34,589 nucleotides of DNA, taken from assembly GCA_937958695.1 (NCBI GenBank), contig CALGNK010000025.1, forward strand, positions 1 to 34,589, in the 5' to 3' direction. The translations under genes were made by a program, and so were the position numbers. The notes under the pieces were generated by a model. It had not been told where the DNA came from. It worked only from the letters and a program-made list of their open reading frames with translations, and did no database searches. Source of the DNA: an uncultured bacterium (GTDB taxonomy: Bacteria; DUMJ01). This document shows positions 1-34,589 of this stretch, one piece after another; the first letter of the stretch is position 1, and every line of letters starts with the position of its first letter.

Positions 1-447
1 TTTTCTAAATAACATCACCTCTTAGCAATATATTGGATTTTCTAAAACTCTAAAACCTCTTGTAGCCTAAGTCCTAAAGATAGCCTTACCTCGTTTCACT
101 CCCACAGCCCAACCATAAAAATCTTAATTAATTCATTAAAGTCGCTTTATGATTCCTATTTGGTACTTTCTACGACTCCTCTGATAGATTCTTGCTATCT
201 AATAGTGAGATTATTATAGATACACTTTATGATAAGAAATAGAAATTTAATAATCCTAATATAATTAGAAAGATTACTAGTTGAGTCAAAGGAAAAGCTT
301 AAACTCAAGATCATTAGGTATAAATAATATAGACTAAAAGAAGAATCTCTTAGTGACTAATTAAATTTCTTTCGATATTCAACTTTCAAGGTACAGTCTA
401 GTTCTTATATAAGCCTTATAGCCCTGAATAGGACCTAGGCTAACCTT
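1..447 (-). other. untranslated leader of a leftward stable-RNA (rRNA-like) transcript
   Basis: No convincing reading frame occurs here on either strand. On the minus strand a strong promoter (454-481) fires into this stretch. About 60 nt after the predicted start, a tract near 377-394 reads GTACCTTGAAAGTTGAAT, resembling the boxA-type antitermination segment (CTTTGAAAACT-like) found in leaders and 16S-23S spacers of Gram-positive-type rrn operons. The first transcribed bases can fold into a hairpin (arms 412-416 and 437-441). By inference, a 16S or 23S gene may begin just beyond the left edge. No conserved rRNA start is visible inside the window, so this is tentative; another structured RNA is possible. 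Confidence 0.45.
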
Positions 448-453
448 ACCTAT

Positions 454-481
454 ATTTTACTTCTCTCCCCATATTTGTCAA
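454..481 (-). promoter_or_regulatory. strong sigma-70-type promoter, leftward
   Basis: Read on the minus strand: -35 TTGACA (481-476), a 16-nt spacer and -10 TAAAAT (459-454). The -35 is a perfect consensus. The same TTGACA-N16-TAAAAT architecture precedes the tRNA genes and rpe elsewhere in the window. It drives transcription off the left edge. Confidence 0.65.
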
Positions 482-589
482 GAGAATTTCCGAAAAGACT
501 ATATCATATATTTTAACACAATATCTGCCTAGTAAAAGTGTTACCAAGAACATTTATCCCAAGAGCTATTCTGAACTGCCTCTAAAAAA

Positions 590-600
590 TATGCTAAAAT
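590..600 (+). promoter_or_regulatory. putative extended -10 promoter of the first dehydrogenase gene
   Basis: TATGCTAAAAT contains a TGN extension directly before a TAAAAT -10 hexamer (595-600), about 36 nt upstream of the ATG at 636. No good -35 is seen, which is tolerated by extended -10 promoters. The same ATGCTAAAATT string precedes the pilus gene on the other strand (near 8936). Confidence 0.4.
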
Positions 601-635
601 TTAAGGAGCTAATCCAAATAAGGTAGGTGAAAAAC

Positions 636-1649
636 ATGAAGGCATTAGTATATTATGGTCCAAAGGATATAAGGATATCTGAAATTGAAGAGCCAAAGAT
701 AAAAAAAGGTGAAGTTCTTGTTAAGGTAGAGGCTTGCGGGATCTGTGGCTCAGATGTCCATGGATATCTAGGTATAACTGGTAGAAGAATCCCTCCCATG
801 GTTATGGGGCACGAATTTACTGGCACAGTCCAATACTTAGGAGAAGAGGTAGAGGATATTTCTATTGGTGATAGAGTAGTTATTTATCCAGCAAGATTCT
901 GTAGTAGATGCGAATTCTGCAAGGTTGGATTAACAAATCTCTGTATCAATAGAACTGTATTTGGGGTAATGAATGTAAACGGAGCTATGGCTGAGTATGT
1001 AGCCGTTCCTAAAGAGAATATATTAAAACTACCAGAAAACATAGATTTCATCAAAGGAACTTTCCTAGAGCCGCTCTCAGTAGCTTATAGAGCAGTAAAG
1101 ACCGCTGGGAATGTACTAAATAAAAATGTCTTGATAGTTGGAGCTGGAACTATTGGGCTATTAATCCTTCAAGTAGTAATACTTGGTGGGGCAAGAAATA
1201 TTATAATTTCTGATATAAACGATGAACGTCTTGAGATAGCCAAAAGGCTTGGAGCAGATATTGTTTTAAATCCAGAGAGAGAAGATATAAAAACGTTAGT
1301 ATCTCAAAATATTCCAGATGGAATAGATATTGCATTTGAGGCTGTTGGTTTAGAGGTAACGGTAAATCAAGCCCTTAATAATCTAAAAAATAGAGGAATC
1401 TGTGTATTTGTAGGAAACGCTATGAAAAATATCACGGTAGATATGCAGAATATAGTAACTAGAGAGCTGAGGATACTTGGGACTTATACCTTTACTATAG
1501 AGGAGTTTAAAGAATCAGTAAGCTTACTTGAGAGAATAAATATAAAAGAGATGTTAAGTAAAGTAGTCCCTCTTGAAGAGGGACCTAAGGCATTTGAGGA
1601 ATTAGCTAAGAAGGATAGCAATTTTTTAAAGGTGGTCCTAAGAGTATAG
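636..1649 (+). CDS. zinc-dependent medium-chain alcohol/polyol dehydrogenase
   Basis: A 337-residue MDR-family dehydrogenase (sorbitol/threonine dehydrogenase type), expected to oxidise a sugar alcohol or secondary alcohol with NAD(P). Visible are the catalytic-zinc region CGICGSDVHG followed by GHEF, the structural-zinc cysteine cluster (CSRCEFCKVGLTNLC), and the Rossmann motif GAGTIGLL. The ATG at 636 is preferred because MKALVYYGP matches the usual family N-terminus and AGGTAGGTG lies about 6 nt upstream; a GTG at 627 would add three residues. It stands alone on the plus strand and its 3' end overlaps the convergent aldolase by 12 nt. The exact substrate cannot be assigned; the neighbouring lyxose isomerase and aldolase favour a sugar-derived polyol. 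Confidence 0.88.
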   Translation: MKALVYYGPKDIRISEIEEPKIKKGEVLVKVEACGICGSDVHGYLGITGRRIPPMVMGHEFTGTVQYLGEEVEDISIGDRVVIYPARFCSRCEFCKVGLTNLCINRTVFGVMNVNGAMAEYVAVPKENILKLPENIDFIKGTFLEPLSVAYRAVKTAGNVLNKNVLIVGAGTIGLLILQVVILGGARNIIISDINDERLEIAKRLGADIVLNPEREDIKTLVSQNIPDGIDIAFEAVGLEVTVNQALNNLKNRGICVFVGNAMKNITVDMQNIVTRELRILGTYTFTIEEFKESVSLLERINIKEMLSKVVPLEEGPKAFEELAKKDSNFLKVVLRV

Positions 1650-2543
1650 CCTATCTACACTCCCCTTTATTCCATAAGTCTCTATAAGCTCTCTTATCTT
1701 GTCTGCTACCTTAGCGCAGGCAAAGGATACATCGTTATCGCTTTCTCTTAGCCCATTCTCATAAGCCTGTCTTATCTCTGTCCCTATATTTATCTTTGTT
1801 ATCCCATTTTCTATAGCAAGCTTGAGATATTCTATCTTTATACCAGAACCTCCGTGGAGGACTAAAGGTCTCTGAGTAACCTCTTTTAATCTCTTTAGAT
1901 GCTCTATGTCAAGCTTAGCCGAGATTTTCTTTTGGTCTTTTGCTACACCAGATATCGCACCATGTATATTTCCAATAGCTACAGAGAGCCAGTCAACATT
2001 TGTCTCTTTTACAAAAATCTCTGCAGACTCTACAGAAGTAAAGCCTTTCTTAGAGTAAAATAGTTCTTCATATGGAGGTAAAGGTCCTTTCTCGTGTCCA
2101 AAGACTGCCCCCAATTCTGCCTCAACTGGAATATTTCTGGAATGAGCCATTTCTACAACCTTTTTAGTACAGGCTATATTATCCTCTAGAGGTAATCTAG
2201 AACCATCAATCATAACAGAATGATAACCTAATTCCAAGCCTTCTCTTATAAGTTTCTCCCAGTCAACCAGATTTCCATCCTCGTCTATGATAGGAACATG
2301 GTCAAGATGAAGTCTTGTATAGTAAAGGTCAGCATATTTGTAAAATTCCTCTGATACACTGGCAAAACTCTTAGCCCCAAACTTCTCAACATCAGGGCGA
2401 GATACTTCAACCAATCCAAAAGTCTTCTCTTCTTTTAAGGTATCAACTATAGTCTTTACCATAGGAAGATAAGCGGTATTGAAAGCAGGAATAAGTATTC
2501 CAAGTCTCCATGCCTTATACATTATCTCGTTTACTTCCTTCAT
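1638..2543 (-). CDS. class II (zinc) aldolase, fructose-bisphosphate/tagatose-bisphosphate aldolase family
   Basis: A 301-residue class II aldolase of the FbaA/GatY/KbaY fold, cleaving a ketose phosphate to dihydroxyacetone phosphate and an aldehyde. Family residues are visible: HLDHV with Asp81 and zinc ligand His82, EAELG around Glu142, GNIHG with His194, VLHGGSG with His230 and the phosphate-binding glycines 231-234, and INIGTE near 252-256. It is the last gene of the leftward operon, 3 nt after the lyxose isomerase, which suggests a ketose derived from mannose or lyxose as substrate. Residues that distinguish FBP, tagatose-1,6-bisphosphate and other ketose substrates were not resolved, so no symbol is given. 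Confidence 0.85.
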   Translation of the reverse strand: MKEVNEIMYKAWRLGILIPAFNTAYLPMVKTIVDTLKEEKTFGLVEVSRPDVEKFGAKSFASVSEEFYKYADLYYTRLHLDHVPIIDEDGNLVDWEKLIREGLELGYHSVMIDGSRLPLEDNIACTKKVVEMAHSRNIPVEAELGAVFGHEKGPLPPYEELFYSKKGFTSVESAEIFVKETNVDWLSVAIGNIHGAISGVAKDQKKISAKLDIEHLKRLKEVTQRPLVLHGGSGIKIEYLKLAIENGITKINIGTEIRQAYENGLRESDNDVSFACAKVADKIRELIETYGIKGSVDRLYS

Positions 2544-2546
2544 ATC

Positions 2547-3227
2547 TTAAGCTCCTTTTCTGTAGTCTATAACTAATAGCCTAAACGGTGATTCATCCTC
2601 CTCTATTGTTGGGAATCTACCAATAGGCTCTAGGAATCTATTATCAATGTTATCATCGTTTACAGATGAGACCTCTCCTAAAAGGGTAAAACCGGTTCCT
2701 TTTTCCCCCCAGAATTTATGGTAGACCTTTGGAAATAGCGTTATGCTTTCTCCAGGTGTTAACCTTACAATTGTCCCAGCTGGAGCGGTATAATTTCTTC
2801 CGTCCATTGAAACATAAACTGGTGTATCTGAAAGTCCTCCATCCTCAGTTGAGTTGTAAAGTTGTATCAAAACATTTCCCCCACCTCGATTTATAATATC
2901 TTCCATCTTACTCCAGTGGAAATGAAATGGGGTTATCTGTTCCTCTCTAACTATAAGAATCTTTTCTGCGTATGGCTTTATATATTTCTTTATGTTTAAA
3001 TTTCCATTTCTTATAGTAAAAAGAACTAGACCTTCTCTATAGAAGTCTCCTTTACCAAAATCAGTTATATCCCAACCAAGCATATTATCCCTTATCTCAT
3101 CATACTCTTCCCCTTTGTCCTTCCAATCTTCCGGCGTCCAGTGAGCAAATGGAGGAAGGTGAAAATTCATTCTCTCTATGAAAGCTATAGATTCTCTTAA
3201 GATTCTATTTATCTCAGAACGCTTCAT
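2547..3227 (-). CDS. D-lyxose ketol-isomerase
   Basis: A 226-residue cupin-fold sugar isomerase, interconverting D-lyxose with D-xylulose and usually also D-mannose with D-fructose. The sequence matches the family almost end to end: LPPFAHW near 24-30, LGWDITDFG near 50-58, the metal-site segment TPFHFHW with His102 and His104, Glu109 in MEDIINRGGGN, PGESITL and His170 in VYHKFW, then GEVSSVNDD. The ATG at 3227 is chosen over a GTG at 3236 because GAGGTG sits 6-7 nt before it. It lies between ddl and the aldolase, spaced 13 and 3 nt. With the aldolase and Rpe it could feed lyxose or mannose into central metabolism. Confidence 0.92.
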   Translation of the reverse strand: MKRSEINRILRESIAFIERMNFHLPPFAHWTPEDWKDKGEEYDEIRDNMLGWDITDFGKGDFYREGLVLFTIRNGNLNIKKYIKPYAEKILIVREEQITPFHFHWSKMEDIINRGGGNVLIQLYNSTEDGGLSDTPVYVSMDGRNYTAPAGTIVRLTPGESITLFPKVYHKFWGEKGTGFTLLGEVSSVNDDNIDNRFLEPIGRFPTIEEDESPFRLLVIDYRKGA

Positions 3228-3240
3228 ACTAATCACCTCT

Positions 3241-4188
3241 CTATTTTTTACTCTTCAATGCAGAATATAACATAATCTCTGCAAGGTCTTCATACTCTAT
3301 CCCATAAGCCTTAGCCATAGCAGGAAGATCACTCAGATCAGTCATACCTGGAATAGTATTTACCTCAAGGACATAAGGGTTATCATCCTTATCTGTAACA
3401 AGGTCCACTCTTGAAAAGCCAACACATCCAAGGGACTTATGGGCTAGTATGGCTAATTCTTGAGCCAGTTTATACTTTTCTTCATTCATCCTTGCAGGAA
3501 TTATAAATTCTGTCATTCCAGCTGTATACTTGGCATTATAATCATAAAACTCTTTCTTAGGAACAAGTTCTAAAATTGGTAGGGCAACAATCTCCTCATC
3601 TATCTCTAGAACACCTACTGTTATCTCTCTTCCTTCTATATACTTCTCTACAAAGATATCATGAAATTTTTCTATAGTCTCCCTTATTGTAGGCTCTAGT
3701 TCTTCTTCTTTCTTTATTATACTTACACCTATACTAGAGCCTTCGGAAACAGGTTTTACCACTAAAGGTAAGCCGATAGTCTCAAGAGTCCTAGAGATAA
3801 AACTTTCCACACTTTCATCACTATTCAGGCTTACATACATAGGTGTAGGTATGCCAGATGCTATAAATATCTTTTTGCTTGCAATCTTATTCATAGCAAG
3901 AGAAGAGGCTAGAACTCCAGAACCTGTATATGGTATGTTGAATGTCTCTAAAAATCCTTGAACAGCACCATCTTCACCTGGTTTTCCATGTAGAGCTATA
4001 AATATTACATCTCCATTTAATACTGGTTCCCACCCATCTTCCTTAGGGTCAACTAAGATGGTATTGTATCCTTTCTTTAACAACGCCTCATATATCTTCT
4101 TCCCTGATCTTAAAGATACTTCTCTTTCTCTCGATATCCAACCACAGACAACAATAATCTTCTTATCCTTTAGTAATCTATATTTCAT
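3241..4188 (-). CDS. ddl: D-alanine--D-alanine ligase
   Basis: A 315-residue ATP-grasp ligase making D-Ala-D-Ala for peptidoglycan in the cytoplasm. Visible family segments in order: REREVSLRSG near 20-29, HGKPGEDGAVQG, PYTGSGVLASSLAMNK, PLVVKPVSEGSSIGV, FVEKYIEGREITVG, YDYNAKYTAG and the C-terminal VLEVNTIPGMTDLS that binds magnesium and substrate. The usual N-terminal GG of the GGxSxE motif reads CGW here, a small oddity. It sits in the leftward operon between DUF2232 (18 nt upstream) and lyxose isomerase. A start at the ATG giving MKYRLLKDKK is consistent with family length. Confidence 0.93.
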   Translation of the reverse strand: MKYRLLKDKKIIVVCGWISREREVSLRSGKKIYEALLKKGYNTILVDPKEDGWEPVLNGDVIFIALHGKPGEDGAVQGFLETFNIPYTGSGVLASSLAMNKIASKKIFIASGIPTPMYVSLNSDESVESFISRTLETIGLPLVVKPVSEGSSIGVSIIKKEEELEPTIRETIEKFHDIFVEKYIEGREITVGVLEIDEEIVALPILELVPKKEFYDYNAKYTAGMTEFIIPARMNEEKYKLAQELAILAHKSLGCVGFSRVDLVTDKDDNPYVLEVNTIPGMTDLSDLPAMAKAYGIEYEDLAEIMLYSALKSKK

Positions 4189-4206
4189 AGAATGCCCCTT
4201 TCTACA

Positions 4207-5157
4207 TTAGGTATGCTCTTCTGTCTTTCTAAATCTAAAGATTGTATCAAACATTCCTATCCAGGTTACTATCTGAGAAAAGAAGGGCTGAAAGATGATG
4301 AAAATAAATATAACAATCTTAATCGCCTTAGTTAATCCCCATTTTGAAAACCAAAAATTAACAACTAGAAGCCCGTTAAGAAGAAAAAGGACGCTAAAGA
4401 CAACTTGAAGATTTATACCAATATTGTATGCCAAACTCTTTGGATCTTTTATTCCTATAGCGGTAAATATAAAAGCAAGTAAAAAACCAAATATCGTCAC
4501 TGGAGGAAGTCTTAGATTAGAGAAAGATATCGGAGGTATTTCTATCTTCAACCTCTTTAAAATATGATGGGCAATCCAATAGTTAATACTAGAGATTATA
4601 ACTCCTCCAACCAGAAGCATACTAGGTAGAGCCTGTTTTACAAACTTCATAATTTCCTGCCAATTCTTACTTATTGCATCCAGCTGTTCGGTAGGTATCC
4701 CAAGTTTTTTATACATATTTATAGCGGTCGGAAATGTCTCCTCATACATCTTGAAGTACAGTTCAAAGGTATTTATGCCCATAATTATAAAAGAGAGAAA
4801 GGCTACAAGTATTACCCCACATAGGAATGCCAAAGCTCCCCAAAGAATAGTAGTATTAGCACCCTTACCACTCTTTAGCATATAACCAAAGACTAAACCT
4901 ATAGAGCCGAAACTGGCAGAAAATCCTATTCCATAGAGAGGCTCTGTAAAGAGGATAAGTATAATCCCTGTAACTATAAGAGCCATTATAGCTGTCTTTA
5001 AAGAATGATGAAGAGATAGTATCACTAGAGGAACGGGGAATAGAAAGCTCATAAGTGTTCCTACAAGAGGAATGTAAGATGCCCCCAATGCAAGTATAAC
5101 CATAATAGAGGTCATAAGCCCCGCTTCAGCTATTTCTCTGGTAGAAAATCTCTGCAT
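4207..5157 (-). CDS. DUF2232 (YybS-like) multispanning membrane protein
   Basis: A 316-residue integral membrane protein with about eight hydrophobic segments. The N-terminus MQRFSTREIAEAGLMTSIMVILAL followed by a glycine-rich hydrophobic stretch is typical of the YybS/DUF2232 family, known mainly from Firmicutes and related lineages and of unknown molecular function (transporter-like fold). A soluble loop lies around residues 130-170. It begins 3 nt after the P-type ATPase stop and ends 18 nt before ddl, so it is translated within the same operon. The family assignment rests on overall pattern, not on catalytic residues. Confidence 0.7.
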   Translation of the reverse strand: MQRFSTREIAEAGLMTSIMVILALGASYIPLVGTLMSFLFPVPLVILSLHHSLKTAIMALIVTGIILILFTEPLYGIGFSASFGSIGLVFGYMLKSGKGANTTILWGALAFLCGVILVAFLSFIIMGINTFELYFKMYEETFPTAINMYKKLGIPTEQLDAISKNWQEIMKFVKQALPSMLLVGGVIISSINYWIAHHILKRLKIEIPPISFSNLRLPPVTIFGFLLAFIFTAIGIKDPKSLAYNIGINLQVVFSVLFLLNGLLVVNFWFSKWGLTKAIKIVIFIFIIFQPFFSQIVTWIGMFDTIFRFRKTEEHT

Positions 5158-5160
5158 TTT

Positions 5161-7701
5161 CTATGGTCTCCTAATAAACTTTGCTATCTCTGATATTATA
5201 AACGGGATAAAAGCACAGATGACAATTATATCCAAATCTCCAATAGTAGGAATCACATTGTTAAATATTCTAGCTAACGGAGAGAAGTAAACTGAAACAA
5301 AGAGTAAGCCTAAGGCTCCAAGAATAGAATAAAATAAAAACTTATTAGTAAATAGATTTATCCTATAAAATGGAGTCTCAAAGGACCTAGCAGAAAACAC
5401 CCTGATAAGTTCTGAAATAACAAGCGTCATATATGCAACTGTTCTAGCCTCACTCAGATTATTGCCTTTATATACTAAGAAGAAACTTAGAAGCGTAGCA
5501 AATGCTATAGCTATACTTTGAGTTATTATTACACCCATATGATAGCTCGTAAGCAGAGGCTCCTTCTTACCCCTAGGAGGTCTGAACATTATCTCTTCTT
5601 CTCCTGGTTCCATTCCTAAAGCAAGCGCAGGGAAACTATCAGTAACTAGATTTAACCATAAAAGCTGTAGGGGCAATAGTGGAGTTGGGTAACCCAGAAT
5701 AACAGCCATAAACATGATAAGAACTTCTCCTATATTACAGGAGAGTAGATAAACTACAAACTTCCTTATATTCTCATAAATGGTTCTTCCCTGAAATACT
5801 GCCGAGACCAAGGTTGCGAAGTTATCATCAAGAAGAACCATATCGCTAGCTTCTTTAGCGACCTCTGTCCCTGTCTGTCCCATTGCTACACCTATGTCTG
5901 ATTTCCTTAGTGCGGGTGCATCATTTACGCCATCTCCAGTCATTGCCACTACTTCTTGTTGTTTCTGAAATGCTTCAACTATTCTCAATTTATCTAGCGG
6001 ATTTATACGGGCAAAGACACTTACCTCTTCTATATGTTCTGCTAATTCTTTATCGGAGAATTTGGCTAAGTCGTTGCTTGTAAGGACCTTTCCCTCAGGA
6101 AAGTCCAACTCTTTAGCTATCGAATATGCGGTAACCTGATGATCTCCAGTAATCATTACCGGTCTTATCCCAGCTCTTCTGCAGTTTTCTACCGCCTCTT
6201 TCACCTCAGGCCTAAGAGGGTCTTTAAGACAGAGTAATCCCAAAAATACTAGACCGCTTTCTATTTCCTCATCTGTCTGAGGAAGCTTTTTACTCTTTCC
6301 TTCTGCAATAGCCAATATCCTTAAGCCTTGAGATGCTAGTCCCTCTGCAACAGAAAGAATAGCGGACTTCCTAGCATCTGTCATAGGGACAATTCTATTC
6401 TCTCTTAACAATTCATAATTACATATATCCAGTATAACCTCTACTGCTCCTTTACTGACTATAAGATACTCATTATCGAATTTGTGAACAGTGCTCATCC
6501 TCTTTCTCTCAGAAGTAAAGGAGACTTCATGCACCCTAGGGTACATAGACCTCAAATTGGTTATCATCTCATCTGGCAGCCAAGAAATAAGGGCTATCTC
6601 TGTTGGGTCACCAGAATCTTTGGTCGCATCATTACATAAGACCATTGCCCTTTGAATCTCAAAGGGGACATTATTAGTATTAATATCATTCATTGAAATA
6701 TGGACAGCATCAGTATATATCTCAACAAGCGTCATACGATTCTGCGTAAGTGTTCCTGTTTTATCTGTGCATATGACAGTCACTGAACCAAGAGTCTCTA
6801 CAGCAGGCAAATTTCTAACTACCGCCTTTCTTCTAGCCATCTCCGCTACACCTAGGGCTAAAACTATAGTTACCACCGCGGGTAAACCCTCTGGAATAGC
6901 AGCAACTGCTAGACTAATACTAGTAAGAAACATCTCTTGGAATGGAATTCCTCTTATAATACCCATAATAAGTATTACAAGACAGACACCAACAAATGTC
7001 AGGCCAAGAATCTTCCCTAAGACATCTAATTGAACCTCAAGTGGAGTTTTATCTTTCTTTACCTCTTTTATCTTAGAGGCTATCTGACCTAGCTTTGTAT
7101 TAACACCTGTACTTGTTACCAGAGCCTTAGCTCTTCCTTTTGTAACAGCTGTTCCCATAAAGACCATATTCTCTTCAGTAGGAGATTCACCCATAGATAC
7201 AGAAGTCTTAGCTATGGAAATTGACTCACCTGTAAGGGTAGATTCATCAACCATAAGCCCATAAACTTCAACTAACACACCATCACAGTTAACTTTATCT
7301 CCAGCATCTAAGATCAAAATATCTCCAAGGACAATCTCTCTAGAAGGGATGGTTTGAATCTTACCACCTCTAAGGACTTTACTTGTTGGATTGGCAAGCT
7401 TCTTAACCGCCTCTAAAGCAGATTCAGCCCTACGCTGTTGAACTACTCCCAAAGTAGCATTTAGGATAGTTATTCCCATTATGACTAGGGTATCTATCAA
7501 TTCCCCAAAGAATGCAGAAATAATAGCAGCAACGATAAGAATCAAAACCAACATGCTTTTAAATTGGTCTAAGAATTGAATTAAAAGAGTAGGTTTAGGT
7601 GGGCTAGGTAATTCATTGTAGCCGTAGATCTTTAATCTTCTATTTGCTTCCTCACTACTTAAACCTAAGGATAGATCCAAGTCTTTAAGTAATTCTTCCA
7701 A
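5161..7701 (-). CDS. P-type calcium-transporting ATPase (PMCA/SERCA-like)
   Basis: An 846-residue P2-type cation pump exporting Ca2+ across the cytoplasmic membrane at the cost of ATP. An N-terminal cation-ATPase domain (about 1-60) is followed by the actuator TGES (157-160), PEGLP in M4 (270-274), the phosphorylation motif DKTGTLT with Asp313, and the hinge GDGVNDAP. In the C-terminal membrane block, NIGEVLIMF and LLWLNLVTDSFPALALG match the M5 and M6 calcium-ligand segments of SERCA (Glu, Asn, Thr, Asp positions kept). A TTG start at 7701 is supported by GGAGGG 7-8 nt upstream; an ATG at 7708 is out of frame. It follows the pilus gene by 32 nt and leads the downstream membrane and cell-wall genes. 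Confidence 0.92.
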   Translation of the reverse strand: MEELLKDLDLSLGLSSEEANRRLKIYGYNELPSPPKPTLLIQFLDQFKSMLVLILIVAAIISAFFGELIDTLVIMGITILNATLGVVQQRRAESALEAVKKLANPTSKVLRGGKIQTIPSREIVLGDILILDAGDKVNCDGVLVEVYGLMVDESTLTGESISIAKTSVSMGESPTEENMVFMGTAVTKGRAKALVTSTGVNTKLGQIASKIKEVKKDKTPLEVQLDVLGKILGLTFVGVCLVILIMGIIRGIPFQEMFLTSISLAVAAIPEGLPAVVTIVLALGVAEMARRKAVVRNLPAVETLGSVTVICTDKTGTLTQNRMTLVEIYTDAVHISMNDINTNNVPFEIQRAMVLCNDATKDSGDPTEIALISWLPDEMITNLRSMYPRVHEVSFTSERKRMSTVHKFDNEYLIVSKGAVEVILDICNYELLRENRIVPMTDARKSAILSVAEGLASQGLRILAIAEGKSKKLPQTDEEIESGLVFLGLLCLKDPLRPEVKEAVENCRRAGIRPVMITGDHQVTAYSIAKELDFPEGKVLTSNDLAKFSDKELAEHIEEVSVFARINPLDKLRIVEAFQKQQEVVAMTGDGVNDAPALRKSDIGVAMGQTGTEVAKEASDMVLLDDNFATLVSAVFQGRTIYENIRKFVVYLLSCNIGEVLIMFMAVILGYPTPLLPLQLLWLNLVTDSFPALALGMEPGEEEIMFRPPRGKKEPLLTSYHMGVIITQSIAIAFATLLSFFLVYKGNNLSEARTVAYMTLVISELIRVFSARSFETPFYRINLFTNKFLFYSILGALGLLFVSVYFSPLARIFNNVIPTIGDLDIIVICAFIPFIISEIAKFIRRP

Positions 7702-7733
7702 ATATCATCCCTCCAAATATAATGTAAGGTTAA

Positions 7734-8903
7734 TTATACACTGGCGTCAGACCAAGACTCAACTTGATATTGATCGAAAAGATGAGAGACATGAAAATAG
7801 CCCCAATTCCCGTGAGTTATTGTAAGCGTTTTCTTCACATTTTCTAACCCTATGTATCCCATTTTGGCATATATAGCGCCATTTTCTAAAGTTACATCTG
7901 CCTTCATATTTCCAAAATCTGCATTTTCCTCTGTGTAAATTATACAATTTTTAAAAGTAATCCGAGAATCATTATTATATTTAAGATTTTTCGATATAAA
8001 GGTGACCATTTTAGATCCACCATCTATAGTCATAGCACTAGTATTATTTACATGTATATCTCCATTTACGGTTATACAAAGATTAGTGATGTTTAAACCT
8101 TGTATATTCCTTATATGGAAATCTCCATCTATATATACAAAAGTAGGTCCCTCGGTATTAGTCTGAATCTCTCCAGAATTAAGGGCATTAATAAAAGCGG
8201 TCTCGTTAGAATAAAAATATTTTGACTTAGCTTTATATTCATCAAATTTTATCTCCGGGAAGGAAAGTTTAATAGCTCCAGAAGTTTTTTCATATCCACT
8301 ACTAACGCTAATATTAGGACCTATAGTACCGGTAGCAGAAACATTTCCATTAATAACTATAGGATCTTTACTAGTAATATCCCTATTAGAGTGTATATTA
8401 CCATTGATTATTATATTCCCCCCCTGTCCCGGATTTACACTTAAATTAATATTTCCTTCGCTTGCTAAAGCTTTATCCCATAGACCAGGATACAATATCC
8501 TTATTTCCTTAGTAACCTTTCTTGTAGCCTTTTTATATTTGACATTACAACTTATACGATATTTATGAGGAGAGTTAGAAACTACGTTAAGGTCAACAGT
8601 CTTTATATTGATGTCATTAAAACTAGACTTTAGATAAGCATCTGTATTATTACTACTTAACTCGTTCAAAAAATTTTCATTTAAATTACCTTCCTGATCA
8701 GCCTTCAGTATCCTTGCCTGTGCGTATTCTACCCCTGCCTCTGCATAATAGAATGCCCTATTACTATCTAGATAAAGCTGGGTAGCATTTATCTCCTGAG
8801 TAGATAAAAGCAAAACTCCTGTCAAAAGTATAGTTATTGCCAACATAAAAACTATTGCCAATATAAGGGCTATACCCTCTTTCCCTTTAATCATCTTCCT
8901 CAT
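7734..8903 (-). CDS. PilX-like type IV pilus/pseudopilus assembly protein
   Basis: A 389-residue protein with a type IV pilin-like N-terminus: a short basic leader (MRKMIKGKEG) and then a long hydrophobic helix, IALILAIVFMLAITILLTG, matching the PilX N-terminal domain. A pilin-like AFYYAEAGVEYAQ follows near residues 50-62. The remainder is an exported region rich in Asn, Gly and Thr with repeated beta-strand turns (NGNIHSN, NGNVSA, DGDFHI, NGDIHV), suggesting a beta-solenoid-like surface domain. No other pilus genes are in the window. Starts at 8903 or 8894 (ATG) are both possible; GGGG and GAGGA precede them closely. The function is probably as a minor pilin. Confidence 0.7.
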   Translation of the reverse strand: MRKMIKGKEGIALILAIVFMLAITILLTGVLLLSTQEINATQLYLDSNRAFYYAEAGVEYAQARILKADQEGNLNENFLNELSSNNTDAYLKSSFNDINIKTVDLNVVSNSPHKYRISCNVKYKKATRKVTKEIRILYPGLWDKALASEGNINLSVNPGQGGNIIINGNIHSNRDITSKDPIVINGNVSATGTIGPNISVSSGYEKTSGAIKLSFPEIKFDEYKAKSKYFYSNETAFINALNSGEIQTNTEGPTFVYIDGDFHIRNIQGLNITNLCITVNGDIHVNNTSAMTIDGGSKMVTFISKNLKYNNDSRITFKNCIIYTEENADFGNMKADVTLENGAIYAKMGYIGLENVKKTLTITHGNWGYFHVSHLFDQYQVESWSDASV

Positions 8904-8930
8904 CCCCTTTCAAAATAAATTTACAGAGTA

Positions 8931-8941
8931 ATTTTAGCATA
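8931..8941 (-). promoter_or_regulatory. putative extended -10 promoter of the pilus gene
   Basis: On the minus strand TATGCTAAAAT carries a TGN-extended TAAAAT hexamer (8936-8931), 28 nt before the ATG at 8903. The -35 region is weak. The string is the same as that upstream of the dehydrogenase at 636. Confidence 0.4.
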
Positions 8942-9010
8942 AATCAATATTAATTGCATCAATTAGATGTATGCAACGTATACATTTACGCTATAATTTT
9001 ATTAGACTGA

Positions 9011-9170
9011 CAGACTTCTCATGCAATTGATAGAATAAGACGTTGGGGTTTAGATAATAAGGCTGTTTTTGATACGCTCACTTTACCAGATGAAGTATTG
9101 ATTAGACATAGAGGTCGATTTATAACCCATGAGGTACAAGGATAATAGTCTGATTAGGAATTGTGTAAAA
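9011..9170 (+). pseudogene. remnant of a DUF4258-like small protein
   Basis: A 44-codon open frame (9011-9142, stop 9143-9145) reads HAIDRIRRWGLDNKAVF, then TLPDEVLIRHRGRFITHE. This resembles the DUF4258 pattern: HA-x-R-hydrophobic, G(I/L)-x-x-x-x-V, PDEV, then a GRF strand. There is no start codon: a TGA stands at 9008, immediately before the frame. After THE the frame ends, but the other frame continues as RYKDNSLIRNCVK, which fits the expected last strand, so a frameshift near 9131-9137 is likely. DUF4258 proteins are small and often toxin-like. Alternatively this is noncoding sequence with chance similarity. No partner antitoxin is seen. Confidence 0.4.
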
Positions 9171-9208
9171 ATCTTCCGCCTTAACAAAAGTTATATTTGC
9201 CCATAAAC

Positions 9209-9237
9209 TTGACTTTTTTAATATAAAATATTAAATT
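9209..9237 (+). promoter_or_regulatory. mtaB promoter
   Basis: TTGACT (9209-9214), 17-nt spacer, TAAATT (9232-9237), followed by a strong ribosome binding site AAGGAGGG at 9255-9262 and the ATG at 9271. The remainder of the 8904-9270 gap holds only the gene remnant described at 9011-9170. Confidence 0.5.
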
Positions 9238-9270
9238 AATAGAAAAGCTATTTCAAGGAGGGAAAATACT

Positions 9271-10653
9271 ATGAGGAAACATTTTACAGAGTTAAGTTAC
9301 AATTCTAGCGAAGAATTAATCTATGGGATTGCTAAAAATCCTATAAGGTTAAAAAATGGCATAACTATTGGTGGTGGCGATGTCTATCCTGAAATAAACT
9401 TTACACTTCCACCAATGACAATAACTAAAGAAACTATGCCTGAAGTAATAGAGCAATACAAACAAATAATAAATGGGGTTTGTAAAAGAGCGGTAGAATT
9501 ATATGCTCCTGGCATTATAGTAGAAGTTGAATTACTTCCAGAGATGACTGCAAATCCAAATTGGGGAATTGAAGTATGTAAAGTGGTAAGAGAGATAATG
9601 TACGAATATGAAAGTAAATATCAGCTAAAAAGTGCAATGCGGATAACACCTAACGACGTTAGGGATATGATCAGACCGCCAAGGATGCGTACCGGTGATT
9701 ATATTAATAAGATGTTTGAAACATTTGAGGGTTGTGCTAAATCTGGAGCAGAATTTCTTGCAATAGAGTCTACAGGTGGCAAGGAAATAAATGACGATGC
9801 CCTTTTAAATGGAGATATAAGAAGAGTAATATTAGCCTTAGGGATCTTAGGAGTAAGGGATATGGAATATCTTTGGGGTAATATAGTAGATATAGCTAAT
9901 ACTACAAAAACTTATCCTGCAAGTGACAGTGCTTGTGGATTTGCAAATACCGCTATGGTCTTGGCAGATAAGGGATTTCTTCCCAAGGTATTCTCTGCAG
10001 TAGTTAGAGTTGCTTCTGTTCCAAGGTCTCTAGTAGCTTTTGAGATGGGAGCTATAGGTCCTAGTAAAGATTGTGCATATGAAGGACCTTATATAAAAAC
10101 AATTGCAGGTGTACCCATATCTATGGAGGGTAAAACTAGTGCTTGTGCCCATTTAAGCCCTATCGGAAACATTACACTAGCTATGGCAGATTTATGGAGT
10201 AATGAGACTGTTCAAAATATAAAACTATTAAGTGATATGGCTCCAACTGTTTATACAGAACAGTTAATTTACGACTGTAGGCTTATAAATGTGGCTGGAA
10301 AGAATAGAGATGATGCATTAAAACTCAGAGATTGGTTGGTAGAATCTGATAGTAGATTTGACCCTCAGGCATATGTCCTAAGACCAGATGTAGTTTATAA
10401 CATTAGCAAAGAATTGGTTAAAGTAGAGGATAATTTCATAAGGACAAAAATAGCGGTTCAAGTTGCTATCGAGGTATTAAGAAAAGCCTATGAAGAAAGA
10501 AAAGTTAATATTCCACCTAGAGAGATTAAATGGCTAGACATAATGAGTATGCAATTAGAAGACATTCCAGATAACGAAGAAGAATTTTGGTATCAAATAA
10601 AGAGTGAATTAGACCTCTCTAAGTTTATCCCTTTAGAATATGGATTAACCTAA
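9271..10653 (+). CDS. mtaB: methanol:corrinoid methyltransferase, MtaB
   Basis: A 460-residue zinc enzyme that transfers the methyl group of methanol to the Co(I) corrinoid of a partner protein (MtaC); the length matches archaeal MtaB (about 460). Candidate zinc ligands known from Methanosarcina MtaB (Glu, Cys, Cys) align as Glu166 in LAIESTGGKE, Cys222 in DSACGFANT and Cys268 in SKDCAYEG. GKTSACAHLSPIGN near 287-300 is also characteristic. In bacteria MtaB feeds methanol carbon to the acetyl-CoA pathway or related C1 routes. No mtaC or activator gene lies nearby, so the partner must be elsewhere. The gene has its own promoter and is followed 108 nt later by the suf operon. Related methyl donors cannot be excluded. 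Confidence 0.9.
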   Translation: MRKHFTELSYNSSEELIYGIAKNPIRLKNGITIGGGDVYPEINFTLPPMTITKETMPEVIEQYKQIINGVCKRAVELYAPGIIVEVELLPEMTANPNWGIEVCKVVREIMYEYESKYQLKSAMRITPNDVRDMIRPPRMRTGDYINKMFETFEGCAKSGAEFLAIESTGGKEINDDALLNGDIRRVILALGILGVRDMEYLWGNIVDIANTTKTYPASDSACGFANTAMVLADKGFLPKVFSAVVRVASVPRSLVAFEMGAIGPSKDCAYEGPYIKTIAGVPISMEGKTSACAHLSPIGNITLAMADLWSNETVQNIKLLSDMAPTVYTEQLIYDCRLINVAGKNRDDALKLRDWLVESDSRFDPQAYVLRPDVVYNISKELVKVEDNFIRTKIAVQVAIEVLRKAYEERKVNIPPREIKWLDIMSMQLEDIPDNEEEFWYQIKSELDLSKFIPLEYGLT

Positions 10654-10700
10654 TGACTTCATAGATTTCCATAAAGAATATATCGAGACGGATTTATTAG

Positions 10701-10729
10701 TTGTAGAATTCCAAGTATTATGATATAAT
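10701..10729 (+). promoter_or_regulatory. suf operon promoter
   Basis: TTGTAG (10701-10706), 17-nt spacer, perfect TATAAT (10724-10729). The predicted start lies near 10736, at the edge of a 15-bp palindrome, with the ribosome site TAGGAGG at 10750-10755 and the GTG start of sufC at 10762. Confidence 0.6.
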
Positions 10730-10735
10730 TAATTA

Positions 10736-10750
10736 TAATTCTAAGAATTA
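10736..10750. promoter_or_regulatory. 15-bp palindrome in the suf leader, possible operator
   Basis: TAATTCTAAGAATTA is a perfect inverted repeat (arms TAATTCT and AGAATTA around one central base), placed between the -10 box and the sufC ribosome site. A protein bound here would cover the transcription start. Suf operons are often controlled by Fe-S sensing Rrf2-type repressors; no such regulator is encoded in the window, so this is inference. Confidence 0.4.
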
Positions 10751-10761
10751 GGAGGAAAGAT

Positions 10762-11499
10762 GTGCTTGATATAGAGGATTTACACGTAGAGGTGGAAGGT
10801 AAAGAGATTCTTAGGGGAATTAATCTTTATATAGAAAAGGGTAAGATTTATGCAATAATGGGACCCAATGGAACTGGAAAAAGTACATTGGCTTATACTA
10901 TTGCAGGTCATCATAGGTATAAGGTCAATAAGGGGAGAATTCTTTTTAAAGGGAAAGATATAACTAATCTCTCACCGACAGAGCGAGCTAGATTGGGTAT
11001 CTTCTTGGCATTTCAGTATCCAATAGAAATCCCAGGAGTTACAGTTGCTAGTTTCTTAAGGACTATATTAAACATAAAGGAGAATATTTCCCTTGTGAAA
11101 TTTAATAAGCTCCTTAAAGAAAAGATGAGTCTTCTAGAGATTGAAGAAGGCTTTGCTAAACGCTATCTTAACGATGGATTTAGTGGTGGAGAAAAGAAAA
11201 AGTGTGAAATTCTTCAGATGGCTCTAATAGAACCAGAAGTAGTAATTTTAGATGAAATAGACTCAGGCCTTGATGTGGACGCTTTAAAGGTTGTTTCTAA
11301 TGGTATAAAGAGGGTGTTTAATAGTAATATGTCTATTATCATTATTACTCACTATAGTAGAATCCTAAACTATATAGAACCAGATTTTGTCTATGTAATG
11401 ATGAATGGTAAATTTGTAGCTTCTGGCAAAAAAGATCTTGTTAATGCGATAGAAGAAAGAGGTTATGAGTGGTTAGAAGAGGTGAACTCAAATGTCTGA
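10762..11499 (+). CDS. sufC: Fe-S cluster assembly ATPase SufC
   Basis: A 245-residue ABC-type ATPase of the SUF scaffold complex, which assembles Fe-S clusters in the cytoplasm with SufB and SufD. Walker [10 protein letters not shown] at 34-42, the SufC-type signature [12 protein letters not shown], and Walker [13 protein letters not shown] are all present, as is the switch His in IIITHYSR. The GTG start at 10762 has GGAGGAAAG just upstream and gives the usual SufC N-terminus ([19 protein letters not shown]). Its last bases overlap the sufB ATG by 8 nt, so the two are translationally coupled. It leads a sufC-B-D-S-U operon of the order known in Thermotoga. Confidence 0.96.
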
Positions 11500-12883
11500 T
11501 AAAATTATTAGCGAATATAAGTATGGGTTTAAGGATCCGGAAGAGTATATCTTTAGAAGTAAGAAAGGCCTTTCAAGAGAGACCATAGAAGAAATTTCAT
11601 GGATAAAAATGGAACCAGAGTGGATGAAAAGGTTCCGTTTAAAAGCCTATGAGATTTTTATTTCTAAGCCGATGCCTTCTTGGGGACCAGACCTTTCAGA
11701 GCTTGATTTTAACGATATATACTATTATATAAAACCGGTAGATAAAAAGGGAGCCTCTTGGGAAGATCTTCCTACTTATATCCGCAACACATTTGAAAAA
11801 TTAGGAGTACCAGAGGCAGAAAGAAAATATCTAGCAGGAATCTCTGCTCAGTATGAGTCTGAATCAGTCTATAATAATTTAAAGAAAAGGTGGGAAAACC
11901 AGGGAGTAATCTTTGTTGACACCGATACAGCAGTAAGAGAATACCCGGAGTTAGTAAAACAATATATAGGAACGGTTGTTCCACCTCAAGACAATAAGTT
12001 TTCAGCTCTCAACAGCGCGGTATGGAGTGGAGGAAGTTTTATATATGTTCCTAAAAATGTTCATGTAGATATTCCTCTGCAGGCTTACTTTAGAATAAAT
12101 GCCCAAAATGCAGGACAATTTGAAAGAACACTCATTATAGCAGAAGAAGGAAGCTATTTACACTATATTGAAGGCTGTACTGCTCCTATATATAGCACAT
12201 CCTCGTTGCACAGTGCAGTGGTAGAAATAATCGTAAAGAGAGGCGCTAGAGTAAGATATACTACTATACAAAATTGGTCTAGTAACGTATACAATCTTGT
12301 AACAAAAAGGGCTTTTGCCTATGAAGACAGCATAGTGGAATGGGTGGATGGAAATCTTGGAAGCAAAGTTAGTATGAAGTATCCTAGCGTTTATATGTAT
12401 GGTAAAGGAGCCAGGGCTGAACTCCTTAGTGTTGCCTTTGCTGGGAAGGGACAACATCAAGACGTTGGGGGGAAGGTATTACACTTAGCACCATATACAT
12501 CTTCAAATATTATAAGTAAGTCTATAAGTAAAGATGGTGGTCGTAGTAGTTATAGAGGATTAGTTTATATAGATTCTCTCGCAGAAGGGTCAAGAGCCAG
12601 TGTAAGATGTGACGCACTAATTTTTGACGAATATTCTCGCTCTGATACATATCCAACTATGAAGATTAGAAATAATAATGTCTTACTATCACATGAGGCA
12701 TCTGTAAGTAAGATAACTGAAGAACAGCTGTTTTACCTAACTTCTAGAGGATTAACTAATTTGGAAGCTAATGCTATGCTAGTTAGGGGCTTTATAGAGC
12801 CCATTGCTAAAGAATTTCCTTTAGAATATGCGGTAGAACTGAATAGGTTAATAAAGATACAACTAGAGGAGACAATTGGGTAA
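11492..12883 (+). CDS. sufB: Fe-S cluster scaffold protein SufB
   Basis: A 463-residue scaffold subunit of SufBC2D, on which nascent Fe-S clusters are built. It shows the typical SufB N-terminus (YKYGFKDPE), the [18 protein letters not shown] segment, [10 protein letters not shown], and the C-terminal core RCDALIF with the conserved Cys, then [18 protein letters not shown] whose Glu corresponds to the cluster-site Glu of E. coli SufB. Length matches the family. Overlaps sufC by 8 nt at the start and sufD by a few bases at the end. Confidence 0.96.
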
Positions 12884-13712
12884 GATGAAAGAATTACAGT
12901 CTGTTCTAATGTATGAAGATAGTCTTTTTATCCATATTCCTAAAGATATAAAGATTGAACCACCTTATATAAATGATTCTAAAAAGTCTAAAGTTATTAT
13001 ATATATGGAACCTTACAGTCAACTCACCTATATTGGTAAAACTCAAGCCGAGTTGGTAGAAATTCATTTAGATTCAGGGGCTCATCTGTATCTTATAAAT
13101 CTAGATGGAAATCCTGAAAATACAAATAACGAATCTAATATTTTACTCTCTTTAAAAGAAGAAGCTATTTCAGAATTGTTCCTAATAGATCTATCTAAAA
13201 AAGAAGGGATAAAGAGGAATATCAAGGTTTCTTTAATAGGGGAAAAAGCTACTTCTAAAATAAGAGGATTATATCTATTAGACAAAAATAAACAGCTTCA
13301 ATATAATATAATTCAGAATCATATAGCTCCATTTACTGCTAGTCATCTAGTTTATAAGGGAATATTGAGAGATGATGCTAGACTAATATTTAAAGGAGAA
13401 GTAATAATAGAAGAAGATGCTGAAGGAAGTGATGCATATCAGGCAAGTCATGCTTTGATTTTAGGTAAAAATCCTACTCTTGACTTTACCCCCATTCTAG
13501 AGATCAAAAACAATAATCTGAAAAGATGCACACATGGGACTACCGCTGGAAAGATAGATGAAGAGATGCTTTTCTATATGAACTCCAGGGGATTAGATAA
13601 AGAAAATTCTCTCAGACTCATATCTGAGGGCTTCTTAAGAGATATTATAGACGAGATCCCTGAGGAGTTCATTAAGGCAGAAGTTTTAAAGATTATAGAG
13701 ACTGGAGGATAA
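12876..13712 (+). CDS. sufD: Fe-S cluster assembly protein SufD
   Basis: A SufD-type partner of SufB, 278 residues with the TTG start at 12876 or 275 with the ATG at 12885; the ribosome site AGAGGAG (12865-12871) is nearer the TTG. It is much shorter than E. coli SufD (about 420), as in many deep-branching bacteria, with the N-terminal part reduced. The C-terminal beta-helix end is well kept: [22 protein letters not shown], where the His matches the functional His of E. coli SufD. Position between sufB and sufS supports the call. Confidence 0.9.
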
Positions 13713-13718
13713 TATCTA

Positions 13719-14963
13719 ATGTACAATGTATATAGGATAAGAGAGGATTTCCCTATATTAAAAACGACGATAAATGGAAAACCCTTAATATATCTAGATA
13801 ATTCTGCTACTACTCAGAAACCAGCCGTTGTAATAGATACAATCTGTGAATATTATAAGCAATATAACGCTAATATCCATAGGAGTGTCCATTATCTAGG
13901 TGTTAAAGCTACTGAAATCTATGAAAAAGTAAGAGGAGACATAGCCAAATTTATTAATGCTCCTAATTCTAATTGTATTGTATTTACTAAAGGCGCTACC
14001 GAATCTATAAACCTTGTAGCCTATGGATGGGGGAGGAAGTTTCTAAAAGAAGGGGATGAGATTCTAATTACTTTAATGGAACATCATAGTAATATCGTCC
14101 CTTGGCAGATGTTATCCATAGAAAAGGGAATAAAGATTAAATTTGTCCCTTTAAATGATGATGGATCACTGAATCTAACTGCCTTCAAAGAGTTATTAAC
14201 TGAAAGAACCAAATTGGTTTCTATTACCCATGTGAGCAATGTACTAGGAATAATTAATCCAATCAAGGAAATTATTGACACTTCTCATAAGGCAGGGGCT
14301 ATTGTTCTAATAGATGGCGCTCAGAGTGTTCCCTCTATTCCTATCGATGTTCAGAATTTAGATGCAGATTTTTTAGTATTTTCTGCTCATAAAATGCTTG
14401 GACCAACTGGTATAGGCATCCTCTATGGTAAAGAGGATTTGCTAGAAGAGATGGATCCTCTTTTAGGCGGAGGGGATATGATTAAAAAGGTGACAAAGGA
14501 TTATTCTGTATGGGCAGATATTCCGTACAAATTTGAAGGAGGAACCCAGAATATTGCAGGAGTTATAGGGTTTGGCAAAGCAATAGAATATCTAAATAAT
14601 TTAGGATTAGAGCATATTTATAAACATGAAAAGACCTTAGTCTCATATACACTTAAAAGACTTTTAAACATAGATGGGATAAAGATATACGGACCAACTA
14701 CAGAAAATCTTAGACTTAACATAATATCTTTTAATTATAAAGACATTCATCCACATGATGTAGCAACAATACTTGATAGAGAGGGCATTGCTATAAGAGC
14801 TGGACATCAGTGCGCACAACCTCTTCACTCATATCTAGGTATATCTGCTTCTTGTAGAGCTTCATTTTACCTATATAATACTGAGGAAGAGGTAGATAAA
14901 TTCATAGAAGCGCTAGAAAAGGTAAATATGGTATTCAAAAATGGAAATAGAAGAACTATATAA
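13719..14963 (+). CDS. sufS: cysteine desulfurase SufS
   Basis: A 414-residue PLP enzyme that takes sulfur from L-cysteine as a persulfide for Fe-S assembly. The NifS/SufS fold is clear: YLDNSATTQKP near 25-34, MEHHSNIVPW, DGAQSVPS, the PLP lysine Lys225 in FSAHKMLGPTG, and the catalytic Cys379 in SASCRASFYLYNTEEE, typical of the SufS (group II) class. RAGHQCAQP near 360-367 is also standard. It starts 6 nt after sufD and overlaps sufU by 23 nt, matching functional pairing with SufU as sulfur acceptor. Confidence 0.96.
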   Translation: MYNVYRIREDFPILKTTINGKPLIYLDNSATTQKPAVVIDTICEYYKQYNANIHRSVHYLGVKATEIYEKVRGDIAKFINAPNSNCIVFTKGATESINLVAYGWGRKFLKEGDEILITLMEHHSNIVPWQMLSIEKGIKIKFVPLNDDGSLNLTAFKELLTERTKLVSITHVSNVLGIINPIKEIIDTSHKAGAIVLIDGAQSVPSIPIDVQNLDADFLVFSAHKMLGPTGIGILYGKEDLLEEMDPLLGGGDMIKKVTKDYSVWADIPYKFEGGTQNIAGVIGFGKAIEYLNNLGLEHIYKHEKTLVSYTLKRLLNIDGIKIYGPTTENLRLNIISFNYKDIHPHDVATILDREGIAIRAGHQCAQPLHSYLGISASCRASFYLYNTEEEVDKFIEALEKVNMVFKNGNRRTI

Positions 14964-15405
14964 AGAGATCATCCTAGATCACTACCAAAATCCAAGAAAT
15001 TATGGAGATTTAGATCTTTCATCAAATTTTTATAGAGGTGCTTATCCTTTTTGTACCGCCGAAGGTGAAAATTCTTTATGTGGAGATGCAATATATCTCC
15101 AATTCTTTATAGAAGATGGCAAACTTATAGATATAAAATTTAAGGGTGAAGGATGTGCGTTAAGTTTAGCATCTGCATCTATAATGACTGAGATGGTAAA
15201 AGGGAAAACTTTAGAAGAGATAGAGTCTTTAATAAATAAGGTCAAGTTAATATTAGAGGGTAAAGAGGAATCTTCAGATGAGCTAGGAGACTTTCAAGCA
15301 TTGGAAGGGGTAAAGAATCTTCCAGTAAGGATCAAGTGTGTCTTACTCGCTTGGACAGTATTAGAAGATGGAATAAGAGACTATAAGAAAAAGATATCGC
15401 CTTGA
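14941..15405 (+). CDS. sufU: zinc-dependent sulfurtransferase SufU
   Basis: A 154-residue IscU-like protein that accepts persulfide sulfur from SufS. The zinc ligands known from Bacillus SufU are all present: Cys47 and Asp49 (SLCGDA), Cys72 (GEGCALS) and Cys133 (RIKCVLL). The SufU-specific insertion between about 100 and 120 (LEGKEESSDELGDFQAL) separates it from true IscU. A segment of about eight extra residues before Cys47 contains an additional Cys38. The ATG at 14941 lies inside sufS and gives the expected start ELYKEIILDHYQNPRN. Its TGA stop forms part of the promoter for rpe. Confidence 0.93.
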   Translation: MEIEELYKEIILDHYQNPRNYGDLDLSSNFYRGAYPFCTAEGENSLCGDAIYLQFFIEDGKLIDIKFKGEGCALSLASASIMTEMVKGKTLEEIESLINKVKLILEGKEESSDELGDFQALEGVKNLPVRIKCVLLAWTVLEDGIRDYKKKISP

Positions 15406-15429
15406 CAACTATTTAAAGTCCCATAAAAT
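15402..15429 (+). promoter_or_regulatory. promoter for rpe, overlapping the sufU stop codon
   Basis: TTGACA (15402-15407, containing the sufU TGA), 16-nt spacer and TAAAAT (15424-15429). The rpe ATG begins at 15436, exactly where transcription is expected to start, so the mRNA may have no 5' leader. AGGAG at 15430-15434 would be only 1 nt from the ATG. Confidence 0.6.
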
Positions 15430-15435
15430 AGGAGT

Positions 15436-16101
15436 ATGGGAAATGTAAAAATATGCCCTTCGGTAATGTGCATGAACTTTAGAAATTTAGAGGAGGACTT
15501 TAGGAGATTAGAATCTGCCGGTGCGGATAGGTTTCACTTCGATATTATGGATGGGCACTTTGTCCCAAATATTACTCTGGGACAAGATATATTAAACTCT
15601 CTAAGATCAGTCTCTAGAGTTCCATTCGAAGCCCATCTTATGGTTGAAAATCCTGAAAGATTTATAGATAGATTCTTGTCTGCAGATATAATCATATTTC
15701 ATCTAGAAGCCACTAAAGCTCCCATCAGACTTGCTAGAAGTATAAAAAGTTTAGGGAAGATAGTCTCAGTAGCAATAAATCCAGCTACTCCTCCAGAAGC
15801 CCTTACCTTCTTACTACCAGAAATAGATGAAATTCTTGTTATGACTGTTGAACCAGGATTCGCTGGACAGGGATTTATAGAACAGAGTATAAAGAAGGTT
15901 AAAATACTTAAGGATCTTTTATATAGAGAAAATCCCTCAGTTAAAATTGAGGTTGATGGGGCAATTAGTGTAGATACTGGCAGAAGGCTGAGAGAGGCGG
16001 GGGTTGAAATCTTTGTAGGAGGAACATCCGGGATATTTATGGATGGTGGAACGATAGAGGAAAATTTGAAAAAACTAAAAGAAGCACTAGATAAAATATA
16101 A
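15436..16101 (+). CDS. rpe: ribulose-phosphate 3-epimerase
   Basis: A 221-residue TIM-barrel enzyme interconverting D-ribulose 5-phosphate and D-xylulose 5-phosphate in the pentose phosphate pathway. The sequence shows the usual CPSVMCMNF start (commonly APSILSADF), FHFDIMDGHFVPNITLG with the metal-binding His-Asp pair, AHLMVENPERF, VMTVEPGFAGQGF, and EVDGAI followed by the phosphate-binding GGTSGIF. It is 30 nt after sufU but appears to have its own promoter; the second dehydrogenase follows after 18 nt in the same unit. Confidence 0.94.
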   Translation: MGNVKICPSVMCMNFRNLEEDFRRLESAGADRFHFDIMDGHFVPNITLGQDILNSLRSVSRVPFEAHLMVENPERFIDRFLSADIIIFHLEATKAPIRLARSIKSLGKIVSVAINPATPPEALTFLLPEIDEILVMTVEPGFAGQGFIEQSIKKVKILKDLLYRENPSVKIEVDGAISVDTGRRLREAGVEIFVGGTSGIFMDGGTIEENLKKLKEALDKI

Positions 16102-16119
16102 TAGAAAGGAGAAGCAGAT

Positions 16120-17163
16120 GTGAAAGCAGTTATATTCGAATCTCTAGATAATATGGTAGTAAAAGAAAACTTCCCAGACCCTAAGTTACCTGAAGATGGA
16201 TTTATACTCAAGGTAGAGAGTGTTGCTATTTGCGGGTCTGACGTAAGAATATTTCATAGGGGGCATACAAATGTAAAACCACCTCATATTATCGGGCATG
16301 AAGTAGCAGGTACTGTTTATAAGGTGGGAGAAAAAACGACCGAATTTAAAGAGGGAGAAAGAGTAGTTCTTGGAGCGGACGTCCCCTGTGGCAAGTGTTT
16401 CTACTGTTTAAGAGGACACCAGAATAATTGTACAAACCTCATATCATTTGGTTATCAGCTTCAAGGTGGATTTGCTCAATTTATGGCTGTGCCTAGGGAA
16501 GCTATAAATGCTAAGATAGTTCAGAAAATACCAGAACATCTCTCTTTTGACGAGGCATGTCTAACCGAACCTTTAGCCTGTGTAGTAAATGGTCAGGAGT
16601 TATCTAAGATACACTCAGGTGATACCGTAGTTATAATAGGAGCAGGACCTATCGGTTTGATGCATGCAATGTTGGCTAGGGCAAAGGGAGCAATAAAGAT
16701 TATTCTCTCTGAAATAGCAGAAAAGAGATTGGAAATGGCTAAGAAATTTGATATAGATGTTTTAATAGATGCAAATAGGGAAGACCCTTTAGAAGCAGTC
16801 CTTAGAGAGACAGAGGGGCTTGGAGCAGATGTAGTTATAGTTGCTGCACCCTCCGGAGATGCGCAAGCTCAGGCCATCTACATGGCTAGAAATTTAGGGA
16901 GTGTAAATTTCTTTGGCGGACTTCCACCAAATACAAAAGAAATCCCTATAAATACCAATCGGATCCACTATAAAGAAGTCTTTGTTCATGGAAGTCACGG
17001 CTCTTCGCCAAAAGATAACGCCTTAGCACTAAAATTCATAGCCAGCGGACAGGTTCAAGTAGGAAAACTTATAACACATATACTACCATTAGATAAGATT
17101 AACGAGGGACTGAATTTGGTAGAAACAAGAGAAGCATTAAAGGTAATATTGAAACCGTGGTAA
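16120..17163 (+). CDS. zinc-dependent alcohol/polyol dehydrogenase (sorbitol/threonine dehydrogenase type)
   Basis: A 347-residue MDR dehydrogenase, paralogous to the one at 636-1649. It shows the catalytic zinc region CGSDVRIFHRG and IIGHEVAG, the four structural cysteines (CGKCFYCLRGHQNNC) and GAGPIGLMHAMLA for NAD(P). The GTG start at 16120 has AAGGAG upstream and gives MKAVIFES. It is co-transcribed with rpe, suggesting oxidation of a polyol or polyol phosphate that enters the pentose phosphate pathway (inference). A rho-independent terminator follows. The exact substrate is not determined. Confidence 0.88.
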   Translation: MKAVIFESLDNMVVKENFPDPKLPEDGFILKVESVAICGSDVRIFHRGHTNVKPPHIIGHEVAGTVYKVGEKTTEFKEGERVVLGADVPCGKCFYCLRGHQNNCTNLISFGYQLQGGFAQFMAVPREAINAKIVQKIPEHLSFDEACLTEPLACVVNGQELSKIHSGDTVVIIGAGPIGLMHAMLARAKGAIKIILSEIAEKRLEMAKKFDIDVLIDANREDPLEAVLRETEGLGADVVIVAAPSGDAQAQAIYMARNLGSVNFFGGLPPNTKEIPINTNRIHYKEVFVHGSHGSSPKDNALALKFIASGQVQVGKLITHILPLDKINEGLNLVETREALKVILKPW

Positions 17164-17173
17164 TAGATTTATC

Positions 17174-17202
17174 AGGGAGCCTTAATGGCCCCCTATTTTT
17201 TA
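17174..17202 (+). terminator. rho-independent terminator after the rpe-dehydrogenase unit
   Basis: Arms AGGGAGCC (17174-17181) and GGCCCCCT (17187-17194) pair with one mismatch around the loop TTAAT, followed by ATTTTTTATT. The T-run overlaps the last codon region of the convergent nitroreductase. Confidence 0.8.
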
Positions 17203-17715
17203 TTCAGTAAATTTCTCGTAACACACTATTTCTTCAAGAGATTTTCTTACTTTTTGCCTTGGAGAATCTGCAGGATAGCCAAGTGGTGTAAGTGTCACAA
17301 TCTTATATTTATCTGGGACTCCCAAGATTTCCCTCATTTTACTCTGAGAGAATGCACCTATCCAACAAGTGCCAAGTCCCTCTGCGGTAGCGGAAAGGGT
17401 AATATGATCAACAGCTATTGCCAAGTCAACCGCATATGCAGGGACCTCACAGCTCATAACCCTATCCGGATTAAGGCTAACTGCCGCTATAACCACTGGT
17501 GCTTGCGCTATAAACTGTTGATTATTTGCTGCCTCAGCTATCTTTTTTATGGTCTCCGGATTCTTAACAACTATAAACTTCCAATCCTGTCTATTTCCTG
17601 CTGATGGTGCAAGTCTAGCAGACTCTAAGATCCTGTTCAAGGCATCCTCTGGAATAGGAGTACTCTGATAGGCTCTTACACTCCTTCTTGTTCTGATAGC
17701 CTCGTAAACATCCAT
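17200..17715 (-). CDS. nitroreductase family FMN oxidoreductase
   Basis: A 171-residue flavoprotein using NAD(P)H to reduce nitro compounds, quinones or similar acceptors; true substrates of such enzymes are usually unknown. It has the FMN-binding start IRTRRSVRAY, then APSAGNRQDWKFIVV, an AVDLAIAVDHITLSA helix and GLGTCWIGAF. The ATG at 17715 is preferred over upstream in-frame codons because AAGGAGGGG stands 6 nt before it and MDVYEAIRTRRS is the usual N-terminus. It is a single gene, divergent from the secreted-protein gene at 17795 and convergent with the dehydrogenase. Confidence 0.9.
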   Translation of the reverse strand: MDVYEAIRTRRSVRAYQSTPIPEDALNRILESARLAPSAGNRQDWKFIVVKNPETIKKIAEAANNQQFIAQAPVVIAAVSLNPDRVMSCEVPAYAVDLAIAVDHITLSATAEGLGTCWIGAFSQSKMREILGVPDKYKIVTLTPLGYPADSPRQKVRKSLEEIVCYEKFTE

Positions 17716-17794
17716 ATTTTTCCCCTCCTTCTTTAAATTTTTATATTCTTTTGGTATATAATTAGTATACAACGTATTTGGAAGGAGGTAAAAT

Positions 17795-19150
17795 TTGAGA
17801 CATATAATTCTTTTTTTATCAACCTTATTGATATTAATTCTATCTTTATCTACATCCTATGCAAATAACGAAGTAGAATTATTTAGATTAAGAGTAGTTA
17901 ACGACTACTCTGGCCCAATTGAAGTTAGCTTAGATAAAGGAAACAGCTGGATAGCTCTTGGTAGGGTTGATAGACCTGCAGTAACCTATAATCCTGATGC
18001 ATTCAGAGCCAGTGGATATATAGAAATTGGAGTAGTTTCCGCCAGTGCTGTAAATGCTATCCATATAACAGTCGGAAAGGGCGAAGCGGATCCTATAAAT
18101 ACCTCTGAAAAATCTGGAAGAACTATAAGTATTATCCCTAGAGGAACAGATACTTCTACTGAGCCTAATAGCAGAATACTAACTAACATAGAAGGAGGAA
18201 CACTTATCTTTAGAGAATGGTCTCCCTTTGTTGGTAATAAGGTATTCTTAGCAAAGGAGGAAGAACTTTCTCCTATTCCAGATAACTATGTCCCCAGTAT
18301 AGGTGATAGACTTGTAATACTAGTTACTGCACCATCAATAATGCCTAAAGAGATCCTCTTTGAAAATAGAGTAGATGGAAATGTATATATATGCTATTCT
18401 GAGACAGAAAGGGAAGTAGTAGCTAAGGTTGTAAGAGCTGTTAAAGGAACAGGAAGGTTTGGAGGAACTCTATTTGCACTTCCAAGTTCAGTAAGAGCTA
18501 ATCATCCAGGAGTGATAGATATATCCACCTCTGGAGTCTTTGGAGGAGAATACACTGATGCTACAATAGAAGAGGCTGGAGGCTTTCAGATTATACCTAA
18601 TAGACATGCAAATACACCAGAACTTAAAGGTGTCTGGACAGCAGCGCAGTGGATGATACTTTCACCAATAGATGAAAATTTCTTAGAGGGAGCATTTCCA
18701 CTTTTTAGAGGGCTTATTAGACCAGGATATACGGTAGAAGGAAGATTTGGAGACAGTAATATATGGATGAAGCTTCCAGTTATAAAAGGCTTGAATAACA
18801 CTGCACTTGCCAATATGAGAGAATTCAAAATTATCCTACCGACATTAGAAATCACTCCACCTAGAGAGACAGTCAACCCTCCAACAATTACCTCCATAAA
18901 GGTAAATATAATAGAGAAAACCTTAGAGGTTGAAGGGATCGCAGACTCAGGTGTGAAGATTCAGGTAGTAGTAAATAACTTTATAAGAGGCGAAGGTTAT
19001 TCTAAAGCTGATGGCTTTTTCTATATAAAGAATATTCCAGCATTCTCTAGAAATCTTGTCACTTGTAAGGCTATAGATCCTGCAGGCAGAGAAAGCATAA
19101 TAGGGAAACGTATAGGGATTACTATCCCTAACCTTGATACTGAAGAATAG
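17795..19150 (+). CDS. secreted protein of unknown function with C-terminal Ig-like domain
   Basis: A 451-residue exported protein I do not recognise. Residues 1-23 form a signal peptide (MRHIIL, hydrophobic core, then STSYA before NN). Residues 24-350 are rich in beta-strand and glycine with no catalytic motif I can name (for example GRVDRPAVTYNP, SSVRANHPGVIDIS). Residues about 361-446 look like a bacterial Ig-like/carboxypeptidase-regulatory beta-sandwich (VEGIADSGVKIQVVV ... ADGFFYIKNIP). The TTG start at 17795 is supported by AAGGAGGT. It precedes the GH4 gene by 10 nt, so it may be a surface or binding protein expressed with the sugar genes. Confidence 0.75.
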   Translation: MRHIILFLSTLLILILSLSTSYANNEVELFRLRVVNDYSGPIEVSLDKGNSWIALGRVDRPAVTYNPDAFRASGYIEIGVVSASAVNAIHITVGKGEADPINTSEKSGRTISIIPRGTDTSTEPNSRILTNIEGGTLIFREWSPFVGNKVFLAKEEELSPIPDNYVPSIGDRLVILVTAPSIMPKEILFENRVDGNVYICYSETEREVVAKVVRAVKGTGRFGGTLFALPSSVRANHPGVIDISTSGVFGGEYTDATIEEAGGFQIIPNRHANTPELKGVWTAAQWMILSPIDENFLEGAFPLFRGLIRPGYTVEGRFGDSNIWMKLPVIKGLNNTALANMREFKIILPTLEITPPRETVNPPTITSIKVNIIEKTLEVEGIADSGVKIQVVVNNFIRGEGYSKADGFFYIKNIPAFSRNLVTCKAIDPAGRESIIGKRIGITIPNLDTEE

Positions 19151-19160
19151 AGGAGGTGTT

Positions 19161-20444
19161 ATGAGGCAACTAACACTTACCGTAATAGGTGGGGGAAGTA
19201 CATATACCCCTGAGTTAGTCGAAGGAGTTATTAAAAACTTTGAGGTATTTCCTGTAAAAGAATTAAGGCTAATGGATATAGATGAAGAAAAGCTTAATAT
19301 AGTTGGTGGCTTAGTAAAGAGAATGCTTGAAAGCTCAAATGTCCCTATCAAGTTATTGCTAACCATAGACAGGAAGATAGCTCTAAATGGAGCGGATTTT
19401 GTCATTTCACAGATAAGGGTTGGAGGAATAAAAGCCAGGATAAGAGATGAGAGGATTCCTCTTGAATTTGGAGTTATAGGACAAGAGACAACAGGAGCAG
19501 GAGGTTTTGCCAATGCTCTAAGGACAATTCCTGTTATGCTAGATATAGCAAAGGATATTGAAAAGCTGAGCAACAATGCATGGCTTATAAATTTTACGAA
19601 TCCTTCTGGGATAGTTACTGAGGCACTTTTAAGATATTCTAAAGTAAAAACTATAGGACTTTGTAATGTCCCTATAAATTTCCTCTATAGATTTGCTAGT
19701 ATCTTAGGTGTGGATATAAAGGATATCTATCTAGATTATGTCGGTCTAAATCATCTGAGCTGGGTAAGAAAGATATATTCTAAAGGGAATGATGTTACTA
19801 ATGAAATCCTTGAGAAGATAAAGGGCAATCTATCACAGAAGGAGAGAGAGATAGTAAAATCAATAGATATGATACCGAATGGCTATCTACACTATTACTA
19901 CTTTAAAGATGAAGTCTTAGAAACTCAGAAGAGCTCAGAAAAAACAAGAGGTGAAATAGTTCTAGAGGTAGAGGAGAAACTTTTAGAAAGGTATAAGGAT
20001 GAATCATTAAGAGAAAAACCTGTTGAATTGAGTCAGAGAGGTGGAGCTCACTACTCAGAAGCAGCAGTAGAACTTATGAAATCTATCTATCTAGATAGAA
20101 AGGACATACAGATAGTAAACGTAATAAATAACGGTTCAATTATAGACCTCCCTGATAATGGAGTTGTTGAGGTGCCCTGTATTATAGGTGGTAATGGAGC
20201 TACGCCTATCAGTATGGGAAGATTAGAGCCTTATATAAGGGGACTAACACAAACAGTAAAGTATTATGAACAGTTAACAGTAGAATCGGCAGTAGAGGGT
20301 GATATAAAAAAGGCAAGGCAGGCACTTTTAGTTCATCCCTTAGTTGGAGCAAAGGCGGTAGCTGAAGGTCTTCTAGAAAAGATACTGGAGGGAAATAAGG
20401 AGTTTCTCCCTCAATTCTTTAGGAGGCAAGGGATATGTATCTAA
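19161..20444 (+). CDS. GH4 family 6-phospho-glycosidase (6-phospho-beta-glucosidase type)
   Basis: A 427-residue NAD+ and divalent-metal dependent glycosidase that cleaves phosphorylated disaccharides in the cytoplasm by oxidation-elimination. Visible: NAD-binding GGGSTYTPEL (10-19), GQETTGAGGF near 107-116, NFTNPSG near 144-150, and the metal residues Cys168 in GLCNVP and His198 in GLNHLSW, which align with Cys171 and His200 of Thermotoga BglT. The CNVP form is typical of 6-phospho-beta-glucosidases. The ATG at 19161 has GAGGAGGTG upstream; an earlier TTG would overlap the preceding gene. It overlaps the following kinase gene by 10 nt. No PTS genes are seen, so phosphorylation may come from that kinase. 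Confidence 0.9.
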   Translation: MRQLTLTVIGGGSTYTPELVEGVIKNFEVFPVKELRLMDIDEEKLNIVGGLVKRMLESSNVPIKLLLTIDRKIALNGADFVISQIRVGGIKARIRDERIPLEFGVIGQETTGAGGFANALRTIPVMLDIAKDIEKLSNNAWLINFTNPSGIVTEALLRYSKVKTIGLCNVPINFLYRFASILGVDIKDIYLDYVGLNHLSWVRKIYSKGNDVTNEILEKIKGNLSQKEREIVKSIDMIPNGYLHYYYFKDEVLETQKSSEKTRGEIVLEVEEKLLERYKDESLREKPVELSQRGGAHYSEAAVELMKSIYLDRKDIQIVNVINNGSIIDLPDNGVVEVPCIIGGNGATPISMGRLEPYIRGLTQTVKYYEQLTVESAVEGDIKKARQALLVHPLVGAKAVAEGLLEKILEGNKEFLPQFFRRQGICI

Positions 20445-21433
20445 TTGGTATTGATGCAGGAGCATCTAAGACTTATTGTCTAGTTGCTAATGAAAATGGT
20501 AAAGTTTTAGGTTTTGGATCAGGGGGAACTGGTAATTACGAAGTATTTGGCTTAGGATCTGCCATGAAAGAGATTGATAAGGCAATCTCAGAGGCATTTA
20601 ATATGGCAGGGATTAAAAGGGCGGATATAGGATGTTTCTGTCTTGCCGGAGCAGATTTTCCGGAAGACTTTGAGATGCTAGAAGAGTCGATCAATAAATT
20701 ACAGAGAGTAAATAGAGTTATAGTAAAAAATGATACACTAGCAGCCCTTAAGGCAGGCATAATAGAGGAGTCATATGGTATTGCAGTAATTATGGGAACA
20801 GGAACCAATGCCGTAGGAATAGGAAAGTCTGGGGAAGAAGTTAGACTCTTTGGAGAGGGATATCTATTCGGAGACTGGGGAGGCTCTGGAGATATATCAA
20901 GAGAGATACTTCATAGGGTCTTCAGGGCTTATGATGGTAGAGGGGAAGAAACAATCTTAACTGAAAAGGTTCTAGAGTTTTTCCAAGAGGCTGACTTTGT
21001 CTCCCTAGCAAGGAAACTCTACTATGGTAAGATTGATAGGAATAAGATATTACTTCTAACACCAATATTATTTGAGTGTGCCTATCAGGGTGATAGAGTC
21101 TCTGTAGATATAGTAAAGATGATAGCAAAAGAGACTGCACTATCTGCATATGCTATTATGAAGAGACTCTCTCTAACAAAAGAAAAGGTCAAAGTTGTTC
21201 TAGGAGGAAGCATCTTCAAGGCTAAAGGTCCTCTATTGACAGACTTTATAAGGGCAGAGTTACACTCATTTAACCCAATGGCAGAGATAGTCTTGCCAAA
21301 GTACGAGCCTGTAGTAGGAGCTTTACTTTTGTCTTTCGATTACCATTTTGGACAGGTAATACCAGAGGTTTATAAAAATGTAGAATATACTGTCTTTGAA
21401 AATCTAAAGATAAACAAGGGGGAGATGATATGA
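20435..21433 (+). CDS. BadF/BadG/BcrA/BcrD-type (N-acetylglucosamine kinase-like) sugar kinase
   Basis: A 332-residue ASKHA-fold ATPase. The N-terminal phosphate motif reads GIDAGASKTYCLV (usual form DGGGTKT), followed by AGADFPED, NDTLAALKAG, the IMGTGTNAVGIG phosphate-2 motif, GEGYLFGDWGGSGDI and the adenosine motif VVLGGSIFKA. This matches the branch that contains N-acetylglucosamine and related hexosamine kinases. Overlap with GH4 upstream (10 nt) and an ATGA overlap with the nucleotidyltransferase downstream imply coupled translation. A role phosphorylating a sugar or disaccharide for GH4, or amino sugar for activation, is inferred; the substrate is uncertain. Confidence 0.85.
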   Translation: MYLIGIDAGASKTYCLVANENGKVLGFGSGGTGNYEVFGLGSAMKEIDKAISEAFNMAGIKRADIGCFCLAGADFPEDFEMLEESINKLQRVNRVIVKNDTLAALKAGIIEESYGIAVIMGTGTNAVGIGKSGEEVRLFGEGYLFGDWGGSGDISREILHRVFRAYDGRGEETILTEKVLEFFQEADFVSLARKLYYGKIDRNKILLLTPILFECAYQGDRVSVDIVKMIAKETALSAYAIMKRLSLTKEKVKVVLGGSIFKAKGPLLTDFIRAELHSFNPMAEIVLPKYEPVVGALLLSFDYHFGQVIPEVYKNVEYTVFENLKINKGEMI

Positions 21434-22791
21434 AGGCTATAATACTAGCCGGAGGAAATGGGACGAAATTATGGCCCTATAGCGAAACAATGCCCAAAGC
21501 TACTATCCCAGTTGCTAATAAACCTGTAATCCAAATCTTAGTAGAAGAATTAGAGAGATATAACCTTGATATCTATGTTATAGTTGGCTATCTAAAAGAG
21601 GATATTAGGTACGCTCTTAGAGATTTCCCTAATATAAATTACATAGAACTAGAAAGAAAATATGGAACAGCTAAGGCTATTATAGATTCTCTAAGGTTTA
21701 TTCCTCAAGATGATATCTTAGTATTATATGGAGATATAGTTCTTCACCCAAAAGACTTAGAAAGATTTTTAGAAAAATCTGAAAGCCTTAGACTTACATC
21801 TCTTATATCTCCTCTAGATAAGGAAGAACCGCAAGATTGGATATGTCCACGTATTAATAACGGCAAGATAACTTCTATAGAGGGGCACCCAAGATCTGGT
21901 TCTCATAGGATGTGTGGGGTTTATTTTATAGGAAAAGAATATCTGCAATATCTAGAAAGAACTCCAAACTTTATGAGAAATGTCCCCGTAGGAGGTATGC
22001 CTCCCCAGGAGATAGAACTGGCTCAAAGTTTTCAAGTGATGATAGAAGAAAATTTAGAGGTCTATGCTATAGAAACAGAAGGCTTTTTTGTTGATATAGA
22101 CAAACCTTGGCATATACTTGAGGCAAACAGAAGATACATAGAATTTCTTAGTACTTCGATAAAAGAGGACATCATTCCAGAAGGCTCTACTATATCTCAA
22201 GATGCTTATATAAGAGGCAAAGTGGTATTAGGGAAGAACTCTCATATAGGTCCAAGGGTTGTAATTATGGATAACATTATAGTTGGAGACAATACTACCA
22301 TAACTAATGGGGCAATATTTACTGGTCCAGCTGTCGTAGGTAACAACTGCTTTATCTACAACTATCCACAGATAGGAGATTATACATCTATAGGGAACAG
22401 GTGCCGTATAGGACACTGTGCAGAGATAGATGGAGTCTTCTTTGATAATGTATGTGTAGTTCACTACTCAGAGCTTTATGGGGTATTTGGCCATTCTGTA
22501 GACATAGGTGCTGCTACAGTATGCGGTACATTAAGGTTCGACGACAGATCTACTATACATAGAATAAAGGGACGTCCTGAATTTCCGAAAGAAGGGGCAA
22601 ATGCTACATACATAGGTAACTTTTCTAGAACAGGAGTAAACGCCATAATAATGCCAGGAGTAAAGGTAGGATGCTACAGTCTAGTAGGGCCTGGAGTTAT
22701 AGCATACGAGGATATACCCTCTAATACACTTATATTAGCAAAACAGGAGTATATAAAGAAACCTTGGGGACCAGAAAAATATGGCTGGTAA
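21430..22791 (+). CDS. sugar-1-phosphate nucleotidyltransferase with left-handed beta-helix domain (GlmU-like)
   Basis: A 453-residue two-domain protein. Residues 1-230 are a nucleotidyltransferase: the loop GGNGTKLWPYSETMPKATIP (normally GGxGTRLxP), YGTAKAI, VLYGDIVLHP, and a FFVDIDKPWHI motif that ends the domain. Residues about 245-430 contain hexapeptide repeats of a left-handed beta-helix (IRGKVVLGKNSHIGP, VVGNNCFIYNYPQIGD, GVNAIIMPGVKVG). This matches GlmU-like sugar nucleotidyltransferases that make an NDP-sugar; whether the helix domain acetylates is unclear. It starts in an ATGA overlap with the kinase, suggesting kinase then activation. Convergent with manA, 6 nt apart. Confidence 0.85.
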   Translation: MKAIILAGGNGTKLWPYSETMPKATIPVANKPVIQILVEELERYNLDIYVIVGYLKEDIRYALRDFPNINYIELERKYGTAKAIIDSLRFIPQDDILVLYGDIVLHPKDLERFLEKSESLRLTSLISPLDKEEPQDWICPRINNGKITSIEGHPRSGSHRMCGVYFIGKEYLQYLERTPNFMRNVPVGGMPPQEIELAQSFQVMIEENLEVYAIETEGFFVDIDKPWHILEANRRYIEFLSTSIKEDIIPEGSTISQDAYIRGKVVLGKNSHIGPRVVIMDNIIVGDNTTITNGAIFTGPAVVGNNCFIYNYPQIGDYTSIGNRCRIGHCAEIDGVFFDNVCVVHYSELYGVFGHSVDIGAATVCGTLRFDDRSTIHRIKGRPEFPKEGANATYIGNFSRTGVNAIIMPGVKVGCYSLVGPGVIAYEDIPSNTLILAKQEYIKKPWGPEKYGW

Positions 22792-22797
22792 TTAATT

Positions 22798-23877
22798 TTA
22801 TATATCTGGTGGTAAAGATATGACTATATCTAGCGGATCTTCCCCTATATATCTGTGTTCCCCAAAGTTAAACGGTAGTAGATAGGTCTCCCCTTTCTTT
22901 ATAGAATATTCGTCCTTTCCCCTGACTATATAGCCTTTTCCATTCAATACTACTACAGAGGCAAAGCTCTTAAAAAAAGCAGGGACATCCTTTACAGCCT
23001 CTAGGAAGAGTATCTTAAAGCATGACCTCATATAGCTACCACCATTTAGATTATAAATCTTACCTCTATCTGTTCCATATATCAGCTCTTTTTTCATACC
23101 AAACTTTTCTTTTACATCTGACTCTGAGTATGGGGTATAATCATATGCTTCTAGAGATAGTTCCCATCCTAAATTTAATGTGCACTTCTGGTCGGTAGAT
23201 ACGACGTCTCCACATCTGCGTTCTAAGGAGAAGGTAAAATCGGAAGGTTCCTGAGTCTCAACCATAAATATCCCTTCGCCAATGGCATGAGGTAATCCAG
23301 GAGCGATAAAATACATATCGTAGGGAGATACCCTTATCTTATTCATAAGGGATACAAGGCCTTCTGAATCGTCTTTCTCTATAAGAGACATTAAACTCTT
23401 TTTATCAACTTTTTCCTTAAATCCAAGTAGTACGTATGGATCCTCAGGCGATACCTTCCTAGTTCCAATTATAAACCATGCCTCAGCCTTACCAAAATTG
23501 GCATTAAGATACCTTTTTGAAAATGATTTTTCAGGATGACACTGCAGTGGAAGCCTTATAGCAGAATCGAGTAACTTAACTAGTATATTCAGTCTATTCC
23601 CATATGCATCTATATGTTTCTCTCCTAGTATTTCATTAGGATAAAGATTAATTAGTTCTTCAATATTTTTTCTATCTTCTATAGGTTCTATCTTAGAAAT
23701 ACTATCATCTGAGACTCCATAAGGCTGTAATGCCCTTACTGTAGAGCATATCCAATCTTCTGGATAGTTTGTATCCTTTGGTTCTTTCTCTCCTCTAAAT
23801 AAATCGAGGAGGGTACCCCCCTTATATACCCTGTATACCCTTGTAGGTAATACTTTTATAACAGCATCAAAACTCAT
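22798..23877 (-). CDS. manA: mannose-6-phosphate isomerase, class I
   Basis: A 359-residue cupin-type zinc enzyme interconverting mannose 6-phosphate and fructose 6-phosphate. Metal-site segments are visible: LQCHPEKSFSKRY with Gln and His, KAEAW with Glu, and GLPHAIGEG with His. The C-terminal half is a second cupin (NGKGYIVRGKDEYSIKKGETYLLP). It follows the GH38 alpha-mannosidase by 15 nt at the end of the infC-led operon, so mannose released by the mannosidase could be routed to glycolysis after phosphorylation. The long N-terminal segment before the cupin is usual for the short bacterial ManA class. Confidence 0.9.
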   Translation of the reverse strand: MSFDAVIKVLPTRVYRVYKGGTLLDLFRGEKEPKDTNYPEDWICSTVRALQPYGVSDDSISKIEPIEDRKNIEELINLYPNEILGEKHIDAYGNRLNILVKLLDSAIRLPLQCHPEKSFSKRYLNANFGKAEAWFIIGTRKVSPEDPYVLLGFKEKVDKKSLMSLIEKDDSEGLVSLMNKIRVSPYDMYFIAPGLPHAIGEGIFMVETQEPSDFTFSLERRCGDVVSTDQKCTLNLGWELSLEAYDYTPYSESDVKEKFGMKKELIYGTDRGKIYNLNGGSYMRSCFKILFLEAVKDVPAFFKSFASVVVLNGKGYIVRGKDEYSIKKGETYLLPFNFGEHRYIGEDPLDIVISLPPDI

Positions 23878-23892
23878 AATCCCCTTACCTTT

Positions 23893-26800
23893 TTATATAA
23901 ATAGCTTTATAGTCTTTACCTCGTATGGTTTGAATAAGACCTCTATCTCGTTAGATATTATATCTAATGGTGTAAGATTATCCTCCAATAGATTAGTCTC
24001 TACCGCCTTCTTTATATCAAATCCAAATCTTATCTTTACTTTACCTCTATAGCCATAGGCTTCATATAGTCTTAGGACTACTGCATCATCATCTTCTGCC
24101 TTCTTAAATGCTCCTACTATTACGTTATCTGCATCTACCTCAACAAAAGACCTAGATAGTTCAGACCCACCTTCACTAGTCTCTAATGTGAGACCTATTA
24201 GTGGTGTATTGAGGGCAATAGCCTCTCTTATAGTATCTGTCCTCCAGTCACCCTTATGGGGTAAGATGCTATAGACAAAGGACTGCTCGCCTTCATCGGC
24301 AAAATAGTCAGGGTATATTGAAGCCTTTAGAAGTGAAAGACCTATAATATTCTCATTAGCACTATATCCATACTTAGCATCATTTAGAACACTTACCCCA
24401 TAGTTCCCCTCTGAGATATCTACCCATCTATGGCCAGGAACTTCAAACTTTGCCGAATCCCAACTTGTATTCTTATGTGTAGGCCTCTCTATATGTCCGT
24501 AGGCTATCTCATATGTAGCATAGGAATTTCTTATATCAAACGGGAACAATGCCTTAACTAGCATCCTTCTATCATGCCAGTCTATCTTGGTTTCTATATC
24601 TAATCTTGGACTTCCAAAATAAAGTACATATCTCTGAATTATAGAGGAATTACGGTATCTCTTCTTTACCTCAATAGAAGCCCTTGCTGGTCCTTTTTCC
24701 ACAATCTTTATATACTCGACATCCTTAATCTCTTCTCCGTAATTTTCATAATCTGTGGCAATATCCCAAGCATCCCAATTTCTAGGTCTATCCGAATAAG
24801 CCCATAGCTGATTACCCCTATCAGAGAAAATCTCTCTATCGTTTACTTTATCATAGTAAGAGATAATAGTCCCATCTTTTCCTATCTTAATCTTAACCAA
24901 GTCATTCTCTAAAGTATCTTCTGAAACTAAAATCTTACCAGCTTGAGAGGCCTCTTGAGATTTATAAAGTATTACATATCCCATTGGGGGAACTTTGACT
25001 TCTGGATTGTATATCATTTTGTTTTCATCTGGTAAATCCTGAACAAACACAGGTTTTCCGTCTGAAGTCTCAAAATTTCCAGTTGGTATATTCTTACCTA
25101 TATATGATAGTTCCCTAGCGAAGGAAGACGGATTGAACACTACAATAGCTTCTCTATCTAACTTTAATCTTCCAGCAATAGTCTTTATAGACTCAACTAT
25201 AATCTTACTAGTAAGATCTTCAACTTCTTCTAATTCTCTAAGGGCATCCTCATATACTTCTTTGATAGAGGATCCTGGAAGTATATCATGGAATTGATTT
25301 CTAAGTAGCTTATGCCATCCGTTTGTTAGTTCTTCCTGTGGATATCTACCGGTTAGAAGATATCCAACACTGGCAACTACCTCCGCTGTATAGAGAAGAT
25401 GTTCAACCTTTCTATTAGCCTTCTTCATCCTAGATTGGGTTGTATATGTTCCACGGTGCAGTTCTAAGTAAAGTTCTCCATTCCAAACTGGAAGCCCTTC
25501 TTTAGGAGCTTTCTCAAAATACTCCTCTACATATCCCATCTTTAACCTTGGAAATCCTGGAAACTCCTTAAACCTCTCATACATCTCTAGCATCTCTCTT
25601 GTCGGACCACCCCCACCATCTCCATATCCAAATGAGAGTAGTGTATCTGGATATATAGTCTTCTGTCTATAGTTCTTCCAAGTGCCAAGTATATCTAGAG
25701 CTTGAATATTACCGTTATAACCTTGACCAGGGTTTAAGAAGGAGTGAGCTATTATCTTTGTCCCATCTAAACCTTGCCAATAGAATAGGTCATATGGGAA
25801 TTTATTAGTCTCGTTCCAGTTGATCTTAGTGGTAAGAAAATAATCTATACAAGCTTTCTTAAATAGCTGTGGTAGTGTCCAGGTAAAACCAAAAGCATCT
25901 GGAAGCCAAGCAACTTTACATCTCTTACCAAACTCCTTCTCAAAGAATCTCTGGGCATATAACATCTGCCTGACAAGAGACTCACCTGAGGTAAGATTAC
26001 AGTCACTTTCAACCCACATACCACCTATAGGTTCCCACTGTCCACTCTTTACTTTTTCTTTAACCTTCTCATAAAGTTCTGGTTCATCTTCTTTTAAGAA
26101 GGCGTAGATCTGTGCACTACTCTGATTAAACTTAAAATCTCTGTAGTTATCCATTAGGGTTATCATTGTAGACGATGTCCTTCTAATCTTTCTTCTTGTT
26201 TCAGCCATAGGCCATAGCCAAGCCAAGTCTATATGAGAATGTCCAGTCAAGGTAATATTTCCTACAGGTGGATACTGAGCCTTTATCTTTTCTAAGAGCT
26301 CTCTAAGCTTCTTACTAGCATCTATAATACTTTTTCTAGTTTCTTCTGGACTTACAAATTCACCTCTTGGCACTGGAGGATTCCATACTCCAAGTACTGT
26401 CCTACTACCAAATGGATTCTCAGCAATGTTTACCAGATATTCATCTGTGTAAGATGGAAACTTTACCAAACTCAAGGAAGAATCTAGAGCATCTATCAAG
26501 AATTCTTTCAACTCGTTATCATCAGAAAGATTTTTAGCTGCATCCCAGACTGCGTATAGGTCAAACATTGCAGATTCGACAGCTTCATCAATACTAACTA
26601 ATCTTGCCTGAGCTAGATGTGGATCTGCAACATAACTACCAAAAGGTCCTTTAGGAACAGCTTCAATTAAGACAGTAAACTTCTCCCTACCATTACTAGA
26701 ATCTATAAGTTTAAACTCTCTATGGTTTGGATCTAATCCACCTGTAGGCTTTCCATTAATATATACGATTCCTTCCCCCTCTACCCAAATTTGTAATCTT

Positions 26801-27027
26801 ACTGACAAACCCTTAAATTCTTCGGGAATAGTGAACTCTTTTGTAAAATAGCAGGGGAAAGTTTGGATAGGCCATCTGTCACCTATGTGTAACTCTTGCC
26901 AACTTTTCTTATCTGTACTAAAAAGCCATCCGTTCAAATTAAATCTTTTCAGTAATTTAAATGTATTGAGCTCTCCTAATCTTAAACCTAACCTTTGTAC
27001 AGCATATTCTAATTTTTCCATCTTCAA
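23893..27027 (-). CDS. GH38 alpha-mannosidase
   Basis: A 1044-residue glycoside hydrolase with no signal peptide, so expected to act in the cytoplasm on mannose-containing oligosaccharides. An N-terminal beta-sandwich/helical part (1-250) is followed by the catalytic domain: zinc ligands in TGHSHIDLAWLWP (His265 and Asp267), nucleophile Asp377 in WLPDAFGFTWTLPQ, WVESDCNLTSGESLVRQ, YGDGGGGPTREML, and the second His in NQFHDILPGSS. C-terminal domains match the family beta-sandwiches. A TTG at 27027 (5 nt after AGGAGG) or ATG at 27021 can start it; both agree with family length. It starts 1 nt after the DUF401 permease stop, indicating coupling. Confidence 0.93.
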   Translation of the reverse strand: MKMEKLEYAVQRLGLRLGELNTFKLLKRFNLNGWLFSTDKKSWQELHIGDRWPIQTFPCYFTKEFTIPEEFKGLSVRLQIWVEGEGIVYINGKPTGGLDPNHREFKLIDSSNGREKFTVLIEAVPKGPFGSYVADPHLAQARLVSIDEAVESAMFDLYAVWDAAKNLSDDNELKEFLIDALDSSLSLVKFPSYTDEYLVNIAENPFGSRTVLGVWNPPVPRGEFVSPEETRKSIIDASKKLRELLEKIKAQYPPVGNITLTGHSHIDLAWLWPMAETRRKIRRTSSTMITLMDNYRDFKFNQSSAQIYAFLKEDEPELYEKVKEKVKSGQWEPIGGMWVESDCNLTSGESLVRQMLYAQRFFEKEFGKRCKVAWLPDAFGFTWTLPQLFKKACIDYFLTTKINWNETNKFPYDLFYWQGLDGTKIIAHSFLNPGQGYNGNIQALDILGTWKNYRQKTIYPDTLLSFGYGDGGGGPTREMLEMYERFKEFPGFPRLKMGYVEEYFEKAPKEGLPVWNGELYLELHRGTYTTQSRMKKANRKVEHLLYTAEVVASVGYLLTGRYPQEELTNGWHKLLRNQFHDILPGSSIKEVYEDALRELEEVEDLTSKIIVESIKTIAGRLKLDREAIVVFNPSSFARELSYIGKNIPTGNFETSDGKPVFVQDLPDENKMIYNPEVKVPPMGYVILYKSQEASQAGKILVSEDTLENDLVKIKIGKDGTIISYYDKVNDREIFSDRGNQLWAYSDRPRNWDAWDIATDYENYGEEIKDVEYIKIVEKGPARASIEVKKRYRNSSIIQRYVLYFGSPRLDIETKIDWHDRRMLVKALFPFDIRNSYATYEIAYGHIERPTHKNTSWDSAKFEVPGHRWVDISEGNYGVSVLNDAKYGYSANENIIGLSLLKASIYPDYFADEGEQSFVYSILPHKGDWRTDTIREAIALNTPLIGLTLETSEGGSELSRSFVEVDADNVIVGAFKKAEDDDAVVLRLYEAYGYRGKVKIRFGFDIKKAVETNLLEDNLTPLDIISNEIEVLFKPYEVKTIKLFI

Positions 27028-27028
27028 C

Positions 27029-28231
27029 TCAACCTCCTTTCAAAAAGTATAGTATCAAGGCAACAAGTATAATCGATATGACTGGAATTATAAGTAACCT
27101 ATAAACCTTTTTTATATCAGCATCAAAATACTGGTTACTTACTACAAAGCAAAGGTGTGCTGGAGATAACATTACTCCCATAAATCCACAGGCAAAAGCC
27201 AACATCACAGTCGAGTAAAAATTACTCTTACTAGTTAAGGGTAATATTAATGGAAATGTAACTCCTATAGGAACAATGCCCATACCACTGAATAATCCTA
27301 CTAGAAAAGGAGCAATAGTAGTTATAAGTATAAGAGGGAAATTGTAATCTGTAAAGAATTGGACCATCTGAGGAATACCACCTGTATTCTCTACAAAACT
27401 CTTAAAGACAACTACGCCTATAACATTCAGAATAACATCCCAAGGGAATTTTTTTAGAATCTTTTTCAGAATTCCAAGAGAATCTTTTCTGTTGATAAAT
27501 AAAGATATAACAACACCTATAAGTATACTTAGCCAAGAGGTTACCCCTATCAATATAAGTGCTATAGGGATAAGTATTGGCAAAATATAAATGACTAAAA
27601 TCTTCCACTCATTACCATCAGGATCTTCCTCTAATTTGGCATTGAGTTTTAATCTAATTATGGATAGAAAACCAACTACAATAGCAGTGATAGAAAGGGG
27701 TATCTGTAGAAGTATAAATTTAGGCATCTCTATACCAGTTAATGCTGTAGCCAATATTACTTCTGGATAGAGGGGAAAGAAATATTCCCATACGTGTCTA
27801 AACCAGTAATTTATAAAGGAACGCATAGAAGGATCGATCTCTGATTCTATATCAGTCTTTTCTACTAAGGGTGCAGAGAAAAGTGCTCCCCCAGGAATAG
27901 GGAGAAAGCCTATTAGAGCTGGCATAGCGGTTATAATAATCTTGGGATTCTTTATTACGTTTCTAGCCAAGAATACTATTCTTTCTAGCTGTTTAGTTTC
28001 ACCCATTACATTGGCAAGTATTAGAATAGTAGCAAGTGTTATTATTAGTCTTTGATTAGCAGGGTCTTTAAGAGCCAAAAGGGTAAATCTAAAATAATCT
28101 GCAAAATGTATACCAAATAAAATACCAAGAGCCAGCGAACCAAATAATAAGCAATAACCAAGCTTAACTTTGCGGAGTAAAAGAAAGACAACTACTATAA
28201 AAGCTATGATGATCTTTATTAAGGCAGACAT
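27029..28231 (-). CDS. DUF401 family membrane permease-like protein
   Basis: A 400-residue integral membrane protein with about ten hydrophobic segments. The signature GFLPIPGGALFSAPLV near 112-127 and the C-terminal GLFSGMGIVPIGVTFPL and GFMGVMLSPAHLCF resemble ion-transporter-superfamily permeases of the DUF401 group, found in thermophilic anaerobes. Function is not established; substrate unknown. The context between a WecA-type transferase and the alpha-mannosidase suggests a role in uptake of an organic acid or sugar-derived compound, but this is inference. Confidence 0.75.
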   Translation of the reverse strand: MSALIKIIIAFIVVVFLLLRKVKLGYCLLFGSLALGILFGIHFADYFRFTLLALKDPANQRLIITLATILILANVMGETKQLERIVFLARNVIKNPKIIITAMPALIGFLPIPGGALFSAPLVEKTDIESEIDPSMRSFINYWFRHVWEYFFPLYPEVILATALTGIEMPKFILLQIPLSITAIVVGFLSIIRLKLNAKLEEDPDGNEWKILVIYILPILIPIALILIGVTSWLSILIGVVISLFINRKDSLGILKKILKKFPWDVILNVIGVVVFKSFVENTGGIPQMVQFFTDYNFPLILITTIAPFLVGLFSGMGIVPIGVTFPLILPLTSKSNFYSTVMLAFACGFMGVMLSPAHLCFVVSNQYFDADIKKVYRLLIIPVISIILVALILYFLKGG

Positions 28232-28252
28232 CTAATCTAAGATTAGTGTCAC

Positions 28253-29212
28253 CTACTTTCTGGCAAATATAACTAGAAGAGCCATTAAAGAGAAACAAAT
28301 GTTGATGAGGTATATAAAAAGAAGCGCTTGAGTGGTATTTAATCCCCAGTTTAAAAGTCTGTGATGCAAATGTTCTTTATCTGCTTTATAAAAAGGTTCG
28401 CCTCTAAGAGTTCTTCTTATAACATTTATTCCTGTATCTATTATTGGCTGACCAAGAACGATAAAAGGTATAAGAACAGCAATTGCAGTTGTCCCTTTCA
28501 TTGTTCCTTCTATTGCTATGGTCCCCAATATAAACCCAAGCAGATAAGCACCACTATCTCCCATAAATACCTTATTAGTCTGACCTATATTATGCCTTAG
28601 AAAACCTAAAGAGATACCAAGAAGGATTAAAGCCATGGTAGTAGCATAACCTCTATTTAAAAGGCTACTAACTATAGCTAGAGTACTACTTGCAATAGCA
28701 GTTATACCTGAAGCTAAACCATCTAATCCGTCTGCAAAATTTACAAGATTACTTACTCCGACTATCCATACTATCGTAAATATCGTAGAAAATAGAGGAG
28801 AGAAAATCATATATGCCCCAGTAAAAGGATTTCTAATAGAAGATATACTTATTCCACCTGCTATTAGTATTAGAGCACTAGCAACTTGTCCCAAAAACTT
28901 AGGGAGAGCAGGAAAATCTCTCGAACTTGCCTTGAAATAGTCATCAACTAGATGGGTAAGAAATATAAGAGACGCACCTCCAATAATACTTATTAGCTTT
29001 TTATCTATTGGAAGAAAGACTAACGAAAGAAGGATAAACGTAAATAAAAAACTAAACCCCCCAGCTAGGGGGATTGGCTCAGAATGTATCTTACGAGGAT
29101 TAGGCTTATCTAACAATCCTATCCTTATAGAAAATTTCCTAAATATAGGGGTAAATAAGTAAGTAACCAAAATACTAAGGGCTAATATCCCTAAGTAAAT
29201 TAGTCCTTTCAT
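28253..29212 (-). CDS. undecaprenyl-phosphate glycosyl-1-phosphate transferase (WecA/TagO/MraY family)
   Basis: A 319-residue membrane enzyme moving a sugar-1-phosphate from UDP-sugar to undecaprenyl phosphate, the first step of wall polymer or O-antigen synthesis. About ten transmembrane helices are seen. Family motifs: LDKPNPRKIHSEPIPLAGG at 34-52, the paired aspartates Asp90-Asp91 in HLVDDY, NFADGLDGLASG at 158-169, VFMGDSGAYLLGF, and the HLHHRL cytoplasmic motif near 282-287, characteristic of WecA/TagO rather than MraY. It follows rplT by 9 nt, so translation-factor genes and wall synthesis share a transcript. GlcNAc-1-P is the likeliest donor, not proven. Confidence 0.9.
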   Translation of the reverse strand: MKGLIYLGILALSILVTYLFTPIFRKFSIRIGLLDKPNPRKIHSEPIPLAGGFSFLFTFILLSLVFLPIDKKLISIIGGASLIFLTHLVDDYFKASSRDFPALPKFLGQVASALILIAGGISISSIRNPFTGAYMIFSPLFSTIFTIVWIVGVSNLVNFADGLDGLASGITAIASSTLAIVSSLLNRGYATTMALILLGISLGFLRHNIGQTNKVFMGDSGAYLLGFILGTIAIEGTMKGTTAIAVLIPFIVLGQPIIDTGINVIRRTLRGEPFYKADKEHLHHRLLNWGLNTTQALLFIYLINICFSLMALLVIFARK

Positions 29213-29221
29213 AAAATTCCT

Positions 29222-29581
29222 CTATGCCTTTAAGGCAGATCTAGATAACTCTACTATTCTCCTAAACTCTTCGCTATCTGAGACAGCTAAATCGGCTAAG
29301 ACCTTTCTATTTAGAGAAATACCTGCAAGTTTTAAACCATGCATAAACTGAGAGTAGGTCATGCCAAGTTCTCTAACTCCAGCACTTATCCTGGCTATCC
29401 ATAGTCTTCTAAATTCTCTCTTCCTAGCTTTCCTGTCCCTATATGCATAACTTAGAGCCTTCAGCAAAGCCTCATTAGCCGACCTAAACCTTCTACCTCT
29501 AGCACCTCTATACCCCTTTGCAAGCTTCAATATCTTCTTATGTCTTCTTCTTGTAACTATTCCACCTTTTACTCTAGCCAT
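29222..29581 (-). CDS. rplT: 50S ribosomal protein L20
   Basis: A 119-residue basic protein matching L20 throughout: [65 protein letters not shown], and [18 protein letters not shown]. It binds 23S rRNA early in 50S assembly and in many bacteria represses its own operon. It lies 9 nt after rpmI in the conserved infC-rpmI-rplT order. The mRNA leader upstream of infC is only about 35 nt, too short for the long L20-binding leader known in Bacillus. Confidence 0.98.
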
Positions 29582-29590
29582 ATCTCCACC

Positions 29591-29794
29591 TTATAAACTA
29601 TGAGGTATTAATCTTTTAACTGCTTTAATATTAGTCTTATCTACCTCGGTAAGACTTTTAAGAACTCTAAGTGTAGACTTACTCTTCTGCATAAAGTGGT
29701 GTCCACTATATGCATGAGCCCTCATTATCTTCCCACTACCTGTTACTCTGAACCTCTTCGCCGCTCCTTTGTGTGTCTTTAGCCCTTTTCCCAT
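29591..29794 (-). CDS. rpmI: 50S ribosomal protein L35
   Basis: A 67-residue basic protein with the L35 core KTHKGAAKRFRVTGSGKIMR and HHFMQKSKSTLR. Its ATG and AGGAGG ribosome site lie inside the 3' end of infC, in another frame, giving a 59-nt overlap (29736-29794). Translation of L35 is therefore likely coupled to infC. Gene order infC-rpmI-rplT is the standard one. Confidence 0.97.
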   Translation of the reverse strand: MGKGLKTHKGAAKRFRVTGSGKIMRAHAYSGHHFMQKSKSTLRVLKSLTEVDKTNIKAVKRLIPHSL

Positions 29795-30323
29795 CCTTTT
29801 TTTCCTCCTGTCTTTTAGGTGAGAATATTATTGTATACTCTCTATTCTCGTCAGAGATTGGCTTCTCAGATTCAATTTCTGCTACATCCTTTAAAAGCTC
29901 TGCTATTTGATTAGCCAAAGATACGCTTCTATCTGTATGCAGGAATTGTCTTCCTCTAAGTCTTATTGTAAACTTTACCTTGTTACCTTCAGCTAAGAAC
30001 TCCTTTGCTCCTCTAATCTTAGTCTCTAAATCATGTAAACCAATTTCAGGTCTAAGTCTTATCTCCTTTATCTCTATAACCTTTTGCTTCTTCTTGGCCT
30101 CTTTATCTTTCTTATTCCTTTCGTATTGGAACTTTCCGTAATCTAGTATCTTACATACAGGCGGATTAGCATCAGGATTTATCTCCACTAGATCCAACCC
30201 AACTTCCCTAGCTAACCTCAACCCTTCCTTTAATGGAACTACACCTATATGCTTTCCTCTGGCATCTATAAGCCTAATCTGGGCTGCCTGAATCTGATTA
30301 TTAATTCTTAATTCGTTACTTAT
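29736..30323 (-). CDS. infC: translation initiation factor IF-3, apparent ATA start
   Basis: A 195-residue initiation factor that proofreads start-codon choice on the 30S subunit. The N-domain (ISNELRINNQIQAAQIRLID, GVVPLKEGLRLAREVGLDLVEI), KILDYGKFQYE, and the C-domain with KEIRLRPEIGLHDLETKIR and KVKFTIRLRGRQ are clear. The only codon aligned with the family start and with AAGGAGGG 8 nt upstream is ATA at 30323-30321; a TAA precedes it directly in frame, and the first ordinary start (TTG, 30221) would delete the conserved N-domain. E. coli infC likewise uses a non-standard AUU that IF-3 discriminates against, giving autoregulation. The C-terminus extends about 25 residues beyond FSPK and overlaps rpmI. 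Confidence 0.93.
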   Translation of the reverse strand: MSNELRINNQIQAAQIRLIDARGKHIGVVPLKEGLRLAREVGLDLVEINPDANPPVCKILDYGKFQYERNKKDKEAKKKQKVIEIKEIRLRPEIGLHDLETKIRGAKEFLAEGNKVKFTIRLRGRQFLHTDRSVSLANQIAELLKDVAEIESEKPISDENREYTIIFSPKRQEEKKDGKRAKDTQRSGEEVQSNR

Positions 30324-30366
30324 TTACCAATCCCTCCTTACTAAAATATTAATTCTTACTTGCTAG

Positions 30367-30396
30367 ACTATACCATAAAACATTATTAGCTGTCAA
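30367..30396 (-). promoter_or_regulatory. promoter of the infC operon
   Basis: On the minus strand TTGACA (30396-30391) contains the TGA stop of the AEC transporter gene; an 18-nt spacer and TATAGT (30372-30367) follow. The predicted start near 30360 leaves a leader of about 37 nt before the ATA start of infC. The 18-nt spacer is longer than the 16 nt seen elsewhere in the window. Confidence 0.5.
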
Positions 30397-31313
30397 CTAG
30401 GTAGGAATGCTACTAATATAGAATTCATCAATGGAAGAGTCAAAAGAACTACGATAGTAGTTATCAGAATAACTGTTAAGATAAATTCTACATCAAGGCC
30501 ATATTCGCTACCTAAAACTATAGAAGACATCATAACTGGAACTCCAGATTCGATAATTAGAACCCTCAAAGAAAGCGAGTCTAATCTAAAGAAGATGCCC
30601 AAAATTACTCCTATTATAGGAAATAGTATCATTTTTAAAAATATCGTCCCTAATGCAAGTTTTATATATCTTATGTTGAATTCTAGTTGTAAGAGTCCAC
30701 CTATACCTATCATAATAACAGGAACTGTAGCATTACTTAGATATGAAAGAGCCCTTAGAGAAAAATCAGGTAACTGTATCTTTAATCCTCTCAGTATAAA
30801 GGCTAATAAAAGGAGTGGAAATGGCGGGTAGGTTATAATTCCCATTAGCGATTCTTTTAATGAAAAACTGCTCTTATTACATCCAAAGTATTTTGCTATC
30901 CATACCCCAATAGTAGTAAGTGATATTGTAAATCCAATCTGATCATAGATAATGGCTCTAGCAAGCCCTTCATTTCCATAAGTTAAAAGGGAAACAGGAT
31001 ATCCGATAAATGCAGTATTACCAAAAAGGGCTGTTAATATATAAGCACCCCTTAATTTAGGCTCTAATCTCCTAGTAATAAATATCAATATTGGCAATAA
31101 AAGAAGGACTTCAACTATACCAACCAAGGGTAGCTTTAGAAGAGACACGTCTACATCTAGATTATAGACTCCGTAGAAGACGGTAGCAGGCATAAATATG
31201 TATAAAACAAGCTTATTTAAAAGAGAAACATCCTGAGGCTTAAATAACCCCAGGATGCGGGCAATATAACCTATACCGAGTAGGAAAAGAATTGTTAATA
31301 TCGCAGATATCAA
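30393..31313 (-). CDS. AEC (auxin efflux carrier) family transporter
   Basis: A 306-residue membrane protein with ten predicted hydrophobic segments in two halves, matching bacterial AEC permeases such as malate transporters. Indicators are the N-terminal LGIGYIARILGLFKPQDVSLLNKLVLYIFMPATVF, ALFGNTAFIGYPVSLLTYG, and the C-terminal SGVPVMMSSIVLGSEYGLD. It starts at a TTG (31313) inside a TTGA overlap with the FmdB gene, so it is translationally coupled. Its stop codon is embedded in the infC promoter. Substrate is unknown, probably a small organic anion. Confidence 0.85.
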   Translation of the reverse strand: MISAILTILFLLGIGYIARILGLFKPQDVSLLNKLVLYIFMPATVFYGVYNLDVDVSLLKLPLVGIVEVLLLLPILIFITRRLEPKLRGAYILTALFGNTAFIGYPVSLLTYGNEGLARAIIYDQIGFTISLTTIGVWIAKYFGCNKSSFSLKESLMGIITYPPFPLLLLAFILRGLKIQLPDFSLRALSYLSNATVPVIMIGIGGLLQLEFNIRYIKLALGTIFLKMILFPIIGVILGIFFRLDSLSLRVLIIESGVPVMMSSIVLGSEYGLDVEFILTVILITTIVVLLTLPLMNSILVAFLPS

Positions 31314-31537
31314 CTTGTTCCACAGGCACTACAACTCTTAGAACTACAAGCACTACAACCAGAACTAGGAGTCACTTTTACTCCTGAGTCTCCAGTGCTA
31401 GCAAAACTAAAAGCAGATATTAATCTTTTAACATTTTTAGAACCACAATTCTTACAAACGACCTCTTTTGAAAGGTCTTTTAAAAGCACTTCAAATTTAC
31501 TATTACAGTCAAGACATCTATATTCATATAAAGGCAA
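31310..31537 (-). CDS. FmdB family zinc ribbon protein
   Basis: A 75-residue putative regulatory protein with the FmdB start (M/L)PLYEYRCLDCNSKFEVL and a second CKNCGSK pair, forming a four-Cys zinc ribbon. The tail is rich in Cys and Ser (CSACSSKSCSAC), as in many family members. FmdB was named for a possible role in formamidase expression, but its function remains open. The TTG start at 31537 begins 6 nt after the HtrA stop; GGAGAG in the htrA 3' end serves as ribosome site. The gene ends in an overlap with the AEC transporter. Confidence 0.88.
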   Translation of the reverse strand: MPLYEYRCLDCNSKFEVLLKDLSKEVVCKNCGSKNVKRLISAFSFASTGDSGVKVTPSSGCSACSSKSCSACGTS

Positions 31538-31543
31538 GTCTTA

Positions 31544-32668
31544 TCACTCTCCTCTTGGTCTTTCTTCTAAAGTTACTTCTATAGTAAGCCTCTGTTCTCC
31601 CCTTACTATACCTAACCTAACTCTATCTCCGACCTTACACCTCATTACTCTAACTACTAGGTCATCTGCAGTTTCTATCTTTTCTCCATTAAATTCTATA
31701 ACTATGTCTCCTCTCTTGATACCCGCTTTATCTGCAGGACCATTTCTAACTACATCCATAATTATAGCGCCATAGTCAACTGAAAGTCTATAATAGGCAG
31801 AGATTCTAGCATCCACAGTATCTAAGTATACACCCATCCAAGGGTGAGAAGCATAACCTTTACTAATTATCTGGTCAGCTATAGATTTAGCCAGATGTAT
31901 TGGTATGGCAAAACCTATACCCTGTGCCCCTTGATATATAGCGGTATTTATACCAATTACCTCTCCTGAACTATTTACTAAAGCTCCTCCGCTATTACCA
32001 GGATTTATTGGAGCATCAGTCTGAATAAGCCCCTCAATTATAGTTCCTCTCTCAGTAGTTATTGTTCTATTAAGAGCACTAATAATCCCAGCAGTTACTG
32101 TCTTACCTAGTCCAAATGGATTACCTATCGCTATGGCTATCTGCCCTATCTTAAGATTGGTAGAATCTCCAAGCTTTGCAGCAGGAAGCCCTGTTGCATT
32201 TATCTTTATAACCGCTATATCAGTATAAGGATCTCTTCCTACTATCTTTGCTTCAAATGTCCTTCCATCTGCTAAGGTAACTGTAATCTGTTGAGCATTT
32301 TCTACCACGTGATTATTCGTAAGTATATATCCATCCTCGGTGATAATAACTCCTGAACCTGCTCCTTCTTGAGGTATAGCTTGAAAGAAAAACTGTATTT
32401 TACTTTTTGTGTTAACATTTACCACACTTGGGCCTACCATTTCAGCGACCCTTATATATACAGATTCCTCTGTCTCTATAACTCTCGATTCTACCTTTGT
32501 AGGCTGAGGAGTCTCAGTTTTAGTGGTACCTACCTGAGGAGAAACCACTTCAGGGGATACTGCTGGCTTAACTGCATAATGTGGAGCCACTGTTCCTCCA
32601 AGTATAACCCCTACAATAGCTATAACTATGGCTAAGAAAAAGAAATAAAATTTTGAATGCCTATCCAT
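31544..32668 (-). CDS. HtrA/DegP-type trypsin-like serine protease with one PDZ domain
   Basis: A 374-residue membrane-anchored protease for protein quality control at the cell surface. An uncleaved N-terminal membrane segment (residues 6-26) is followed by a Pro/Thr/Val-rich linker (about 30-65). The protease domain has the triad His120 (TNNHVV), Asp150 (YTDIAVIKI) and Ser226 ([10 protein letters not shown]). One PDZ domain lies at about 275-370 ([11 protein letters not shown] ... [19 protein letters not shown]). Such proteins are often stress-induced. It sits 21 nt after a DUF624-like membrane protein gene and 6 nt before fmdB; the local operon starts with tRNA genes. Confidence 0.94.
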
Positions 32669-32689
32669 ACGTCATTCCTCCTTTCGTTC

Positions 32690-33373
32690 CTAAGTATTAG
32701 TAACCCCTTCATACTTTTCCATAACGGTAAGAAAAGTCTTAGTATCAAAAAAACTCTTTACCCCCATTAGGAGTAGAAGCGCTCCTACCCCTGTAAGTAT
32801 ACAAACTGCACATAGAGCAATTACTACTATAAACATTACAAGTGACACTCCAATATTATCTATACTCAATAAAAAAGACCGAATAATAACCTTCTTTATT
32901 CCAGTATCCTGCTCTATTAATAGCGGAAACATATAAGTCTGTAATATACCAAGGAAAAGAAGTAGATAGAGCCAAAAGATACTTAAAACTCTAATTATTA
33001 TATTTTGAATCTGAGAGTAGAACATAAAATCAACTACTACAATGGCAATAGCTAATAGGTATATTAATATAAGGGCTTCTGAACGCCAAAAGAATTTCTT
33101 AAAGGCAGAAAAATAATCTCTCCATTCAACACTTTCTCTCCTTATCAGCCTATTAGCTAAATAATAGGCACCTGCTGTAGCTGGACCAAGGAATATAACA
33201 AAAATTCCCAAAAATAATCTGAAAATTATATGGAGACTTCCAGGCAGGACTGCAAATACAACAGGAACTGCAAAACCAAACCATATAGCACTTATAAATA
33301 GAACCCACCCCAAATTATCATAAATATCAATAAATGCGCCTTTTATAATAGGCCATATAGAAACCCTTTTCAT
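32690..33373 (-). CDS. multispanning membrane protein, DUF624 (YesL)-like
   Basis: A 227-residue hydrophobic protein with about five to six membrane segments. The N-terminus WPIIKGAFIDIYDNLGWVLFISAIWF, then LGPATAGAYYLANRLIRRESVEWRDYFSAFKKFF resembles DUF624/YesL proteins, which often occur near sugar transporter genes and have no assigned molecular function. It starts directly where the cyclophilin-like gene ends (0 nt gap), so both are translated from one message. Family assignment is moderate. Confidence 0.6.
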   Translation of the reverse strand: MKRVSIWPIIKGAFIDIYDNLGWVLFISAIWFGFAVPVVFAVLPGSLHIIFRLFLGIFVIFLGPATAGAYYLANRLIRRESVEWRDYFSAFKKFFWRSEALILIYLLAIAIVVVDFMFYSQIQNIIIRVLSIFWLYLLLFLGILQTYMFPLLIEQDTGIKKVIIRSFLLSIDNIGVSLVMFIVVIALCAVCILTGVGALLLLMGVKSFFDTKTFLTVMEKYEGVTNT

Positions 33374-33739
33374 CTAAACCTTCTCAATAAGGATATCCAT
33401 CCCATCATTAACCTTTTCTAACAAATCCAAGTTAGATGTAACCTTACCTACAATATTCACAGGACTAGCTGGTCTTATCTCGTTCCCCTTAGATATTGGT
33501 GTCGGACCAAAAAAGAGACACAATGCATGGCCCGGAGGCCAGTATCCTATATCCCCCTTATTAACAGTTGCAACAGCATTCTCTTCATCCTTGTATACTG
33601 GAATACCAAAATAGACCTCTTTACCCCAAGTATTCGCTCTGGCTTTTATAGGAAGATTATCATAGATAGCCTTTGCAGTCTCCGAATCATTGAGTTCTCC
33701 TTCAACAGACCCTACGGGAAAAGTTATCTTTATCTTCAT
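33374..33739 (-). CDS. cyclophilin-like fold protein (TM1367 type)
   Basis: A 121-residue small beta-barrel protein. The pattern KITFPVGSVEGELND, then the tail GDIGYWPPGHALCLFFGPTP, then the IRPASPVNIVGKV segment, matches the cyclophilin-like family of Thermotoga TM1367. In Thermotoga that gene sits next to the suf genes; here it is instead placed after two tRNA genes. Residues of true peptidyl-prolyl isomerases are not evident, so the activity is unknown. It starts at an ATG with AGGAGGG upstream, 17 nt after the tRNA-Thr CCA. Confidence 0.8.
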   Translation of the reverse strand: MKIKITFPVGSVEGELNDSETAKAIYDNLPIKARANTWGKEVYFGIPVYKDEENAVATVNKGDIGYWPPGHALCLFFGPTPISKGNEIRPASPVNIVGKVTSNLDLLEKVNDGMDILIEKV

Positions 33740-33756
33740 ACTCCATCCCTCCTAAA

Positions 33757-33831
33757 TGGAGCCGACGATCCGATTCGAACGGACGACCCGCTGATTACGA
33801 ATCAGCTGCTCTACCGCTGAGCTACGTCGGC
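33757..33831 (-). tRNA. tRNA-Thr (anticodon CGT)
   Basis: A 75-nt cloverleaf including an encoded CCA. Acceptor arms GCCGACG and CGTCGGC pair; the D arm GCTC...GAGC, the anticodon loop TTCGTAA within GCTGA/TCAGC, and the T loop TTCGAAT are all complete. The anticodon CGT reads ACG codons. It is 11 nt after tRNA-Gly in the same transcript. Confidence 0.96.
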
Positions 33832-33842
33832 ATAAAAAATAT

Positions 33843-33918
33843 TGGAGCGGGAAACGGGTCTCGAACCCGCGGCCCTCAGCTTGGGAAGCTGATGCTCTAC
33901 CAACTGAGCTATTCCCGC
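33843..33918 (-). tRNA. tRNA-Gly (anticodon CCC)
   Basis: A 76-nt cloverleaf with encoded CCA. Acceptor arms GCGGGAA and TTCCCGC pair; the anticodon loop TTCCCAA sits within TCAGC/GCTGA, and the T arm CGGGTTCGAGACCCG is intact. Anticodon CCC reads GGG codons. It is the first gene after a strong promoter. Confidence 0.96.
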
Positions 33919-33929
33919 ACCTATATTAT

Positions 33930-33957
33930 ATTTTATACTACTATTTTTACCTGTCAA
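33930..33957 (-). promoter_or_regulatory. tRNA promoter
   Basis: On the minus strand TTGACA (33957-33952), 16-nt spacer, TAAAAT (33935-33930), 11 nt before the mature tRNA-Gly start. It has the same form as the rrn-like and rpe promoters. It lies immediately after the stop codon of the VOC gene. Confidence 0.75.
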
Positions 33958-33961
33958 GAGG

Positions 33962-34363
33962 TTATGGTTTCCACCAAATTACTTCTAACAGTACTCCTTC
34001 TGGGCCATAGAAGTAACCATATTTGCCTTCTGGAAATTCCAAGGGGCCCAAGACAAACTCTATTCCTTTTGACCTTAGGTACTCATAAATCTTATCCATA
34101 TCTTCCACCAAAAAGGCAATATGCTCTACACCGCCTATTCTACGTTCCTCCCAGATTATTTTCTCCCCTTTAGCTGGCTTTTTATCTGGAGCTATCAATT
34201 CTAGCATACTATTACCAATATTTAGGAATATTATCCGAGCCTTTTCCTTTTCATCATAGAAGTCTTTTAATACATTAAAACCAAGGATATCTCTGTAGAA
34301 TTTTAAATTTTCCTCCACGTCGCTAACTATTATAGATATATGGTCTAATCCTTTTATAAACAT
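33962..34363 (-). CDS. VOC superfamily (glyoxalase I/methylmalonyl-CoA epimerase-like) protein
   Basis: A 133-residue metalloenzyme of two beta-alpha-beta-beta-beta units. The four metal ligands of glyoxalase-type proteins are present: His8 (GLDHISI), Glu55 (LELIA), His81 (GVEHIAFL) and Glu127 (LLEVIW). The length matches single-domain lactoylglutathione lyase-like proteins; related enzymes include methylmalonyl-CoA epimerase and dioxygenases, so the reaction is not fixed. It is a single gene with its own promoter, GAGGAGG before the ATG, and the tRNA promoter directly downstream. Confidence 0.82.
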   Translation of the reverse strand: MFIKGLDHISIIVSDVEENLKFYRDILGFNVLKDFYDEKEKARIIFLNIGNSMLELIAPDKKPAKGEKIIWEERRIGGVEHIAFLVEDMDKIYEYLRSKGIEFVLGPLEFPEGKYGYFYGPEGVLLEVIWWKP

Positions 34364-34395
34364 ACAAGCCTCCTCTTATTAGTCATTTGAGTAAT

Positions 34396-34423
34396 ATTTT
34401 ATGATAATCTAAACAAAAGTCAA
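34396..34423 (-). promoter_or_regulatory. promoter of the VOC gene
   Basis: On the minus strand TTGACT (34423-34418), 16-nt spacer, TAAAAT (34401-34396), 32 nt before the ATG at 34363. It differs by one base from the TTGACA-N16-TAAAAT form found elsewhere. Confidence 0.65.
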
Positions 34424-34470
34424 TCATCCTTTTCAGGATACCTTAACCCAGAAATTACTCAATTAAATTA

Positions 34471-34510
34471 CCCCTCCTAGAGGGGGACTTTTCATTACCC
34501 TCTAAGAGGG
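34471..34510. repeat. two tandem short palindromes
   Basis: CCCCTC-CTA-GAGGGG (34471-34485) and CCCTCT-A-AGAGGG (34498-34510) are near-identical inverted repeats 27 nt apart. In the plus direction both are followed by short T-runs (CTTTTC, TTTTT), but no plus-strand gene ends here. They lie 48-87 nt upstream of the VOC -35 box. They could be operators, or terminators of a small plus-strand RNA. Confidence 0.5.
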
Positions 34511-34547
34511 GATATAATTTTTATATGGAAACACACTAAAATTAGTA

Positions 34548-34571
34548 TACAAAATTTTATAAAGTTTTGTA
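34548..34571. repeat. 24-bp near-perfect palindrome at the right edge
   Basis: Halves TACAAAATTTTA and TAAAGTTTTGTA pair with a single mismatch. It is in noncoding DNA near the right end of the window and is a candidate binding site for a dimeric regulator of a gene beyond the edge. No gene is seen in 34364-34589. Confidence 0.4.
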
Positions 34572-34589
34572 AGAGAAACTTCCTTATAG

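Follow-up and report, generated by a model that had tools for sequence, protein, structure and literature searches.

An AUA start codon predicted for infC in an uncultured bacterium, and its likely part in IF-3 autoregulation

The gene for initiation factor IF-3 (infC) was analyzed in a 34,589-nt stretch of DNA from an uncultured bacterium (contig CALGNK010000025.1; hereafter the window). We consider it likely that this gene is translated from an AUA codon, with IF-3 exerting negative feedback on its own mRNA. The features on which this reading depends, together with candidate genes of a similar kind elsewhere in the same genome, are collected in Table 1.

The infC start site and its conservation

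The earlier note had placed the start of infC at an ATA on the minus strand directly behind an in-frame TAA, and both the coordinates and the letters proved correct. As the TAA abuts the ATA, any in-frame start further upstream is excluded. The minus strand around position 30323 reads TAAGGAGGGATTGGTAA, then ATA, then AGTAACGAATTA. The AAGGAGGG that had been reported 8 nt upstream is present there; counted as TAAGGAGG it lies 9 nt from the ATA and is a perfect 8-nt Shine-Dalgarno sequence with respect to the usual anti-Shine-Dalgarno assumed from other bacteria, no 16S rRNA having been found for this comparison in the three assemblies (G000, G001 and G002). The earliest in-frame ATG, GTG or TTG is the TTG at 30221, codon 35 of the frame, while the sole other TTG nearby (30330-30328) belongs to a different frame, which closes at a stop four codons on. 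Because a canonical start is absent and the Shine-Dalgarno sequence is intact, the support for AUA as the predicted infC start far exceeds that for any other codon.

Near relatives of this bacterium were limited to two species of the same genus, both bacterial MAGs (G001, JAOACC010000085; G002, JACIXS010000010), with all further relatives in the collection searched being related at domain level only. Between the species of the genus infC DNA is 90-92% identical, that is, 8-10% of bases differ, and in both sisters the block TAAGGAGGGATTGGTAAATAAGTAACGA is identical, with Shine-Dalgarno sequence, spacer, TAA and ATA retained letter for letter. A sequencing error, as raised in the earlier note, or an assembly error might have put ATA in place of ATG or GTG, and the present assembly is indeed a draft in 57 contigs; with the same ATA in two independently assembled species, this explanation carries next to no probability. 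Identity of the start ATA is by itself weak evidence, since internal isoleucine codons are mostly conserved ATA as well: where isoleucine is kept in the three species the codon is identical in 166 of 209 cases (79%), mostly as ATA, which is the commonest isoleucine codon here.

Initiation at TTG 30221 would give an IF-3 lacking its first 34 residues, and this TTG is the earliest ordinary start codon in the frame. We regard such a start as highly improbable, since the first canonical codon is codon 35 here but codons 31 and 29 in the sisters, leaving no conserved alternative start, and since the strong Shine-Dalgarno sequence precedes the ATA and not the TTG. In addition, codons 2-34, which differ between species pairs by 4-7 synonymous and 0-4 non-synonymous changes, evolve as coding sequence; they are conserved as protein, as had been claimed, and belong to the IF3_N domain, whose Pfam match (PF05198) begins at residue 7. 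Homologues align from residues 1-5.

Entry could also be imagined at an overlapping out-of-frame mini-ORF, followed by frameshifting or re-initiation at the AUA. Two such mini-ORFs were considered, TTG-GTA-AAT-AAG-TAA and ATT-GGT-AAA-TAA; both lie inside the block that is identical in the three species, and the second terminates on the AUA itself (AUAA). Both starts are only 1-2 nt from the Shine-Dalgarno core, which is too close, AAG-TAA gives no good slip, and conservation of the block is accounted for by the Shine-Dalgarno sequence and start region, so that we give this route very little credence and retain direct initiation at AUA.

Table 1. Features in the window and candidate near-cognate genes elsewhere in the genome (locations beginning with L).
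Feature	Location	Strand	Remarks
rplT (L20), ATG start	29222..29581	-	PF00453
rpmI (L35), ATG start	29591..29794	-	PF01632; AGGAGG before ATG
infC (IF-3, 195 residues)	29736..30323	-	PF05198 and PF00707 above cut-off; solved IF-3 chains match
Predicted infC start codon ATA	30321..30323	-	First codon after in-frame TAA; conserved in three species
In-frame TAA	30324..30326	-	From sequence; identical in three species
Shine-Dalgarno TAAGGAGG	30333..30340	-	8-nt match, 9 nt before ATA; identical in three species
Promoter-like TTGACA-18-TATAGT, TG before second hexamer (11/12 matches)	30367..30396	-	Consensus scan only
rny (RNase Y)	L152:6226-7758 (G000:C5)	+	Candidate ATA start behind GAGGTGAT; directly downstream of recA
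Membrane protein gene	L275:11290		Candidate ATA start
DUF554 gene	L198:16753		Candidate ATT start
Amidohydrolase-type deacylase gene	L215:5092		Candidate ATT start
Transporter permease gene	L212:18811		Candidate ATT start
DUF4438 gene	L210:13717		Candidate CTG start
mreC	L270:18526		Candidate CTG start

The gene product, operon and leader

The predicted IF-3 is complete, with both domains present, and can be aligned along its length with that of E. coli. Most of the residues that we take to be important for ribosome binding and discrimination are kept, while E and Q stand at the positions of E. coli R116 and R147. A Q at the latter position (IF-3 residue 139 here) occurs in just 3 of the 58 families surveyed below, and R or K in 46. 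Downstream, rplT completes the gene order infC-rpmI-rplT. The start of rpmI overlaps the 3' end of infC by 59 nt (29736-29794), with the rpmI Shine-Dalgarno sequence inside infC, and this overlapping tail of infC is nearly invariant among the sister species.

With respect to the promoter, the consensus scan returned 3 sites where 2.3 would be expected; the TTGACA and TATAGT of the site upstream of infC are retained in both sister species, and the infC leader predicted from it is probably about 35 nt long. Folding of this leader with the first codons was no better than that of shuffled sequences, and a structured leader hiding the infC start was rejected, as the leader is not stably folded. No L20-binding leader RNA of the Bacillus type or other known RNA was found 5' of infC in the window (Rfam, gathering threshold), and the predicted leader of about 35 nt likewise speaks against a Bacillus-type L20 leader. 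The initiator tRNA gene is of the ordinary CAU type and was the only one found; an altered initiator tRNA reading AUA was therefore also rejected.

infC starts across bacteria and the proposed feedback

To place the AUA codon in a wider context, infC starts were surveyed in 58 bacterial families, each represented by a single genome, the start being taken as that with the best Shine-Dalgarno sequence of at least 5 nt at a spacing of 5-10 nt. Starts were resolved in 43 of the 58 and were ATC in 17, ATA in 12, ATT in 9, TTG in 3, and GTG and ATG in one each, giving an AUN start in 38 of the 43 resolvable families. At the same loci 38 rplT starts were resolved, of which 36 were ATG, with one ATT and one ATA. 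Of the 58 infC genes, 40 were reached with AUN/CTG, compared with 4, 13 and 5 for the decoy codon sets. In E. coli K-12 the annotated infC start is ATT behind a 5-nt Shine-Dalgarno sequence, and several Chloroflexota carry ATA in the same alignment column of infC. As predicted across these families, infC as a rule starts at a near-cognate codon, AUA being a common form.

Published work agrees with this distribution. According to PMC5472188, infC starts at ATT in E. coli and at ATC in Streptomyces; Listeria infC has ATT (PMC13068326), and in S. aureus retapamulin ribosome profiling places the infC start at AUA, with autoregulation suggested (PMC13009471, 2026). As in the window, the S. aureus gene has an AUA start, there with an extended Shine-Dalgarno sequence; S. 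aureus is of an unrelated lineage and its start was measured, whereas that described here is read from sequence. Similarity to E. coli infC lies in the near-cognate AUN start, the good Shine-Dalgarno sequence and the infC-rpmI-rplT order, with the differences that the codon is AUU there and AUA here, and that infC follows thrS in E. coli but a Mem_trans (auxin-efflux type) transporter gene in the window. For the established autoregulation through the E. coli AUU, PMC5472188 cites Butler et al. 1986, 1987 and Sacerdot et al. 1996. The view in the earlier note that AUA would be another version of this circuit draws support from the start evidence, and its novelty is reduced: infC genes starting at AUA are common and already reported, and the circuit proposed here adds to a known type.

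In the proposed mechanism the short and mostly unfolded leader would recruit the 30S subunit through its perfect 8-nt Shine-Dalgarno sequence, set at a good spacing, and fMet-tRNA(CAU) would pair with AUA, the third position being mismatched. According to works cited in PMC5472188, IF-3 turns away initiation complexes formed on any codon but AUG, GUG or UUG. It would destabilize the near-cognate complexes here; infC mRNA would then be poorly translated when IF-3 is plentiful, and its translation would rise when IF-3 is scarce, which is the negative feedback that operates through AUU in E. coli. The parts required are present, namely the AUA, a strong Shine-Dalgarno sequence, an unstructured leader, an ordinary initiator tRNA and a complete IF-3. 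By analogy with these systems, IF-3 very probably limits its own synthesis through the AUA start in this organism.

A simpler reading would accept AUA as the infC start and have it merely fix a low, constant rate of translation, with no feedback from IF-3. A weak start codon does cut yield by itself, AUA and AUU reporters in S. aureus giving about 10% of the AUG yield (PMC13009471), and in this genus similar starts seem to be in use for proteins other than IF-3. We nevertheless find a constant rate unlikely, given that near-cognate starts are subject to IF-3 in E. coli and Streptomyces (PMC5472188) and that low yield alone hardly explains the preference of infC for such starts across families. 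Feedback by IF-3 on the AUA is the reading we favor.

Candidate near-cognate starts elsewhere in the genome

To see how far such starts extend beyond infC, 957 kb of the same genome were sampled in stretches. Outside the window this yielded seven candidate genes that lack a usable canonical start and in which a well-placed Shine-Dalgarno sequence precedes a near-cognate codon. Both sister species, or one sister in the case of the permease gene, have the identical codon in the corresponding position, preceded by a Shine-Dalgarno-like stretch. In rny the ATA and GAGGTGATTTACC are the same in the three species and the first canonical codon is codon 141, or 120 in the sister copies (L171 and L172); in most rny homologues from other families a canonical start lies no more than a few codons away from the ATA position. 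For the DUF554 gene, 5 of 9 homologues have ATG in exactly the column of the ATT.

An automatic count of AUN/CUG starts was not above background, with 9 against 7-9 per decoy set among 804 ORFs; many of the decoy-codon hits were genes with a canonical start some codons further on, or the same ORF as a candidate. As the raw count is no better than that of the decoys, each candidate was judged singly, by its conservation in the sister species and by homology at the N-terminus. In the unrelated control genome G012 at least one gene other than infC, pdxA (L221:7697-8713, minus strand), also seems to start at ATA, with a 7-nt Shine-Dalgarno sequence at a spacing of 7; the first canonical codon of its frame is codon 158. 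In view of the decoy counts and this pdxA, we do not claim that such starts are in statistical excess here relative to the control genomes, G012 and G057.

Near-cognate starts outside infC are known from other bacteria. In S. aureus, ccpN (AUA), cvfC1 (AUU) and citZ (AUA) have such codons behind strong Shine-Dalgarno sequences, as rny, the DUF554 gene and others here appear to; the S. aureus genes are different ones, and their starts were measured by profiling and reporters (PMC13009471). Streptomyces sigR, whose GTC start is repressed by IF-3 (PMC5472188), offers a model of non-canonical-start control for the AUN and CUG genes of this genus, although gene and codon differ and the IF-3 dependence shown there is hypothesized here. 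A possible set would comprise infC, rny and the membrane protein gene with AUA, the DUF554, deacylase and permease genes with AUU, and mreC and the DUF4438 gene with CUG. That these form a conserved near-cognate gene set under common IF-3-level control in this deep lineage is a tentative proposal, which we hold to be rather doubtful; if true, mRNA decay by RNase Y and a cell-shape gene would be tied to the supply of an initiation factor.

Taken together with the survey, the AUA of infC supports a rare infC start codon as the bacterial norm, AUA being one of three usual choices, and as AUN starts are usual for this gene, annotation limited to ATG, GTG and TTG starts will yield a truncated IF-3 in many genomes. 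Most deserving of attention are the additional conserved candidate near-cognate starts, AUA, AUU and CUG within one genus, with that of RNase Y the most striking case. This added set opens the proposal of genes under IF-3 control to experimental testing.
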